Assembly (NCBI GenBank): GCA_020253445.1
Contig: JADCBP010000004.1
Location: forward strand, 1 to 64,000
Direction: 5' to 3'
Length of the DNA stretch: 64,000 nucleotides
From: Methylobacterium sp.
GTDB taxonomy: Bacteria > Pseudomonadota > Alphaproteobacteria > Rhizobiales > Beijerinckiaceae
The position numbers were made by a program, and so were the translations under genes. Shown piece after piece: positions 1 through 64,000 of this stretch (its first letter is position 1; each line of letters starts with the position of its first letter). The notes under the pieces were generated by a model, which had not been told where the DNA came from, did no database searches, and saw only the letters and a list, made by a program, of their open reading frames with translations.

Positions 1-104
1 ACCGGCGCGCGGGAGAGGCTCGCATGGTGCACGCGATGCACCCTGAAGCCACGGAACACATCGAAAACACGCTTGGTCATCGGGAAGGTCTTGTGGAAGC
101 GCGG
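1..104. repeat. 104-bp direct repeat, copy 1 (copy 2 at 1254-1357)
   Basis: Exact match to 1254-1357 at a constant offset of 1253 bp. The two copies flank the methyltransferase gene 134-1162. The repeat may be longer, since it is cut by the window edge. Perfect identity over coding and third-codon positions indicates a recent event or ongoing gene conversion. Confidence 0.9.
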
Positions 105-133
105 ATGTTTCCTGTTCCGGAAACCCGCCTGAA
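1..133 (-). pseudogene. FkbM methyltransferase 3' fragment (duplicate, runs off left edge)
   Basis: Read on the minus strand this stretch encodes HPRFHKTFPMTKRVFDVF and the following residues, the same peptide found near the C-terminus of the intact FkbM-type methyltransferase at 1184-1972. Positions 1-104 are base-for-base identical to 1254-1357; similarity stops abruptly at 105. The N-terminal two thirds of the protein is missing because the neighbouring methyltransferase gene ends at 134, so no complete gene can exist here unless an internal ATG is used. It is best read as the start of a second, truncated copy made by tandem duplication. What follows to the left cannot be seen. Confidence 0.7.
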
Positions 134-1162
134 TCAGCTCTTCTGCACGCGCAAACCGATCCCCGCCGGCTGGGGACGGATGAAATAGGCTTCGAGATTG
201 CCGATGCGTGCAGGGTCCGGCTGCATGTCGAGAACCATCGCGCGCAACTCAGCATCCGGAATCTGGTGCTGGTATGAATGGGAGCCGAACATGTCGAAAG
301 TGTTCAGCACGGTCTGGCGATAGATCTGGCGCTGGTGATCGAGCCAGCTTTCGCCGAGCTGGCGCGGCACCTTGCCCGTCAGCGATAGCCGCAGCTTGTT
401 CGCGAGCTTGCCGAGGCCTGGAACAAGGCGCACCCCGCCCATCAAGCGGGAATAGGCTAGAATTGTCTCGAATGACGCATTCCGGAAGGCGCGACGAAGC
501 GGGCCGTAGGTCACGTGGTTCTTGATGAAAGTGAACAAGCCCGGTTTGCCCGCGCGATAGCAGTTGAAAACGAACTCGCCCCCGGGCGCCACGATGCCGA
601 ACAGAGCGCGCGCGGTCCGCTCAACGGATTCAGTGTGCTGGATCACGTTGTGGCAAATCACGATCCCGTCGATCGCATTCGAGCGGATCGGCGGGTGATC
701 GATCGAGCATTGGATCACCGTGAAATTCGGCCAGTCGGCAGGCGATATGTTACGTGCCACAACGTCATCCACGCTATTTGACAGTTCCAGCATGATGACC
801 TCGCGCGCGCCGGCCTCCAGCATCCAGAGGGATTGTGCGCCCGAACCACCTCCGCAATCGACGATTACCTTGTCGCGGAAAGCTTCTGTGCCGCCGAAGG
901 TGTTGGCCACGGTATGATCGAGCCAATTCTGCTTGAAATCCACAAAGTTAAAGTGGTTCCACTGATTGCCGAACGATTTCACGCTCTCAAAGATCTCCGG
1001 CTCGACGAAACGCGGAACCCGGTTGCGGATCGGATAGCGATGGCCGGACGGGGAAACCAGCACTCCCTCGATAACATCCTCGCCTTCCTGCTCAGTGATC
1101 TCAACCGTCAGCGGATCGCCCGTCTCGGGGTCGCAAAGCAGCGGCAGGATGCGCAGTAACAT
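134..1162 (-). CDS. Class I SAM-dependent methyltransferase
   Basis: 342 aa. The SAM-binding fold is recognisable from residue ~100 by VIVDCGGGSGAQSLWMLEAGA (motif I, glycine-rich loop) followed by an acidic residue at the end of the next strand (VIMLELS), and by the later VICHNVIQHTE and APGGEFVFN segments typical of Methyltransf_11/25 enzymes. The N-terminal ~50 residues resemble a degenerate Trm112-like small domain, with only one cysteine left. It sits 21 bp downstream of the FkbM methyltransferase on the same strand and probably shares its transcript. The substrate is unknown; glycan or lipid-linked sugar methylation is inferred from the glycosyltransferase neighbours. Confidence 0.75.
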   Translation of the reverse strand: MLLRILPLLCDPETGDPLTVEITEQEGEDVIEGVLVSPSGHRYPIRNRVPRFVEPEIFESVKSFGNQWNHFNFVDFKQNWLDHTVANTFGGTEAFRDKVIVDCGGGSGAQSLWMLEAGAREVIMLELSNSVDDVVARNISPADWPNFTVIQCSIDHPPIRSNAIDGIVICHNVIQHTESVERTARALFGIVAPGGEFVFNCYRAGKPGLFTFIKNHVTYGPLRRAFRNASFETILAYSRLMGGVRLVPGLGKLANKLRLSLTGKVPRQLGESWLDHQRQIYRQTVLNTFDMFGSHSYQHQIPDAELRAMVLDMQPDPARIGNLEAYFIRPQPAGIGLRVQKS

Positions 1163-1183
1163 CGGCAGTGTCTCCCAGCAGCG

Positions 1184-1972
1184 TCAGCGCATAAAGAGAT
1201 AGCTCGTCTTCGCCTCGAACCAGGCGAGGCCGAAGCGGTTGAGCGTTTCGATGACCGGCGCGCGGGAGAGGCTCGCATGGTGCACGCGATGCACCCTGAA
1301 GCCACGGAACACATCGAAAACACGCTTGGTCATCGGGAAGGTCTTGTGGAAGCGCGGGTGATTTCCGGCCGCGAAACGCGGATGGAACGACACGAGCGCG
1401 GCCACATCCTTCCGCGCGAGAAGAGGCGCCAGCACCGGAACGATCGCGTATTCCGCGCCTTCCGTGTCGATCTTGATGAAGACCGGCCCTTCCTCGGGCA
1501 ACAGGGCAGCGATGTCCGCCGGCGTGATGGTCTCGACTGACCAGCTCACGGCGGAGCCCTTGTGGTGCACGCTCGACATGGAATCGCCCTGTGCAGTCTT
1601 GGCACCCAGCGTGATCGTGCCCTTCTCGGGCCAGACCGCGCGTTCCATCACTGCGATCTTCGGTGCCAGTGCCGGGTTGAGCGCAATATTCGCGCGCAAT
1701 TCCTTCGCGGCCACGGGGTCGGGCTCGAAGGAGATCACCTGTTTCGCCTGTGACGCCGCAAACAATGTCACCGGCCCGATCCACGCGCCGAAATCCAGCA
1801 CGGTCGTCTCGGGCGTGAGTTGTGATTCAATCGCCGCGAAAGTGCCGGGCTCCCAATGGCCCGATGAAACGCGACCCCAGAACGGGAACTGCGGCCCATC
1901 GACCACCGAGAACGACGCGTTGCGAATGCGGATATCCGGCACAGGGGCCCCCTTGAAACATCCGGGCTTCAA
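1184..1972 (-). CDS. FkbM family methyltransferase
   Basis: 262 aa. The family is indicated by TTVLDFGAWIGPVTLFAA (SAM loop), ISFEPDP at the end of the second strand (acidic ribose-binding residue), the downstream ITPADIAAL and the signature FIKIDTEGAEY, which is diagnostic for FkbM enzymes. FkbM proteins O-methylate polyketides or sugars and are frequent in polysaccharide clusters. The C-terminal stretch is duplicated at the left edge of the window (1-104). The gene lies between a GT61-like gene and another methyltransferase, all on the minus strand with short gaps, suggesting a glycan-decorating operon. Confidence 0.85.
   Translation of the reverse strand: MKPGCFKGAPVPDIRIRNASFSVVDGPQFPFWGRVSSGHWEPGTFAAIESQLTPETTVLDFGAWIGPVTLFAASQAKQVISFEPDPVAAKELRANIALNPALAPKIAVMERAVWPEKGTITLGAKTAQGDSMSSVHHKGSAVSWSVETITPADIAALLPEEGPVFIKIDTEGAEYAIVPVLAPLLARKDVAALVSFHPRFAAGNHPRFHKTFPMTKRVFDVFRGFRVHRVHHASLSRAPVIETLNRFGLAWFEAKTSYLFMR
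1254..1357. repeat. 104-bp direct repeat, copy 2, inside the FkbM gene
   Basis: Identical to 1-104. This copy lies within the intact FkbM methyltransferase reading frame and is presumably the parental sequence. Confidence 0.9.
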
Positions 1973-2001
1973 AGCAGAAATCAGCCGCCCTCGCTACCCC
2001 C

Positions 2002-2910
2002 TCAGAGGTCGAGGAGCAGCGTTTGCCGATCCGGGGATGGCACCAGCGAGCGGATCGCCGCTTCACCCGTCTCGCGCGGGGCGAGCAGCATGGAAGCCGC
2101 GGCCACCGCTTTCACCAGCCGGTTGAACGGCAGAAGCGCGGGATCGAGCACGGTCACCTCCCCGAATCGGAAACCGGGGGCGGTCCGCTCGAAGGCGGCC
2201 GTGGCGGCGGGAAGGCGATGTGCGCTGCGTTCCAGCACCAGAACCGGCGGGCCACCCGCCGCGAAAGGCCCGTAAAGGGAGGCCACTTTCGCTTGCATCG
2301 GGCCGAGCGCATCCGGTGAATCGAGCGGGATCACGATGTCATCGAGCTGCTTCACGCGGATGGCTGTCGCCGGCCGGAAGAGTTCCACCGGCCGGGGGCG
2401 GAAGAGCCCGTCGGAAATCGCATCCTGAAAGGGGCGCGTACGGCCCATTCGCAGGCTCGTCATCAGCAAGGTCGCCGGCGGCAGGCCAAAGCGGTCGAGC
2501 GAGAAGAAGCGCGGCAGCAGGGTATCGCAGAAACGCGCGAGGCTGGCTTCGGCACCGGCATAAAGCACCAGCGCCGGCTCACGCGGAATGAGCCGTCCGC
2601 CCGGCAGCAAGGGCGAGAGATCCGCGGGCCCGGGCGGGTTTCCTGCCTGCCGCGGATCGGCCGGCGCATGGCGTTTAAGGTCCGCGAAGACCCGTCCTCC
2701 GCCATTCTCGATCACGAGATCGCCGGTATGGCGCCGGTGACTCCAGCCCTCCGGCAGGTTGTCGTCTTGCTCCGTCATCCCCACTTCCGAGCCATCCGCC
2801 TTTGGCCAGAAGGGCAGCATGGGGGCGGTGAGCAGGCTCCGCCATTCGCGCATCGGACGGCTCGAATAGAGGCGGAGAACGGCTGGCATCAGCGCTTGAC
2901 GAGAGGACAC
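2002..2910 (-). CDS. Putative GT61-like glycosyltransferase (DUF563-like)
   Basis: 302 aa, no obvious signal peptide. The middle part (LVLYAGAEASLARFCDTLLPRF) and the C-terminal part (VTVLDPALLPFNRLVKAVAAA, then LLAPRETGEAAI) follow the layout of GT61/DUF563 proteins, in which a leader around a conserved His/Leu-Pro-Arg is followed by a late GPHGA-type loop. Here the usual histidines are not evident, so the assignment is tentative and the enzyme may be divergent or inactive. It lies 29 bp upstream of the FkbM gene on the same strand and starts only 9 bp from the divergent gene at 2920. Function in surface polysaccharide assembly is inferred from context. Confidence 0.45.
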   Translation of the reverse strand: MSSRQALMPAVLRLYSSRPMREWRSLLTAPMLPFWPKADGSEVGMTEQDDNLPEGWSHRRHTGDLVIENGGGRVFADLKRHAPADPRQAGNPPGPADLSPLLPGGRLIPREPALVLYAGAEASLARFCDTLLPRFFSLDRFGLPPATLLMTSLRMGRTRPFQDAISDGLFRPRPVELFRPATAIRVKQLDDIVIPLDSPDALGPMQAKVASLYGPFAAGGPPVLVLERSAHRLPAATAAFERTAPGFRFGEVTVLDPALLPFNRLVKAVAAASMLLAPRETGEAAIRSLVPSPDRQTLLLDL

Positions 2911-2919
2911 GGCTCACCC

Positions 2920-3717
2920 ATGACGGTCGCGAGTCCCCGCTCAATAGGAGAAGCGCCCGTGGCGCGCAACCGGCCGCTCGCCCGCATCAATCTCAACGTT
3001 TTCTCGAACGTGGCCTCGAAGGATGCACGTGATTGCCTCGTGCCGGAGGCGATCCGCTCCTATTTCGAGTGCTTCGATGGCGCGCGGGGTGCTGCCGAGA
3101 CCATCACCCGTGTCTTCTGCGATCCGAAGCCGCATCGCGAGAATTTCGAACTCTGGAAGCAGGTGATCCGCGATGGCACGCCCGGCATTCCGCTGGAAAT
3201 CGTGGAAACCGGCGGGCTGATCGACAGCTTCGCGCGCTCGCTGGAGATCAGCGAATGCGATCATGCCGTGCAGCTTGAGCATGATTTCGTGTTCATCCGC
3301 TCGCGCATTCCGCATGGCCTGCCGGAGATCGTGCGCGAAATGGCCGAAGGTGGCTTCAATTTCATGCGCTTCAACAAGCGGCAGAACATCCGGCAGGGCT
3401 ACGACATGTTCCTTGACGAGATGCCCGGCACCGAAGTGCCGATGTGCCGCGTCAATGGCCGCTCGAACAACCCGCAGGTGATCGATGTCGCGTTCTACCG
3501 CCGCGAGGTCCTGCCGATCCTGCGCGGGCCCGACGGCATGGCGATCGGGCTCGAAGGCGGGCTCTGCCGCCTTTTTGGTGGCGGGCAGGTCTATGGCCCG
3601 CTGGGCTGGCCGAAAACCGTGCAGCATTTGGATGGCCGCGATGTGCGCTTCAGGGATCGCATTGCCCGCAAGCTCTATTTCTGGAAGCGCGCGCTCGGCG
3701 GCGCGAATGCAGCCTGA
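2920..3717 (+). CDS. Hypothetical protein in glycan cluster, possibly glycosyltransferase-like
   Basis: 265 aa from the ATG at 2920; the open frame continues upstream but would overlap the divergent gene at 2002-2910. A GTG at 2959 is an alternative start just before the conserved-looking LARINLNVFSNVAS. I do not recognise a family with certainty. The stretch HAVQLEHDFVFIRSRIP looks like the metal-binding strand of a GT-A fold (acidic cluster flanked by hydrophobics), and the protein is soluble, with no membrane helices. It is the only plus-strand gene between minus-strand glycan genes and ends 3 bp from the convergent fucosyltransferase. Confidence 0.5.
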   Translation: MTVASPRSIGEAPVARNRPLARINLNVFSNVASKDARDCLVPEAIRSYFECFDGARGAAETITRVFCDPKPHRENFELWKQVIRDGTPGIPLEIVETGGLIDSFARSLEISECDHAVQLEHDFVFIRSRIPHGLPEIVREMAEGGFNFMRFNKRQNIRQGYDMFLDEMPGTEVPMCRVNGRSNNPQVIDVAFYRREVLPILRGPDGMAIGLEGGLCRLFGGGQVYGPLGWPKTVQHLDGRDVRFRDRIARKLYFWKRALGGANAA

Positions 3718-3720
3718 GCT

Positions 3721-4581
3721 TCAGACCACGCGCCAGTGCGGCGGGAAAAGGTCTTTCGTGCTCACCTTCGCCTGATAGGGCGGCGCGAACCACTGCTTTG
3801 GCGCCACGACCACTCGGCCCTCGGGATTACCGAGCCATGCCCCCCACCAGCTGAAAGTGGAATTGGCGATGATGTTGTGTTTGGCATGGCTCATCAGGAA
3901 AAGGTCATCCAGCGCGCTCGTCGATGAGACGATGCTGTAGGGCAGGCCTTGCGGCAGCCGCAACGGGATCGCCTCGTTGCTGTCGGACATCACGATGACC
4001 TGATCGATCTGCGCCTCGGCTGAAACGCACTCGATGGCGCGCAGATAGTAATCCGGTGTCAGCACATGGTGAACATCCGCGAATTTCGGGTTCTGATAAT
4101 CGCCGGCGCGGATATGGATCGCGAGGGTCCGGGGCGAGAGCAACGCCGCAAGTTCCCGCGCCCTGGCCGAGACATGTGGTTCCAGCGCGAAAATCCGACG
4201 TAATTCAGACGCATATGGGCCGAAGTAAAGTGGCGACTGGAACAACCCGCGCAGGTAAGCCGATCCCGAAACGGTCTCGAATCTCGGATCGAAATGGAAA
4301 TGCCCTTCCTGAACCAGCGGTCGGGCAAAACCGAGCGGAGCGCGCTTTCGGCCCAAGCCCATGGCCTTCAGCAGCTTCTGGCCGGGGCGCAGCCAGCCCG
4401 GCGCACTCAGTTCCTCCGCCCCATGCGCAAACCGGCCAAGCTCGTAACGGCGCTTCGTTCCAGGCCGGAAGCGGGAGAGATCGAACTGCACCCCGGCTCC
4501 AAGACGCCAGCCGATGGCCAGGGAAGCCGAGGCCTGAAACAACTGATTACCCAGCCCGCCATGAAGTTCCACCGCGATCAT
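3721..4581 (-). CDS. Alpha-1,2-fucosyltransferase-like protein (GT11)
   Basis: 286 aa. The start at 4581 is chosen because MIAVELHGGLGNQLFQASA is the classic N-terminus of GT11 enzymes and an AGAGAG ribosome-binding sequence lies just upstream; a longer open frame extends to 4821 without homology. Further family hallmarks are LAIHIRAGDY (the HxRxGDY motif that binds GDP-fucose) and NSTFSWWGAWLG near the C-terminus. GT11 enzymes transfer fucose from GDP-fucose to galactose in O-antigen or capsule units. Divergent from asnB (157-bp gap). No GDP-fucose synthesis genes are visible in this window, so the donor must be supplied elsewhere or the sugar differs. Confidence 0.85.
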   Translation of the reverse strand: MIAVELHGGLGNQLFQASASLAIGWRLGAGVQFDLSRFRPGTKRRYELGRFAHGAEELSAPGWLRPGQKLLKAMGLGRKRAPLGFARPLVQEGHFHFDPRFETVSGSAYLRGLFQSPLYFGPYASELRRIFALEPHVSARARELAALLSPRTLAIHIRAGDYQNPKFADVHHVLTPDYYLRAIECVSAEAQIDQVIVMSDSNEAIPLRLPQGLPYSIVSSTSALDDLFLMSHAKHNIIANSTFSWWGAWLGNPEGRVVVAPKQWFAPPYQAKVSTKDLFPPHWRVV

Positions 4582-4738
4582 CGGTCTCTCTCGTTCCATT
4601 GGCGGCTTCACGCTTCCCGAGCCCTGGAAGATGCGCGCCCAGCGCGCTTTACAATCGGGCGGGAGAGCTACAAGAACGCTTCCCAATGTCAACTCCGGGG
4701 CCGGAGAGCCCTGATGCATGAACCTGAGGAACGGCCTG

Positions 4739-6700
4739 ATGTGCGGCATCGCGGCGCTCTTTCGCCCCGGAGGGCTTCGGCCCCAGGATCGCGATACCCT
4801 GCGCCGGATGAACGATACCATCCGTCACAGAGGCCCGGATGACGAGGGCTTCTGGTTTGACGAGGCGCGGGGCGTGGGCCTCGCCCAAAGGCGGCTCGCG
4901 ATTCAGGATCTCTCTCCGGCCGGCGCGCAGCCCATGCTCTCGGCCTCGGGGCGCTATGCGATCACCTTCAACGGAGAGATTTACAATTTCAACGATTTGC
5001 GCGCTGAACTGGAAGCGAGATCCGAAGCCCCCGACTGGCGCGGGCATTCGGATACCGAGGTTCTGCTCGCGCTCATCGAGGCGCGCGGGCCCGAGGCGGC
5101 CCTGAAAGCCGCGACCGGCATGCTGGCCTTCGTGCTGTTCGACCACGAGACCGGCGCGGTTTACGCCGCGCGCGACCGGATCGGAGAGAAACCGCTCTAC
5201 ATCGCGGAAATCGGCGGGGCTTTCCTGTTCGCCTCGGAACTCAAGGCTTTCAAGGCGCATCCGCAATGGGATGGCCAGCTGGATCACGCGGCGATCACCG
5301 GCTTCCTGCGCCACGGGTACATTGCTGCGCCCGCGAGCCTTTTTCGCGCCGCCGGCAAGCTGCCGGCGGGCGTGCTGCGCCGCTTCGCGGCCGGAGAGCC
5401 CGTGCAGGACACTGCCTATTGGGACAGCCTCGCGGAGGCGCGCGCGGCGAAGGCCCATCGCTTCACCGGCAGTTTCGAGCAGGCGACCGACCGGCTCGAT
5501 GCGCTCCTCCATGCGGCCATTCGCCGGCAGGTGATCGCCGATGTGCCGGTGGGCGCGTTCCTCTCGGGCGGCATCGATTCCTCCACGATCGCCAGCATCA
5601 TGCAGGCCCAGGCAAGTCGGCCGATCGAGACCTTCTCGCTGGGGTTCCGCGAGGCGGAATTCGATGAATCGATTCATGCGCGCGAAATCGCAACCCATTT
5701 GAAAACCTCGCATAACGAGATTTCGCTCACCGGGCAGGATGCGGCCGATCTCGTGACAACAATGCCGTCAATCTATGACGAGCCCTTTGCCGACCCCTCG
5801 CAATTGCCGACCGTGCTTGTCGCCGGCTTTGCCAGAACGAAGGTCACGGTGTCGCTTTCGGGCGATGCGGGGGACGAGCTTTTCGCCGGCTATGGCCGCT
5901 ACCATTCCGCGCGCCGCAAATGGGAGAGCGGCCTCCAGGGCGGGGTCGAGCGCTTCGCGTCGGGAACCTATGCGAGCATGCTCGAGGCGCTGCTCGCGCT
6001 TCCCGAGGCGATGGGCATGGACGCAATCGCGGGCCATCGCATCGGGCCGCTGCGGCTTCGCCTGGCGGATCAGGCCGCGCGGATGGGGGCGGCTTCGGCG
6101 ATCGAGGCCTATGAGCGCAGCTTCACGGTGATGGATTCCGCGCATCGCCTGATGAAGAGCGCAATCCCCGTCGCCGATCCGATGGTGGCGGAGATTGCGC
6201 GCGAAACCGGCTGGTCCATCCTCGATTCCGCGACCGTGCTCGATGCCCGGCGCTACCTGCCCGACGACATCCTCGTGAAGGTCGATCGGGCGGCGATGCA
6301 TCACAGCCTTGAGGCGCGCGTGCCGCTGCTCGATCCCGCGATCATCCGCTTCGCCTGGTCTCTGCCGGATGAACTGAAAACGTGGCGCAAGGAGCGCAAG
6401 GCGCTGCTGAAGGCCGTGCTCGGCCGCTATGTGCCGCGCGCCCTGTGGGATCGCCCGAAGCAGGGTTTCGGCATTCCCGCGGCGGCCTGGCTTCGCGGGC
6501 CATTCCGCGGGTTGGGGGAGGACCTGCTCTCGCGCCAGCGCCTCGAAAGGCAGGGTTTGCTGGAGACCGATCTTGTCCGGGCGATCTGGGAGGATTTTCT
6601 CGCCGGGGGGCAGCGCCGGGTGAACCTCGTCTGGACGCTCTTCGTGCTGCAGCTCTATCTCGCCGCCGAGCAGTCTCAGGCCCCATCCACCTTCCTGTAG
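4739..6700 (+). CDS. asnB: Asparagine synthase (glutamine-hydrolysing)
   Basis: 653 aa. The start is set at 4739, not at the in-frame ATG at 4718, because the mature enzyme must begin with the catalytic cysteine of MCGIAALF. Residues 1-~210 form the class II glutamine amidotransferase domain (RHRGPDDEG, ITFNGEIYNF); residues ~230-600 form the ATP-pyrophosphatase synthetase domain with the PP-loop LSGGIDSS and LSGDAGDELFAGY. It converts aspartate, glutamine and ATP to asparagine. Placed among glycan genes, it may be one of the many AsnB paralogues in polysaccharide clusters that amidate sugar carboxylates. Its 3' end overlaps the convergent GT2 gene by 25 bp. Confidence 0.92.
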   Translation: MCGIAALFRPGGLRPQDRDTLRRMNDTIRHRGPDDEGFWFDEARGVGLAQRRLAIQDLSPAGAQPMLSASGRYAITFNGEIYNFNDLRAELEARSEAPDWRGHSDTEVLLALIEARGPEAALKAATGMLAFVLFDHETGAVYAARDRIGEKPLYIAEIGGAFLFASELKAFKAHPQWDGQLDHAAITGFLRHGYIAAPASLFRAAGKLPAGVLRRFAAGEPVQDTAYWDSLAEARAAKAHRFTGSFEQATDRLDALLHAAIRRQVIADVPVGAFLSGGIDSSTIASIMQAQASRPIETFSLGFREAEFDESIHAREIATHLKTSHNEISLTGQDAADLVTTMPSIYDEPFADPSQLPTVLVAGFARTKVTVSLSGDAGDELFAGYGRYHSARRKWESGLQGGVERFASGTYASMLEALLALPEAMGMDAIAGHRIGPLRLRLADQAARMGAASAIEAYERSFTVMDSAHRLMKSAIPVADPMVAEIARETGWSILDSATVLDARRYLPDDILVKVDRAAMHHSLEARVPLLDPAIIRFAWSLPDELKTWRKERKALLKAVLGRYVPRALWDRPKQGFGIPAAAWLRGPFRGLGEDLLSRQRLERQGLLETDLVRAIWEDFLAGGQRRVNLVWTLFVLQLYLAAEQSQAPSTFL

Positions 6701-7614
6701 GGTTGCGGGCGAATCCCGAAAATATAGGCGAAGGAGCCGAGGCCGCTTGCGACCTGTTTCGCCTGCTTGAAGGCGAAGGTTCGGCCGGGCGTGCCGAACA
6801 GCATGGCGGGCAGGGCAGGGATCATCATCACGAGGCCGCCCGCAAGCCTTCCCGCGCCCTTGGTGATGCTGCGCAGAACCGCCTTGGCCTTTCCGCGCTG
6901 CTTCTCGTGCAGGACGGAAATGCTGATCGCGACGCGAAAGGCGCGTTGCAGTTGCCAGTCGAGGGTCATGCGGTTCGCAGGCACGTTCTCCTTCACCACC
7001 GCCTCGCCCAGCCAGCGGATTGCCGCGCCGGATTGATGCACGCGGGTGAAGAAATCGGTATCCGAGCCGCCGGTGAAGCGCAAAGTCTCATCGAAGCGCA
7101 GGTTCAGGCCTTCGCTTGCGAAAATGCGCGTCTTCACCAGCGTGTTGTGGCCCTCGGCCTTGGTCAGCCGCGTGCCGGTCGCGCGCTTGTTCGGTTCGGG
7201 CAGGGCCATCCAGTCGGGCGTGCCCGGAGGATAGACCGAGATCACCCGGCCGTAATGCACATCCGCCTCGTCGCGCAGGGCGGCGGCGATCATCGTATCG
7301 AGCCAGCCGGGCGTCGCCTCCTCGTCGTCGTCGATGTAGAGCAGCCAGTCATAGCCGCGCTCGGCGGCCGTGATGCCGCAGCGATTGCGCGCGAAGGGCA
7401 GGCCGAGTTCGGGTTCGAGCACGATGAAGATGTTCCAGCCCGTTTCACGCGCCACGCGTTCCACGAGCGGCGTGCAGGTGATCCGGTCGTTGTTCTCGAT
7501 CACCGCGATCGCGCATTCCACGCCGGCCGGCACGCTGGAGGCCGTGACCGAGCGCAGGCAGGCCTCCAGCAGCTTCGGCCGGTTGCGCGTGCAGATGGTG
7601 ACGAGAAGACGCAT
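6676..7614 (-). CDS. Glycosyltransferase family 2
   Basis: 312 aa from the ATG at 7614; MRLLVTICTRNRPKLLEACL is the standard N-terminus of GT2 enzymes, whereas an upstream in-frame extension to 7665 shows no homology. The metal- and nucleotide-sugar-binding acidic motif is visible as LLYIDDDEEATPGWL (~residue 95), and TGGSDTDFFTRV provides the later ED-like motif. A hydrophobic stretch around residues 270-290 (GLVMMIPALPAMLF) may associate the C-terminus with the membrane. Donor and acceptor are unknown. It ends inside the 3' end of asnB on the opposite strand. Confidence 0.88.
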   Translation of the reverse strand: MRLLVTICTRNRPKLLEACLRSVTASSVPAGVECAIAVIENNDRITCTPLVERVARETGWNIFIVLEPELGLPFARNRCGITAAERGYDWLLYIDDDEEATPGWLDTMIAAALRDEADVHYGRVISVYPPGTPDWMALPEPNKRATGTRLTKAEGHNTLVKTRIFASEGLNLRFDETLRFTGGSDTDFFTRVHQSGAAIRWLGEAVVKENVPANRMTLDWQLQRAFRVAISISVLHEKQRGKAKAVLRSITKGAGRLAGGLVMMIPALPAMLFGTPGRTFAFKQAKQVASGLGSFAYIFGIRPQPYRKVDGA

Positions 7615-7670
7615 GAAACCCCGCTTTTCCCCGCGAGACCTACGGCTTTCGGGCGTGGCTTTCAACGGGC

Positions 7671-8402
7671 CTATTCGTGGCGCAGCACGAAACGGTCGAC
7701 GAAATCCGCGAGCCCCTTGGCCTTGAAGCCGGCCATCAGCGCTTCCGCATCGTAATCGTCGCGCACCCAGTCGAGGAAGGGCCTGGCCTCATCGGGACAG
7801 GCCGCGAGATAAGCCTCGAACACCGCATCGAGAATCCCTGCGCGCGAGGACCGGATGTGCAGGTGGCGCAGCGAAAGCTCTTCCTTCGCCGCGCGCACCG
7901 AAGCCCCTTGCGTGACGATCCGGTCGAGAGCCGCGATCAAGCCCGCACGATCCGCGCCGGATTTGCAGTGAACCAGCAGGGGACGGGGTAGCCGCCGCAA
8001 TCGTTCGGCAATCGCCAGCAGATGCTCGCCGGGTGGCGCCATCCGTGAAAAGACCGGGACATCGATCAGCGTTTCGTAAGCGATGCCCAGAGCCTCGGCC
8101 TTTTCGCGGGCCAGGGCATAGCCGCCATGGTTCGGCGCATCGTGGCGCAGGTTCAGGATGGAACGGATGCCATGGCGCGCGGCCCAGGCGATATCCCAGG
8201 GCATCGGCTGGTTGGAGCGCCAGCCCATCGGGCCATATTGCCTGCGGTTCTTCCACAGGAGGCGAACCACGCCGAAATCCCGCACCAGCAAATCGAACCA
8301 GGCCGCGGAACGGGTGCGCCAATCCACGAGCGGCCCTTCGAAGCGCCGAAGCTGCGGGGGGAGGGCGTATTTGCCGGTTTCGGGCGAGTTGGCTTCGGGC
8401 AT
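7671..8402 (-). CDS. Dual-specificity/tyrosine phosphatase-like protein
   Basis: 243 aa, soluble. The active-site loop HCKSGADRAG matches the Cys-X5-Arg signature of cysteine-dependent phosphatases; the upstream ILNLRHDAPNHGGYALAREK is typical of the bacterial DSP branch, where a general-acid Asp precedes the catalytic loop (a candidate is in YETLIDVPVF). It likely dephosphorylates a protein Tyr/Ser/Thr or a phosphoinositide-like substrate. It begins 56 bp upstream of the GT2 gene on the same strand, so a role in regulating or processing surface glycan is possible but only inferred from position. Confidence 0.8.
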   Translation of the reverse strand: MPEANSPETGKYALPPQLRRFEGPLVDWRTRSAAWFDLLVRDFGVVRLLWKNRRQYGPMGWRSNQPMPWDIAWAARHGIRSILNLRHDAPNHGGYALAREKAEALGIAYETLIDVPVFSRMAPPGEHLLAIAERLRRLPRPLLVHCKSGADRAGLIAALDRIVTQGASVRAAKEELSLRHLHIRSSRAGILDAVFEAYLAACPDEARPFLDWVRDDYDAEALMAGFKAKGLADFVDRFVLRHE

Positions 8403-8412
8403 GGTCGCGATG

Positions 8413-8577
8413 TCAGGCCTTTTTCAGGAATTGCGTGCGCAAAACGAGACCCCTGATCTTCTTCACCCGACATTCGACCATGGCGGGTTCATCCGGGAGG
8501 TGGATGCCGCGCCCCATGACGCCGCTTTCGAGGGTGTTGGATGCGCCCTTCACCTTCCTGACCTTGATGCGGGTCAT
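8413..8577 (-). CDS. Possible small basic protein (low support)
   Basis: 54 aa from an ATG at 8577, ending 10 bp before the phosphatase start on the same strand. The sequence is rich in Lys/Arg (MTRIKVRKVKG at the N-terminus, LRTQFLKKA at the C-terminus). An overlapping upstream frame (8701 to ~8580, shifted by one base) gives SFFLSLSEEGMAVRDGHG, which reads like real protein, so this may be one gene broken by a frameshift. There is no good ribosome-binding site. I do not recognise it. Confidence 0.3.
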   Translation of the reverse strand: MTRIKVRKVKGASNTLESGVMGRGIHLPDEPAMVECRVKKIRGLVLRTQFLKKA

Positions 8578-8939
8578 GTCGTCGCCATGCCTTGAGTTCC
8601 GAGCCGTGGCCGTCGCGCACGGCCATCCCCTCTTCCGAGAGCGACAAGAAGAACGAATCCAACCATGCCCCCCTTGTCGCATGAAGGCGGGACGAGGCCA
8701 AATGCGGCCAAAAGCGGCCAGAAGCGGAAGGGAATCGCGATCAAAATGCCGCGCTGGCGCAGGGCATCACGCCGCAATCCGATTCCCGATCCGATATTTG
8801 CATCGAATGGGGCAATTTACCGGTTTCCACAAACCCGCCTTCGTGATCTTTTCTCGGGAACGGAATCCGAGAAGAACACCTGAGCGATTTCAGCCGGAAG
8901 CGCCCCGTCGGAGCAGCGGCACAACGGGTTGGGGGGAAC
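8578..8939. other. Intergenic region upstream of maeB
   Basis: About 360 bp between the phosphatase side and maeB. Besides the doubtful frame 8580-8701 described with the preceding entry I see no gene. It presumably carries the divergent promoters; a G-rich run at 8931-8937 directly upstream of the maeB ATG is the probable ribosome-binding site. No confident promoter hexamers were picked. Confidence 0.5.
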
Positions 8940-11225
8940 ATGCCTGTCGAGATGTCGAAGGATCTGCGGGAAGGTGCGCTGGTCTATCACCGGTTGCCGA
9001 AACCGGGGAAGCTGGAAATCATCGCCACGAAGCCGCTCGACAACCAGCGCGACCTCGCTCTGGCCTATTCTCCCGGCGTGGCTGCGGCTTGCGAGGCAAT
9101 TGTCGAGAACCCGGCCGAGGCCGATAATCTCACGGCCCGCCAGAATCTTGTCGCGGTGATCTCCAACGGCACGGCCGTGCTTGGCCTCGGCGATATCGGC
9201 CCGCTCGCTTCCAAGCCCGTGATGGAAGGCAAGGCGGTTCTCTTCAAGAAATTCGCCGGCATCGATGTCTTCGATATCGAGGTGAACGAGAAGCGTGTCT
9301 CCAGGCTCGTGGACGTGATCTGCGCGCTGGAGCCGACTTTCGGCGGAATCAACCTCGAGGACATCAAGGCGCCGGAATGTTTCGAGGTCGAGGCGCAATG
9401 CCGCGAGCGGATGCAGATCCCGGTCTTCCATGACGACCAGCATGGCACGGCGATCATTGTCGCCTCCGCGGTGCTGAACGCGATGGAACTCGCGGGCAAG
9501 AAACTCGACCAGGTGAAGCTTGTCACCTCCGGCGCGGGTGCGGCGGCTTTGGCCTGCCTCAACCTTCTCGTTTCGCTCGGCGTGAAGCGCGAGAACATCT
9601 GGGTCACGGATATCGAGGGCGTGGTCTACAAGGGGCGCGTTGAACTGATGGACGCCTACAAGGCGATCTATGCGCAGGAGACCTCGGCGCGGAAGCTGGC
9701 CGAGATCATCGAGGGCGCAGATATCTTCCTCGGCCTCTCGGCTGCCGGCGTGCTCAAGCCGGATCTTCTCAGGAAGATGGCCCAGAAGCCGCTGATCATG
9801 GCACTCGCCAACCCGAACCCCGAGATCATGCCGGAAGTCGCCTATGAGGCCCGGCCGGACGCGATGATCTGCACGGGGCGGTCGGATTATCCGAACCAGG
9901 TCAACAACGTGCTGTGCTTCCCGTACATGTTCCGCGGAGCGCTGGATTGCGCGGCGACGACCATCAACGAGGAGATGAAGCTCGCGGCCGTGCGCGCCAT
10001 CGCCGAACTCGCGCGCGAAGCGCCATCGGATGTCGTGGCGCGCGCCTATGGCGGCGAAGCGCGGCAATTCGGGGCGGATTCGCTGATCCCCAGTCCCTTC
10101 GATCCGCGCCTCATCCTGCGCATCGCGCCGGCCGTTGCGAAGGCGGCGATGGCGAGTGGCGTGGCCCGCGCGCCGATCGGCGATTTCGAAGCCTATCAGG
10201 AACGCCTCTCGCGCTTCGTCTTCCGCTCGGGCTTCATCATGAAGCCGATCTTCCAGGCCGCGAAGGAAAGCCCCAGGCGCGTGATTTATGCCGAGGGCGA
10301 GGATGAACGGGCGCTGCGCGCGGCGCAGACCGCGATGGAGGAGAATTTCGCAATTCCCATCCTCGTGGGTCGCCCGTCCGTCATCGAGGCGCGGATCAAG
10401 CGCTTCGGTCTGGCGATCCGGCCGGGCGCGGATTTCGAGATCATCAACCCGGACGATGACCCGCGTTACCGCGATTATGTCGCGACCTATCTGGAGATCG
10501 CGGGGCGCAAGGGCATCACGCCCGAGGCCGCGCGCACGCAGTTGCGCACCAATTCCTCGATCATCGCGGCGGTGGCCGTGCGGCGCGGCGATGCCGATGC
10601 CATGATCTGCGGCCTCGAAGGACGCTACCGCTCACGCCTGCAGATCATCCGCGACGTCATCGGCATGGAGCCGGGCGTCACCGAACTCGCGGCGATGTCC
10701 CTGATGATCACCTCGAAGGGCGCGTTCTTCCTGGCGGATACCCATGTGAACGAGGACCCCACGGCCGAGCAACTCGCCGAGATCGGCATCCGCGCCGCGG
10801 CCGAAGTGCGCCGCTTCGGCATCGAGCCGAAGATTGCGCTGATCTCGCATTCGGATTTCGGCAGTCATGACAGCGAAAGCGCCCGAAAGATGCGAAGGGC
10901 GACCGAAATCATCGCCGCGCGCGCGCCTCAGATCGAGGTTGATGGCGAGATGCAGGCGGATTCAGCGCTCTCCGACAAGGTGCGCGAGCGCGTGCTGCCG
11001 CATTCGAACCTCAAGGGCGTGGCCAATATCCTCCTGATGCCAGACCTCGATGCGGCGAACATCGCGAACGAACTCACGAAGGTCATCGGTGATGCGCTTC
11101 CCGTGGGTCCGATCCTGCTCGGCACGGCTTACCCGGCGCATATCGCGACCTCGACCACCACCGCGCGCGGCGTGGTGAACCTCACGGCCATCGCGGTGGT
11201 GCAAGCGCAATCCCGCCAGGGCTGA
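8940..11225 (+). CDS. maeB: NADP-dependent malic enzyme with C-terminal phosphotransacetylase-like domain
   Basis: 761 aa, the usual length of the alphaproteobacterial MaeB type. Residues 1-~430 are the malic enzyme: [27 protein letters not shown] (metal and substrate residues), [11 protein letters not shown], and the nucleotide-binding [11 protein letters not shown]. Residues ~440-755 are a phosphate acetyltransferase-like regulatory domain ([15 protein letters not shown] at its start). The enzyme decarboxylates malate to pyruvate with NADP+, feeding gluconeogenesis or acetyl-CoA pools; the PTA-like domain confers allosteric control by acetyl-CoA in studied relatives. Monocistronic, with a terminator-like stem downstream. 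Confidence 0.95.
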
Positions 11226-11254
11226 GGCGGTTTCCGGCGGACCCGAACAGGAAA

Positions 11255-11282
11255 GCCGGCCGTCCGCGGACCGGCATTTTCT
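11255..11282 (+). terminator. Terminator-like hairpin after maeB
   Basis: GCCGG at 11255-11259 pairs with CCGGC at 11271-11275, with an inner GTCC/GGAC stem, followed by ATTTTCT. It lies 30 bp past the maeB stop, in front of the convergent gene at 11345. Confidence 0.6.
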
Positions 11283-11344
11283 CTTCATGCCCGATTGCGA
11301 TCGGAAGGGGAGTTGCCTGCAAGCCGCGCCCCGCGATCCGGCGA

Positions 11345-13312
11345 TCACCTGCCCCTCGCGTCCAGCCGAAGCTCTCTCAGCACCGTCGCCGGATCTTCCA
11401 GTCCCTCCGCCAGTTCAAGCAGGCGAATGCCCTCGGCATCGACCGAGCGGGCCTTCAGGGAAAGCTCGCCAAGGCCGCGCAGGAAGCTGCCCACCGCCTC
11501 GGTGACGTGGGTGGCATCGGGATGATCGGCAAGGCCGAGCATCATGATGACCGGGGCCATCGTCGCGATTTCGAGGCGGAACTGCTCCGGCTTCTTGTTC
11601 TGTTGCTGCGCCATCTCCGCGATCGCTTTCTCGAAGCCGCCATGGTTCTTCACCGTAATGCTCGCCTCCTGCGCGGTGCCGGTGAGGAGGAGAGCGGTCC
11701 AGTTCTCCAGCGGGTTCTCGAAGAAGGCCTTCGGCACCTGGCCGAAGGTGAAGCGCATGGAAATGCCGGCGAATTGCTCGAAATTCACCGAGACATCGCG
11801 GAAGGTGACGCTCGATTTCGCCGCATCCCAGGCCCCTTCGAGGTTGAAGGAAAGGTCGAGTGTCTCAAAACCCATCGCACGGATGCGCTGTAGGCCCTCA
11901 TCCCTGACATTCGGCGGGATGGGCATGCGGAAGTTGTTGAACTTCAACCCGATCGTGGTGGGCGTCACGCCCACGAACGCGCCATAAAGGTTCTCGAAGC
12001 TCGCCAGCGAGAACCTGATGCGCTCGCTCTGCGAGCCTGTATTCGGCAGATCCACCTCAAGGCCGTTGAGCTGGAACCGGTAATCCGGCACGGTGAAGCG
12101 CGCAGCCTCCGCCCTGAAACGGGCGAGATCCGCCTCGGGCTGGTTGGCGAGATCGCCGCTTTCCAGCAAGACCTTGATCAGCGTGGCGATTGGCCAGCGA
12201 TAAAAATCGCCGTCCCAATTCACGCTGCCGATGCGCAGCGCGCCGTCCTTGATGGCGACATCGATGGCATCGACCGCGCCGCCGGACTTCTCACCGCCGT
12301 TGAAGCGTGCGCCGGCGAGGCTGAAGGTGGCTTCATCGCCATTGGCGAACTTGCCCTTGCCGGTCACCGGCCCGATGGTGAGCTCGCCCACCTCGAAGGA
12401 GCCGTAGAACTCCAGTACGCTCGCCAGAAGATCCGCAGAGAAATCCGGCGCCTTCGTGCCCTGCTGATCCTTGATCAGCGCTTCGATCTTGGGCCACATT
12501 TCGATCGGCGCGCGGCGCATCGGCTTCACGCGGAATTCCGAGAGCGTGGCGCGCCCGATGGAAACCGTGAAATCCAGCAAAGCCAGCTCGGCATTTTCGA
12601 TCACATAGGCCCCATGAGCGGCCTTGAATGGCGCGCTGCCGGTCGGATCAGGTTCCGTCAGCCAGCGCAGGAAGGTCACGGTATCCAGCGCATCAAGGGA
12701 GGTCCGGCCGAATTTCGCGCCGTATTTCACCGGCGGCCTGCCGGGCTCGGCGAGGTTGCCCACATGCCGTGTCTCGGCGATCTCGATCCGCCCGAACACG
12801 CCGGAAGCGATGTTGCGGCCCGTGATCCGCTCATAGATCGTCGTGGTTTCCTGCCCTTCGATCACGGTCACGAATTCGATCGCGCCGATGGTGAATTCGT
12901 CGGCGCTGAACCGCGCGAGTGTCTTGACCATTTCCGCCGGGCTCGCGCCCCTGAGGAGCGATTCAATCTCCTCGCGGCTCAGCGTGGAATTGACGAGGTC
13001 GAGATCCCTCAGCTTCACGCGGAAGATCTGACCCGGCCATTCGAAAGCGGGGATGGTGGTCAACACGCGCGACGGCGGGGTTGGCGCGGGAGCCTGAGCC
13101 GGCACCGGAGCGGGTGCGGGCGTCACTGCCGGGCTCGCCCGCGGGGAGGTGGCTGGTGCAGAGGACGTGGCTGGTGCAGAGGACAAGGGTGCCTGAGCCG
13201 GCGGAGCAGGCTGGCGCATGACAAAGAACAAGGATGCGACCGCGACCGCGACGGCAGCCAGGCCGATAAGAAGGATGTTCGGACGCGATCCGCCCGGTTC
13301 CGGGTTGCTCAT
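11345..13312 (-). CDS. Large membrane-anchored periplasmic protein of unknown function
   Basis: 655 aa from the ATG at 13312, which has AAGGGA 6 bp upstream; longer frames to 13372 lack support. One N-terminal membrane helix (NILLIGLAAVAVAVASLFFV, residues ~12-31) is followed by a Pro/Ala linker to residue ~85 that contains short repeats (APATSSAPATS), then ~570 residues of mixed alpha/beta without cysteines. The body alternates segments such as GELTIGPVTGKGKFANGDEATF with FRMPIPPNVRDEGLQRI, a layout reminiscent of AsmA/DUF945-like periplasmic proteins, but I cannot assign a family. It is probably an inner-membrane-anchored protein facing the periplasm. Confidence 0.7.
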   Translation of the reverse strand: MSNPEPGGSRPNILLIGLAAVAVAVASLFFVMRQPAPPAQAPLSSAPATSSAPATSPRASPAVTPAPAPVPAQAPAPTPPSRVLTTIPAFEWPGQIFRVKLRDLDLVNSTLSREEIESLLRGASPAEMVKTLARFSADEFTIGAIEFVTVIEGQETTTIYERITGRNIASGVFGRIEIAETRHVGNLAEPGRPPVKYGAKFGRTSLDALDTVTFLRWLTEPDPTGSAPFKAAHGAYVIENAELALLDFTVSIGRATLSEFRVKPMRRAPIEMWPKIEALIKDQQGTKAPDFSADLLASVLEFYGSFEVGELTIGPVTGKGKFANGDEATFSLAGARFNGGEKSGGAVDAIDVAIKDGALRIGSVNWDGDFYRWPIATLIKVLLESGDLANQPEADLARFRAEAARFTVPDYRFQLNGLEVDLPNTGSQSERIRFSLASFENLYGAFVGVTPTTIGLKFNNFRMPIPPNVRDEGLQRIRAMGFETLDLSFNLEGAWDAAKSSVTFRDVSVNFEQFAGISMRFTFGQVPKAFFENPLENWTALLLTGTAQEASITVKNHGGFEKAIAEMAQQQNKKPEQFRLEIATMAPVIMMLGLADHPDATHVTEAVGSFLRGLGELSLKARSVDAEGIRLLELAEGLEDPATVLRELRLDARGR

Positions 13313-13640
13313 GATATTCCCTTGAAAAACCTGTGACGAAAGACGGAGACTTGGCCCGATGGAGTCCAACATTTCATGGGCCGGATCAAGCGGAAACTGG
13401 ATTGCCGGACCGGCGTGAAGGTTCGGGGAGCGGGCCCCGTGAAACCGGATGTCTCACTCCGATCCTGACGCCTGATTTCACGCGTCCTGACCCGGAGCAT
13501 CCTGTCGCGCGGCGGTGGCTGGCAAGACAGCCTGGCCTGCGGTCGCGCAAAGGTGCCTGCTATCGCGCAAGGGTCAAGAAAAGGAAAAGGGCACCCGAAG
13601 GCGCCCGATTCCATCGATCCACTTCCTGAAGAACAAATCT
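13313..13640. other. Intergenic region between glnA and the large unknown gene
   Basis: 328 bp downstream of glnA and upstream of the gene starting at 13312 (both minus strand). It contains the glnA terminator (13585-13606) and the AAGGGA ribosome-binding site of the next gene. I see no further gene or clear promoter. Confidence 0.6.
13585..13606 (-). terminator. Rho-independent terminator of glnA
   Basis: On the minus strand GGGCGCC, a TTCG tetraloop and GGTGCCC form a 7-bp stem with one G-U pair, followed by TTTTCC. It sits 35 bp past the glnA stop codon. The UUCG loop is a classic stable tetraloop. Confidence 0.85.
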
Positions 13641-15050
13641 TCAGCAGCTGTAATACATCACGAACTCGATCGGGTGCGGGGTCATGCGATAACGGTCCGC
13701 CTCGCCCTTCTTCAGCTCGATATAGCTGTCGATGAAGTCGTCCGTGAACACGCCGCCGGCTTTCAGGAAGGCGCGATCCTTGTCGAGCGAAGCGAGGGCT
13801 TCGTCGAGCGAGCCGCAGACGGTCGGGATCTTCTTGAGCTCCTTCGGCGGGAGATCATAGAGGTCCTTGTCCATGGCCGCGCCGGGATGGATCTTGTTCG
13901 CGATGCCGTCGAGGCCCGCCATCAGCATGGCGGCGAAGGCGAGGTAGGGATTGGCGGTCGGGTCCGGGAAGCGGACTTCCACGCGCTTGGCCTTCGGCGA
14001 GTTGGTCCACGGAATGCGGCAGGAGGCCGAGCGGTTGCGGGCCGAGTAGGCCAGCAGAACCGGCGCTTCATAGCCCGGAACGAGACGCTTGTAGGAGTTC
14101 GTCGACGGGTTGGTGAAGGCATTCAGCGCCTTGGCATGCTTGATGATGCCGCCGATGTAGTAGAGGCAGGTCTCGGAGAGGCCGGCATACTTGTCGCCCG
14201 CGAAGACCGGCTTGCCGTTCTTCCAGATCGACTGGTGGACGTGCATGCCCGAGCCATTGTCGCCGAAGACCGGCTTCGGCATGAACGTGGCCGACTTGCC
14301 GTAGGATTGCGCCACGTTGTGGATGCAATACTTGTAGATCTGCATATGGTCGGCGGTGGTCACGAGCGTGTTGAACTTCGTGCCAAGCTCATGCTGGGCC
14401 GAAGCCACTTCGTGATGGTGTTTTTCGACCGAGACGCCCATCTGCGCCATGGCCGCGAGCATTTCGCCGCGCATGTCCTGCGCCGAATCCTGCGGCGGAA
14501 CCGGGAAATAGCCGCCCTTGGTGCCAATGCGGTGGCCGAGATTGCCGCCCTCATAATCGGTCATGCCGTTGATCGGCAGTTCCGAATGGTCAAGCTTGAA
14601 GCCGGTATTGTAGGGGTCGGCCGCGAACTTCACATCGTCGAAGATGAAGAACTCCGCTTCCGGGCCGAAGAAGGCCGTGTCGCCCACGCCCGACTGGGCC
14701 ATGAACATCTCGGCGCGCTTGGCAATGCCGCGCGGGCAGCGATTATACATCTCGCCGGTGGCCGGCTCGAGCACATCGCAATTGATCGACAGCGTCGAGG
14801 CCGCGAAGAACGGGTCGAGCGTCGCCGAACCGAAATCCGGTTTCAGCAGCATGTCCGACTCGTTGATGGCCTTCCAGCCGGCGATCGACGAGCCGTCGAA
14901 CATGATGCCTTCATCGAGCGTCTCTTCATCGACGATCGAGATGTCAAAGGTCACATGCTGCCACTTGCCGCGCGGGTCGGTGAAGCGGAAGTCGACGTAT
15001 TTCACATCGTTTTCCTTGATGAATTTCAAAACATCCTTGGCGCTCTTCAT
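13641..15050 (-). CDS. glnA: Glutamine synthetase type I
   Basis: 469 aa, the standard length for GSI. The start at 15050 gives [20 protein letters not shown], the conserved N-terminus; an upstream in-frame ATG at 15077 adds nine non-conserved residues. Visible hallmarks are [26 protein letters not shown], the metal ligand region [13 protein letters not shown], the ATP-binding [16 protein letters not shown], and [12 protein letters not shown], which carries the tyrosine adenylylated by GlnE. It condenses ammonia and glutamate to glutamine. The gene follows glnB (134-bp gap), the usual glnBA arrangement in rhizobia, so PII and GS are co-controlled by nitrogen status. Confidence 0.97.
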
Positions 15051-15184
15051 GGCCGTATCGCGTCCTCTGTCGTTCACGCTGGCTTCGGGTTGGTTTTCTG
15101 GTCGGGCCGGTTTCGCGAGCCCGGTCGGCGAGGTCCATCCTGCCGGGCGGAGGCCGCCTGGCCGGATGAAGGGGGACGGAACCG

Positions 15185-15532
<348 letters not shown>

Positions 15533-15620
15533 TCACGAGGGTCATCACGTTGGGTTGTCCGCCTTCCTTCCCGAAAGGCCAGAGTCCGTCAATAGGCGGA
15601 AAGCGCGAGAAAAGGGGCCG

Positions 15621-15678
15621 GTGAGCCATTTTCTCACGATGCGCTTTCGTGGATAGCATTTTGCCTAACAAATAGGCA
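15621..15678. repeat. Two inverted repeats upstream of glnB
   Basis: GTGAG-N7-CTCAC occurs at 15621-15637 and TGCCTA-N5-TAGGCA at 15662-15678, in an AT-richer stretch ~100-155 bp upstream of the glnB start. These could be operators or hairpins. They do not match the NtrC consensus TGCAC-N5-GTGCA, and I could not find a convincing sigma-54 GG/GC element beside them. Confidence 0.4.
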
Positions 15679-15710
15679 GAATGCGCAATTCATAGCCGGC
15701 TTGCTTGCGC

Positions 15711-17237
15711 TCAACTCGTGATCTCCAGATGGGTCGCCACGCCGGTTTCGGCATGGTCGGCGATTGTCGAGCGCAACGCATGGCGGCCGACGAGATCGGC
15801 GATGAAGGCGATGCGATGGACCTGACCCGGACCAAGATAGACCGTATCGAGAAAATACGGCTCCCAGCCATCGTCAAAGGGGTGGAGGAGGCGGAAGCAA
15901 TGCCCATCGAGCCCCAGAACCTGCGGCCAGGCCGTCTGGTTTTTCAGCGCGAGCACCACTTCGCGGCCGCGCTTCACCCGCAGCAGCGGTTTACCGGGCG
16001 GGGCGCCCGGGACATCGCCGATCGCGCCGCCATTGAGTTGGAAGATGCGCAAGGGGTCCGGGAAAGCCTTGCGCATCGCCTCCGGATCGGGGCTGGCCTC
16101 GCGGGGCCAGCCGCCGGTGATGGCGAGATCGGCACGCGCGGCGTTCTGCAGCCTGATGGCGGCGGGCAGGCCGGGATCGGGCAGCGCCGTCACCGGGCCG
16201 CGCGCGGCGACGGTCTCGCCCTCCGTGCGGATGATGAAGAGGGGTGCGGGGGTGGCGAACCTGGCCTCGAGGCGCGCGTCGATCCCCGCCTCGCGCGGGA
16301 CATCGACGATCATCTCGCAGCGATTGCCCGGCGCGAGCGTGACCATGCGCTGGAGCGGATCAAAGGGCGCGCAGGGCGTCGAATCGATGGCGATGACGCG
16401 CGCGCCGAGCCTTTGAGCATGAAGCGGAATCGTGCGGGCGGGCGCAACATTGGCGAGCCGGAGGCGCAGGCGGGCACCGGGCCGCACGGTGAGTTCAAGC
16501 GGTGCTTCGCGGCCATTGACGCTGAGGCGGTTGCCGAGCCTGCCGAGGCGGGCGGCATCGCGAAGGTCCGTGAAATCGCCGGCGAGTTCGCCCTTCTCGT
16601 TCAGGCGCCAGTCGCCGACGAGCAGGGGAATGTCGTGGTCGACATCCGGCGGGCGTGGCTCTTCCACAATCACGGCCGCGTGAAGTCCGCGGGCCCGCGC
16701 CTCGCGCGAGGGGGCTGGTGGAACCGCCTTGAGAAGGAAGCTGCCGGGTTGGCTCGTGGGAAAGGCGAGGCTTCCGGCCTGCCCGGCGCCGATGCCGTTG
16801 GTCGCATCGCCGGTCACGGTGCGGCGCAGGCCGCGCAGCGCCAGCGCGACAGGCTGGGCGAGATCGTTGCGCAACCCGATCCGGGCATCGCCCGAGGGCT
16901 GGAAGCGCAAGGTTGGGTTATCCGGCGGCGACGCCTGCGGGGCCGGGGCGGGGTCGGGCCTGAAGCGGAACAGGGTGCTTTCGGGTGATTGATCGCCCGT
17001 CAGCCGGGCGGTGAGGCTCACAGCGCTCAGTTGCTCGTTCTGGATCGGCGAAGGTGGTGTCGCGGCCGCGGCGCGTGGCTGTGCGGCGGGGCGTGGCGCG
17101 GGTGCCGGCTGGGCCAGTGCCGGGCCAAGGCTCTGGCCAAGGCTCGGGCCAAGGCTCGCGCCCAGCGCCAGCCCCGCGAGAAGCTGCCGGCGATCCGGCT
17201 TCAAGGGGGAGGGGGGGGTCGACGGGCGCTTCGGCAT
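15711..17237 (-). CDS. Multicopper-oxidase-like cupredoxin protein lacking copper ligands
   Basis: 508 aa from the ATG at 17237; an alternative TTG at 17276 adds 13 residues. The N-terminus KPDRRQLLAGLALG is a Tat signal, followed by a Pro/Ala linker with a 12-bp tandem repeat (SLGPSLGQSLGP). The rest has the three-domain cupredoxin layout of CumA/CopA-type oxidases: LRFQPSGDARIGLRNDL in domain 1, AVIVEEPRPPDVDHDIPLLVGDW, then domain 3 with LGLDGHCFRLLHPFDDGWEPYFLDTV. However, the HPxHLHG, HCH and HxxxxM ligand motifs are absent, so it should not bind the type 1 or trinuclear copper. It may be a structural division-type protein, like SufI (FtsP), rather than an oxidase. Confidence 0.75.
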   Translation of the reverse strand: MPKRPSTPPSPLKPDRRQLLAGLALGASLGPSLGQSLGPALAQPAPAPRPAAQPRAAAATPPSPIQNEQLSAVSLTARLTGDQSPESTLFRFRPDPAPAPQASPPDNPTLRFQPSGDARIGLRNDLAQPVALALRGLRRTVTGDATNGIGAGQAGSLAFPTSQPGSFLLKAVPPAPSREARARGLHAAVIVEEPRPPDVDHDIPLLVGDWRLNEKGELAGDFTDLRDAARLGRLGNRLSVNGREAPLELTVRPGARLRLRLANVAPARTIPLHAQRLGARVIAIDSTPCAPFDPLQRMVTLAPGNRCEMIVDVPREAGIDARLEARFATPAPLFIIRTEGETVAARGPVTALPDPGLPAAIRLQNAARADLAITGGWPREASPDPEAMRKAFPDPLRIFQLNGGAIGDVPGAPPGKPLLRVKRGREVVLALKNQTAWPQVLGLDGHCFRLLHPFDDGWEPYFLDTVYLGPGQVHRIAFIADLVGRHALRSTIADHAETGVATHLEITS

Positions 17238-17323
17238 GATGCTGACGGATGTGGCGTGGTTCGCCGGAAAGGGCAAGCGGGGGGCGGGGCTGCATCGGAC
17301 CTGGCCGTTTCCGGTGCAGATTT

Positions 17324-17354
17324 TTGCTGCGGGCGCAAAAAACCATGCTATAGC
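17324..17354 (+). promoter_or_regulatory. Candidate promoter for tRNA-Leu/tig
   Basis: TTGCTG at 17324-17329 and GCTATAGC at 17347-17354 are separated by 17 bp; the second element closely fits the alphaproteobacterial housekeeping -10 consensus GCTANAWC. It lies ~105 bp upstream of the tRNA. A weaker TTGACT at 17427 is also present closer to the tRNA. Confidence 0.4.
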
Positions 17355-17458
17355 ACCGCCGCCGCGCCGGGCGGCGGGCGGAGCATGGCCGGCATGGCCG
17401 GATTGTCCGCTTCATCCGCTGCCCGGTTGACTTGGATACGCGGTTTCTTCTGGGTCAC

Positions 17459-17543
17459 GCGGGCGTGGCGGAACTGGTAGACGCGCCGGATTTAGGTTCC
17501 GGTGACGCAAGTCGTGGGGGTTCGATTCCCTTCGCCCGCACCA
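17459..17543 (+). tRNA. tRNA-Leu (anticodon UAG)
   Basis: 85 nt including encoded CCA. The acceptor stem GCGGGCG pairs with CGCCCGC; the anticodon arm CCGGA-TTTAGGT-TCCGG presents TAG; a long variable arm (class II tRNA) follows, and GTTCGATTC forms the T loop. The coordinates follow from the pairing of the acceptor stem. No integrase or attachment-site duplication is visible beside it. Confidence 0.95.
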
Positions 17544-17676
17544 GTCTCCGGTTCGCCCTCGAGTTCCGGGAAACGCGTCACGGCGGCATTCTTTCGAAAT
17601 CGGTCCGGCCGAAAAGCGGTCGGACAGGCCAGCCGGGGCTTTGCGCTCCGCTACAGGACACGATCAGGGTTTTTCC

Positions 17677-19095
17677 ATGCAACTCACCCAAACCCTCGCC
17701 GAAGGGCTGAAGCGCCAATACAAGGTCGTGCTCTCGGCGACAGACCTCGCCAGCCGCTTCGAGACCGAAGTCGAGCAGATCCGCGGCCGCGTGCAGCTCA
17801 ACGGCTTCCGCCCAGGCAAGGTTCCGACCGCGCATATCAAGAAAATTTATGGCCGTTCCATCATGGCCGAAGTCGTGCAGAATTCCGTGACCGACGCCCA
17901 GAAGAAGATTGCCGAGGAAGCTGGCGTGAAGCTCGCGGCCGAGCCCAGGATCGTCCTGCCGGAAGACGAGGCGACCATCACGAGGGTGCTCGCCGGCGAG
18001 GCGGATCTCGATTTCTCGGTGGATGTGGAAGTGCTGCCGACCATCGATCTGCAGGATCACTCGCATATCGAGGTGATCCGCGAGGTGGCGCATGTCCCTG
18101 ACAGCGATGTCGAAGAGGCCATCCAGCGCATGGCCAATGCCGTGCGCACCTTCACGCCGCGGGGCGAGAAGGAAAAGGCCAAGGACGGCGACAAGGTGAC
18201 GATTGACTTCGTCGGCACCATGAACGGCGTGGCCTTCGAGGGCGGCAGCGCGCAGGGCGCGGATCTTGTTCTTGGCTCGGGCCAGTTCATCCCGGGCTTC
18301 GAGGAGCAGCTGGTTGGTTCCGTGGTCGGCGATTCCAGGACGATCTCCGTCACCTTCCCCGAGACCTACCAGGTCGTGGATCTCGCCGGGAAGCCGGCCG
18401 AGTTTGCCGTGACTGTGAAGGGCATCCAGGCGCCGGGCGATATCGCGATCGATGACGAACTCGCCAAGAAGCTGGGCGTCGAATCGCTCGAGAAGATGCG
18501 CGAGATTGTGAAGGGCGGCCTCGGCGCCGAGCTGTTGCAGGTGACGCGCCAGAAGATGAAGCGCCAGCTTCTGGACGGTCTCGACACGCTCTATCGGTTC
18601 GATCTCCCGCCGACGATGGTCGATCAGGAATTCAGCTCGGTCTGGACCCAGGTGCTGCAGGACATGCAGCGCGAGGGCAAGACCTTCGAGGGGAACGAGA
18701 AGGGCGAGGCCGAGACCCGCGCCGAATATCAGCGCATCGCCGAGCGCCGCGTGCGCCTCGGGCTGGTTCTCGCCGAAGTGGGCGAGAAAGCCGAGGTGAA
18801 GGTCTCCGAGGATGAGGTGACCAAGGCGCTCATCGAGCGCGCCCGCCAGTTTCCCGGCCAGGAGAAGCAGTTCTTCGATTTCTACCGCAAGAACCCGCAG
18901 GCCCTCGCCGAAATCCGCGCGCCGCTCTTCGAGGAGAAGGTCGTGGACCACATCCTCGGCAGCGTGAAGGTGACCGAGAAGCCGGTGAGCCGCGAGGAGC
19001 TGATGGGCTCGGATGACGAGCCGGCGGCCGAGGCCAAGGCCGAAAAACCGAAGAAGGCCAAGGCCAGGAAGACCGAGGCCGGGAAGGCCGAGTGA
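17677..19095 (+). CDS. tig: Trigger factor, ribosome-associated chaperone/PPIase
   Basis: 472 aa. The start at 17677 gives MQLTQTLAEGLKRQYKV, the conserved N-terminus with AGGG upstream; an in-frame ATG at 17641 adds 12 unrelated residues. The ribosome-binding motif is visible as NGFRPGKVPTAHIKKIYG (residues ~45-65, GFRxGKxP signature), then an FKBP-type PPIase domain (KDGDKVTIDFVGTMNGVAFEGG) and a C-terminal SurA-like chaperone domain, ending in a Lys/Ala/Glu-rich tail. It binds nascent chains at the ribosomal exit tunnel. As in many Rhizobiales it precedes clpP-clpX-lon, here with benE inserted. Confidence 0.97.
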   Translation: MQLTQTLAEGLKRQYKVVLSATDLASRFETEVEQIRGRVQLNGFRPGKVPTAHIKKIYGRSIMAEVVQNSVTDAQKKIAEEAGVKLAAEPRIVLPEDEATITRVLAGEADLDFSVDVEVLPTIDLQDHSHIEVIREVAHVPDSDVEEAIQRMANAVRTFTPRGEKEKAKDGDKVTIDFVGTMNGVAFEGGSAQGADLVLGSGQFIPGFEEQLVGSVVGDSRTISVTFPETYQVVDLAGKPAEFAVTVKGIQAPGDIAIDDELAKKLGVESLEKMREIVKGGLGAELLQVTRQKMKRQLLDGLDTLYRFDLPPTMVDQEFSSVWTQVLQDMQREGKTFEGNEKGEAETRAEYQRIAERRVRLGLVLAEVGEKAEVKVSEDEVTKALIERARQFPGQEKQFFDFYRKNPQALAEIRAPLFEEKVVDHILGSVKVTEKPVSREELMGSDDEPAAEAKAEKPKKAKARKTEAGKAE

Positions 19096-19230
19096 CGGCT
19101 GCTTCGGCGGGCTGGGCGTGCCGCCGGACGGTGCGACTTGCGCTTGAATTCCGGTTGCGCCGCCCCTCGGGCGGCGTTTCCATTTGCCGCGACGCGAATC
19201 GGGGGCGAACCATGCGGATGGCGGAGTTTC

Positions 19231-20436
19231 ATGCAGGCCAATGATAATCGCCCGCTGTCGCTGGCGAAGTTCCACGCCGATTTCTCGATCCAGGCGGCCG
19301 TTCAGGGACTGATTGTCGCGCTGGTGGGCTATACGAGTTCGGTCGCGATCCTCATCAAGGGGCTGGCGGCGGTGGGCGCGACCGAGGCGCAGATCATCTC
19401 GGCCCTTCTCTTCGTCGGGCTCACCAAGGGCTTTGCCGCCATCCTGCTGAGCCTGATCTCGCGCATGCCGATCTCGGTGGCGTGGTCCACGCCGGGCCTC
19501 GCGCTGCTGGGCGCGACCGGGGCGGTGGCCGGCGGCTTCCCCGCGGTGGTCGGCGCCTTCATGATCGCGGGCTGCCTCATCGTGCTCGCCGCGTTCTGGA
19601 CTCCGCTCGCGCGATTCATCGAAGCCATTCCGCGCCCCATCGCCAATGCGATGCTGGCGGGAATTCTGTTCAAGCTGTGCATGGCGCCTTTCGTGGCGCT
19701 CCAGCACCAGCCTGTCGCGGCCCTGGCCATTCTCGGGCTGTGGTTGGCGATGCTGAAATTCGCGCGGCTCTGGGCGGTGCCGGCAGCGGTTCTGCTGGCG
19801 CTGGCGCTGACCGGCGCGAATGGCGGCTTCGGCAGCGGATTGGGCTTTGCCTGGCCGCAGCCGGAATTCATCCTGCCGACCCTGACGCTTCCGGCCCTGC
19901 TGGGCGTGGCCCTGCCGCTCTTCATCGTGACCATGGCCTCACAGAACATCACCGGCCTCGCGGTGCTCTCGACCTTCGGATTTCGCCATCGCCCGCGCGA
20001 GGGCCTGATGGTCACGGGGTTCCTTTCGGTGGTCAGCGCGCCACTGGCGGCGCCCACGATCAATTACGCGGCGATCACCGCCGCGCTCTGCGCCGGCGCG
20101 GATGCCCATCCCGATCCGCGCCGGCGCTATGTCGCGGCAGTGTTCTCCGGCATCGGCTACATGCTGCTGGCGTCTCTTGCCGGGATCGCGGCGGCGCTCG
20201 TCCTGCGCGCAAGCCCGGTGCTGATCGAGGCGGCGGCCGGGCTCGCGCTGGTCGCGGCCTTCGGCTCGGCGATGCACGGCGCGATTTCCGAGGAGCATGC
20301 GCGCGTGCCGGCGCTGCTGACCTTTTTCGTCGCGGCATCGGGCTTGACCCTTTTCGGGATTGGCGGCGCCTTCTGGGGCCTGATTCTCGGCTGGGGCATC
20401 CACCTTGCGTTCAGCAAGCCGGCAAAGAGCGCCTGA
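19231..20436 (+). CDS. benE: Benzoate/H+ symporter BenE family transporter
   Basis: 401 aa from the ATG at 19231, which has GGAG 6 bp upstream; the frame is open to 19138 without support. About twelve hydrophobic helices fill the protein. BenE-family hallmarks include SVAWSTPGLALLGATGAVAGGFPAVVGAF, IPRPIANAMLAGILFKLCMAPFVAL and VTMASQNITGLAVL. Members import benzoate or related aromatic acids with protons. No aromatic catabolic genes are nearby, so the physiological substrate is uncertain. It sits between tig and clpP on the same strand but with gaps of about 135 bp on each side, so it is probably an insertion into the tig-clpP block rather than part of it. Confidence 0.85.
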   Translation: MQANDNRPLSLAKFHADFSIQAAVQGLIVALVGYTSSVAILIKGLAAVGATEAQIISALLFVGLTKGFAAILLSLISRMPISVAWSTPGLALLGATGAVAGGFPAVVGAFMIAGCLIVLAAFWTPLARFIEAIPRPIANAMLAGILFKLCMAPFVALQHQPVAALAILGLWLAMLKFARLWAVPAAVLLALALTGANGGFGSGLGFAWPQPEFILPTLTLPALLGVALPLFIVTMASQNITGLAVLSTFGFRHRPREGLMVTGFLSVVSAPLAAPTINYAAITAALCAGADAHPDPRRRYVAAVFSGIGYMLLASLAGIAAALVLRASPVLIEAAAGLALVAAFGSAMHGAISEEHARVPALLTFFVAASGLTLFGIGGAFWGLILGWGIHLAFSKPAKSA

Positions 20437-20570
20437 GCCGCGGCCTCTCGCCCTTTTCAGGCGGGAGAACCATGTTTATCTGGAGGAAGGGGTCCGATTC
20501 CGGGCCGTGCTTACGCTGATCGCCGCCCGCCTTTTCTTGCCCACAGTTTCTTGCCCCAAAGAGGATGCCG

Positions 20571-21206
20571 ATGAAGGACCCGATCGAAACCTACAACTCG
20601 CTTGTTCCGATGGTGATCGAGCAGTCCTCGCGCGGGGAACGCGCCTTCGACATCTTCTCGCGCCTCCTGCGCGAGCGCATCATCTTTCTGAACGGGCCGG
20701 TGGAAGATGGCATGGCGAGCCTGATCGTCGCGCAGCTTCTCTTCCTCGAGGCGGAAAACCCGAAGAAGGAAATCTCGATGTACATCAACTCGCCGGGCGG
20801 GGTGGTGACGTCGGGCCTGTCCATCTATGACACGATGCAGTTCATCCGCTGCCCGGTCACCACGCTCTGCATGGGGCAGGCGGCCTCGATGGGCTCGCTG
20901 CTGCTGACGGCAGGCGAAAAGGGGCATCGCTTTGCGCTGCCGAATGCGCGCATCATGGTGCACCAGCCTTCCGGCGGCTTCCAGGGCCAGGTGACGGATA
21001 TCCTCATTCATGCCAAGGAGGTGGAGAACCTCAAGCGGCGCCTGAACGAGATTTATGTCAACCATACCGGCCAGGATTACGACACGATCCACAACGCGCT
21101 CGAGCGTGACAATTTCATGACAGCCGACGCCGCAAGGGAATTCGGACTGATCGACCAGGTGGTCACCAAGCGTATGGAGGATCCGGCCGAGCCGAAGCCG
21201 ATGTGA
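20571..21206 (+). CDS. clpP: ATP-dependent Clp protease proteolytic subunit
   Basis: 211 aa. Two in-frame ATGs are present (20565 and 20571); the AAAGAGG at 20558-20564 is correctly spaced only for 20571, giving [18 protein letters not shown]. The catalytic Ser lies in [12 protein letters not shown], the His in [10 protein letters not shown] and the Asp in [13 protein letters not shown] region after NHTGQDYD. The tetradecameric serine protease degrades substrates delivered by ClpX, ClpA or others. It precedes clpX by 360 bp. Confidence 0.97.
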
Positions 21207-21566
21207 TCCCTCGCCGCCGGGCCGCCGGGAGCGTTTCCGGGATGCAGGGACAACCCGGCATGGCGGGTGTTCCGTTGCGACACAGAATGCACTGCAGAAG
21301 GGCTGGCCCCCGGTTTGCAGTGAAGGAAGGGCTTCCATCGCGAAGGGTGCCCTTGCAACGGGGGTGCAAGTCGTTAACTTGGGTGCTGGAGGCGGATTAC
21401 GCGTTTCTTGCTCCGATTAACGCTTCCTTCGGGGCCGAAGACGATACTCGGCATTGATGCCAGTCGATTAACTGTTGTGCGGATTGCGAAGGTTGCTGTC
21501 GTGGTTCGTGATCGTCGGCAAGGGCCCTCATCGCGGGGTGCCCGGGACCGGCGCGGAGGTTGAGGA
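21207..21566. other. clpP-clpX intergenic region
   Basis: 360 bp without a convincing gene. It has a short inverted repeat around TTGCAACGGGGGTGCAAG (21353-21370) and three TTAAC half-sites (21374, 21417, 21468), which are not spaced like CtrA boxes. A clpX-specific promoter is expected here, but I could not pick hexamers with confidence. Confidence 0.5.
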
Positions 21567-22832
21567 ATGAGCAAGTCCACCGGCGGCGACCAGCGCTCCA
21601 CGCTCTACTGTTCCTTCTGCGGGAAGAGCCAGCATGAGGTCCGCAAGCTGATTGCGGGGCCGACCGTGTTCATCTGCGATGAATGCGTCGAACTCTGCAT
21701 GGACATCATCCGCGAGGAATCGAAAACGCTCGTCAAGGCGAAGGACGGGGTGCCGACCCCGCGCGAGATCGCCAAGATCCTGGATGATTACGTGATCGGC
21801 CAGTTCTACGCCAAGCGGGTGCTCTCGGTCGCGGTACACAACCATTACAAGCGGCTGAACCACGCCCAGAAGAACAACGACATCGAGCTCGCGAAATCGA
21901 ACATCCTGCTCGTCGGCCCCACGGGCTGCGGCAAGACCTACCTCGCCCAGACGCTCGCGCGCATCCTGGACGTGCCGTTCACGATGGCGGACGCCACGAC
22001 GCTGACCGAAGCCGGCTATGTGGGCGAGGATGTCGAGAACATCATCCTGAAGCTGTTGCAGGCCGCCGATTACAATGTCGAGCGCGCCCAGCGCGGCATC
22101 GTCTATATCGATGAAATCGACAAGATTTCCAGGAAGTCCGACAACCCGTCCATCACGCGGGATGTCTCGGGCGAGGGCGTGCAGCAGGCGCTTCTGAAGA
22201 TCATGGAAGGCACGGTCGCTTCCGTTCCGCCGCAGGGCGGGCGCAAGCATCCCCAGCAGGAATTCCTGCAGGTGGACACGACCAACATCCTCTTCATCTG
22301 CGGCGGCGCCTTCGCCGGTCTCGAGAAGATCATCTCCTCGCGCGGCAAGGGCACCTCCATCGGCTTCGGCGCGAAGGTGGAAGCTCCGGATGATCGTCGC
22401 GTGGGTGAGGTGTTCCGTCAGGTGGAGCCGGAAGACCTGCTGAAATTCGGGCTCATTCCGGAATTCATCGGTCGTCTGCCGGTGATCGCGACCCTCGAAG
22501 ACCTCGACGAGGCCGCGCTGAAGCGCATCCTCACCGAGCCGAAGAACGCGCTGGTGAAGCAATATCAGCGCCTCTTCGAGATGGAGGATGTGGAACTCAC
22601 CTTCAACGACGAGGCGCTCTCGGTGGTGGCCCGCAAGGCCATCGAGCGGCGCACCGGCGCCCGCGGCCTGCGCTCCATCATGGAGAGCGTGCTGCTCGAC
22701 ACGATGTTCGACCTGCCGGGCCTCGAGGGCGTGGAACAGGTGGTGGTGAATGCCGAGACCATCGAGGGCAAGGCGAAGCCGCTCTACATCTATGGCGAGC
22801 GCAAGGAGGAGCCGGTGGCCTCCTCGGCCTGA
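21567..22832 (+). CDS. clpX: ATP-dependent Clp protease ATP-binding subunit ClpX
   Basis: 421 aa. The N-terminal C4 zinc-binding domain shows [10 protein letters not shown] and [10 protein letters not shown]; Walker A is [12 protein letters not shown], Walker [10 protein letters not shown], and the IGF loop region that docks ClpP is within [14 protein letters not shown]. It unfolds tagged substrates and feeds them to ClpP; in alphaproteobacteria this includes cell-cycle regulators. It is followed by a strong terminator, so it is transcriptionally separate from lon. Confidence 0.98.
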
Positions 22833-23171
22833 GGCGGCCTGTGCCCTTTGGCGCGAACTCTAACCCCGGGGCGGAGAAGCGCCGGGGTTTTTCGTCTCTG
22901 TACAGCCTTCCGGGCATCGAATGTGCCCCGCAGGTTTCGCTGTGCTCTGATGGTCACAAGGCTGTGACGGATCGCTGCGGGCGGTCTTGTTTCGACCGCG
23001 ATTCATGCCCACCTTGCCAGCATTGAGTTCGCCGGATTCGGGCGCTCCGCGCGGGGCCCGGGCCGGCCGGGCGGCAGAGCCGACGGCTGGCAGGCGGCGT
23101 GACAGCGGAAAGCCCGGCCCTTTGGCCGGCGGGTGGCGGCTTCCCGCACCCGAATATGAAGGACATCCGTC
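22833..23171. other. clpX-lon intergenic region
   Basis: 339 bp. It begins with the clpX terminator (22862-22893). The remainder should carry the lon promoter; CTTG at 22985 with CCCACCTT 18 bp further on is a weak approximation to an alphaproteobacterial heat-shock (RpoH) promoter, not strong enough to call. I see no gene in it. Confidence 0.5.
22862..22893 (+). terminator. Rho-independent terminator after clpX
   Basis: AACCCCGG (22862-22869) pairs with CCGGGGTT (22882-22889), followed by TTTTTC. 30 bp past the clpX stop. Confidence 0.85.
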
Positions 23172-25598
23172 ATGAGCGGAGACAAGAAGCGCCCTGAAGC
23201 CGGAGCCATTGAGACGGTGCCGGTTCTGCCTTTGCGGGATATCGTGGTTTTCCCGCATATGATCGTGCCCCTGTTCGTCGGCCGCGAGAAATCCATTCGT
23301 GCGCTCGAGGAGGTGATGAAGAACGATCGCTTCATCCTGCTCGCGACACAGCTCAACGCGACCGATGACGACCCGGCCGAGGACCAGATCTTCAAGACCG
23401 GCGCGCTCGCGACCGTGCTGCAACTGCTGAAGCTGCCCGACGGCACCGTGAAGGTGCTGGTGGAGGGCCTTTCTCGCGCCAAGCGCATTCGCCCGGTGAA
23501 GAACGACGAATTCTTCGAGGCCGAGGTGGAAGTTCTCGGCGATGACCTCTCGGACCCGATCGAGACGGAGGCGCTCGCGCGCTCGGTGACGAACGAGTTC
23601 GAGAATTACGCGAAGCTGAACAAGAAGGTTTCGCCGGATGTGGTCTCGACCATCTCGGGCATCGAGGATTACGCGAAGCTGGCCGATACGGTCGCTCAGC
23701 ATCTCGCGGTGAAGATCACCGACAAGCAGGACGTGCTGGAAATCGTGAAGGTCTCCAAGCGGCTCGAGAAAATCCTCGGCCTGATGGAGAGCGAGATTTC
23801 CGTGCTGCAGGTCGAGAAGCGCATCCGCACCCGCGTGAAGCGGCAGATGGAGAAGACGCAGCGCGAATATTACCTCAACGAGCAGATCAAGGCGATCCAG
23901 AAGGAACTCGGCGATGACGAGGGCAAGGATGAACTTGCCGAGGTCGAGGACAAGATCCGCCGCACCAAGCTCTCCAGGGAAGCGCGCGACAAGGCGATGC
24001 ATGAGCTCAAGAAGCTCCGGCAGATGTCGCCCATGTCGGCCGAGGCCACCGTGGTGCGCAACTATCTCGACTGGATGCTCTCGCTGCCCTGGGGCAAGAA
24101 ATCCAAGGTGAAGAAGGATTTGCGCCATGCGCAGGAAATTCTGGACGCCGACCATTTCGGCCTCGAGAAGGTGAAGGATCGAATCATCGAATATCTCGCG
24201 GTGCAGTCGCGCGCGAACAAGCTCACGGGTCCGATTCTCTGCCTCGTCGGCCCGCCCGGCGTGGGCAAGACCTCGCTCGGCCGCTCGATCGCGAAGTCCA
24301 CGGGCCGCGAATTCATCCGCATGAGCCTCGGCGGCGTGCGCGATGAAGCGGAAATCCGCGGGCATCGCCGGACCTATATCGGCTCCATGCCGGGCAAGAT
24401 CATCCAGTCCCTTCGGAAGGTGAAGACGCAGAATCCGCTCTTCCTGCTCGACGAGATCGACAAGATGGGCATGGATTTCCGCGGCGATCCCTCCTCGGCG
24501 CTCCTGGAGGTGCTCGACCCCGAGCAGAACACCACCTTCGCGGATCACTACCTGGAAGTGGATTACGACCTCTCGAACGTGATGTTCGTGACGACGGCGA
24601 ACACGCTGAACATCCCTGCGCCCCTGATGGACCGCATGGAGATCATCCGCATCGCCGGCTACACGGAGGAGGAGAAGGCCGAGATCGCCCGCCGCCACCT
24701 CATCCCGAACGCGCTCAAGAAGCACGGTCTTGATGACAAGGAATGGCAGATCGAGCCGCAAGCCCTGATGTTCCTGGTGCGGCGCTACACCCGCGAGGCG
24801 GGCGTGCGCAACCTCGAGCGCGAGATCTCCAATCTCGTCCGCAAGGCGGTGAAGGAGATCCTGCTCTCCGCCGGCACGGACAAGCCGGTGAAGGCCGTGA
24901 CGATCACGGAGGCGAAGGTCGAGGAATATCTCGGCCCGACGAAGTATCGCCATGGTTCGGCGGAAACAGAGGATCAGGTCGGCGGCGTGACGGGCCTCGC
25001 CTGGACCGAGGTGGGCGGAGAGTTGCTGACCATCGAAGGCGTGATGATGCCCGGCAAGGGCCGCATGACCGTCACCGGCAACCTGCGCGACGTGATGAAG
25101 GAATCGATCTCGGCGGCGGCTTCCTGGGTGAAGAGCCGGGCGGTGGATTTCGGCATCAAGCCGACCCTGTTCGACAAGCGCGACATCCACGTGCACGTGC
25201 CGGAAGGTGCGACGCCGAAGGATGGCCCCTCGGCCGGCATCGGCATGGCGACGGCCATAGTCTCGCTGCTCACGGGCATTCCCGTGCGCCGCGACATCGC
25301 GATGACCGGTGAGGTCACCTTGCGGGGTCGCGTGCTACCGATCGGCGGCCTCAAGGAGAAGCTGCTCGCAGCCCTCCGCGGTGGCATCAAGACCGTGCTC
25401 ATCCCGGAAGAGAACGTGAAGGATCTCGCGGATATCCCGGCGAATGTGAAGAATGGGCTCGAGATCGTGCCCGTCTCGCGCATGGAGGAGGTGCTGGCTC
25501 GCGCGCTCACGCGTCAGCCTGAGCCCATCGAATGGGACGAGGAAGCGGAAACGCCCCCTAAGGCCGAAGAGGATGCGAGCGCCGCGCTGGCGCATTGA
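23172..25598 (+). CDS. lon: ATP-dependent protease La
   Basis: 808 aa, typical for LonA. The N-terminal LAN domain starts [20 protein letters not shown]; Walker A is [13 protein letters not shown], Walker [11 protein letters not shown]; the protease domain carries the catalytic Ser in [12 protein letters not shown] and the Lys in [14 protein letters not shown]. It degrades misfolded proteins and specific regulators (in Caulobacter CcrM, DnaA and SciP). It is preceded by the ClpX terminator and ends in its own terminator. Confidence 0.98.
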
Positions 25599-25625
25599 CC
25601 TCGGCGGCATTTTGTCTGCACAATC

Positions 25626-25656
25626 AAAGCGGGGCCGGAAACGGCGCCGCTTTTTT
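25626..25656 (+). terminator. Rho-independent terminator after lon
   Basis: AAAGCGG (25626-25632) pairs with CCGCTTT (25647-25653) and continues into a run of six T, 28 bp after the lon stop. The next gene's ATG is at 25691. Confidence 0.8.
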
Positions 25657-25690
25657 AACGCGGTCCAATGCTTGGCCTTGGGGTTGCCGG

Positions 25691-26395
25691 ATGGTTCGAT
25701 TTCTCTCGTTTCGCTGCCTGCTGCTGGCCCTTGGCGCGCTTGTCGCGGGTCTTCAGTCCGCTTCCGCCCTTTCGTACAGGCTCGCTGACGCCGAATTGCC
25801 CGGCTGCAACGGCACCTGCCCGAAGGTGGTGGTCGCCACTGGCACGATCGGCCAGGCCGAGCATGTGCAACTCGCGGCCTTTCTCGAGCGCGCGGTGGGC
25901 CGCGGTGCGGTGAGCCAGGTGCTCGTGATCGACAGCCCCGGCGGCTTCACCCTGGGCGGAGCCTATCTCGGCGCGCTGTTGCGGCAATTGAAGATGACCG
26001 TGATCGTCGGCCGCTGGAATGGCTCGACCATTACCCCGTCCAATGGCGTCACGCCCGGCACCTGCGCCTCGGCCTGCGTGCTGGCGCTCTCCGGTGGCAC
26101 TTCGCGCTATTTCGTGCCGGGAAGTCGCGTCGGCGTGCATCGCTCGCATACCGGAACGGCTGTTCTCGATCCTCTGACGCGTCTGCCCGTCAACGCGACC
26201 GTCAACCACGAGGATGTGAGCCAGGCGCATATCGCCTATTTCAAGCAGATGGGCATCGATACGGGCGTCGTGGCCAAGATGGACGCGACCCCGTCTGAGC
26301 AGATCTACTGGTTCTCCGAGCCGGAGCTCGTGAAGTTCCGCCTCGCGCGGTCCACGGCCTCCACCGGCAAGGCGAAGCCCAAGCGCCAGCCCTGA
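25691..26395 (+). CDS. Secreted ClpP-fold (COG3904-like) protein
   Basis: 234 aa from the ATG at 25691, giving a signal peptide (MVRFLSFRCLLLALGALVAG, cleavage near ASA-LSY). The core shows the crotonase/Clp fold: VLVIDSPGGFTLGGAYLGALLR (oxyanion GG), a helix-capping PGTCASACVLALSGG with a candidate nucleophilic Ser, and SRVGVHRSH with a candidate His, mirroring ClpP Ser98/His123. Four cysteines may form two disulphides in the periplasm. A paralogue lies at 29119-29820. Function is unknown; COG3904 members are predicted periplasmic proteases. It ends 3 bp from the convergent kinase gene. Confidence 0.75.
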   Translation: MVRFLSFRCLLLALGALVAGLQSASALSYRLADAELPGCNGTCPKVVVATGTIGQAEHVQLAAFLERAVGRGAVSQVLVIDSPGGFTLGGAYLGALLRQLKMTVIVGRWNGSTITPSNGVTPGTCASACVLALSGGTSRYFVPGSRVGVHRSHTGTAVLDPLTRLPVNATVNHEDVSQAHIAYFKQMGIDTGVVAKMDATPSEQIYWFSEPELVKFRLARSTASTGKAKPKRQP

Positions 26396-26398
26396 GCG

Positions 26399-27928
26399 TC
26401 AGGCGGCCTCGCTTTCCGCCGGCGGTACGCGCGCCACCGTGACCGTGCAGGGCGCTTCCGCCACCACGGCAGTGGAAACCGAGCCGAGATAGCGCCGGAC
26501 ACCCCCCGAACCACGCGCGCCAAGGACCAGGTGATCCACATGGTTGTTTCTCGCGAAGCTGGTGATCGCCTCTGCGGGGTCGGCTGATTCCAGCACATGG
26601 AACGTGATGCGCTCGGGCGGCAGGCGCATATCCGCGGCCCAACCCCTGAGTTCCACGAGTCGCTGGACATGCACGCTCTCGCCGCTCTCGGTGGTGAGCG
26701 GGTCGAGGCCGATCACGGCGGTTTTCAGCACATTCACGCAGGCGAGACGTGATTCCGGCGCGGTGGCCAGCAGTCGACGCAGGATGTCGCGCAGCGGCTC
26801 GTGCAGGGACGCGCCCCCCTCCGAGAGATCGACCGCGACCATGATGATCGGCGCGGTAGCGGCATGCCGATAGGCCTCGAGACGGGTGAGGGGCGCCTTC
26901 GCCCCGCCGAAGCGGCCCGCCAGGAAATTGCGCATCCAATGCGTCTTTTCGCGCCTGGAGCGTTCGGTGAGCACGACATGATCCGGGTGCGCGAGATCGA
27001 AGGCGAGCTGCCCGGCGCTGGGGTAGCGCTTGTCGGGCTTCACTTCGAGGAGCCGCAGGATGATCTCCTGCAGGAAGCCCGGCACTTCCGGCCTGATCAC
27101 GCGAGGCGGGGTTGGCACCTCGTAGAGGCGGCGCATCAACGCCTTGGTGGTGTGCTTGGGGTTCCCGAAGGGGCGCTCGCCCGTCGCGAGCGCATACAGC
27201 ATTGCACCGAGCGCAAAGAGATCGGAGCGCGGCTCCTCGCGCAGCTTCATCACCTGCTCGGGCGCGATATAGGGCGCGGTGCCCATGGGCACGCGGAATT
27301 CCTCGGCGAGCAGATCCGGAAGCTTCAGGTGCCGCGACAGGCCGAAATCGATGAAGACGGCCTCGCCGCCAAAGGAGGGTGCGGCCTCGCCGGACGCAAA
27401 ACCGGAAACCACTTTTGCTGGCTCGGCTTTCTCGTGGGCGGCCTCGCCGGACGCAAAACCGGAAACCACTTTTGCTGGCTCGGCCGCAGGCCGGAACATG
27501 ATGTTCGAGGGCTTGAGATCAAGATGCAAAACATCCTGCCGGTGCAGGCTCGCGAGCGCGGCGGCGACGCGCGCGCCGATCTCCACCACCTCTGAAATCG
27601 GGAGTGGCGCGGCCTTGAATTTCTCCAGCAGCGAAACGCCCGCGATGCGCTCCATCACGATATAGGGTTCGCGGGAAAAATCGCCGATCGCGATGGTTTT
27701 CGGCACATGCGGGCCGGAAAGGCGCGGCAGGATCATCTGCTCCTGCTCGAAGCTGACGATCATGGTCGGATCATCGCCTTCGAGGATGAGCGGCACCTTC
27801 ATCACAAGGGGCAGGTCGCAGCCGGGCTTGGTGACCGCGAAAATCTCGGCCATGCCCCCTTCATGGAGCTTTTCGCCGACCTCGAAGCCATCGATGATGC
27901 TGCCCGGCCGAATGCGCTCACGCCCCAT
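26399..27928 (-). CDS. Ser/Thr protein kinase fused to a UspA domain
   Basis: 509 aa. Residues ~14-290 are a Hanks-type kinase: LHEGGMAEIF (P-loop), VMKVP (Lys44), the catalytic loop HLDLKPSN (Asp137, HLD instead of HRD), FIDFGLS (Asp194) and YIAPEQV. There is no transmembrane helix, so it is cytoplasmic, unlike PASTA kinases. Residues ~345-505 are a universal stress protein domain with the ATP-binding pattern GARGSGG...YLGSVS. Between the catalytic loop and DFG a 35-residue insertion (149-183) consists of two copies of a 16-residue peptide encoded by a 47-bp repeat. It lies 18 bp downstream of the phosphoesterase gene; the pair is probably a phospho-signalling operon. Confidence 0.88.
   Translation of the reverse strand: MGRERIRPGSIIDGFEVGEKLHEGGMAEIFAVTKPGCDLPLVMKVPLILEGDDPTMIVSFEQEQMILPRLSGPHVPKTIAIGDFSREPYIVMERIAGVSLLEKFKAAPLPISEVVEIGARVAAALASLHRQDVLHLDLKPSNIMFRPAAEPAKVVSGFASGEAAHEKAEPAKVVSGFASGEAAPSFGGEAVFIDFGLSRHLKLPDLLAEEFRVPMGTAPYIAPEQVMKLREEPRSDLFALGAMLYALATGERPFGNPKHTTKALMRRLYEVPTPPRVIRPEVPGFLQEIILRLLEVKPDKRYPSAGQLAFDLAHPDHVVLTERSRREKTHWMRNFLAGRFGGAKAPLTRLEAYRHAATAPIIMVAVDLSEGGASLHEPLRDILRRLLATAPESRLACVNVLKTAVIGLDPLTTESGESVHVQRLVELRGWAADMRLPPERITFHVLESADPAEAITSFARNNHVDHLVLGARGSGGVRRYLGSVSTAVVAEAPCTVTVARVPPAESEAA
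27381..27484. repeat. Two identical 47-bp repeats inside the kinase gene
   Basis: Copies at 27381-27427 and 27438-27484 are identical, with a 57-bp (19-codon) period, so the frame is kept. On the coding strand each contains AAAGTGG-TTTCCGGTTTTGCG, very close to the core AAAGTGG-ATTCCGGTTTTCGC of the intergenic palindromic element at 43531-43596. I therefore read them as a REP-like element that entered the coding sequence and was duplicated in frame, encoding AEPAKVVSGFASGEAA twice. Confidence 0.75.
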
Positions 27929-27946
27929 GGTCGAATTTCCCGCTCG

Positions 27947-28687
27947 CTACTCGCCCCTCAGGAGGCGCTCGGCCAGTTGATCCGGCAAACCCGCTTCTCG
28001 CACCTTCCGGGCGGCGGTGTAATGATCGTAATCAACCCGCCCGAAGGTGAGGCTGCGCCGCGCCAGATCGAGCAGGCCATAGCCAGCGCCGGGGCGACCA
28101 TCGCGCGCCTGCCCGGCCGAACCGATCACCGCCAGCCAGCGCTGGCTCTGCGCCAGCGGATTTTCCACACCCTGATGCGGCGCATGCCCGGTGGCCGTGC
28201 CCTGAGATGTGAGTCGCCAGAGATGCGGGCGATGCACATGGCCGACAACCGTGATGCGCGCATCGGTGGCGCGCAAGGATCGTTCGGCATTCCGCTCATC
28301 GGTGATGTAAAACCACTCGGCCGGCTGGCTCGCGCTGGCATGGACAAAGAGCGCATCCTCGACGCGATGGCTGATCGCGAGGTTCTTCAGCACGGCGCGA
28401 TGCTCCGGCAGCAGGCGCGTCCGGGTCCAGCGGATGGCCTCCCGCGCGATGCGGTTCATGTCCTCGTCCGAGCCGTCGATCGCGGCATCATGGTTGCCGA
28501 GAATGCCGATCGCGCCGTCTTCCATCAGACGCGCGGCGGTTTCCACGCAGTATTCGGGGTCGGCACCATAGCCCACGATGTCGCCCAGCAACACGATCCG
28601 GTCCGTGCCGAGGCGGCGAAGGGCCGAGAGCGCGGCCTCGAAGCCCTCGCGATTGGCGTGGATGTCGGACAGGATTCCGATGCGCAT
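27947..28687 (-). CDS. Calcineurin-like metallophosphoesterase (YfcE/MJ0936-like)
   Basis: 246 aa. The ATG at 28687 has GGAGG 8 bp upstream. All metal-binding motifs are visible: SDIHANREG (D-x-H), LLGDIVGYG (GD), GILGNHDAA (GNHD) and VVGHVHRP (GHxH). Such cytoplasmic phosphoesterases hydrolyse phosphodiesters or phosphoproteins; some are cognate phosphatases of Hanks-type kinases only by analogy. It is directly upstream of the kinase-UspA gene on the same strand (18-bp gap), which supports a shared role. Confidence 0.85.
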   Translation of the reverse strand: MRIGILSDIHANREGFEAALSALRRLGTDRIVLLGDIVGYGADPEYCVETAARLMEDGAIGILGNHDAAIDGSDEDMNRIAREAIRWTRTRLLPEHRAVLKNLAISHRVEDALFVHASASQPAEWFYITDERNAERSLRATDARITVVGHVHRPHLWRLTSQGTATGHAPHQGVENPLAQSQRWLAVIGSAGQARDGRPGAGYGLLDLARRSLTFGRVDYDHYTAARKVREAGLPDQLAERLLRGE

Positions 28688-28869
28688 GTTTCTTGCCTCC
28701 CCAGGCATCGGCCTTCTGCCGGACCATTCGGGCGGAAACCGTCGACCGGTTCGCGCGTTCGGGGATAACCAATGCCAAACCTCAGTTTAGCATGGCGGTC
28801 AGCGCTCGCGCATTGGTCCTTTCAGGCTTCCGGCAGTCGGATGAGCGGGCGTCACCGCTCTCCCTCGCC

Positions 28870-28898
28870 TTGCCAAGAGCGGCCCAATCGTGTTTACG
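28870..28898 (+). promoter_or_regulatory. Candidate promoter of tRNA-Val
   Basis: TTGCCA (28870-28875) and TTTACG (28893-28898) are 17 bp apart and lie 16 bp before the tRNA 5' end, as expected for a tRNA promoter with a short leader. The -10 match is modest. Confidence 0.4.
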
Positions 28899-28913
28899 AG
28901 CGGGAAAAGGCGC

Positions 28914-28989
28914 GGGCGGTTAGCTCAGTTGGTAGAGCACCTCGTTTACACCGAGGGTGTCGGGAGTTCGAGCCTCTCACCGCCCACCA
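28914..28989 (+). tRNA. tRNA-Val (anticodon UAC)
   Basis: 76 nt with encoded CCA. The acceptor GGGCGGT pairs with ACCGCCC; the anticodon arm CCTCG-TTTACAC-CGAGG presents TAC; the D arm TAGCTCAGTTGGTAGA and T arm GAGTTCGAGCCTC are standard. Confidence 0.96.
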
Positions 28990-28997
28990 TCATCGCA

Positions 28998-29022
28998 AGG
29001 CCGTCCCCGAGCGGGACGGCCT
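28998..29022 (+). terminator. Hairpin after tRNA-Val
   Basis: AGGCCGTCCC and GGGACGGCCT form a perfect 10-bp stem around a CGAGC loop, 8 bp after the tRNA CCA. There is no T run, so it may be a Rho-type or processing signal rather than a classical intrinsic terminator. Confidence 0.6.
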
Positions 29023-29118
29023 CCTGCCTGCCGCGTGAACCTTTCCGAAACCGCTTTCATTCACCTTGATGGTCCGGGGCTGTTGCCCTGTCGTTTGTAA
29101 CGAGTTTCGAGTGGCGTC

Positions 29119-29820
29119 ATGCGTTTGCGTTCCGGTCTCGCCGGCGGTTTTCTGCTGGCTCTCTTTTCCTCTCCGCTTTCCGCGATGGAATTCGCCGCGG
29201 TGCCGCTGGGGCAGGATTGCTCCCAGCGCCATTGTCCGCGCGCGCTGGTGGCCGAGGGCGAGATTTCGGATGATGCCCCTCAGAAATTCACCCGTTTCCT
29301 GCGCCAGGAAATGCAGGTGCCGGGGCTTCATGCCCTGATGTTCATCAATTCGCCGGGCGGGAACGTGGAAAGCGCCCTGCGCCTCGGCGCCCTGCTGCAC
29401 GAGGCGGGCGCATCCGTGGTGGTCGGGCGGCCGGTGGTGGGTGTTCAGGCGCAGTCTTCGCCTGAGCGCGGCCGGCGTGTTTCGCATGCGCCCGGCCTTT
29501 CGGTGGTGCCAGGCCAATGCGCCTCGGCTTGTGTCTACACCCTCATGGGCGCGAAGAAGCGCATCGTGCCGGATGGCGCGCGCCTTGGCGTGCATCGCAT
29601 GTCGGCGCGCGTGCAGGCCCATGCGCCGGAAGGCGGCGGCGCATTGCAGGGCCGGATTTTCGCCGGCGAACAGGAGATCCGGCTTCTGCGCGATTATGCA
29701 AGCCGCGTGGGCGGTTCCCAGGACCTGATCAGCCTCGCGGAATCAACCCCGCATGATCGGATCCGCGTGCTTTCCGCCGCCGAGATCCGCCGTTATCGTC
29801 TCGGTAATGCCGGGCCCTGA
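29119..29820 (+). CDS. Secreted ClpP-fold (COG3904-like) protein, paralogue
   Basis: 233 aa with a signal peptide (RLRSGLAGGFLLALFSSPLSA, cleavage before MEF). It has the same plan as the protein at 25691-26395: LMFINSPGGNVESALRLGALLH, then PGQCASACVYTLMGAKKR with the candidate Ser, and GARLGVHRMSARV with the candidate His. Two early cysteines (QDCSQRHC) match the CNGTC pair of its paralogue. The C-terminal part diverges. The protein is flanked by tRNA-Val and tRNA-Asp. Function is unknown; periplasmic peptidase activity is inferred from the fold only. Confidence 0.75.
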   Translation: MRLRSGLAGGFLLALFSSPLSAMEFAAVPLGQDCSQRHCPRALVAEGEISDDAPQKFTRFLRQEMQVPGLHALMFINSPGGNVESALRLGALLHEAGASVVVGRPVVGVQAQSSPERGRRVSHAPGLSVVPGQCASACVYTLMGAKKRIVPDGARLGVHRMSARVQAHAPEGGGALQGRIFAGEQEIRLLRDYASRVGGSQDLISLAESTPHDRIRVLSAAEIRRYRLGNAGP

Positions 29821-29873
29821 GCGGCCTGCGGGAAGGCCGGCAAGGCAATTTTTCCTGAAGCCTCCGAACGCGC

Positions 29874-29902
29874 TTGACAGGGCAGGGAGGCTTCCTTAGG
29901 GG
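29874..29902 (+). promoter_or_regulatory. Promoter of tRNA-Asp
   Basis: A perfect TTGACA at 29874-29879 is followed after 17 bp by TAGGGG at 29897-29902; the tRNA starts 41 bp later. The -35 is ideal and the -10 weak. Confidence 0.5.
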
Positions 29903-29943
29903 ATCGGCTTCCGCGAAGCCCCTCGGGCGCTTTGCGGAAAAGC

Positions 29944-30020
29944 GCGGGCGTAGCTCAGTCGGTTAGAGTGCCGGCCTGTCACGCCGGAGGTCGCGGGTTC
30001 GAGCCCCGTCGCCCGCGCCA
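29944..30020 (+). tRNA. tRNA-Asp (anticodon GUC)
   Basis: 77 nt with encoded CCA. The acceptor GCGGGCG pairs with CGCCCGC; anticodon arm CCGGC-CTGTCAC-GCCGG presents GTC; T arm CGGGTTCGAGCCCCG. Confidence 0.96.
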
Positions 30021-30070
30021 GTTTTTCTCCTGCCCTTCCCTTGCGCTTCGCATCGAAGGCCGATTGCCAG

Positions 30071-30943
30071 ATGCGCGAACAGGACCGGGCCTTTCTTCTT
30101 GGATTGCTGGGCGTCGTGATCTTCGCGATCACCGTTCCGATGACGCGACTGGCGACAGACCGCCCCGGTTTTCCCGGGCTTGATCCGCTGTTCATCACGG
30201 CGGGACGCGCCGCGCTGGCGGGTCTGCTCTCAGCTTTCTATCTCGCCGTGACACGCGCGCCGCGCCCCGATCGGTCGCAGGTCTTTCGTCTCGGGCAGGC
30301 CGGCCTGGGGATTGTCATCGGTTTTCCGCTGTTTCTGGGCCTTGCCGTGCGGCATGTCGATGCCGTGCATGCCTCGGTGATCACCGGGGCCCTGCCGCTG
30401 GCAACGGCTGCACTCGCCGCGCTGTTGCTGCGCGAACGCGCTTCGAGCGCCTTCTGGGCGGCGGCGATTCTCGGTTTCGCGCTGGTGATCCTCTATGCCT
30501 GGCTGGCCGGCGACGGGGGCAGGGGCCTGAGCCTCGCCGATCTGGCACTCCTCGCGGCCGTCATCTCGGCTGCCTTCGGCTATGTGAAGGGCGCTGAAGT
30601 GAGCCGCAGCCTCGGGCCCGAACGCGTGATCTGCTGGGTTCTGGTGCTCTATTTGCCGCTGACGATTCCCGTGGCCTGGGCGTTCCGCCCGATGGGCGCT
30701 GTGGAGCCGGCGGCGTGGCTCGGTTTCGCCTATGTCACGGTGTTCTCGATGTGGCTCGGCTTCTTCGCCTGGTATCGAGGCCTTGCGGCGGACCCCCTGC
30801 GGGTGAGCCAGGTGCAACTGCTCCAGCCGTTTCTCTCGATGCTGTTCGCGGTGCCGATCCTCGGCGAGCGCATGACCTGGATGGCGAGCCTGTTCTGCCT
30901 CGCCATCATCGCCGCGGTGGCCTCGAGCCGGAAACTGCGCTGA
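30071..30943 (+). CDS. EamA/DMT family transporter
   Basis: 290 aa from the ATG at 30071 (an in-frame ATG at 30041 lies 21 bp after the tRNA). About ten hydrophobic helices form two EamA repeats: the first from LLGLLGVVIFAITVPMTRLA, the second from LADLALLAAVISAAFGYVKG. The second repeat ends LLQPFLSMLFAVPILGERMTW, a typical DMT signature. It is probably an inner-membrane metabolite exporter of unknown substrate. It ends 4 bp before the convergent gene at 30948. Confidence 0.85.
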   Translation: MREQDRAFLLGLLGVVIFAITVPMTRLATDRPGFPGLDPLFITAGRAALAGLLSAFYLAVTRAPRPDRSQVFRLGQAGLGIVIGFPLFLGLAVRHVDAVHASVITGALPLATAALAALLLRERASSAFWAAAILGFALVILYAWLAGDGGRGLSLADLALLAAVISAAFGYVKGAEVSRSLGPERVICWVLVLYLPLTIPVAWAFRPMGAVEPAAWLGFAYVTVFSMWLGFFAWYRGLAADPLRVSQVQLLQPFLSMLFAVPILGERMTWMASLFCLAIIAAVASSRKLR

Positions 30944-30947
30944 AGGC

Positions 30948-31316
30948 TCAGTTCGCCTTCTTCCATTCCTCGGCGCCGAGCTTGGTGTCGCCCGTATAGC
31001 TCCAGACGGCCTCGTAGCCGCCGCCTTCCTTGCCGATCATCAGGAAGACGCCGCTGGCCCCCTGGCCGGAATAATTCACGGCCAGCACTTTCCCGTCGCC
31101 AATTCCATGGCCGTTCCAGGTCTGTCCGCCGATACGCCAGACGATTCGCCAGGTATCCTCGCCGGTCTTGGTGAGCTGGGCGGTGCCGGAATAGCTTTCG
31201 CGCGAGCGCGGATCGACACCGGAAATCGTGTATTGGCCTGGCCCCTGCGCCACCGCAAGGCCGGGAATGAGGCTCGAGACCAGGGCTCCTGCCAAGACAA
31301 GGCGGCGCGACAGCAT
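30948..31316 (-). CDS. Small secreted protein of unknown function
   Basis: 122 aa from the ATG at 31316, which has AGGAG 6 bp upstream; the longer frame to 31478 is unsupported. A clear Sec signal peptide (MLSRRLVLAGALVSSLIPGLAVA) is followed by ~98 residues that are mostly short strands rich in Gly and aromatics (YTISGVDPRS, WRIVWRIGGQTW, GVFLMIGKEGGGYEAVWSYTG). It looks like a small beta-barrel or beta-sandwich. No cysteine. I do not recognise the family. Confidence 0.7.
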   Translation of the reverse strand: MLSRRLVLAGALVSSLIPGLAVAQGPGQYTISGVDPRSRESYSGTAQLTKTGEDTWRIVWRIGGQTWNGHGIGDGKVLAVNYSGQGASGVFLMIGKEGGGYEAVWSYTGDTKLGAEEWKKAN

Positions 31317-31546
31317 GTTTTTCTCCTGAAGTTGCGGGCGATTCACAATTTGGTCGCCACATCCGGCAGGTTGTCCCGGAAATCGCTGGCCCGCAAGCGC
31401 CCCCCTTCCGGCATGCTTCATGGAACCTTGCCATGCAAGATGGGCAGGACGCTTATTCCTTGGTCGGAATTTCGGCATGATCAGCCATCTGCGACGCCGC
31501 TCTCCCTTGCGCGGGGCGCGCGGCTCCTTTAATCGAACGGTCCATC

Positions 31547-31912
31547 ATGCAAACGCTGCTCCTCGATTATCTGCCGCTGGTCGTTTTCATTGGCATCTCG
31601 CTGGTCATCGGCATTGCGCTGATGGTCGCGCCCTTCGCGGTGGCCTACAAGAACCCGGACCCCGAGAAGCTCTCGGCCTATGAATGCGGGTTCAACGCGT
31701 TCGACGACGCGCGCATGAAGTTCGATGTGCGATTCTATCTCGTCGCGATCCTGTTCATCATCTTCGATCTTGAGGTGGCGTTCCTTTTCCCGTGGGCTGT
31801 CGCGCTCCAGGATATCGGCGCGTTCGGCTTCTGGTCGATGATGGCCTTCCTTTTCGTGCTGACGGTAGGCTTCGTCTACGAGTGGAAGAAGGGCGCGCTG
31901 GAATGGGATTGA
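31547..31912 (+). CDS. nuoA: NADH-quinone oxidoreductase subunit A
   Basis: 121 aa, three membrane helices. The conserved loop [21 protein letters not shown] with its essential Cys, and [21 protein letters not shown], identify NuoA. First gene of the complex I operon, which runs without interruption on the plus strand to nuoN. Confidence 0.97.
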
Positions 31913-31979
31913 GGCGCAGAAGCGCTTCTGATTTGAGCGGGGCTGGCGTAGCAGGCGCTTCCCGCGAAAGGTGTCGACG

Positions 31980-32543
31980 ATGAACACGCTTGTTGCTCCT
32001 GAGCCGAAGGGCATTCTCGACCCCGCGACGGGCAGGGCGCTCGGCGCGAATGATCCGTTTTTCGGCGAGATCAACAAGGAACTGGCCGACAAGGGTTTCC
32101 TCGTCACGGCCTCGGAGGACCTCATCGCCTGGGCGCGCACGGGCTCGCTGATGTGGATGACGTTCGGTCTGGCGTGTTGCGCGGTCGAGATGATGCAGCT
32201 CTCCATGCCGCGCTACGATGTCGAGCGCTTCGGCTTCGCACCGCGTGCCTCGCCGCGCCAGTCCGACGTGATGATCGTCGCCGGCACGCTGACCAACAAG
32301 ATGGCGCCCGCGCTCCGCAAGGTCTACGACCAGATGCCCGAGCCGCGCTACGTCATCTCCATGGGCTCCTGCGCCAATGGCGGCGGCTATTACCATTACA
32401 GCTATTCGGTGGTGCGCGGCTGCGACCGCGTGGTGCCGGTGGATATCTACGTGCCGGGCTGCCCGCCCACGGCCGAGGCTTTGCTCTATGGCGTGCTTCT
32501 GCTTCAGAAGAAGATCCGCCGCACGAGCACAATCGAGCGGTGA
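31980..32543 (+). CDS. nuoB: NADH-quinone oxidoreductase subunit B
   Basis: 187 aa from the ATG at 31980; AAAGG at 31967 is spaced for it, whereas an in-frame GTG at 31971 lies too close. The N2 [4Fe-4S] cluster ligands are visible as the adjacent pair in [11 protein letters not shown], in [12 protein letters not shown] and in [11 protein letters not shown]. NuoB passes electrons from the peripheral arm to quinone. An AT-rich small gene separates it from nuoC. Confidence 0.97.
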
Positions 32544-32550
32544 CGTTGCA

Positions 32551-32763
32551 ATGGAGTGGCTAGACTTCAGCAAAAATTGGCCATTCATTTTGGGCTTTGC
32601 CGCTGCGGTCTACGCCTTACATTTGCTTGAGCGCATGGTTCGTGTGCTTCGAGCAATAAACCTCAATCTGTTGCTCTTGCGCCAATTGCAAGGGGACGAG
32701 AGCGCCCAAGAAGTTATACAGAATGTCCTAAAGGACAATCGTAGTCGTTTTTTTGGCCCGTAG
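32551..32763 (+). CDS. AT-rich 70-aa single-helix protein inserted between nuoB and nuoC
   Basis: 70 aa starting at the ATG 8 bp past the nuoB stop. One hydrophobic segment ([17 protein letters not shown], residues ~10-26) is followed by an amphipathic, charged helix ([23 protein letters not shown]) and a basic end ([10 protein letters not shown]). My hand count gives ~48% G+C against clearly higher values in nuoB and nuoC, with codons such as TTA, ATA and AAA that are rare around it, suggesting recent acquisition. No good ribosome-binding site is seen; translation could be coupled to nuoB. No family recognised. Confidence 0.65.
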
Positions 32764-32782
32764 TTTTTGTGAGATCGGGATC

Positions 32783-33385
32783 ATGACCGAAGCTCTTTCC
32801 ATCCTCGCGGCGCATCTTGAAAAGGCGCTTCCAGGCAAGGTGACCGGCACGTCGATCGCCTTTGGCGAATTGACCGTGCATGCGGAAGCGGCGGCCATTC
32901 TCGATGTGCTGGCCTTCCTGCATGATGACCCCGATTGCGCCTTCCTGAGCTTCATCGATATCTGCGGCGTGGATTATCCGGCCCGCGAGAAGCGTTTCGA
33001 TGTGGTCTATCACCTGCTCTCGCCGCGTCATGTGCGCCGCATCCGCGTGAAGATCGAGACCGACGAGCGCACCCCGGTGCCGAGCGCGGTCGCGCTTTTC
33101 CCCGGCGCGATCTGGTTCGAGCGTGAAGCCTATGACATGTATGGCATCCTGTTTTCGGATCATCCGGACCTGCGCCGGCTCCTCACCGATTACGGGTTCG
33201 AGGGGCATCCGCTGCGCAAGGATTTCCCGCTCACGGGCTTCGTCGAGGTGCGCTACGACGATGCGCAGAAGCGCGTGGTCTACGAGCCGGTGAAGCTGAA
33301 CCAGGAGTTTCGCAATTTCGATTTCCTCTCGCCGTGGGAAGGCACCGATTACGCGCTGCCGGGCGACGAGAAGGCGAGGGGGTAG
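32783..33385 (+). CDS. nuoC: NADH-quinone oxidoreductase subunit C
   Basis: 200 aa from the ATG at 32783 with CGGGA upstream. The signature of the 30-kDa subunit is present: [11 protein letters not shown]-like [14 protein letters not shown], then [40 protein letters not shown]. Separate from NuoD, as in most alphaproteobacteria. It is a peripheral-arm subunit near the quinone site. Confidence 0.97.
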
Positions 33386-33387
33386 TC

Positions 33388-33933
33388 ATGATCCGGTTGC
33401 TTGCCGCCGTTTTTCTCGGCCTGTTCTGCCTTGCAGCTCCCCTTCACGCGCAGGATCGCGTGAAGGAACTCGACGCGAAGTTTGAAGAGCAACTCAAGAA
33501 ATACGACCCCGGTGCCGTGAAGGCTGCGCGTTCCTATGCGCAGAATTTCGATACGCGGGCACAGTTGCAGGGCATGTCGGCCAGCATGCGGCCCGGTCTC
33601 ATCAATCTCGTGCGTTCCAAGAACCCGGAAGCGAAGGATGCTGATCTCGAGATCTTCTTCGAGGAGTTCTTTCGCGTGGCGCTCGTGGAATCGGCGCCGG
33701 TGATCGAGAAATGGACGATCCTCAACATGCTTGAGGTGCTGACGACCGAGGAAATAATCGCAGCCGATAAGTTCTATTCGACCCCTGTCGGCAAGAGCTT
33801 GATGGCGAAGATGCCGCAGATGATGGCGCGCATGCCGCAGATGATGGGCCTGATGGAGCAGACGTTCATTCCCGCCGGCATCGCCGCCGCGCAGGCCAAG
33901 CTGCGCAAACTCGGCAAAGACTTCAAGATTTGA
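33388..33933 (+). CDS. DUF2059 domain secreted protein
   Basis: 181 aa starting 2 bp after the nuoC stop. A signal peptide (MIRLLAAVFLGLFCLAAPLHA) is followed by a helical protein with the DUF2059 signature FYSTPVGKSLMAKMPQMM, in which a Met/Pro/Gln repeat (KMPQMMARMPQMMG) stands out. DUF2059 proteins are periplasmic with unknown function. It lies between nuoC and nuoD and must be co-transcribed with complex I; a role in assembly is conceivable but not shown. Confidence 0.85.
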   Translation: MIRLLAAVFLGLFCLAAPLHAQDRVKELDAKFEEQLKKYDPGAVKAARSYAQNFDTRAQLQGMSASMRPGLINLVRSKNPEAKDADLEIFFEEFFRVALVESAPVIEKWTILNMLEVLTTEEIIAADKFYSTPVGKSLMAKMPQMMARMPQMMGLMEQTFIPAGIAAAQAKLRKLGKDFKI

Positions 33934-33948
33934 GAAACGGGTAGGGAC

Positions 33949-35142
33949 ATGACCGAACAACCCGATATGCGCAATTTCACCATCAATTTCGGACCGCAGC
34001 ACCCGGCGGCCCATGGTGTGCTGCGCCTCGTGCTCGAACTCGACGGCGAGATCGTCACGCGTGTCGATCCGCATATCGGCCTCTTGCATCGCGGCACGGA
34101 GAAGCTGATCGAGGCCAAGACCTATCTTCAGGCCGTGCCCTATTTCGACCGGCTCGATTACGTCGCGCCGATGAACCAGGAGCATGCTTACGCGCTGGCG
34201 GTCGAACGGCTGCTCGGCATCACGGTGCCGCGCCGCGGACAGTTGATCCGGGTGCTCTATTCGGAAATCGGCCGCATTCTCTCGCATCTTCTCAACATCA
34301 CCACGCAGGCGATGGATGTGGGCGCGCTGACCCCGCCGCTCTGGGGCTTCGAGGAGCGCGAAAAACTGATGATCTTCTACGAGCGGGCCTCCGGCGCGCG
34401 CATGCACGCGGCCTTCGTGCGGCCCGGCGGCGTGCATCAGGATCTCCCGCCGGACCTGATCGACGATATCGAGGCCTTCTGCGATCCGTTCCTGACACTC
34501 TGCGACGATCTCGAAGGGCTGCTGACGGATAACCGCATCTTCAAGCAGCGGAACGTGGATATCGGCATCGTCAATCTCGATGACGCGTGGAAATGGGGTT
34601 TCTCGGGCGTGATGGTGCGCGGCTCGGGCGCGGCATGGGATCTGCGTCGCGCGCAGCCCTATGAGTGCTATTCCGAACTCGCCTTCGATATTCCCGTGGG
34701 CAAGAACGGCGACAATTTCGACCGCTACTGCATCCGCATGGAAGAGATGCGCCAGTCCACGCGCATCATGAAGCAGTGCTGCCAGAAGCTGCGCGAGCCC
34801 GCCGGCAGGACGCCGATCTCCTCGCTCGATGGCAAGGTCGTGCCACCGAAGCGGGCTGAGATGAAGCGCTCGATGGAAGCGCTCATCCACCATTTCAAGC
34901 TCTACACCGAAGGGTTCCACGTGCCGGCCGGCGAGGTCTATGCGGCGGTGGAGGCCCCCAAGGGTGAATTCGGCGTCTATCTCGTGGCGGATGGCACCAA
35001 CAAGCCCTATCGCTGCAAGATCCGCGCGCCCGGTTTCGCGCATCTCCAGGCCATGGATTTCATGTGCAAGGGCTACATGCTGGCGGATGTCTCGGCGATC
35101 CTCGGATCGCTCGACATCGTGTTCGGCGAGGTGGACCGGTGA
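33949..35142 (+). CDS. nuoD: NADH-quinone oxidoreductase subunit D
   Basis: 397 aa. Family hallmarks are [37 protein letters not shown] (quinone-site His/Gly), [18 protein letters not shown] and the C-terminal DIVFGEVDR. NuoD is the hydrogenase-large-subunit homologue that forms the quinone pocket with NuoB. Its stop overlaps the GTG start of the next gene (GTGA). Confidence 0.98.
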
Positions 35143-35453
35143 GGGCGGCGCTGCTGGCCGGGTGCGTCATGGCCGCGAGCGGCGTCCTCGCGCAGACGCC
35201 GGACCCGTTCACCCTGCCGCCACCCACGCAGGCGCCGCGGCCTCCGGGTCAGCAGGCGCCGGGCCAGCCGCTGGTGGTGAATATCGAGGCGCTCACGCGC
35301 CAGGGTTTCGAGATCAAGGCCATGGAGCGCGCTTCCGATCGCGCCAATGGCTTCGTCATTCTGCTGCAACGGGCGGGCGAGGTTCGCACCTGCCTGATGC
35401 GCATCGAGAGGGATCAGAGCCAGGCGCCGCGCGCCACGAGCCTCTGTTTCTGA
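35139..35453 (+). CDS. Small secreted protein overlapping nuoD
   Basis: 104 aa from a GTG at 35139 that shares bases with the nuoD stop, indicating translational coupling. The signal peptide reads [18 protein letters not shown], then a Pro-rich linker ([19 protein letters not shown]) and a compact C-terminal region with two cysteines ([13 protein letters not shown] end) that could form one disulphide. I do not recognise the family. It is one of several non-canonical genes in this complex I operon. Confidence 0.7.
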
Positions 35454-35587
35454 AGCCGGGGGCAGCTCGCTTCGGAAGCGTTGGGGGATTTGGGACATTC
35501 CGCCGTTCGGAGGGTTGCTCCGGCCGGCGAGGGTGATATGAGCCGTTGCGCCGCGAACACGCGCGCGGCCGATGCCGAGGATTGAAT

Positions 35588-36721
35588 ATGGCCGTACGCC
35601 GCCTTGCTCCGGACGAGTTCCAGCCGAAGAGCTTCGCCTTCACCCCGGAAAACCGGACATGGGTGGAGGGACAGGTCGCGAAATATCCGCCGGGCCGGCA
35701 GGCCTCGGCCGTGATTCCGCTGCTCTGGCAGGCCCAGAAGCAGGCCGGCGGCTGGCTGCCGCGCGCGGCAATCGAGCATGTCGCCGAGGTGCTCGAGATG
35801 GCGCCGATCCGGGTGATCGAGGTCGCGACCTTCTACACCATGTTCAATCTCGAGCCGGTGGGCGAGCATTTCATCCAGCTCTGCGGCACCGTGCCCTGCC
35901 ATTGCATGGGCGCGCTGGAGCTGAAGAAGGTGCTGCGCGAGAAGATCGGCGAGGAGCGTCACGTCACCGCCGATGGCAAGTTCTCCTGGCTGGAGGTGGA
36001 ATGTCTCGGCGCCTGCTGCAACGCGCCGATGGTGCAGATCAACGACGATTACTTCGAGGATCTCACCCCTGAGATTTTCGCAAAGCTGCTGGATGATCTC
36101 GCCTCCGGCAAGCCCGTGAAAAAGGGCCCGCAATCGGGCCGCCGCGCCTCCGAGCCGGCCGGCGCGATTCGGACCCTGCAGGATGCGAGCCTCTATGATG
36201 GCTCAGCCGTAGGTTCTTGGAAGAAGGCCTTCGATGAGCGCGTGAAGGCGCAGGCCAAGGCCAGGGAAGAAGCGGCCAAGGCTGCAGAGGCCGCAAGAAT
36301 GGCTGGCGCTCCCGCTGCGGCACCGCCGCCGGCTCCGAATGCACCGGCCGTCACCAGGCCGAAAGCAGCAGAACCCAAGCCCGCCGCGAAGCCCTCGCCC
36401 GCGAAGGCGGCCGGGCCATCGCCCGTCGGCGATGAGTTCAAGCCGGAACTGTTGAAAGAGCCTCGCGCTGGCAAGTCCGATGACCTCGAACTCATCTGGG
36501 GCGTCGGGCCGAAGCTGGGCGCCATGCTCAACCGCATGGGCATCCATCATTTCGAGCAGATCGCGGTCTGGACGCCGGAAAACCTCGCCTGGGTCGACCA
36601 GAACCTCGAGGGCTTCAAGGGCCGCGCCCAGCGCGATGACTGGATCGGGCAGGCGAAGAGGCTCGCGACCGGCTGGCGGCCCGAAAACGCCGTCGGCGAC
36701 AAGCCCAGGGGGGCGAAGTAA
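35588..36721 (+). CDS. nuoE: NADH-quinone oxidoreductase subunit E with C-terminal HhH extension
   Basis: 377 aa from the ATG at 35588 (canonical NuoE is ~160-220 aa). Residues 1-~170 are the thioredoxin-like [2Fe-2S] subunit, with ligands in CGTVPCHCMG and ECLGACCNAP. An Ala/Pro/Lys-rich linker (~210-300) leads to a C-terminal helix-hairpin-helix domain (~310-370): DLELIWGVGPKLGAML, GIHHFEQIA, GRAQRDDWIGQAKRLA. The same module ends RpsB in this window. Long NuoE proteins are known in Rhizobiales; the role of the extension is unknown. Confidence 0.95.
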   Translation: MAVRRLAPDEFQPKSFAFTPENRTWVEGQVAKYPPGRQASAVIPLLWQAQKQAGGWLPRAAIEHVAEVLEMAPIRVIEVATFYTMFNLEPVGEHFIQLCGTVPCHCMGALELKKVLREKIGEERHVTADGKFSWLEVECLGACCNAPMVQINDDYFEDLTPEIFAKLLDDLASGKPVKKGPQSGRRASEPAGAIRTLQDASLYDGSAVGSWKKAFDERVKAQAKAREEAAKAAEAARMAGAPAAAPPPAPNAPAVTRPKAAEPKPAAKPSPAKAAGPSPVGDEFKPELLKEPRAGKSDDLELIWGVGPKLGAMLNRMGIHHFEQIAVWTPENLAWVDQNLEGFKGRAQRDDWIGQAKRLATGWRPENAVGDKPRGAK

Positions 36722-36725
36722 GGCG

Positions 36726-37250
36726 ATGCTGCGGGGGAACGGCATTCGGCAGGCAGAAAGGTTCGGGGGGGCGTTGATCGCGCTCGTCGCGCTTTCGGCC
36801 TGCCTGATTGGCGAACGCGAGATGGAGGCGCGCTTCTCCGCCAGCGATCATGCGGCGTGGATGGCCAAAGGCAGCGCGGAAATCGCGGGCGAGGCTTTCA
36901 TCCGCCGCCCGAATGGCTGGCTGGCGCGGTGCTCGGGCGGTGTGGTGCAACTCGTGCCCGCGAGCCCCTATTTTCGCGAATGGCTGGCGATCCGCCGGGG
37001 CGGGGCGAGCATCGCCAATGCCAGCGCGCGCACCGAGGAACATCGCGCGGCCTTGCGCCAGACCCAGTGCGACCAGAATGGCCGCTTCCGATTTTCCGAC
37101 CTTCCGGCCGGAAAATGGATTGTCATCACCCGAATTTCCTATGATTCACCGCGCGATGCTTTCCGCGAGGACGCGTTCTACGTGACCGAAGTTGAAACCA
37201 GGGCGGGGGAAGTGGCGAAGGCCGTTCTCTCCAACCCGAACCGGATCTGA
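36726..37250 (+). CDS. Lipoprotein between nuoE and nuoF
   Basis: 174 aa starting 4 bp after the nuoE stop. The N-terminus ends in a lipobox ([11 protein letters not shown], Cys ~26) predicting lipid anchoring. A pair of further cysteines (ARCSGG, TQCDQNG) precedes [24 protein letters not shown], which resembles a carboxypeptidase-regulatory/transthyretin-like beta-sandwich. It ends 2 bp before nuoF, so expression is tied to complex I. Function unknown. Confidence 0.7.
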
Positions 37251-37252
37251 GC

Positions 37253-38560
37253 ATGCTTCACGATTCTGATCGCATCTTCACGAACCTCTACGGGCTTCAC
37301 GACCCGGGCCTCAGGGCTGCGCTGAAACGCGGCAACTGGGATGGCACCAAGCACATCCTCTCGATGGGGCGGGACTGGATCATCGACGAGATGAAAGCCT
37401 CGGGCCTGCGCGGGCGCGGCGGGGCGGGCTTTCCCACAGGCATGAAGTGGAGCTTCATGCCGAAGGTGAGTGATGGCCGCCCGCATTATCTCGTGGTGAA
37501 TGCGGATGAATCCGAGCCCGGCACCTGCAAGGATCGCGAGATCATGCGGCATGATCCGCATCTGCTCATCGAGGGGTGTCTCATCGCGAGCTTCGCGATG
37601 GGTGCGCATGCGGCCTATATCTACATCCGCGGCGAATATATCGCCGAGCGCGAGGCGCTTCAGCGCGCGGTGGATGAGGCCTATGCGGCCAATCTCGTCG
37701 GCAAGAACAATGTCCATGGCTATCCGTTCGACATCTATGTGCATCACGGGGCCGGCGCCTATATCTGCGGCGAGGAGACCGCGCTTCTCGAAAGCCTCGA
37801 GGGCAAGAAGGGCCAGCCGCGCCTGAAGCCGCCATTTCCGGCCAATATGGGCCTTTATGGCTGCCCCACCACCGTGAACAACGTGGAATCGATCGCCGTT
37901 GCCGGCACCATCCTGCGCCGGGGCGCGAGCTGGTTCGCAGGGATCGGCCGCCCGAACAATGTGGGCACGAAGCTCTTCTGCGTCTCGGGCCATGTGAACA
38001 AGCCGTGTAACGTGGAAGAGGCGATGGGCCTCACCTTCCGCGAACTCATCGACACGCATTGCGGCGGCATCAGAGGCGGCTGGGACAACCTGCTGGCCGT
38101 GATCCCCGGCGGCTCGTCCGTGCCCTGCGTGCCGGCCGAGCAGATCATCGACACGCCGATGGATTTCGACAGCCTGCGCGCGCTGCGCTCCGGCCTCGGC
38201 ACGGCGGCGGTGATCGTGATGGACAAATCGACGGATATTGTGCGTGCCATCGCCCGCATCTCGTATTTCTACAAGCACGAGAGCTGCGGCCAGTGCACGC
38301 CCTGTCGCGAGGGCACGGGCTGGATGTGGCGTGTGATGACCCGCATGGCCGAGGGCCGGGCGCAGAAGCGCGAGATCGACATGCTGCTCGATGTCACCAC
38401 CCGCGTCGAGGGCCACACGATCTGCGCTTTGGGCGATGCTGCGGCGTGGCCGATCCAGGGCCTGATCCGGCATTTCCGGCACGAGATCGAATCGAGGATC
38501 GACCAATATGCAGCGAACCCGCACGCGGATGCCGTGCCGGTTCCGGTCGCGGCGGAGTGA
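37253..38560 (+). CDS. nuoF: NADH-quinone oxidoreductase subunit F
   Basis: 435 aa. The NADH/FMN site shows [15 protein letters not shown] and [16 protein letters not shown], and [14 protein letters not shown]; the N3 [4Fe-4S] ligands are in [11 protein letters not shown] with a later Cys in HTICALGD. NuoF oxidises NADH and passes electrons to the Fe-S chain. Confidence 0.98.
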
Positions 38561-38565
38561 GTGCG

Positions 38566-40644
38566 ATGACCAGGATCCTCGTCGATGATGTCGAAGTCGA
38601 TGTGCCGCCGCATTACACCTTGCTGCAGGCGGCGGAGGCGGCTGGCGCGGAGGTTCCGCGTTTCTGCTACCATGAGCGTCTGTCGATCGCCGGCAATTGC
38701 CGCATGTGCCTCGTGGAAGTGAAGGGTGGTCCGCCCAAGCCGCAGGCTTCCTGCGCCATGAATGTGCGCGACCTGCGCCCCGGCCCCGATGGCTCGCTGC
38801 CGCAGATCTTCACCAGGTCTCCCATGGTGAAGAAGGCGCGCGAGGGCGTGATGGAATTCATGCTCATCAACCACCCGCTCGATTGCCCGATCTGCGACCA
38901 GGGCGGCGAATGCGACCTGCAGGACCAGGCGATGGTCTATGGCAAGGATGCCTCGCGCTATTCCGAAGACAAGCGCGCGGTCGAGAACAAGTATATCGGC
39001 CCGCTCGTGAAGACGGTGATGACGCGCTGCATCCATTGCACGCGCTGTGTGCGCTTCACCACCGAGGTCGCGGGGATTACCGAACTCGGTCTGCTCGGCC
39101 GCGGCGAGGATGCCGAGATCACCACCTATCTCGAACGCGCGATGACGAGCGAATTGCAGGGCAACGTGATCGACCTCTGCCCGGTGGGCGCGCTCACCTC
39201 GAAGCCCTACGCCTTCCATGCCCGCCCTTGGGAATTGCAGAAGACCGAGAGCATCGACGTGATGGATGCCGTCGGTTCCGCCATCCGCGTGGATAGCCGC
39301 GGCCGCGAGGTGATGCGCATCATGCCGCGCATCAACGAGGCGGTGAACGAGGAATGGATCTCCGACAAGACCCGCTTCATCTGGGATGGCCTGAAGACCC
39401 AGCGCCTCGACCGGCCCTATATCCGCGAGAATGGCAAGCTGCGCGCCGCCTCCTGGGGCGAGGCTTTCGCCGTGATCTCGGCCAGGGTGAAGGCTGCCGC
39501 CCCGGCAAAGATCGGCGCGCTGGCGGGCCAGCTCGCGGGCGTGGAAGAGATGTTCGCGCTCAAGGCCCTGATGGGCAAGCTCGGCTCGCCGAACCTGGAC
39601 AGCCGCTTCCCCGGTTCGCCGCTCCACCCGAGGAATGGCCGCGCGAGCTACCTCTTCAACGCGACCATCGCGGGGATCGAGGAAGCGGGTTCGCTGGTGA
39701 TCATCGGTGCCAACCCCAAGAAGGAAGCGGCGGTGCTCAATGCGCGCATCCGCAAGCGCACCCTCAGGGGCGGCTTCGAGGTGAAGGTGATCGGCGAGAA
39801 GGTCGATCTTTCCTATCCCGTCACCTATCTCGGCGCGGGGCCGGAAACGCTCGCTGCGCTCCTCAGGGATGCGAGGTCCGAAGAGGGCAGGAAGCCGCTG
39901 GTGATCGTGGGGCAGGGCGCGCTGAACCGCGAGGATGGCGCGGCGATTTACGCGATGACCATTGCGCTGGCCGACAGGCTCGGGGCGCTTCGCACGGATT
40001 GGAACGGCTTCTCGGTGCTCCATACCGAAGCCGGTGCCGTGGGCGCGCTCGATCTCGGCTTCGCGCCGCAAGAAAACGGGGATGGATCGGGCGGGCTCGA
40101 TACGGCCGGCATGCTGAAGCCCGGTGCGCTCGACGTGCTGTTCAATCTCGGCGCGGATGAGGTCGAAATCCCGGCCGGGGCCTTCGTGATCTATCAGGGC
40201 ACGCATGGCGATCGCGGCGCGCATCGCGCCGACGTGATCCTGCCGGGCGCGGCCTATACCGAGAAGAGCGCGACCTATGTGAACCTCGAGGGCCGCGTGC
40301 AGCTAACCAACCGCGCGATCTTCCCGCTGGGCGAAGCGAAGGAAGACTGGGCGATCCTGCGGGCGCTTTCCGAGGCCATCGGCCAGAAGCTGCCCTTCGA
40401 CAGCCTCAACGCCCTGCGCGCGGCGCTTTATGCCGAGTTCCCGCATTTCGCGGGCCTCGACCAGATCGCGGCCGGCGATGCGGCAACGCTCGCCAGGCTC
40501 GGCAAGGCCGATGCGAAGCCGGACAAGGCGCCTTTCGTGAACGCGGTGCAGGCGTTCCATCTCACCAATGCGATTGCCCGCGCCTCCAGGGTGATGGGCG
40601 AATGTGCGAGCCTCGCGGCGGCCCCGGCCGTGGCGGCGGAATAA
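38566..40644 (+). CDS. nuoG: NADH-quinone oxidoreductase subunit G
   Basis: 692 aa from the ATG at 38566, 5 bp after nuoF. The N-terminal [2Fe-2S] ligands lie in [20 protein letters not shown] and the later ASC; the His/Cys-ligated [4Fe-4S] cluster in [15 protein letters not shown]; the third cluster in [11 protein letters not shown] and DLCPVGAL. The rest is a molybdopterin-oxidoreductase-like domain without cofactor function. It has the length usual for alphaproteobacteria. Confidence 0.97.
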
Positions 40645-40655
40645 GGAGCGAAACC

Positions 40656-41822
40656 GTGGTCGATGACACGCCTCCTGCCAAGAAATCGCTCGTCGGGCCG
40701 ATGATCCTCGGCACGCTGGTTTTTGTCGTGCTCGCGGTTGCCGCATGGGTGGCCTTCGCCGTGCTGCGCTATCTCGTGATGGAGACGATGTGGTTCGTGC
40801 CGCTGCTGATCGTGGCCGGCAAGACGCTGCTGCTGCTCGCGGGGCTGCTGATCTTCATCGCCTATATCCTGCTGGCGGATCGCAAGATCTGGGCGGCGGT
40901 GCAGCTCAGGCGCGGCCCGAACGTGGTCGGCCCCTGGGGTCTGCTGCAGAGCTTCGCGGATTTCCTGAAATTCGTGCTGAAGGAGCCGGTCATCCCGGCC
41001 TCGGCCGACAAGGTGCTGTTCCTGCTGGCACCGCTGCTCACCTGCGTGCTCGCGCTCGCGGCCTGGGCGGTCATCCCCGTGAATGCGGGCTGGGCGATCG
41101 CGGATATCAATGTCGGCGTGCTCTACATCTTCGCGATCTCGTCGCTGGGTGTCTATGGCATCATCATCGGCGGCTGGGCCTCGAACTCGAAATATCCGTT
41201 CCTCGGCGCGCTGCGCTCGGCGGCGCAGATGGTTTCTTATGAGGTGTCCATCGGCTTCGTGATCATCACCGTGCTGATGCTGGTGGGCTCGCTGAACCTC
41301 ACGGATATCGTGCTGGCCCAGCAGAATTCCGGCCCTGCGCATTGGCTCGGCGTGCCGTGGTTCACGATGCTGAACTGGTTCTTCATCCCGCTCTTCCCGA
41401 TGTTCGTGATCTTCTTCATTTCGGCTCTGGCCGAGACGAACCGGCCGCCTTTCGACCTGCCGGAAGCGGAATCGGAACTCGTGGCGGGCTTCATGTCGGA
41501 ATACGGGTCCACCCCCTATCTCCTGTTCATGCTTGGCGAATATGTGGCGATCATGACCATGTGCGCGCTGACGGTGATCCTTTTCCTCGGCGGCTGGACG
41601 CCCCCGCTCGCCACTCCGCCCTTCACTTTCGTGCCGGGGGTGGTGTGGTTCGTGCTGAAGGTCTGCGTGGTGTTTTTCGGCTTCGCGATGGTGAAGGCGA
41701 TGGTGCCCCGCTACCGCTACGACCAGCTGATGCGCCTGGGCTGGAAGGTGTTCCTGCCGCTCAGTCTTGCGGCGGTGGTCATCGTCGCGGGCGTGCTGCA
41801 GCTCACGGGGTGGTATCGCTGA
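40656..41822 (+). CDS. nuoH: NADH-quinone oxidoreductase subunit H, N-terminally extended
   Basis: 388 aa from a GTG at 40656 preceded by AAGGAG at 40643-40648, a strong reason for this start. The canonical body begins at about residue 45 ([18 protein letters not shown]) and includes [20 protein letters not shown] and [14 protein letters not shown]. Upstream there is an additional hydrophobic segment ([20 protein letters not shown]), so this NuoH has one extra predicted helix compared with typical ~340-residue forms. NuoH forms the membrane face of the quinone channel. Confidence 0.95.
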
Positions 41823-42040
41823 TGGCGCTGGCGATTGGGGCCCTGCTGGGAGCGCTCACCGGGCTGGCGCTTGCGCTGGCGCAGGTGAAGCTTGTCCGAA
41901 TGTATGCCGCCGGCAAGCCCGAGCATATCCGCGAGCGCGCCTATGACACGATCGACCAGCTGAAGCTCACGAGTTTCCTCGGTCTGCCGCTCATTTTCTC
42001 GATCATCGGCTACATGCTGGCCGTTTCGTATTTCGGATAA
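41822..42040 (+). CDS. Small two-helix membrane protein between nuoH and nuoI
   Basis: 72 aa; the ATG overlaps the nuoH stop (TGATG), indicating coupling. Helix 1 is [18 protein letters not shown], then a charged stretch ([20 protein letters not shown]), then helix 2 ([17 protein letters not shown]). No cofactor motifs. Not part of the canonical 14 subunits; possibly an accessory or assembly factor. I do not recognise the family. Confidence 0.7.
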
Positions 42041-42053
42041 GGGAGCCAGGACA

Positions 42054-42542
42054 ATGGCACTCGCACAGGCCGCCAGGGGCCTTCTGCTGAAGGAGTTCGT
42101 CTCAGCCTTCGTGCTGACGATGCGCTATTTCTTCAAGCCGAAGCCCACGCTGAACTATCCTTTCGAGAAGGGGCGGCTCTCTCCGCGCTTTCGTGGCGAG
42201 CATGCGCTTCGGCGCTACCCCAACGGGGAAGAGCGCTGCATTGCCTGCAAGCTCTGCGAAGCGGTGTGCCCGGCCCAGGCCATCACCATCGAGGCCGGCC
42301 CGCGCCGGAATGACGGCACGCGGCGCACGACCCGCTACGACATCGACATGACCAAGTGCATCTATTGCGGCTTCTGCCAGGAAGCCTGTCCGGTCGATGC
42401 GATCGTCGAGGGGCCGAATTTCGAATTCGCGACCGAAACGCGCGAGGAGCTTTTCTACAACAAGGAAAAGCTGCTCGCGAATGGTGCGCGCTGGGAGCGG
42501 GAAATCGCGCGCAATATCGCGATGGACGCGCCGTACCGTTGA
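42054..42542 (+). CDS. nuoI: NADH-quinone oxidoreductase subunit I
   Basis: 162 aa. Two [4Fe-4S] ligand sets are complete: [12 protein letters not shown] and [12 protein letters not shown]. The N-terminal part ([18 protein letters not shown]) anchors it to the membrane arm. It carries clusters N6a and N6b. Confidence 0.98.
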
Positions 42543-42555
42543 GGGAAACCGAAAA

Positions 42556-43215
42556 ATGTCCGTCGTCTCCCTCTTCTTCTACCTGTTCTCGTGTGTGCTG
42601 ATCGCCTCGGCCGTGATGGTCGTGTCGAGCCGAAACCCCGTGCATGCGGTGCTCTTCCTGATCCTCGCCTTCTTCAATGCGGCGGGCCTGTTTCTGCTGA
42701 TGGGCGCCGAGTTCCTCGCGATGATCCTCGTCGTCGTCTATGTTGGCGCGGTGGCGGTGCTCTTCCTTTTCGTCGTGATGATGCTCGACGTGGATTTCGT
42801 GGAATTGCGGCAGGGCTTCCTGCAATATCTGCCGCTGGGCGCGCTCATTTCGGCGATCTTCTTCATCGAGATCGCGCTGGTGGTCGGCACCTGGCAGTTG
42901 GCGCCCGATGCGCTGGCCATGCGCAAGGCCGCGACCGCGATGCCGGTCGATGCGATGAATGCCCGCGCGCTCGGCCGCGTGCTCTACACGGAATATGTCT
43001 ATTTCTTCCAGGCGGCGGGGCTGATCCTGCTCGTCGCGATGATCGGCGCGATCGTGCTGACCTTGCGTGAGCGCGAGGGCGTGCGCCGCCAGAGCATTCC
43101 GCAGCAGAACGCGCGCACCAAGGCCGGCTCGATGGTGGTGGTCGACGTGCCGGTGGGGCAGGGCGTTTCCAACGAGGGTGTGTTCCGCAAGGACGCGGCC
43201 GGGCAGAAGGTTTGA
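42556..43215 (+). CDS. nuoJ: NADH-quinone oxidoreductase subunit J
   Basis: 219 aa from the ATG at 42556, five membrane helices. [27 protein letters not shown] and [27 protein letters not shown] are diagnostic. The C-terminal ~45 residues ([17 protein letters not shown] onward) are polar and cytoplasmic or periplasmic. Confidence 0.97.
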
Positions 43216-43220
43216 GGGCG

Positions 43221-43529
43221 ATGGAGATCGGACTTTCGCATTATCTCGTCGTCGCGGGCGCGCTCTTCACGATCGGCGTGTTCGGCATCTTCATCAACCG
43301 CAAGAACGTGATCGTCATCCTGATGTCGATCGAGCTGATCCTGCTCGCGGTGAACATCAACCTCGTGGCGTTCGCCATGCATCTGGGGGATCTGACCGGA
43401 CAGGTCTTCGCGTTGCTGGTGCTGACGGTGGCGGCAGCGGAGGCCGCGATCGGGCTGGCGATCCTCGTCGTCTATTTCCGCAACCGCGGCACCATCGCGG
43501 TCGAAGACATCAACGTGATGAAGGGCTGA
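43221..43529 (+). CDS. nuoK: NADH-quinone oxidoreductase subunit K
   Basis: 102 aa from the ATG at 43221. Three helices; the two conserved membrane glutamates of the proton path are in [12 protein letters not shown] and [11 protein letters not shown]. It ends immediately before a palindromic repeat that separates it from nuoL. Confidence 0.98.
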
Positions 43530-43530
43530 C

Positions 43531-43596
43531 GCATGATCCCGAAAAGTGGATTCCGGTTTTCGCTGGCGCGGACCTGCGGTTCGGAACAGATCATGC
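43531..43596. repeat. REP-like palindromic element between nuoK and nuoL
   Basis: The 66-bp element begins GCATGATC and ends GATCATGC (perfect inverted termini), with a core of AAAGTGG-ATTCCGGTTTTCGC. This element type is dispersed in Rhizobiales genomes. It lengthens the nuoK-nuoL gap to 86 bp in an otherwise tightly packed operon. The core matches the repeats within the kinase gene at 27381-27484. Confidence 0.8.
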
Positions 43597-43615
43597 GGGA
43601 AGGCAAGGGGCTCGC

Positions 43616-45763
43616 ATGATGGCTACGGCAATTGTCTTTCTGCCGCTGCTCGGCTTCCTGATCGCCGGCATCGCGAGCCTTCTGGCGCACAAGCCGGCCC
43701 GCGAGGCGGATGTGATCGCCTTCGGGAAGGCCGATCATTCGGAGCACGGCCATGGTTCGCATGGTCATGGTTCGCATGGTCATGTTTCGAATGGTCATGG
43801 CGCGCACGGCCATTCTTCGCACGCTCGCGACGATCATCACCCTGATGACCACCATGCGCCGGAGCCGTCGCCGCATTCGGAATCCGTCTCGCGCTTCGCC
43901 GAAGTGCTGACGACCGGCTTCCTGATGGTCGCGTGCATCCTCTCCTGGGTGCTTTTCACGCAGATCGCGCTGGGTTCGGCCCAGCCGATCCGCATCACGC
44001 TCGCCTCGTGGATCCATGTCGGCAATTTCGTCGCCGACTGGAACATCCGCGTCGACACGCTGACGGCGGTGATGCTGGTGGTGGTGACGACTGTCTCGGC
44101 GCTCGTGCATCTCTATTCGATCGGCTACATGCACGAGGATGCAGGCAGGCCGCGCTTCATGGCCTATCTCTCGCTCTTCACCTTCGCGATGCTGATGCTC
44201 GTGACAGCCGACAACCTCGTGCAGATGTTCTTCGGCTGGGAAGGCGTGGGCCTCGCGAGCTACCTGCTGATCGGCTTCTGGTTCAAGAAGAAGAGCGCGA
44301 ACGACGCCGCGATGAAGGCCTTCATCGTGAACCGCGTCGGCGATTTCGGCTTCGCGCTCGGCATCTTCCTGGTGTTCTGGGTGTTCGGCGCTGTGAGCTT
44401 CGATCCGATCTTCGCCGCCGTCCCCGGCAAGGCGAAGGAAGTGGTCAGCTTCCTCGGCTTCCATCTCAACGCGCTCGAACTCGCCTGCTGCCTGCTCTTC
44501 ATGGGCGCGATGGGCAAGAGCGCGCAGTTCCTGCTGCACACCTGGCTGCCGGATGCGATGGAAGGCCCGACCCCGGTTTCGGCGCTCATCCATGCCGCGA
44601 CCATGGTGACGGCCGGCGTCTTCATGGTGGCGCGCCTGTCGCCGCTTTTCGAGGCGACCCATTTCGCCATGAGCGTCGTGCTGATCTTCGGGGCGACGAC
44701 GGCGATCTTCGCGGCGACCGTGGGCCTCGTGCAGAACGACATCAAGCGCGTGATCGCGTATTCGACCTGCTCGCAGCTCGGCTACATGTTCGTGGCGCTC
44801 GGCTCCGGCCTCTATGCCGGCGGCATCTACCACCTCTTCACGCATGCCTTCTTCAAGGCGCTGCTGTTTCTGGGGGCCGGCTCGGTCATCCATGCGATGC
44901 ATCATGAACAGGATATCCGGAAGATGGGCGGGCTCATCAAGGTGATCCCCTTCACCGCCGCGATGATGTTCATCGGCAATATCGCGCTGACGGGTTTCCC
45001 CTTCACGGCCGGCTATTACTCGAAGGACGCGATCATCGAGGCCGCCTTCGTGGCGCATACGCCGGGGCACGTCTATGCGTTCCTCTGCGTGGTGCTCGCG
45101 GCGGGCCTCACGTCGTTCTATTCCTGGCGGCTCTATTTCCTCACCTTCCTGGGCGAGACGCGCGCGGACAGGCACAGCTTCGAGCACGCGCATGAAAGCC
45201 CGCTTGTGATGCTGGTGCCGCTCGGCGTGCTCGCGGCGGGTGCCTTCCTTGCCGGTGCGCCGCTGGCGCATTCCTTCCTGTCGGATGCGACGGGCCCCTT
45301 CTGGAAGGGTTCGCTCTTCACCGGGGCCGAGAACCACGTGCTGCACGACATGCATGATCCCGCAAAACTGCCGCGCTGGGTGGTGTGGTCGCCTTTCGTG
45401 ATGATGGTCGGCGGCTTCGTGCTGGCCTATCTCTTCTATCTGCGCTGGCCGCGGCTTCCGGGCCAGATCGCGGAGCGGCACCCGGCGATCTACCGCTTCC
45501 TTCTCAACAAGTGGTATTTCGACGAGCTCTACGACCTGATCTTCGTGCGGCCCGCGCGCTGGCTTGGCCGGTTCCTGTGGAAGAAGGGTGACGGCCTCGT
45601 CATTGACGGCCTCGGCCCGGATGGCGTCTCGGCTCTCGCCGTGAAGATCGCCGGCCGCGTGATGAGATTGCAGACGGGTTACGTCTATCACTACGCTCTG
45701 GCGATGCTGCTCGGCGTCGCGGGCTTCGTGACCTGGTATCTTTATTCCGGGGGAGCCCACTGA
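43616..45763 (+). CDS. nuoL: NADH-quinone oxidoreductase subunit L with His-rich loop
   Basis: 715 aa from the ATG at 43616 (a second ATG follows at 43619). The antiporter-like core is clear: [43 protein letters not shown], and a long lateral helix toward the C-terminus. Residues ~40-90, between helices 1 and 2, form a polar loop with 16 histidines built from 15-bp DNA repeats ([13 protein letters not shown]...). NuoL pumps protons at the distal end of the membrane arm. Its stop overlaps the nuoM start (TGATG). Confidence 0.97.
43751..43825 (+). repeat. 15-bp tandem repeat encoding the NuoL His-rich loop
   Basis: Five 15-bp units start at 43751, 43766, 43781, 43796 and 43811; the first two are identical (CATGGTTCGCATGGT) and the others degenerate. 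Each unit encodes HGSHG or a variant. Expansion by slippage is the likely origin. Confidence 0.85.
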
Positions 45764-47265
45764 TGTTCGGATTTGGCATTCTCTCGGGGCTCCTGGTCCT
45801 GCCGCTGGCGGGGGCGGCCTTCGTGCTCCTGCAGAAGGATGATGAGGCGGGCCGGCGCAACATGCGCTGGGGCGCCTTCTGGACCACGATCGTCACCTTC
45901 CTCTTGAGCCTGGTCGCGCTCTCCCGGTTTGATGCCGCGAAGGCGGGCTTCCAGCTTGTGGAGCGCAAGGCCTGGCTTGGCACCGAGATCACCTACCAGC
46001 TCGGTGTCGACGGCATCGCGATGCCCTTCGTGATCCTGACAACCTTCCTGATGCCCTTCTGCATCGCGGCCTCGTTCAACGCGATCAGCAAGCGCGAGAA
46101 GGAGTATTACGCGCTGTTCCTGCTGCTCGAGACGCTGATGATCGGCGTGTTCGTGGCGCTCGATCTCGTGCTGTTCTATGCCTTCTTCGAGGCGGGCCTC
46201 ATCCCGATGTTCCTGATCATCGGCATCTGGGGCGGCGCGCGGCGCATCTATGCGAGCTTCAAGTTCTTCCTCTACACGCTGCTCGGATCGGTGCTGATGC
46301 TCATCGCGATCATGGCGATGTACTGGACGGCGGGCACGGCGGATATCGTGAAGCTGCTCGCCTTCAGGTTCCCCTCGAACATGCAGTACTGGCTGTGGCT
46401 GGCCTTCTTCGCGAGCTTCGCGGTGAAGATGCCGATGTGGCCGGTTCACACCTGGCTGCCGGATGCGCATGTGGAAGCGCCGACCGCCGGGTCGGTGATC
46501 CTCGCGGGCATCCTGCTGAAGATGGGCGGCTACGGCTTCCTGCGCTTCTCGATCCCGATGTTCCCCGAAGCGAGCCTCTATTTCGCGAATTTCGTCTTCG
46601 CGCTTTCGGTCATCGCCATCATCTACACCTCGCTGGTCGCGATGATGCAGGAGGACATCAAGAAGCTGATCGCCTATTCCTCCGTGGCGCATATGGGCTT
46701 CGTGACGATGGGCCTCTTCACGCTGAATGCGCAAGGTATTCAGGGCGCGGTGTTCCAGATGGTGAGCCACGGGCTCGTCTCCGGCGCGCTCTTCCTCTGC
46801 GTCGGCGTGGTCTATGACCGCATGCATACCCGCGAGATCGCGGCCTATGGCGGTCTTGTGAACAGGATGCCGCTCTACGCGCTTGCATTCCTGCTCTTCA
46901 CCATGGCGAATGTGGGTCTGCCGGGCACGTCGGGCTTCGTGGGGGAGTTCCTCACGCTGCTCGCCTCCTTCAAGGCGAATAGCTGGGTGGCTTTCCTCGC
47001 AACGACCGGCGTGATCCTCTCGGCGGCCTATGCGCTCTGGCTCTTCGCCCGTGTCGTCTATGGCCCGACCGAGAAGCACGCACTCGAGACGATTCCCGAT
47101 CTCTCGGGGCGCGAGATCGCGATCCTCGCGCCGCTCGCCGTGCTCGTCATCTATTACGGCGTGCAGCCGAACGCCATTCTCTCGATGAGCCAGGCGAGCG
47201 TGGATGCGCTGATCGCCGGGTTGCAATCCGGGCTGCCGGCCAAGGCCGCGGCGCTTGTGAAATAA
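45763..47265 (+). CDS. nuoM: NADH-quinone oxidoreductase subunit M
   Basis: 500 aa, about 14 helices. [18 protein letters not shown] carries the conserved membrane Glu; [29 protein letters not shown] and [13 protein letters not shown] are family signatures. Second antiporter-like proton-pumping subunit. Confidence 0.98.
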
Positions 47266-47276
47266 CGGGTGAAGCC

Positions 47277-48719
47277 ATGAATGTTCCCGTTTCTCCCGTT
47301 CCCGATTTCGGCCCGGCCCTGCCGGAAATCCTGCTGGCGGTGACCGCATTGGCGCTGGTGCTGATCGGCGCCTTCCGGGGTGATGGTGCCAAGAAGCTCA
47401 TCGACGGCATCGCCATCACCGCGCTGCTCGTGGCCGGACTGCTGCTGATTGACCAGAGCCCCGGCCGCGTATCCACCTTCAACGAGGCCTTCGTGGTCGA
47501 CAGCTTCGCCCGCGTGATGAAGCTCCTCACGCTGATCGGCGCGATTGCCGCGATCGTCATGTCCACGCGCTTCCTGCGCGAGGCGAAGATCGCGCGGTTC
47601 GAATACACGATCCTCATCCTGCTCTCGACCATCGGCATGATGATGATGTGCTCGGCCAACGAGCTGATCTCGCTCTATCTTGGTGTCGAGCTGCAGAGTC
47701 TTGCGCTCTACGTCATCGCGACCATGAACCGCGACGACGAGAAAAGCGCCGAAGCGGGCCTGAAATATTTCGTGCTCGGCGCGCTCTCCTCGGGCATGCT
47801 GCTTTACGGGATGAGCCTCGTCTATGGCTTTACGGGCTCGGTGACCTTCCCGGCCATTGCCAAGGTGGTTTCCGCGCCGGGCGGTGCGGGCGTGATGTTC
47901 GGGCTTGTCTTCATCGTGGCGGGCCTCGCCTTCAAGATGAGCGTCGTGCCCTTCCATATGTGGACACCCGATGTCTATGAAGGCGCGCCCACGCCCGTGG
48001 CGGCCTTCGTTGCGACGGCGCCGAAGATGGCCGCCGTGGCGATGACCGTGCGCATTCTTGTCGATGGCTTCCTGCCGGTGCTGAAGGATTGGCAGCCGAT
48101 CATCATCTTCGTGGCCATCGCCTCGATGGGCCTTGGGGCCTTCGCCGGCATTGGCCAGCGCAACATCAAGCGCCTGATGGCCTATTCCTCCATCGGCAAT
48201 ATGGGCTACGCGCTGGTCGGCCTCGCTGCGGGCTCGATTGCCGGCGTGGAAGGCATCGTGATCTTCATGGCCATCTACCTCGCGATGACCATCGGTGTCT
48301 TCGCGGTGATCCTCGCGATGCAGATCGATGGCCGGCGCGTGGAGCAGATCACGGATCTCGCCGGTGCCGCGCGTACCAATCCGGGCCTTGCCTTCGCGAT
48401 GGCGGCGCTGCTGTTCTCGCTGATCGGCATCCCGCCGCTCGCGGGCTTCTTTGCGAAGTTCTACGTCTTCGCGGCCGCGATCGAGGCGAAGCTCTTCGTG
48501 CTGGCGGTGATTGGCATCGTGACCAGTGTGGTCTCGGCCTATTACTATCTGCGCATCATCAAAGTGATGTATTTTGATGAACCGGCCCCGGCCTTCCAGC
48601 CCATGGCCATCGAGCTCAAGAGCCTGATGTGGCTCTCGGCCGGCTTCGTGATCCTCTTCGCGATCGTCGCCGGCCCGCTGAAGAATGTGGCGCAACTCGC
48701 CGCGAAGTCATTGTTCTGA
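47277..48719 (+). CDS. nuoN: NADH-quinone oxidoreductase subunit N
   Basis: 480 aa, about 14 helices. YLGVELQSLALYVIATMNRDD, KMSVVPFHMWTPDVYEGAPTPVAAF and LMAYSSIGNMGYALVGLA identify NuoN. Last complex I gene; birA follows after 14 bp, so transcription probably continues. Confidence 0.98.
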   Translation: MNVPVSPVPDFGPALPEILLAVTALALVLIGAFRGDGAKKLIDGIAITALLVAGLLLIDQSPGRVSTFNEAFVVDSFARVMKLLTLIGAIAAIVMSTRFLREAKIARFEYTILILLSTIGMMMMCSANELISLYLGVELQSLALYVIATMNRDDEKSAEAGLKYFVLGALSSGMLLYGMSLVYGFTGSVTFPAIAKVVSAPGGAGVMFGLVFIVAGLAFKMSVVPFHMWTPDVYEGAPTPVAAFVATAPKMAAVAMTVRILVDGFLPVLKDWQPIIIFVAIASMGLGAFAGIGQRNIKRLMAYSSIGNMGYALVGLAAGSIAGVEGIVIFMAIYLAMTIGVFAVILAMQIDGRRVEQITDLAGAARTNPGLAFAMAALLFSLIGIPPLAGFFAKFYVFAAAIEAKLFVLAVIGIVTSVVSAYYYLRIIKVMYFDEPAPAFQPMAIELKSLMWLSAGFVILFAIVAGPLKNVAQLAAKSLF

Positions 48720-48733
48720 GTGGCCGGCAGAGA

Positions 48734-49495
48734 GTGACACTCCGGCTTGATCCCCGACTGGCGGCGCGCGGCTATGCGCTCCGCTACGAGCCGGAAATCG
48801 GCTCCACCAATTCGGCCGCGAAAGAGGCGCTGCGTGCCGGCGCAGACCGGCTGTGGGTTATCGCCGATGCGCAGAGCGCGGGGCGAGGACGCCACGAGCG
48901 CGGCTGGGCTTCGCCGCCCGGCAACCTCCATGCATCCCTTGCGCTTGCCGCGCCTTGCGAACCCGCGAAGCTTCCGCTTCTTGGCTTCGTGGCCGGTGTC
49001 GCACTCATCGAGGCGATCATTGCCCTTGCACCGGATATCGCCTCGCGCCTCGCCTTGAAATGGCCGAACGACATGCTGCTCGACGGGCGGAAGCTCGCCG
49101 GCATCCTGCTGGAGGGCGAGAGCGATCCCGCCGGTCGGCCGGGTGTCATCATCGGCATCGGCGTCAATGTGGCGCATTCGCCCGAAGGCCTTGACCAGCC
49201 GGCAGCGCATCTGGCCGCAAAGGTGCCTTGGATCACCCGCGACAGCCTGTTCGACGCGCTCCAGAAGGCCTTTGCCGAGACGCTCACGGTGTTCGATGAG
49301 GCCAGGGGCTTCGCGTCGATCCGCCAACGCTGGCTTGCATCCAGCCTCCCCATGGGCCAAAGGCTGAGGGTCAAGTTGCCGGGGGGGACGCGGGAAGGCA
49401 CGTTTTCGGGCCTGGACGCGCAAGGGGCGCTCCGGCTCGAAATGGAATCCGGGCCCGTGACCATTGTCGCGGGCGATGTGTTTGTCCTGCCCTGA
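48734..49495 (+). CDS. birA: Biotin--[acetyl-CoA-carboxylase] ligase
   Basis: 253 aa from a GTG at 48734, the first plausible start after the nuoN stop (weak ribosome-binding site). IGSTNSAAKEAL opens the catalytic domain; QSAGRGRHERGWASPPGN is the biotinyl-5'-AMP loop (GRGRxxRxW) and LKWPNDMLLDGRKLAGIL follows. There is no N-terminal helix-turn-helix, so it is a class I ligase without repressor function. Its position between nuoN and rnj is standard in Rhizobiales. Confidence 0.95.
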   Translation: MTLRLDPRLAARGYALRYEPEIGSTNSAAKEALRAGADRLWVIADAQSAGRGRHERGWASPPGNLHASLALAAPCEPAKLPLLGFVAGVALIEAIIALAPDIASRLALKWPNDMLLDGRKLAGILLEGESDPAGRPGVIIGIGVNVAHSPEGLDQPAAHLAAKVPWITRDSLFDALQKAFAETLTVFDEARGFASIRQRWLASSLPMGQRLRVKLPGGTREGTFSGLDAQGALRLEMESGPVTIVAGDVFVLP

Positions 49496-49535
49496 GGCGT
49501 GACGCCGGGCGGAGACGGAAAGGTGCCGGGACGGC

Positions 49536-51200
49536 ATGAAGGAAGAAACTCTGGTTTTCGCGGCTCTCGGCGGCCTCGGTGAAATCGGCATGAACATGGC
49601 GCTCTACGGCTTCGGCACGGGCAAGAAGCGCCAGTGGCTGATGGTGGATTGCGGCGTCTCCTTCGCGGGGCCGGACCTGCCGGGCATCGACCTCGTGATG
49701 CCGGATATCCGCTTCATCGAGGCGGAGAAGAAGAACCTGCTCGGCATTGTCATCACCCATGCGCATGAGGACCATTTCGGCGCGCTGCCCGATCTCTGGC
49801 CGCGCCTCGGCGCGCCGGTCTACATGACACCGTTTTCCGCGAACCTGCTGGAAGCGCGCCGCTATTCGGAAGAGAACCGCCCGCATCCGCCGGTGCGGGT
49901 CATTCCCCAGCGCGGCGAGTTCCGCCTCGGGCCCTTCCATATCGAAACCATTCCGGTGGCCCATTCGATCCCCGAGGCGATGGCGCTCGCGATCCGCACG
50001 CCGCTCGGCACGGTGCTGCATACCGGCGACTGGAAAATCGACGAAACGCCCGTGCTCGGCGAGCCGACCGATGAAACCCGCCTGCGCGCCATCGGCGACG
50101 AGGGCGTGCTCGCGATGATCTCCGATTCCACGAATGTCACGCGCGATGGAATTTCGCCCTCCGAGCGCGATGTGGAAGTGTCGCTGCGCGATCTCATCGC
50201 GCAATCCAGGGGCAGGGTGGCGGTCACCACCTTCGCCTCCAACGTCTCGCGCATCCGCGCCGTGGCGGAAGCCGCGAGGGAAGCGGGCCGCGAGGTGATC
50301 GTGGTCGGCCGCGCGATGGATCGCGTGGCCGATGTCGCGGGTGAACTCGACATGCTCGATGGCCTGCCGCCTTTCACGCCGGTGGATCGCTACAGGAGCA
50401 TCAGGCGCGACAAATGCGTGCTGATCCTCACGGGGTCTCAGGGCGAGCCGCGCGCGGCGCTGGCGCGCATCGCCTCCGGTGACCATCCCGATGTGGATCT
50501 CTCGCCCGGTGACCGGCTGATCTTCTCCTCGCGCGCCATTCCCGGGAACGAGAAGGCCATCGGCTCAATCATCAACAATCTGGTGAAGCAGGGCGTGGAG
50601 GTCATCACCGACCGGGATGGCCTCGTGCATGTATCGGGCCACCCGCGCCGCGAGGAAATGCGCCGGATGTATGAGTGGATCCGTCCGAAGATCGCGATCC
50701 CCGCGCATGGCGAGGCATTGCACCTCACGATGCATCGCGATTTCGCGAAGGCGCAGGGCGTGCGCGACGTGATCCGCGCCTATAATGGAGATCTGGTGCA
50801 GCTCGCGCCGGGACGCCCGGCCATCATCGACGAGGTGCCGGTGGGCCAGCTCGTGAAGGATGGCAACCTGCTGATCTCCGCACTGGATGATTGCATCCGC
50901 GAGCGGCGCAAGCTCGGCTTCGCCGGCACCGCGATCATCGCCATCGGGCTGGATGATCGCGGCAATCGGCTGGGCTCGGTCGATGTCGCGACCATCGGCA
51001 TTCCCGGCGAGGATGACGAGGGCGAGCCGATGGAAGCGCATCTGCGCGATCTCGTGGAGGAAACCTGGCGCTCCATCCCCAAGAACACGCGCCGCGACCC
51101 CGAGGCCGTGCGGCAGGCGATCGAACGCGGCGTGCGTGCCGGGATCAACGATCTGTGGGACAAGAAGCCCCATACCAAGGTGCTGATCGTGGAATTGTAG
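49536..51200 (+). CDS. rnj: Ribonuclease J
   Basis: 554 aa. The metallo-beta-lactamase motif THAHEDHFGALPDLWPRL binds the two zinc ions; the beta-CASP region includes ISDSTNVTRDG and LTGSQGEPRAALARIA, and SGHPRREEMRRMYEWIRPKIAIPAHGE follows. It combines 5'-exonuclease and endonuclease activity in RNA maturation and decay (16S rRNA maturation in Sinorhizobium). Located after birA as in most Rhizobiales. Confidence 0.96.
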   Translation: MKEETLVFAALGGLGEIGMNMALYGFGTGKKRQWLMVDCGVSFAGPDLPGIDLVMPDIRFIEAEKKNLLGIVITHAHEDHFGALPDLWPRLGAPVYMTPFSANLLEARRYSEENRPHPPVRVIPQRGEFRLGPFHIETIPVAHSIPEAMALAIRTPLGTVLHTGDWKIDETPVLGEPTDETRLRAIGDEGVLAMISDSTNVTRDGISPSERDVEVSLRDLIAQSRGRVAVTTFASNVSRIRAVAEAAREAGREVIVVGRAMDRVADVAGELDMLDGLPPFTPVDRYRSIRRDKCVLILTGSQGEPRAALARIASGDHPDVDLSPGDRLIFSSRAIPGNEKAIGSIINNLVKQGVEVITDRDGLVHVSGHPRREEMRRMYEWIRPKIAIPAHGEALHLTMHRDFAKAQGVRDVIRAYNGDLVQLAPGRPAIIDEVPVGQLVKDGNLLISALDDCIRERRKLGFAGTAIIAIGLDDRGNRLGSVDVATIGIPGEDDEGEPMEAHLRDLVEETWRSIPKNTRRDPEAVRQAIERGVRAGINDLWDKKPHTKVLIVEL

Positions 51201-51240
51201 GGCACAAGCCAGAAAAGCGGCACCAAAGAGGGAGGAAGCC

Positions 51241-51645
51241 ATGCTCGGACGCCTGAATCATGTCGCCATCGCCGTGAAGGACATCGCGGTGGCCATTCGC
51301 ACCTATCGCGAAACGCTGGGTGCCGAGATTTCCGAGCCGCAGGATCTGCCGGAGCATGGCGTGCGCGTGGTCTTCGTGACCTTGCCCAACACCAAGATCG
51401 AGTTTCTCGAGCCGCTGGGGGCCGCGAGCCCCATCGCGAAATTCCTCGAGAAGAACCCCGATGGCGGCATGCATCACCTCTGCTACGAGGTTGGCGACAT
51501 TCTTGCGGCGCGCGATGCTCTGATCGCCGGTGGCCTTCGTATCCTGGGCGATGGCGAGCCGAAGATCGGCGCGCATGGCAAGCCGGTGCTTTTCCTTCAC
51601 CCCAAGGATTGCCTCGGCACGCTGACGGAACTCGAGGAGGTATGA
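51241..51645 (+). CDS. mce: Methylmalonyl-CoA epimerase
   Basis: 134 aa with GAGGGAGG just upstream. The vicinal-oxygen-chelate fold shows metal ligands in LNHVAIAVKD (His), GGMHHLCYEV (His) and LTELEE (Glu). It interconverts (R)- and (S)-methylmalonyl-CoA in propionate/ethylmalonyl-CoA metabolism. No mutase genes are in the window. Confidence 0.95.
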   Translation: MLGRLNHVAIAVKDIAVAIRTYRETLGAEISEPQDLPEHGVRVVFVTLPNTKIEFLEPLGAASPIAKFLEKNPDGGMHHLCYEVGDILAARDALIAGGLRILGDGEPKIGAHGKPVLFLHPKDCLGTLTELEEV

Positions 51646-51647
51646 GC

Positions 51648-52004
51648 ATGAGCGCGGTGGATCGCCTGGCGATGCGTCTCTCCGGCCCGGCGCAGGTCGG
51701 GCTGGGCCTGCTCGCGGCCTTCTGCGGCATCGGCATCGTGCTCGCCGTGCTCTATATGCGTTCGGGACAACTGATCTTCTCGCTCGGCACCTCGATCGCG
51801 ATCTATTTCGTCATCTGGTGGTTGGTTCTTTTCACGGTGCTGCCGTTTCGCGTGCGAAGCCAGGTCGAAGCGGGCGAGATCGAGGCCGGCTCGGAGCCGG
51901 GCGCGCCGCATCAGGCGCATCTCCTGTGGTATGCGCTGGTCACCTCGGGTGTTGCCACGATGGCGAGCGTCATTTTCCTCGTCTGGATCGCACCGCTGAT
52001 CTGA
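51648..52004 (+). CDS. DUF1467 family membrane protein
   Basis: 118 aa. Two in-frame ATGs exist (51642 and 51648); GAGGAGG at 51634-51640 is correctly spaced only for 51648. Helices: a weak first (VGLGLLAAFCGIGIVLAVLY), then LGTSIAIYFVIWWLVLFTVLPF with the DUF1467 hallmark WWLVLFTVLPFRVRSQ, and TSGVATMASVIFLVW. DUF1467 proteins are small alphaproteobacterial membrane proteins of unknown function, conserved next to mce and proS. Confidence 0.88.
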   Translation: MSAVDRLAMRLSGPAQVGLGLLAAFCGIGIVLAVLYMRSGQLIFSLGTSIAIYFVIWWLVLFTVLPFRVRSQVEAGEIEAGSEPGAPHQAHLLWYALVTSGVATMASVIFLVWIAPLI

Positions 52005-52365
52005 CACGCGCAAGGCCGGCCCGAAAAAGAAAGAGGCGGGTTTCCCCGCCTTCCAGAAAGTCCTTGTTTTTCTTGATCTTGAGCCGGTAACGCGAAGCCG
52101 TTCATCGGCTTCTTTCTCGACTGCGACGTTGTTCGCGTCCGCTTTCTCCGAACCGCCTGGTTCAGCGCCCGGCGGTGGCGGTGTCCTCCCGAACGGCGCG
52201 AATGAAGCAGGTCCGGCGAGGCTTGTCATCATGCGCTGCAACATAACTTGAAAAGGCGGTGCAGAGGGGTAATTCCCAATCACCGAGAAGTGTGACAGAA
52301 GCGCCGCGAAAAGGGCATGATCGCCTTTCAACGAAGTGATTCAGCCGGCCCGCGGAGTCTTCCCG
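52005..52365. other. Intergenic region upstream of proS
   Basis: 361 bp with a terminator-like hairpin (52034-52051). TTGTCA at 52224 might be a -35 but I find no partner at good spacing. No gene was found on either strand that looked better than chance. Confidence 0.5.
52034..52051 (+). terminator. Terminator-like hairpin after the DUF1467 gene
   Basis: AGGCGGG (52034-52040) pairs with CCCGCCT (52045-52051) around a 4-nt loop, 30 bp after the stop codon. The downstream T run is short (TTCC); A-rich sequence upstream could make it work on the opposite strand. Confidence 0.6.
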
Positions 52366-53688
52366 ATGCGCATGTCCCGTTTCTTCCTGCCCACCTTGCG
52401 CGAGACGCCGAAGGAAGCGGAGATTGTCTCGCATCGTCTGTCCTTGCGCGCCGGGCTGATCCGGCAGGAATCGGCGGGCATCTATGCCTGGCTGCCGCTG
52501 GGCTTGCGGGTGCTGAACAAGGTCTGCGACATCATCCGCGAGGAGCAGAACCGCTCCGGCGCGATCGAATTGCTGATGCCGACGATCCAGTCCGCCGATC
52601 TCTGGCGCGAGAGCGGCCGCTACGACGCCTATGGCAAGGAGATGCTGCGCATCCAGGATCGCCATGAGCGCGAGATGCTGTTCGGGCCCACCAATGAGGA
52701 GATGATCACCGAGATTTTCCGCGGCCATGTGCGCTCCTACAAGGGGCTGCCGTTGAACCTCTACCACCTGCAATGGAAGTTCCGCGACGAGGTGCGCCCG
52801 CGCTTCGGCACCATGCGCTCCCGCGAGTTCCTGATGAAGGATGCCTATTCCTTCGATCTCGACCAGGCCGGGGCGCGCCATGCCTATAACCGCATGTTCG
52901 TGGCTTACTTGCGCACCTTCGAGCGCATGGGCCTGAAGAGCATTCCCATGCGCGCGGATACCGGGCCGATCGGCGGCGATCTCTCCCACGAATTCATCAT
53001 CCTGGCCTCGACCGGCGAGAGCCAGGTCTTCTGCCACAGGGATTATCTCGATTTCCCGGTGCCCGGCGCCGATACGGATTTCGACAATGTGCCCGATCTC
53101 GAGACAATCGTGAAGAAGTGGACCTCGCTCTATGCGGCCACCGAGGAAATGCACGACGCATCGGCCTTCGGCGCGATCCCGGCGGAGAAGCAGGTCTCGG
53201 CGCGCGGCATCGAGGTGGGACACATTTTCTATTTCGGCACGAAATATTCCGAGCCGATGAAGGCCTATGTCGCCGGCCCGGACGGCAAGGAAGTGCCGGT
53301 GCATATGGGCTCCTACGGAATCGGCCCGACGCGCCTCGTGCCGGCGATCATCGAGGCGAGCCATGACGAGGCCGGCATCATCTGGCCGGATGCGATCGCG
53401 CCGTTCAATGCGGCGATTCTCAACCTCAAGTTTGGCGACAGCGCGACCGATCGCGTCTCGGCCGAAATCGACGCGGCGCTTTCCGCGCGCGGCCTCTCGG
53501 CGCTGATCGACGACACGGATGATCGCCCCGGCGCGAAATTCGCGACCGCCGATCTCATCGGCCTGCCCTGGCAGGTGATCGTCGGCCCGAAGAGCCTCGC
53601 CGAAGGCAAGGTGGAATTGAAGCGCCGTTCAACCGGCGATCGCGTTCTCGTCACGCCGGAAGAAGCGGTGGAGCGGATCGCCTCGTGA
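52366..53688 (+). CDS. proS: Prolyl-tRNA synthetase (short bacterial type)
   Basis: 440 aa from the ATG at 52366 (GGAG at 52354 is spaced for it; another ATG follows at 52372). Class II motif 2 is at [19 protein letters not shown] and motif 3 at [13 protein letters not shown]. The ~180-residue editing insertion of E. coli ProS is absent, as is usual in alphaproteobacteria, where separate YbaK/ProXp proteins edit. The stop TGA (53686-53688) overlaps a GTG that was the original start of lolC. Confidence 0.97.
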
Positions 53689-53748
53689 ACCCCAGGGCGC
53701 TGATCTCCGGCTTCGAATGGACCATCGCCTGGCGCTACCTCCGGGCGC
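53686..53748. repeat. 63-bp direct repeat, copy 1 (copy 2 at 53826-53888)
   Basis: Exact match to 53826-53888 at an offset of 140 bp, covering the first codons of lolC. The two copies flank a 77-bp segment that contains a palindromic element. Confidence 0.95.
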
Positions 53749-53752
53749 ACAA

Positions 53753-53802
53753 GTCGCATGTTCGAGCGAAGATTGAACCGGTTCGCGCGAAGGACATGCG
53801 AC
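53753..53802. repeat. Palindromic REP-like element in the proS-lolC duplication
   Basis: GTCGCATGT (53753-53761) and ACATGCGAC (53794-53802) are perfect inverted arms; inside them TTCGAGCGAA and TTCGCGCGAA flank an AACCGG core. This resembles a second family of dispersed palindromes of Rhizobiales, distinct from the GCATGATC type at 43531. Its presence exactly between the two direct repeats suggests its insertion or recombination created the duplication. Confidence 0.8.
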
Positions 53803-53824
53803 AAATGCAAGGATGCGGCGCGCC

Positions 53825-55084
53825 ATGAACCCCAGGGCGCTGATCTCCGGCTTCGAATGGACCATCGCCTGGCGCTACCTCCGGGCGCGCCGCCGTGATG
53901 GATTCATCTCGGTGATTGCCGGGTTTTCCTTCCTCGGCATCCTGCTGGGGGTTGCGACGCTCATTGTCGTGATGGCCGTGATGAACGGCTTCCGGCAGGA
54001 ACTGATGGGCAAGATCCTGGGTGTGAACGGCCATGCCTTCATCCAGCCCTATGGCGATGGGCTGGCCGATTACGACGGAATCGCCGAGCGGGTGAGGCGC
54101 GTGAAGGGCGTGACGCTGGCGGCGCCGCTGGTGGAGGGGCAGGTGCTCATCACCTCCCCGACCTCCTCTTCGGGGGCGTTGGTGCGCGGCGTGCGCGAGG
54201 CGGATTTGCGGAATTTCAGGGCCGTCTCGGGCAATATTCGCGAGGGCAGCCTCGACGGGTTCGATGGCGGGGAGGGCATCGCCCTGGGCAAGCGCCTCGC
54301 AGGCTTCCTCAACGTGATTGCCGGTGACAAGGTGCGGCTCATCTCGCCGAAGGGCCCCTCGACGCCTTTCGGCTCTGCGCCGCGCCAGAAGACCTATCGG
54401 GTGACCGCCGTTTTCGAGATCGGCATGAGCGAGTTCGATGCGAGCTTCATCTTCATGCCGCTCACCGAGGCGCAGCTCTATTTCGATGTGGAGGGGCAGG
54501 CGCAGATGATCGAGATCTTCGTCGAGAATCCCGATCGCATGGATGATTACCTGCCCGGCATTCGCGAGGCCGTGGGGCAGCCGCATGGGCTGACGGACTG
54601 GCGCCTCCGCAACCGCACCTTCTTCGGCGCGCTCGAGGTGGAGCGGAACGTGATGTTCCTGATCCTGACGCTGATCGTGCTCGTGGCGGCGCTCAACATC
54701 ATCTCGGGCATGACGATGCTCGTGCGCGACAAGGCGCGGGGCATCGCCATCCTGCGCACCATGGGCGCGACCAGGGGCTCGATCCTCAAGATCTTCATCA
54801 TCACCGGCTCGGCCATCGGTGTGCTGGGCACAATTTGCGGGCTCATTCTCGGCCTCGCGATTGCCTGGAACGCCGAGAGCCTGCGGCAGTTCTTTTCCTG
54901 GCTTGCCGGCAAGACGCTCTTCCCGCCGGAACTCTATTTCCTCTCGCGCCTGCCCGCCGATGTGCAGCCGGGAGAGACCGTGACCATCGTGGTGATGGCG
55001 CTGACGCTCTCGCTGCTCGCGACCCTCTATCCCGCCTGGAAGGCGGCGACGCTCGATCCGGTCGAGGCGCTGAGGGGGGAATGA
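53825..55084 (+). CDS. lolC: Lipoprotein-releasing ABC transporter permease
   Basis: 419 aa from the ATG at 53825; an in-frame ATG at 53813 lies in the insert. It has the MacB/FtsX-type layout: helix 1 (FISVIAGFSFLGILLGVATLIVV), a large periplasmic domain (~residues 50-265), then three helices (MFLILTLIVLVAALNIISGM onward). It exports lipoproteins from the inner membrane with LolD. A single LolC/E-type permease is usual in alphaproteobacteria. Its 5' end is duplicated upstream. Confidence 0.94.
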   Translation: MNPRALISGFEWTIAWRYLRARRRDGFISVIAGFSFLGILLGVATLIVVMAVMNGFRQELMGKILGVNGHAFIQPYGDGLADYDGIAERVRRVKGVTLAAPLVEGQVLITSPTSSSGALVRGVREADLRNFRAVSGNIREGSLDGFDGGEGIALGKRLAGFLNVIAGDKVRLISPKGPSTPFGSAPRQKTYRVTAVFEIGMSEFDASFIFMPLTEAQLYFDVEGQAQMIEIFVENPDRMDDYLPGIREAVGQPHGLTDWRLRNRTFFGALEVERNVMFLILTLIVLVAALNIISGMTMLVRDKARGIAILRTMGATRGSILKIFIITGSAIGVLGTICGLILGLAIAWNAESLRQFFSWLAGKTLFPPELYFLSRLPADVQPGETVTIVVMALTLSLLATLYPAWKAATLDPVEALRGE

Positions 55085-55165
55085 CCGGATGATCCCGATC
55101 TCTTCCGGAAATGGTTGCGGCGAAGCGCGACCGCGCATCCCGGCTTTTGCGAGGGGCAGGAACCC

Positions 55166-55846
55166 ATGACCGTCGCCACCCTTCGGCTTGCCGATGTCTG
55201 CCGCGCCTTCGGTTCGGGCGAGAACCAGATCCGCGTGCTCGATGGCGCGGATTTCATGCTCCGGCCCGGCGAGATGGTGGCGCTCGTCGGCCCTTCCGGG
55301 GCCGGCAAATCCACCCTGCTGCATATTGCGGGGCTGCTCGAACATGCCGACAAGGGCGAGGTCTTCATTGGCGAGACGGCAACCGCCAACCTTGATGACG
55401 AGGCCCGCACGCGCCTGCGTCGCCACGAAATCGGGTTCGTCTATCAGTTCCATCACCTCATGCCGGAATTCTCGGCCATCGAGAATGTGGTGATGCCCCA
55501 GCGCATTGCTGGCCTCGGCCCGGACGAGGCGGCCATGCGTGCCCGCGACGTTCTGGGCTTCCTCGGCCTCGGGCACCGCCTCGACCATCGCCCCGGCGAG
55601 CTTTCCGGCGGCGAGCAGCAGCGCGTGGCGATCGCGCGCGCGGTGGCAAACTCCCCCTCGCTGCTGCTGGCGGATGAGCCCACGGGCAATCTCGATCCGG
55701 TCACCGGCCAGCATGTCTTCGCGACGCTCCAGAGCCTCGTGAAGCAATCTGGCCTCGCGGCCCTGATTGCGACCCACAATCTCGAACTCGCGCGCCGCAT
55801 GGATCGCTGCGTGACGCTGAAGGAGGGGCGGGTCGTCGAGGCCTGA
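55166..55846 (+). CDS. lolD: Lipoprotein-releasing system ATP-binding protein
   Basis: 226 aa from the ATG at 55166. Walker [13 protein letters not shown], the Q-loop in [12 protein letters not shown] (the LolD-type signature), ABC signature [14 protein letters not shown], Walker [13 protein letters not shown] and the H-loop ATHN are all intact. It powers lipoprotein release with LolC. 81 bp separate it from lolC. Confidence 0.96.
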
Positions 55847-55880
55847 CCTCCAGGCACCGGCTTCCACCTGAAAATCACGC

Positions 55881-55909
55881 TTGACTCAAGCCTCGGAAGG
55901 TCTAGAACA
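55881..55909 (+). promoter_or_regulatory. Promoter upstream of the SOS-type small gene
   Basis: TTGACT (55881-55886), 17-bp spacer, AGAACA (55904-55909). The -10 hexamer overlaps the LexA box at 55905, the arrangement expected for an SOS-repressed promoter. Confidence 0.6.
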
Positions 55910-55919
55910 AAACACGAAC
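55905..55919 (+). promoter_or_regulatory. LexA (SOS) box, alphaproteobacterial type
   Basis: GAACAAAACACGAAC is a perfect GAAC-N7-GAAC direct repeat, the established LexA operator of Rhizobiales and Caulobacter (equivalently GTTC-N7-GTTC). The A-rich spacer AAAACAC resembles spacers in known boxes. It lies 29 bp before the ATG of the 34-codon gene and ~155 bp before dnaE. Confidence 0.8.
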
Positions 55920-55947
55920 ATTTTCATCCGGTGTTGGGAGGAGCCGC

Positions 55948-56052
55948 ATGTTGAGATCTGTGGAAGACTGGATTGAATGCGCGTCGCTGACCGTCTTTTT
56001 CGCTATGGTCGCGGTCGCCTATGGGGCGGTGGGAAACCTGCCGCTGGTATGA
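55948..56052 (+). CDS. 34-aa single-helix membrane peptide under LexA control (SidA-like layout)
   Basis: 34 aa with an excellent ribosome-binding site (GGGAGGAG at 55936-55943, 4 bp spacing). A short charged N-terminus (MLRSVEDWIECA) is followed by one hydrophobic helix (SLTVFFAMVAVAYGAVG) and ends NLPLV. It is preceded by a promoter with a perfect LexA box and ends 22 bp before dnaE. SOS-induced tiny membrane proteins that block division are known (Caulobacter SidA, ~29 aa, acts on FtsW). I infer a similar role from layout, size and topology; I cannot show sequence homology. Confidence 0.7.
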   Translation: MLRSVEDWIECASLTVFFAMVAVAYGAVGNLPLV

Positions 56053-56074
56053 CTTTCAACGAGTGGAGTGAAGG

Positions 56075-59533
<3,459 letters not shown>

Positions 59534-59558
59534 AAGGCTCGAAGGGTGCGGCCGGCTC

Positions 59559-59586
59559 TTGCATTTGCTTGCGAGATGGGTTAGCC
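59559..59586 (+). promoter_or_regulatory. Candidate promoter of rpsB
   Basis: TTGCAT (59559-59564) and TTAGCC (59581-59586) are 16 bp apart, 92 bp before the rpsB ATG. It lies in the 144-bp dnaE-rpsB gap, where a strong ribosomal-protein promoter is expected. Match quality is moderate. Confidence 0.4.
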
Positions 59587-59677
59587 GCCCTTTCATTCCA
59601 CACGCAGGGTCTCGTTGAAACGAACCGGTGTCGCCACTGGCGGCTCGTCCTGCGGAGGCTCAACCGGAGAATACCCC

Positions 59678-60670
59678 ATGTCGGCACCTGATTTCTCGAT
59701 GCGTCAGCTTCTCGAAGCCGGCGCGCATTTCGGTCACCAGTCGCATCGCTGGAACCCGAAAATGGCTCCGTTCATTTTCGGCACGCGCAACAACATCCAT
59801 ATCATCGACCTCGCCCAGACCGTGCCGATGCTCTATCGAGCGCTGGAAGCTGTTTCGGACACCGTGGCACGTGGCGGTCGCGTGCTGATGGTCGGCACGA
59901 AGCGCCAGGCGCAGGACCCGATCGCGGCTGCGGCGAAGGCCTCGGCCCAGTATTACGTGAACTCGCGCTGGCTCGGCGGCACGCTGACCAACTGGAAGAC
60001 GATCTCGATCTCCATCCAGCGGCTGCGCAAGGTGGACGAGACCCTTGCCGGCGGCGCGGTCGGCCTCACGAAGAAAGAGCGCCTGATGCTCACCCGCGAG
60101 CAGGAGAAGCTCACCCGCGCGCTCGGCGGCATCAAGGACATGGGCGGCACGCCCGATCTGATCTTCGTGATCGACACGAACAAGGAACAGCTGGCCATCC
60201 AGGAGGCGAGGCGCCTGAACATCCCGGTTGTGGCGATCGTCGACACCAACTGCGATCCGGATGGCGTGACCTTCCCGGTTCCGGCGAATGACGATGCGGG
60301 CCGCGCGATCCAGCTCTATTGCGACCTCGTGAGCCGTGCGGCGATCGATGGCATCTCGCGCAGCCAGTCCTCGCTCGGCGTGGATGTCGGCGCTTCGGTC
60401 AACCCGATGGCGGAAGACCTGCCGGTTGCGGCTTCGTCCGAAGGCTTCCAGCGCCTCGCGGCGCCGCAGGGCGCGCCGGATGATCTCTCGAAGCTTGGTG
60501 GCGTGGGCCCGCAGCTTGCGACCAAGCTCAACGAATATGGCATCTTCCACTTCTGGCAGCTCGCAGCCATGTCGGAAGCCGATGTCGCGGCGCTCGATGC
60601 CGAACTCAAGCTGAACGGCCGCGCCGCGCGTGATGGCTGGCTCGACACGGCCCGCGCGCTCGCCGCTTAA
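59678..60670 (+). CDS. rpsB: 30S ribosomal protein S2 with C-terminal HhH extension
   Basis: 330 aa from the ATG at 59678 (CCGGAG upstream). The S2 core (1-~235) shows [34 protein letters not shown] and [15 protein letters not shown]. After a linker, residues ~268-330 form a helix-hairpin-helix domain ([41 protein letters not shown]) that is closely similar to the C-terminus of NuoE. S2 extensions of this kind are common in Rhizobiales; their role is not known to me. Confidence 0.97.
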
Positions 60671-60716
60671 GCCTGCCCCCGCGTTCCGGTGGCGTCTCAC
60701 GCCGCCTGGCTTTTCC

Positions 60717-60740
60717 GGGAGTTGGGGCAGCCCAACTCCC
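60717..60740 (+). terminator. Perfect hairpin between rpsB and tsf (attenuator-like)
   Basis: GGGAGTTGGG and CCCAACTCCC form a perfect 10-bp stem with a GCAG loop, 46 bp past the rpsB stop. No T run follows, so it is more likely an attenuator or RNA-processing/stabilising element than a full terminator. An attenuating structure at this point is known from the E. coli rpsB-tsf operon. Confidence 0.55.
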
Positions 60741-60744
60741 GCTG

Positions 60745-60784
60745 CTCATTCGACCGCTTCTCATTCGACTGCTTCTCATTCGAC
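60745..60784. repeat. 15-bp-period repeat upstream of tsf
   Basis: CTCATTCGAC occurs at 60745, 60760 and 60775, each separated by a near-identical 5-bp linker (CGCTT, TGCTT). The last copy ends 14 bp before the tsf start. Either a slippage product or a protein/RNA-binding array. Confidence 0.8.
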
Positions 60785-60797
60785 AAGGACGACCAAC

Positions 60798-61721
60798 ATG
60801 GCGGAAATCACCGCGAGCATGGTGAAGGAACTGCGCGAGAAGACCGACGCAGGCATGATGGATTGCAAGGCCGCCCTGAACGAGACGGGCGGCGACATGG
60901 AAGCCGCGATCGACCTTCTGCGCAAGAAGGGCCTCGCCAAGGCCGCCAAGAAGGCCGGCCGCGTGGCGGCTGAAGGCCTCGTGGGCATCGCTTCCGCCGG
61001 CCCGAAGGCGGTGGTGGTCGAGCTCAATTCCGAGACCGATTTCGTGGCGCGCAACGATGCCTTCCAGGCACTGGTGCGCAACACGGCCGGCGTGGCGCTG
61101 AAGGTCGGCTCCGATGTCGAGACGATCAAGTCGGCCTCCTATCCGGGCGGCGGCACCGTGCAGGAGGCGATTGCCAACCTCGTCGCCACCATTGGCGAGA
61201 ACATGTCGCTGCGTCGCGCGGCGTCACTCCAGGTCTCTGCGGGCGTCGTCTCGAGCTATCTGCACAATGCGGTGGGCGACGGCCTCGGCAAGATCGGCGT
61301 GATCGTCGCGCTGGAATCGACCGGCAATGCGGAAGCGCTCGCGACCATCGGCAAGCAGGTCGCGATGCATGTCGCGGCGGCGAACCCGGTGGCGCTCGAC
61401 AGCGCCAGCGTCGACCCGGCCGTGATCGCGCGCGAGCGCAACGTGCTGGCCGAGAAAGCCAAGGCGACCGGCAAGCCGGACAACGTGATCGAGAAGATCG
61501 TGGAATCGGGCTTGAAGACCTTCTTCAAGGAAGTCTGCCTCGTCGACCAGCCCTTCATCCATGATCCCGGCAAGACCGTGCTGCAGGCCGTGAACGAGGC
61601 CGCCAGAACGGCCGGTGCGCCGATCGTGCTCAAGGGCTTCGTGCGCTATGCGCTCGGCGAGGGCATCGAGAAGGAAACCACCGATTTCGCGGCGGAAGTC
61701 GCGGCGGCGGCGGGCGGCTGA
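60798..61721 (+). CDS. tsf: Elongation factor Ts
   Basis: 307 aa from the ATG at 60798. [27 protein letters not shown] is the conserved N-terminal domain, followed by TDFVARND, the motif that contacts EF-Tu. It catalyses GDP-GTP exchange on EF-Tu. Follows rpsB and is closed by a terminator, so pyrH has separate or partly separate expression. Confidence 0.98.
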
Positions 61722-61756
61722 TCACAGCCGACGAAATTTCCGGTTTGAAAAGATCG

Positions 61757-61784
61757 AAAGGCGGTTCGCGAGAGCCGCCTTTCT
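61757..61784 (+). terminator. Rho-independent terminator after tsf
   Basis: AAAGGCGG (61757-61764) pairs with CCGCCTTT (61775-61782) and continues TTCTT. 36 bp past the tsf stop and 38 bp before pyrH. Confidence 0.8.
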
Positions 61785-61821
61785 TGTAGGACGGTGAACC
61801 GGCGAGGGGAGGAGATTCGGC

Positions 61822-62604
61822 ATGGGCGCAACGGGCGAGGCGGGCGTTCCGATCTTCAAGCGCGCGCTGGTGAAGCTCTCGGGCGAGGCGCTGCTGGGGC
61901 CGGAGGCATTCGGCATCCACCAGCCGACCGTGAAGCAGATTTCCGAAGACCTGATCGAGGCATCTGCCCTGGGTGTCGAGGTTGCGGTGGTTGTGGGAGG
62001 CGGCAACATCTTCCGCGGCGCGCAGATGCACGGCATGGGCCTCTCGCGCCCCGCGGCCGATTCCATGGGCATGCTCGGCACGGTGATGAACGTGATCGCG
62101 CTTGAGGCGCAGCTCACCGCGTTGGGCCAGCCGGCCCGCGCGATGTCGGGTGTGGCGATGCCCTCCGTGGTGGAAACCTACACGCGCCAGCAGGCGATGG
62201 ATCATCTGACCAAGGGGCGCATCGTGCTGCTCGCGGGCGGCACGGGCAATCCGTTCTTCACCACCGATACGGGCGGCGCCCTCCGCGCGGCCGAACTCGA
62301 ATGCGACGTGCTGATGAAGGCGACGCAGGTCGACGGCGTCTACAGCGCCGATCCGCGCAAGGACCCGAACGCGATCCGCTACGAGACCGTGAGTTTCGAC
62401 GAGGTGCTGCGCCGGGACCTGAAGGTGATGGATACGGCCGCTTTCGCGCTGGCGCGTGATGCCAGGCTGCCCATCGTGGTCTTCTCGATTCACGAACCGG
62501 GTTCGATCGCGGCGGTGCTCACCGGCAAGGGCCGCTCGACGCTGGTTTCGGACCAGGGCTCGCTTGATCTTTCACCCCCTTTCCGACAAGGAAGGCAGGA
62601 ATAA
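61822..62604 (+). CDS. pyrH: Uridylate kinase
   Basis: 260 aa with GGAG upstream. Amino-acid-kinase fold: ALVKLSGEALLG, VVVGGGNIFRG, LAGGTGNPFFTTDT (uracil/UMP site) and MKATQVDGVYSADPRKDP. It phosphorylates UMP to UDP. The last ~20 residues (TLVSDQGSLDLSPPFRQGRQE) extend past the usual end. It is followed by a hairpin repeat array before frr. Confidence 0.97.
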   Translation: MGATGEAGVPIFKRALVKLSGEALLGPEAFGIHQPTVKQISEDLIEASALGVEVAVVVGGGNIFRGAQMHGMGLSRPAADSMGMLGTVMNVIALEAQLTALGQPARAMSGVAMPSVVETYTRQQAMDHLTKGRIVLLAGGTGNPFFTTDTGGALRAAELECDVLMKATQVDGVYSADPRKDPNAIRYETVSFDEVLRRDLKVMDTAAFALARDARLPIVVFSIHEPGSIAAVLTGKGRSTLVSDQGSLDLSPPFRQGRQE

Positions 62605-62669
62605 ACCAGAAGTGCCGCGGGAAACAGGCCGGCAAGGCCCCCTCGCCGACCGGCCGGGCAGGGGGCGCT

Positions 62670-62779
62670 GATTTGCGTTTCGCGGGCATGGCCCGCCGAT
62701 TTGGGTTTTGCGGGCATGGCCCGCCAATTTGGGTTTTGCGGGCATGGCCCGCCTGTGAACTTTGCGGGTTTTGGCCCGC
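62670..62779. repeat. 28-bp-period hairpin repeat array between pyrH and frr
   Basis: GCGGGC-ATG-GCCCGC, a 6-bp stem with a 3-nt loop, starts at 62682, 62710 and 62738; the spacer CGATTTGGGTTTT is nearly constant. A fourth, altered copy (GCGGG-TTTTGG-CCCGC) starts at 62764 and a decayed half copy precedes the first. The array ends 2 bp before the frr ribosome-binding site. It would form three or four consecutive RNA hairpins in the pyrH-frr transcript. Confidence 0.85.
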
Positions 62780-62791
62780 ATGGAGGAAAAG

Positions 62792-63355
62792 ATGGCGAAG
62801 GTGACCTTCGATATGGCCGATATCAAGCGGCGCATGCATGGCTCGGTCGAGTCCTTGAAAAAGGATCTCTCGTCGCTGCGCACGGGCCGTGCCTCGGCCA
62901 GCCTGCTCGATCCCATCGAGGTGGATGCCTATGGCTCCAAGATGCCGATGAACCAGGTGGCGACTGTCTCGGTGCCCGAGCCGCGCATGCTTTCGGTTGC
63001 CGTTTGGGATCGTGGCATGGTGGGCGCGGTGGAAAAGGCGATCCGCGAAAGCAATCTCGGCCTCAATCCGGCCACCGAGGGGCAGACCATCCGCCTGCGC
63101 ATCCCCGAACTCAACGAGCAGCGTCGCAAGGAAATGGTGAAGGTCGCGCAGAAATATGCGGAGGCCGCGCGCGTCGCCGCCCGCCATGTGCGCCGCGATG
63201 GCCTTGATGTGCTCAAGAAGCTCGAAAAGGACGGCGACATGAGCGAGGATGATGCTGTCCGCAATTCCGAGCAGGTGCAGAAGGCGACCGATCAGGTGAT
63301 TGCCGAGATCGATTCCGCGCTCGCTGCCAAGGAAAAGGAAATCATGCAGGTCTGA
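62792..63355 (+). CDS. frr: Ribosome recycling factor
   Basis: 187 aa from the ATG at 62792, preceded by GGAGG. The RRF signature [20 protein letters not shown] and the C-terminal [22 protein letters not shown] are present. It dissociates post-termination ribosomes with EF-G. The upstream hairpin array lies within its 5' region. Confidence 0.98.
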
Positions 63356-63451
63356 GGCTGCAGCCTTCCGTCCGAGCATCGTCCCTCATTGCCGGGGGCA
63401 GAAGCGCGAAGCCAAGCCCCAGGCTCTCGAAACCGTGACAGGAGTGATCCC

Positions 63452-64000
63452 GTGTCGGCCCAGTCCTCCCCCCAACCCATCGGGGAACTTGCCGTCGCCG
63501 GCGGAGCCGAAGGGCGGCCGCGTCATGTCGCGCTGATCATGGATGGCAACGGGCGCTGGGCGGAAAAGCGCTCGCTGCCGAGAGTGGCAGGGCATCGGGC
63601 CGGGGTGGAAGCCGTGCGGCGCCTCGTGCGCCTCGCCAGCGAGCGCGGGATCGAGATCCTCACGCTCTTCAGCTTCTCCACCGAGAACTGGTCGCGCCCC
63701 GCCGCCGAAGTCTCGGAACTGATGCGCCTGCTGCGCTTCTTCATCCGCTCCGATCTCGCCGAATTGCACGGCGCGAATGTGCTGATCCGCATCATCGGCG
63801 AGCGCGAAGGCCTCGCGCCGGAAATCCTGGCTTTGCTCGACGAGGCGGAGAGCACGACGGCCGGCAATACCGGGCTCACGCTCGTCGTCGCGTTCAATTA
63901 TGGCGCCCGCCAGGAAATGGCGCGGACCATGCGGCTTCTGGCGCAGGAGGTGCAGGCCGGGCGGATGACACCGGCCGACATCACGCCGGAATGCATCGGT
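63452..64000 (+). CDS. uppS: Undecaprenyl (polyprenyl) diphosphate synthase, partial
   Basis: At least 183 aa from a GTG at 63452 with CAGGAG 9 bp upstream; the gene runs off the right edge. [20 protein letters not shown] is the catalytic and substrate-binding motif, followed by [13 protein letters not shown] and [12 protein letters not shown]. It elongates FPP in cis to the C55 carrier for peptidoglycan and surface glycans. The frr-uppS-cdsA-dxr order is standard in this group. Confidence 0.95.

Follow-up and report, generated by a model that had tools for sequence, protein, structure and literature searches.

Several SOS-induced division inhibitors are known, among them YneA of Bacillus, SosA of Staphylococcus and SulA of E. 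coli, all of which are larger proteins than the peptide considered here, and TisB is an SOS-induced small membrane peptide with a type I toxin layout in which a regulatory RNA takes part and tisB has a long structured leader; TisB and DinQ are found at a different locus from the one described below. DinQ has likewise been reported as an SOS-induced small membrane peptide of type I toxin layout with a regulatory RNA (PMC3567139), and YneA has been reported to act on FtsW (PMC13396833). The closest described system is SidA of Caulobacter, a 29-aa inner-membrane protein reported to be induced through LexA, to interact with FtsW and FtsN and to have suppressor mutations in ftsW or ftsI (PMC4211646), and to which the filamentation of a lexA deletion in Caulobacter has been ascribed (PMC12700426). 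In the same bacterium, DidA is reported as a damage-induced single-pass division inhibitor, but it has 71 aa and is SOS-independent, being induced through DriD (PMC4211646). The sidA gene is given as CCNA_02004 (PMC10769358), adjoined by CCNA_02005, a nucleoside hydrolase gene (PMC3667746); lexA is given as CC1902 together with dnaE as CC1926 (PMC1839093), and elsewhere as CCNA_01979 (PMC11535069). The two lexA tags give an offset of 77 which, if constant over those 24 genes, would make dnaE CCNA_02003 and so place it beside sidA.

In this study, a locus of similar build was analysed in a window of 64,000 nucleotides (the whole stretch of DNA examined), with all its features on the forward strand. 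A -35 element TTGACT (55881..55886, read from the sequence) is followed after a 16-nt spacer by a -10 element TAGAAC (55903..55908, assigned by eye), which is overlapped by a putative LexA operator GAACAAAACACGAAC of the form GAAC-N7-GAAC (55905..55919, found by pattern scan). Spaced 28 nt from the operator, and behind a strong Shine-Dalgarno sequence GGAGGAG (55937..55943, read from the sequence), begins a SidA-type micropeptide gene MLRSVEDWIECASLTVFFAMVAVAYGAVGNLPLV of 34 aa (55948..56052, with the ATG at 55948 and the TGA at 56050-56052). The ATG of dnaE1 (56075..59533) follows 22 bp past the peptide stop, and no terminator was found between the two genes. The dnaE1 product was assigned as the replicative DNA polymerase III alpha subunit by NF004226 (PRK05673) at 1426.7 bits, above the cut-off of 1002, and scored 598.8 bits, under the cut-off of 939, with the error-prone polymerase model PRK05672. 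The upstream neighbour on the same strand, lolD (55115..55846), had TIGR02211 (LolD) as the best among 202 models, at 246 bits under a cut-off of 307.75. The promoter, operator, Shine-Dalgarno sequence and 34-codon gene that an earlier note on this DNA had claimed are all present at 55881-56052, and they are kept in 15 of 17 genus genomes.

Similar to SidA (NF033228), where a peptide of some 30 aa has a LexA box before it and dnaE1 directly after it, the window peptide gene lies directly upstream of dnaE1 and, at the sequence level, a LexA operator overlies its promoter in a genome that encodes LexA. The product is also of the expected size, about 30 aa with one transmembrane helix, as its 34 aa contain a single predicted hydrophobic helix: AlphaFold2, supplied with a 13-sequence genus alignment, modelled one helix over residues 2-29 (mean pLDDT 90.5, pTM 0.52), and the Kyte-Doolittle mean over 17 residues was 1.99. 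At the thresholds used, no Pfam, NCBIfam (E ≤ 1), PHROGs or PADLOC family was assigned to the window peptide, and PDB sequences gave no match at E ≤ 1; family libraries overlook it. When PHROGs was searched with 59 members of the family, the best result was phrog_1692, of unknown function, reached by 4 members with an E-value of 0.0052.

The operator pattern was then evaluated by count. GAAC-N7-GAAC occurred twice in the window vs. 1.55 times expected, and 97 times in the whole genome vs. 68 times for a reversed control; box counts alone were dropped as proof, since both numbers are near chance. The second exact match in the window (60602-60616) lies inside rpsB (Ribosomal_S2, 59615-60670) and is probably chance; rpsB itself encodes a C-terminal extension, to which a helix-hairpin-helix model (HHH_5, E 0.0079) matched weakly and below its cut-off. 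One LexA is encoded in the window's genome (Pfam), with two overlapping GAAC-N7-GAAC boxes before lexA, and the A-rich box spacer of the window operator is also found before own-genome frames resembling recA, ssb, imuA and rmuC/def. Among the 50 of 97 own-genome boxes whose flanks were examined, L001, L310, L021, L025, L315, L316 and L318 stand before recA-, ssb-, imuA-, rmuC/def-, DUF5131-like, mutY- and lexA-like frames, all named by eye from their translations, and lexA also by Pfam. A generic sigma-70 scan listed no promoter at the window peptide locus. With box counts near chance and the promoter scan empty, it is conservation that must decide whether the locus is anything but a random box ahead of a random frame, a view with which the lack of a strong excess of boxes in window or genome agrees.

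The peptide was present in 15 of the 17 genus genomes, the window's own included; the remaining two, G005 (83% complete) and G010 (78% complete), gave no dnaE match at E ≤ 1e-10 either. Two Rhabdaerophilum species and ten MAGs or isolates under broader names made up the 12 named peptide matches, and on the strength of these two species the genus was taken to be Rhabdaerophilum. In all 15 same-genus loci, TTGAC lies 24-26 nt ahead of a perfect box, a same-family frame of 33-34 aa begins 18-43 nt past the box, and dnaE lies downstream of the frame, as recognised by sequence pattern in 12 loci and by eye in three (L037, L041, L042). Over 30 shared codons the peptide gave a pN/pS of 0.47, with pN lower than pS in 104 of 105 pairs, whereas the +2 frame of the same DNA gave 1.55 (36 stop-free pairs); the +1 frame was not scorable. 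The peptide frame is under purifying selection. The earlier note had held that conservation of the box without the frame would leave dnaE as the sole target, and that conservation of neither would make the match accidental; when this was examined, frame and box were both conserved, which argues that the target is not dnaE alone and that the match is not chance. Given the conservation of box and frame in 15 of 15 genus loci, and the contrast with permuted boxes in the order survey below, the explanation by a random box and a random frame is of negligible probability.

Further, the occurrence of the peptide beyond the genus was assayed. The genus profile gave marginal matches in other genera, with a perfect box near the match in 11 of the 25 loci read, and a wider profile run over 199 genomes of the order gave 28 loci that were read, 20 of them with a perfect box near the match. 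To avoid bias, dnaE1 was then searched directly and the DNA upstream of it was read. The order sample comprised 140 Hyphomicrobiales genomes, with dnaE found in 138 and 134 upstream regions read; the four left out were G183, G219 and two genomes with dnaE close to the end of a contig (G162 and G242). The class sample comprised 106 genomes, 92 with dnaE, two of which belong to the window's own order; of the remaining 90, all but G398 and G332 were read, making 88. A hit was defined as a perfect box followed at no more than 60 nt by an ATG frame that codes for 24-48 aa and has a hydrophobic stretch with a 17-residue Kyte-Doolittle mean of at least 1.3. This threshold was set at 1.6, 1.5 and then 1.3, being lowered after G385 appeared at 1.36, and its lowering from 1.6 to 1.3 moves the order count from 65 to 66 of 134. 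For G245, the peptide chosen by the script was swapped for the family-like one behind the other box of that genome.

The earlier note had proposed a survey of lolD-dnaE intergenic regions in Rhizobiales for a box plus a small frame. In the present survey of dnaE upstream regions, a perfect box with a hydrophobic micropeptide was found in 66 of 134 Hyphomicrobiales genomes (28 of 51 families) and in 7 of 88 other Alphaproteobacteria, vs. 0 in the order and 0 in the other orders when G, A, A and C were permuted in the 11 remaining ways. The other orientation of the box gave 10 hits in the order, only where the GAAC form was also present, and 1 in the other orders. When one box mismatch was allowed, the order count was 69 of 134, and permuted boxes then also matched, in 14, 9 and 2 of 134. 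Any perfect coding-strand box within 1 kb upstream of dnaE was present in 72 of 134 order genomes, compared with 2 of 134 for a reversed box and 13 of 134 for a box on the other strand, both within 1 kb of dnaE. The operator consensus of the 66 survey boxes was GAACAAAANNNGAAC, which the window box fits, and the alignment of the 66 peptides had four conserved columns, namely D or E (61/66), A (48/66), F (58/66) and W (45/66).

A profile of these 66 peptides retrieved seven further peptides upstream of dnaE at 24.6-41.4 bits with no perfect box in place (G029, G247, G194, G246, G212, G214 and G221), four of which have a one-mismatch box, and two weak ones, also upstream of dnaE, at 9-11 bits. 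In any form, the peptide was found in 82 of 134 order genomes (29 of 51 families), or 84 counting the two weak ones; 50 of the 134 genomes, and 22 of the 51 families, gave none near dnaE or by profile. Outside the order, the order profile gave 29.4 bits for G331, 19.5 for G325, 15.1 for G326, 14.8 for G403 and 14.1 for G385, and low scores of 11.4 for G412, 10.3 for G363 and 5.2 for G379, vs. 10.9 for the best of 1320 shuffles; among the seven box-defined peptides outside the order, G363 and G379 are therefore no better than shuffles and G412 barely so. A search of 385 class genomes with profile A3 gave 12 matches at E ≤ 0.02, of which three were order peptides already known; nine more, situated in frames of 75-1150 aa, were regarded as chance matches with their loci left unread.

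The relationship to SidA itself was evaluated with the curated model NF033228 (div_inhib_SidA), which scored the G385 peptide of the class sample at 20.5 bits against a cut-off of 35. Over 385 class genomes, this model gave one match above the cut-off, in G675, which belongs to the same family, f115, as G385; over 60 f115 genomes it gave 44 matches at E ≤ 0.001, 37 of them above the cut-off, and among 14 named control genomes it matched at E ≤ 0.001 only in Caulobacter vibrioides. On this match pattern, with Caulobacter vibrioides the sole control match, f115 was taken to be Caulobacteraceae. In G675, a LexA box lies 40 nt ahead of the start of a 29-aa SidA, and the dnaE FVHL motif begins 69 nt past the SidA stop. 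In the 30 SidA loci that were read from the 44 matching f115 genomes, dnaE was present in all 30. Three loci cut by contig ends (L441, L449 and L455) were not counted for distances, boxes or profile scores, and in the 27 uncut loci the FVHL motif of dnaE starts 46-153 nt past the sidA stop, with a perfect box within 200 nt in 21. A search for a motif of nucleoside hydrolase, whose gene neighbours Caulobacter sidA, gave nothing in the class and order loci.

The Hyphomicrobiales-only profile recognised all 27 of these SidA sequences at 16.8-29.0 bits, vs. at most 11.1 bits for 1350 shuffles. Applied to three SidA-type sequences, the order profile gave 19.6 bits for G675 and 14.8 bits for G385, each above all of its 1000 shuffles, and 10.1 bits for G598, below its best shuffle of 13.4. 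In the reverse direction, a profile of the three SidA-type sequences left real and shuffled peptides unseparated at the top (12.5 vs. 14.4 bits), and a profile of the 27 SidA sequences scored 16 of the 66 order peptides above the 99th percentile of shuffles. The window peptide itself received 0.1 bits from the profile of 27, no better than shuffles, and NF033228, an equivalog that asks for more than 35 bits, gave no match at E ≤ 0.5 in the window's genome, so that the link to SidA runs through intermediates. A family profile built without the genus gave the window peptide 10.7 bits, vs. 10.5 bits for the best of 1300 shuffles, and gave its two nearest relatives 7.5 and 3.2 bits and the other ten genus peptides 15.2-27.0 bits; the window peptide is an outlier even inside its genus. 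In hhalign, the genus alignment matched the SidA alignment with 82.6% probability (E 9.6e-6), for a single pair with no database search.

Many members share with SidA the core [RKE]-[DE]-x-x-A-L-x-[SA]-[LV]-x-x-F. The window peptide differs from SidA in its 34 aa, in a V-E-D near the N-terminus and in an NLPLV tail, and neither the SidA model nor, directly, a SidA profile picks it up. It therefore stands outside the NF033228 equivalog, and it is named here a SidA-type peptide at the SidA locus. Locus, operator and profile support the SidA reading, and common descent with SidA is suggested by the shared place, operator and architecture and by the chain of intermediates, rather than by a direct match. 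The suggestion of the earlier note that the peptide may be an undescribed Rhizobiales counterpart of SidA gains support from the locus and from an order profile that recognises true SidA, with the link again made by intermediates.

For the window locus we infer LexA binding, induction, membrane insertion, a divisome target and co-transcription. In undamaged cells, LexA would sit on GAACAAAACACGAAC across the -10 element and keep the promoter closed, while upon DNA damage RecA filaments would bring about LexA cleavage and the promoter would open. Translation of the 34-aa peptide would then start at a strong ribosome site behind a short leader, and the peptide would be placed in the inner membrane as one helix. 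There, like SidA, it may keep FtsW, FtsI and FtsN of the late divisome inactive, so that septation would await repair. A transcript common to the peptide gene and dnaE1 is likely in the genus because dnaE1 lies 22 bp downstream and no terminator was found, and by this transcript the polymerase III alpha subunit would probably also be raised; basal dnaE expression would come by read-through from lolD, or from an unseen promoter. The size, the one predicted helix and the SOS operator would also fit an SOS peptide of the TisB/DinQ type, by which the membrane would be depolarised and the cell slowed with no inhibition of the divisome. However, the 28 nt from box to ATG together with the strong Shine-Dalgarno sequence leave no room for a long structured leader, the folding of leader plus peptide gene is ordinary (z -0.62), Rfam gave no match at E ≤ 1 over 55700-56300 on both strands, and locus and profile point to SidA, so that a depolarising peptide of this type is unlikely here. 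The window peptide is rather read as its genus's version of SidA, a LexA-repressed divisome inhibitor, with dnaE1 probably raised on the same transcript, and we put the probability of this reading at about 0.75.

On the wider scale, we incline, by a little, to the view that sidA-dnaE1 is an ancestral alphaproteobacterial SOS unit and that in much of Hyphomicrobiales the SOS division inhibitor still missing is a fast-evolving SidA, whose curated model so far sees only Caulobacteraceae. If this is true, one LexA-controlled promoter would arrest division and raise the replicative polymerase at once, and the recurrent arrangement would tie division arrest to replicative polymerase supply; little of SidA would then be kept except the place and operator of the gene and a few residues of the peptide. 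Within a literature search that left most subscription papers outside its scope, no paper was found that names an SOS division inhibitor of Hyphomicrobiales. No account of the peptide outside Caulobacter was found either, and the founding SidA paper and the comparative LexA paper of 2004 may remark on a wider conservation. As far as seen, the kind of system is already known and its reach is new. The survey provides a candidate gene for an SOS division inhibitor at fixed coordinates in many genomes, and the contact residues of a minimal divisome inhibitor could be drawn from the alignment of 59 diverse family members, each some 32 aa long.

The distribution of the peptide away from dnaE was also assayed. 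In the 58 genomes without a peptide upstream of dnaE, profile matches at E ≤ 1e-3 were obtained in eight, and six of these (L330-L335) have a perfect box within 60 nt; L330 and L332 are still within 3 kb of dnaE, while L331 and L333-L335 lie elsewhere. L337 is a peptide match without a box, and in L336 (G223) a longer form points away from dnaE and has two boxes on the side of its own start. L054 has tandem perfect boxes and a peptide away from dnaE. The box usually relocates together with the peptide. These loci bear on the possibility that the operator serves dnaE alone, with the small frame a passenger or a leader (uORF) that tunes dnaE translation, as the position of dnaE 22 bp downstream with no terminator found between would allow. 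However, peptide and box are found together apart from dnaE in L054, L331 and L333-L335, and the longer form in L220/L336 points away from dnaE and has the boxes to itself, indicating that the LexA site is not for dnaE alone. In addition, purifying selection acts on the frame, which can be recognised throughout the order even though its stop lies anywhere from 17 to 605 nt ahead of the FVHL codon of dnaE, and the leader with its gene folds unremarkably. An operator for dnaE alone is thus quite improbable, and dnaE is a frequent companion of the boxed peptide. The coupling to the polymerase gene claimed by the earlier note stands as gene order with no terminator found, rather than as co-transcription, and does not extend to some lineages, in which the peptide gene lies elsewhere.

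Several variants of the arrangement were observed among the loci read. In family f11 (L169/G034, L240/G187 and L220/L336/G223), the peptide motif forms the C-terminus of a longer LexA-boxed ORF (about 93-114 aa), behind an uncharacterised part, and the three long variants gave nothing above a cut-off when compared with Pfam. In family f24 (L333, L334 and L335), two overlapping perfect boxes and a third with one mismatch stand before the relocated peptide. In genus g32 (L063, L068, L069 and L072), two degenerate boxes, one of them like GAAC-N7-GAAT, stand before the peptide, and dnaE is far from the peptide in the three genomes where dnaE was located.

What the first reader, a model, noticed from the sequence alone, without database searches (positions are those of the whole stretch)
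55881..56052. SOS-controlled 34-aa membrane peptide upstream of dnaE (SidA-like layout)
A TTGACT promoter, a perfect GAAC-N7-GAAC LexA operator over its -10, a near-ideal Shine-Dalgarno and a 34-codon single-helix gene lie in 170 bp. Caulobacter uses an SOS-induced membrane peptide of similar size, SidA, to stop division through FtsW. This may be an undescribed Rhizobiales counterpart, and its coupling to the replicative polymerase gene would link damage response, division arrest and polymerase supply.
Basis: partly seen in the sequence, partly recalled or inferred. Interest (0 to 1): 0.85.

Follow-up and report, generated by a model that had tools for sequence, protein, structure and literature searches.

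The report
SidA-type SOS peptide before dnaE
A tiny membrane-peptide gene under a DNA-damage switch just in front of the DNA polymerase gene belongs to the same family, at the same place in the chromosome, as Caulobacter's known cell-division brake SidA, and the family is found in several orders of Alphaproteobacteria.

Summary
Window 55881-56052 holds a TTGACT/TAGAAC promoter, a perfect LexA operator GAACAAAACACGAAC over the -10, a Shine-Dalgarno and a 34-codon single-helix frame, 22 nt before dnaE.

Promoter, operator and frame are kept in all 15 same-genus (Rhabdaerophilum) loci found, the window included, with purifying selection on the protein. In 145 dnaE loci of the order, 82 have a perfect operator and 71 of these a Shine-Dalgarno plus transmembrane frame (1.1 expected by shuffling).

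The SidA analogy turns out to be homology at one locus. In Caulobacter vibrioides the frame before dnaE is 29 aa long and lies beside the nucleoside hydrolase, the place and length that published locus tags and text give for SidA. A profile made only from other Hyphomicrobiales peptides finds it (E 7e-5; best of 7,599 decoys 0.045). The window's own copy is one of the most diverged.

Best reading: a LexA-repressed SidA ortholog that arrests septation through FtsW/FtsI/FtsN. Family and regulation are well supported by sequence; action on division is inferred from Caulobacter. SOS supply of polymerase is not shown. I found no report of SidA outside Caulobacter in the papers searched.

The parts
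55881..55886 (+). -35 element TTGACT
   Evidence: Sequence. TTGAC kept in 15 of 15 same-genus loci.
55903..55908 (+). -10 element TAGAAC, overlapping the operator
   Evidence: Sequence. TAGAAC kept in 15 of 15 same-genus loci.
55905..55919 (+). LexA operator GAACAAAACACGAAC (GAAC-N7-GAAC)
   Evidence: Perfect in 15 of 15 same-genus loci and in 82 of 145 order loci upstream of dnaE. The same motif lies between uvrA-like and ssb-like genes and before an imuA-like gene in this genome.
55936..55943 (+). Shine-Dalgarno GGGAGGAG
   Evidence: Sequence, 4 nt before the start codon.
55948..56052 (+). sidA-like gene, 34 aa, MLRSVEDWIECASLTVFFAMVAVAYGAVGNLPLV
   Evidence: (pN<pS in 104 of 105 pairs).
56075..59533 (+). 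dnaE, DNA polymerase III alpha subunit
   Evidence: Pfam PHP and DNA_pol3_alpha.
55115..55846 (+). lolD-like ABC ATPase gene upstream (start uncertain: TTG 55115 or ATG 55166)
   Evidence: Pfam ABC_tran.

Best explanation
It is an ortholog of Caulobacter SidA, a LexA-repressed single-pass inner-membrane peptide encoded just before dnaE. LexA sits on the -10 and blocks transcription. When RecA-ssDNA triggers LexA cleavage the peptide is made, inserts in the inner membrane and, as the published model has it for SidA, holds the FtsW/FtsI/FtsN septal synthase inactive, so division stops until DNA is repaired. Shown here by sequence: promoter, operator, coding constraint, family membership and the locus. 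Inferred: induction, membrane insertion, the FtsW target and division arrest in this organism. Not shown: that dnaE is co-induced.
For: Same-genus conservation of promoter, operator and frame, 15 of 15 loci found, window included. Order survey: 71 of 82 boxed loci carry a Shine-Dalgarno plus transmembrane frame; shuffled mean 1.08, maximum 4. Box and frame co-occur: both 76, box only 6, frame only 8, neither 55. In C. vibrioides T5M6 (L401) a 29-aa frame lies between a divergent IU nucleoside hydrolase and dnaE. Papers give sidA = CCNA_02004 (PMC10769358), CCNA_02005 = IU nucleoside hydrolase (PMC3667746), dnaE = CC1926 (PMC1839093) and SidA = 29-aa inner-membrane FtsW binder (PMC4211646). A profile from 65 order peptides without the window genus finds C. 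vibrioides SidA at E 7.3e-5 and 11 of the 15 genus loci at 9.6e-7 to 2.8e-3; best of 7,599 decoys 0.045. SidA profile: ranks 16-50 of 10,819 ORFs are all dnaE-upstream frames. Profile-profile genus vs SidA 90.7%, 0 of 200 column shuffles as good.
Against: The window's own sequence scores only E 1.2 with the order profile, its near relative L010 6.8, and L011 was not found at E 10; the window copy is not among the 70 best hits printed for the SidA profile. Its membership rests on its genus mates (L012, 76% identical, scores 2.8e-3) and on position. 61 of 145 order loci lack a detected frame. C. vibrioides itself has only one-mismatch boxes by this pattern. I saw no functional evidence for a non-Caulobacter member.
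Confidence: 0.8

Rival explanations
1. The frame is a leader (uORF) whose translation tunes dnaE expression; the peptide itself does nothing.
For: It lies 22 nt before dnaE here. A translated sORF25 in the 5'-UTR of S. meliloti dnaE1 was reported, and such 5'-UTR sORFs were suggested as possible uORFs (PMC10117765 section 24).
Against: The amino-acid sequence is under purifying selection and shared across orders. The gap to dnaE reaches 590 nt. Caulobacter SidA is a described division inhibitor (PMC4211646 passages).
Confidence: 0.08
2. It is an SOS membrane peptide with another target: a DidA-like binder of FtsN, or a depolarising peptide like DinQ or TisB.
For: Same size and architecture class. 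DidA targets FtsN (PMC4211646 passages). Small SOS membrane peptides have several fates (PMC3567139, title and abstract start; TisB recalled).
Against: Family relation to SidA and not just architecture: composition-preserving decoys fail, and of 695 transmembrane segments of long frames only two pass E 0.01, both being dnaE-upstream family frames.
Confidence: 0.09
3. LexA controls dnaE alone and the frame is fortuitous.
For: Operator and dnaE are adjacent with no other large frame on that strand between lolD and dnaE. 6 of 82 boxed order loci have no detected frame.
Against: 76 of 82 boxed loci have the frame; for the 71 found by the rule shuffling gives 1.08 of 82; pN<pS in 104 of 105 pairs.
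Confidence: 0.02
4. Box and promoter match by chance.
For: GAAC-N7-GAAC with one mismatch is not enriched in the window (49 found, 41.7 expected).
Against: Perfect box at the same place in 15 of 15 genus loci; controls 1-4 of 145 against 82 of 145.
Confidence: 0.01

Closest known systems
SidA of Caulobacter crescentus (CCNA_02004)
   Same: Short single-pass peptide, SOS-regulated, gene directly before dnaE, recognisably the same sequence family.
   Different: 34 aa against 29 aa; low pairwise identity; acidic N-terminal stretch (E6, D7, E10) against R6, E7 in SidA; perfect operator here, one-mismatch boxes in C. vibrioides T5M6; function untested.
DidA of Caulobacter
   Same: Small single-pass division inhibitor acting on FtsW/I/N.
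   Different: 71 aa, SOS-independent (DriD), targets FtsN (PMC4211646 passages); sequence not compared.
YneA, SosA and ChiZ of Gram-positive bacteria
   Same: Damage-induced membrane inhibitors of division, predicted to act on FtsW (PMC13396833 passages).
   Different: SidA is predicted there to bind the other side of FtsW TM7, and YneA carries a LysM domain; sequences not compared here.
S. meliloti sORF25
   Same: Translated small frame in the 5'-UTR of dnaE1 (PMC10117765 section 24).
   Different: Its sequence was not seen; identity with this family is inferred from position only.

Membership tests
SidA family | About 29-aa single-transmembrane peptide | tested here: met
   34 aa, helix 2-29; lengths 24-42, median 32 in 71 order members.
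SidA family | Under LexA control | tested here: met
   Perfect operator over the -10, conserved. Sequence only; induction not tested.
SidA family | Gene directly upstream of dnaE, as Caulobacter sidA | tested here: met
   here; with PMC10769358, PMC3667746 and PMC1839093 for Caulobacter.
SidA family | Sequence homology to SidA, genus profile | tested here: met
   hhalign 90.7%, 0 of 200 column shuffles as good. With the order profile 11 of 15 genus loci score 9.6e-7 to 2.8e-3; L009 1.2, L010 6.8, L011 not listed, L017 outside the ORF set because its open frame is longer than 90 aa.
SidA family | Sequence homology to SidA, window sequence alone | tested here: inconclusive
   E 1.2 with the order profile; not in the 70 best printed for the SidA profile.
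SidA family | Binds FtsW and blocks division when induced | not testable with these tools
   Known for SidA (PMC4211646 passages).
LexA regulon of Alphaproteobacteria | GAAC-N7-GAAC (GTTC-N7-GTTC) operator | tested here: met
   consensus for Caulobacter stated in PMC12700426 (passage); uvrA/ssb-like and imuA-like genes of this genome carry it.

The most novel reading that the evidence does not exclude
sidA is not a Caulobacter speciality but an old alphaproteobacterial SOS checkpoint gene, carried as a leader gene of dnaE from Hyphomicrobiales through Parvibaculaceae, Micropepsales, Maricaulis and its kin, and Caulobacterales. It is the SOS division inhibitor that Hyphomicrobiales were missing (none had been recognised there, to my knowledge), and its fixed place couples division arrest to the replicase locus.
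Probability: 0.6. Interest if true: 0.75.

Novelty: new member of a known kind. Interest (0 to 1): 0.65.

Why it matters
How Hyphomicrobiales stop division after DNA damage is, to my knowledge (recalled), not known at the level of an inhibitor. A peptide family with one consensus, one locus and one operator makes the question directly testable in many laboratory species, and gives dozens of natural variants for mapping the SidA-FtsW contact. It also points annotators to a real gene before dnaE: none of 8 family members tested reached a Pfam or NCBIfam cut-off.

Tried and rejected
Treating the peptide as genus-specific: direct peptide search in 61 genomes gave 15 of 17 same-genus hits and only weak hits elsewhere (E 0.37-1.2); the wider family appeared only when dnaE upstream regions were read.

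Guesses about unnamed families were wrong: f128, f34, f92, f29 and f55 were each tried as Caulobacteraceae. f55 has no box in 16 of 16 loci.

Named loci without a detected frame: Thalassospira (4 of 4), Stella, Nitrospirillum, Niveispirillum, BAL199 and Oceanibaculum; the last has a perfect box match at -71 but no frame.

Family libraries: no Pfam match; one NCBIfam match far under its cut-off (E 0.23, 10.6 bits against 250). A first LolD count was made in a wrong frame and redone. One script stopped on a missing file after its table was printed.

The original SidA paper (Modell 2011), the Caulobacter SOS regulon paper (da Rocha 2008) and Erill 2004 are not held, so whether they mention relatives or the dnaE neighbourhood was not checked.

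Full report
WHAT IS THERE. Searches confirm every element at the stated place: TTGACT 55881-55886, TAGAAC 55903-55908, operator GAACAAAACACGAAC 55905-55919, Shine-Dalgarno GGGAGGAG 55936-55943, ATG 55948, stop 56050-56052, dnaE ATG 56075. The upstream neighbour is a lolD-like ABC ATPase and the downstream one dnaE (Pfam).

IS THE FRAME A GENE? The peptide was found in 15 of 17 same-genus genomes, own included; the two misses (G005, G010) are 83% and 78% complete. All 15 loci have a perfect operator, the frame and dnaE behind it. TTGAC and TAGAAC are present in 15 of 15, and the operator ends 18-43 nt before the start codon. Mean pS is 0.423 and mean pN 0.199, with pN<pS in 104 of 105 pairs; the same stretch read in the other two frames gives 0.236/0.247 and 0.258/0.250. 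These 15 were collected by the peptide itself, so they test the operator and the kind of change, not how often the gene occurs. AlphaFold2 gives one helix.

IS IT CONSERVED WITH THE BOX? Loci were next collected by dnaE alone. In the order, 149 of 150 genomes gave a dnaE N-terminus; 145 upstream stretches were read (4 genomes of 1.3-1.4 Mb not fetched; some stretches are short, the shortest 329 bp). 82 of 145 have a perfect GAAC-N7-GAAC within at most 900 bp, against 1-4 of 145 for five control patterns. 71 of the 82 have, 5-115 nt after it, a 24-60 aa frame with a Shine-Dalgarno and a transmembrane stretch; shuffling the downstream DNA gives a mean of 1.08 and a maximum of 4 of 82. A profile trained on these peptides adds 13 frames: box and frame 76, box only 6, frame only 8, neither 55; Fisher p 2.9e-24, not corrected for kinship. 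All 8 frames without a perfect box have at least one one-mismatch box nearby (chance rate of that not computed). Other sets: f34 (Parvibaculaceae-like), 23 of 28 by the rule plus 1 by profile; f29, 28 of 30 loci, out of 62 genomes with a dnaE match; f92, 6 of 8; f55, 0 of 16; 64 other class loci taken from the 377 genomes matched, 8 plus 1; the 30 loci given for the 80 genomes. The family is thus patchy outside some groups.

IS IT SIDA? Named genomes were reached through an MreB scan; 29 of 30 gave a dnaE locus, and these were read. In Caulobacter vibrioides T5M6 the frame before dnaE is [29 protein letters not shown], 29 aa, with a divergent inosine-uridine nucleoside hydrolase on the other side. 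Published text gives sidA as CCNA_02004 (PMC10769358, passage), CCNA_02005 as that hydrolase (PMC3667746, passage), dnaE as CC1926 in the other strain's numbering (PMC1839093, table passage), and SidA as a 29-aa inner-membrane protein that interacts with FtsW (PMC4211646, passages). I conclude that the frame is sidA; I did not see its sequence in print, and T5M6 is not the laboratory strain. By together, 20 of 29 named loci have such a frame (Caulobacter, Phenylobacterium, Brevundimonas, Asticcacaulis, Maricaulis, Oceanicaulis, Glycocaulis, Hellea, Parvibaculum and uncultured kin); L386 (Glycocaulis) rests on position and a weak score (E 0.15), L408 (Asticcacaulis) on position and on being itself in the SidA profile. 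Nine lack it (Thalassospira 4, Oceanibaculum, Stella, Nitrospirillum, Niveispirillum, BAL199).

SEQUENCE TEST. A profile of 65 distinct order peptides, made without the window's genus, was run on 10,819 small ORFs (20-90 aa) of all 473 loci. Of 187 hits at E up to 10, 120 lie outside the training loci and only these were inspected. They are mostly dnaE-upstream frames: of Parvibaculaceae-like and other genomes, the window genus (L014 9.6e-7, L016 8.4e-6, L015 1.7e-5, L012 2.8e-3) and Caulobacter SidA (7.3e-5). The window copy itself scores 1.2, L010 6.8, and L011 is not listed. The first hits not lying directly before dnaE are L287 (E 0.016, about 1.5 kb upstream) and L339 (0.12, an MreB locus). 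Of 7,599 shuffled or reversed peptides none reaches 0.01 (best 0.045). Of 695 transmembrane segments in long frames two pass 0.01, and both are dnaE-upstream family frames lying inside longer open stretches (L017, L113) (for L113). The reverse test, a profile of 12 Caulobacteraceae peptides, puts Caulobacterales loci at ranks 1-15 (13 of them the source of the profile) and only dnaE-upstream frames of other groups at ranks 16-50; the first unrelated ORF is rank 51 (E 0.68). From rank 22 on E-values exceed 0.01, so there the ranking is the evidence, and some loci are near-duplicates. Profile-profile comparison: genus against SidA 90.7%, genus against order 96.0%, order against SidA 86.7%, with 0 of 200 column shuffles reaching any of the three.

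REGULATION. The same operator stands between uvrA-like and ssb-like genes and before the imuA-like gene ahead of a second dnaE in this genome (gene names read from sequence; second dnaE position). The consensus GTTC-N7-GTTC for Caulobacter LexA and sidA as an early SOS gene are in PMC12700426 (passages).

MECHANISM. [quoted passage not shown] an AlphaFold3 model stated to be of low confidence puts SidA on FtsW TM7 (PMC13396833 passage). By homology the window peptide should do the same. That step is inference.

dnaE COUPLING. With a 22-nt gap a common transcript is likely here, but the gap ranges from 22 to 590 nt in 71 order loci, so co-induction of dnaE is not a conserved design by this evidence.

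NOVELTY. Searches of the held library: sidA+dnaE+Caulobacter+LexA gave 1 paper, whose one SidA passage concerns Caulobacter. The listings (18 of 18 papers; 20 of 92; 10 of 19) show no title or abstract start that reports a SidA relative outside Caulobacter. S. meliloti ribosome profiling found a translated sORF25 in the 5'-UTR of dnaE1; the words SidA, SOS and LexA do not occur in that main text (PMC10117765). The primary SidA paper could not be read.

Noticed in passing
window 60602-60616: A second perfect GAAC-N7-GAAC lies inside the rpsB-like coding frame; probably chance.
   Followed up: no
L468 (G000:C13:195900-199100): Perfect A-rich operator between divergent uvrA-like and ssb-like genes.
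   Followed up: partly
L005 and L303 (G000:C6): Operator just before an imuA-like frame, with a second dnaE (dnaE2-like) about 3 kb on: probably the SOS mutagenesis cassette.
   Followed up: partly
L471 (G000:C17:28900-32100): Operator at the start of a divergent frame that reads like a phage Gp37/DUF5131 protein (label recalled).
   Followed up: no
L158, L159, L188 (G057, G480, G511, one genus): Boxed frames with a very short conserved core; L159 and L188 are only 24 aa, among the shortest family candidates.
   Followed up: no
L401 upstream of 1364: In Caulobacter a nucleoside hydrolase gene on the other strand lies between a lolD-like end at the far left of the locus and sidA-dnaE.
   Followed up: partly
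S. meliloti dnaE1 5'-UTR (literature): Translated sORF25 of unknown function, possibly a family member (PMC10117765 section 24).
   Followed up: no
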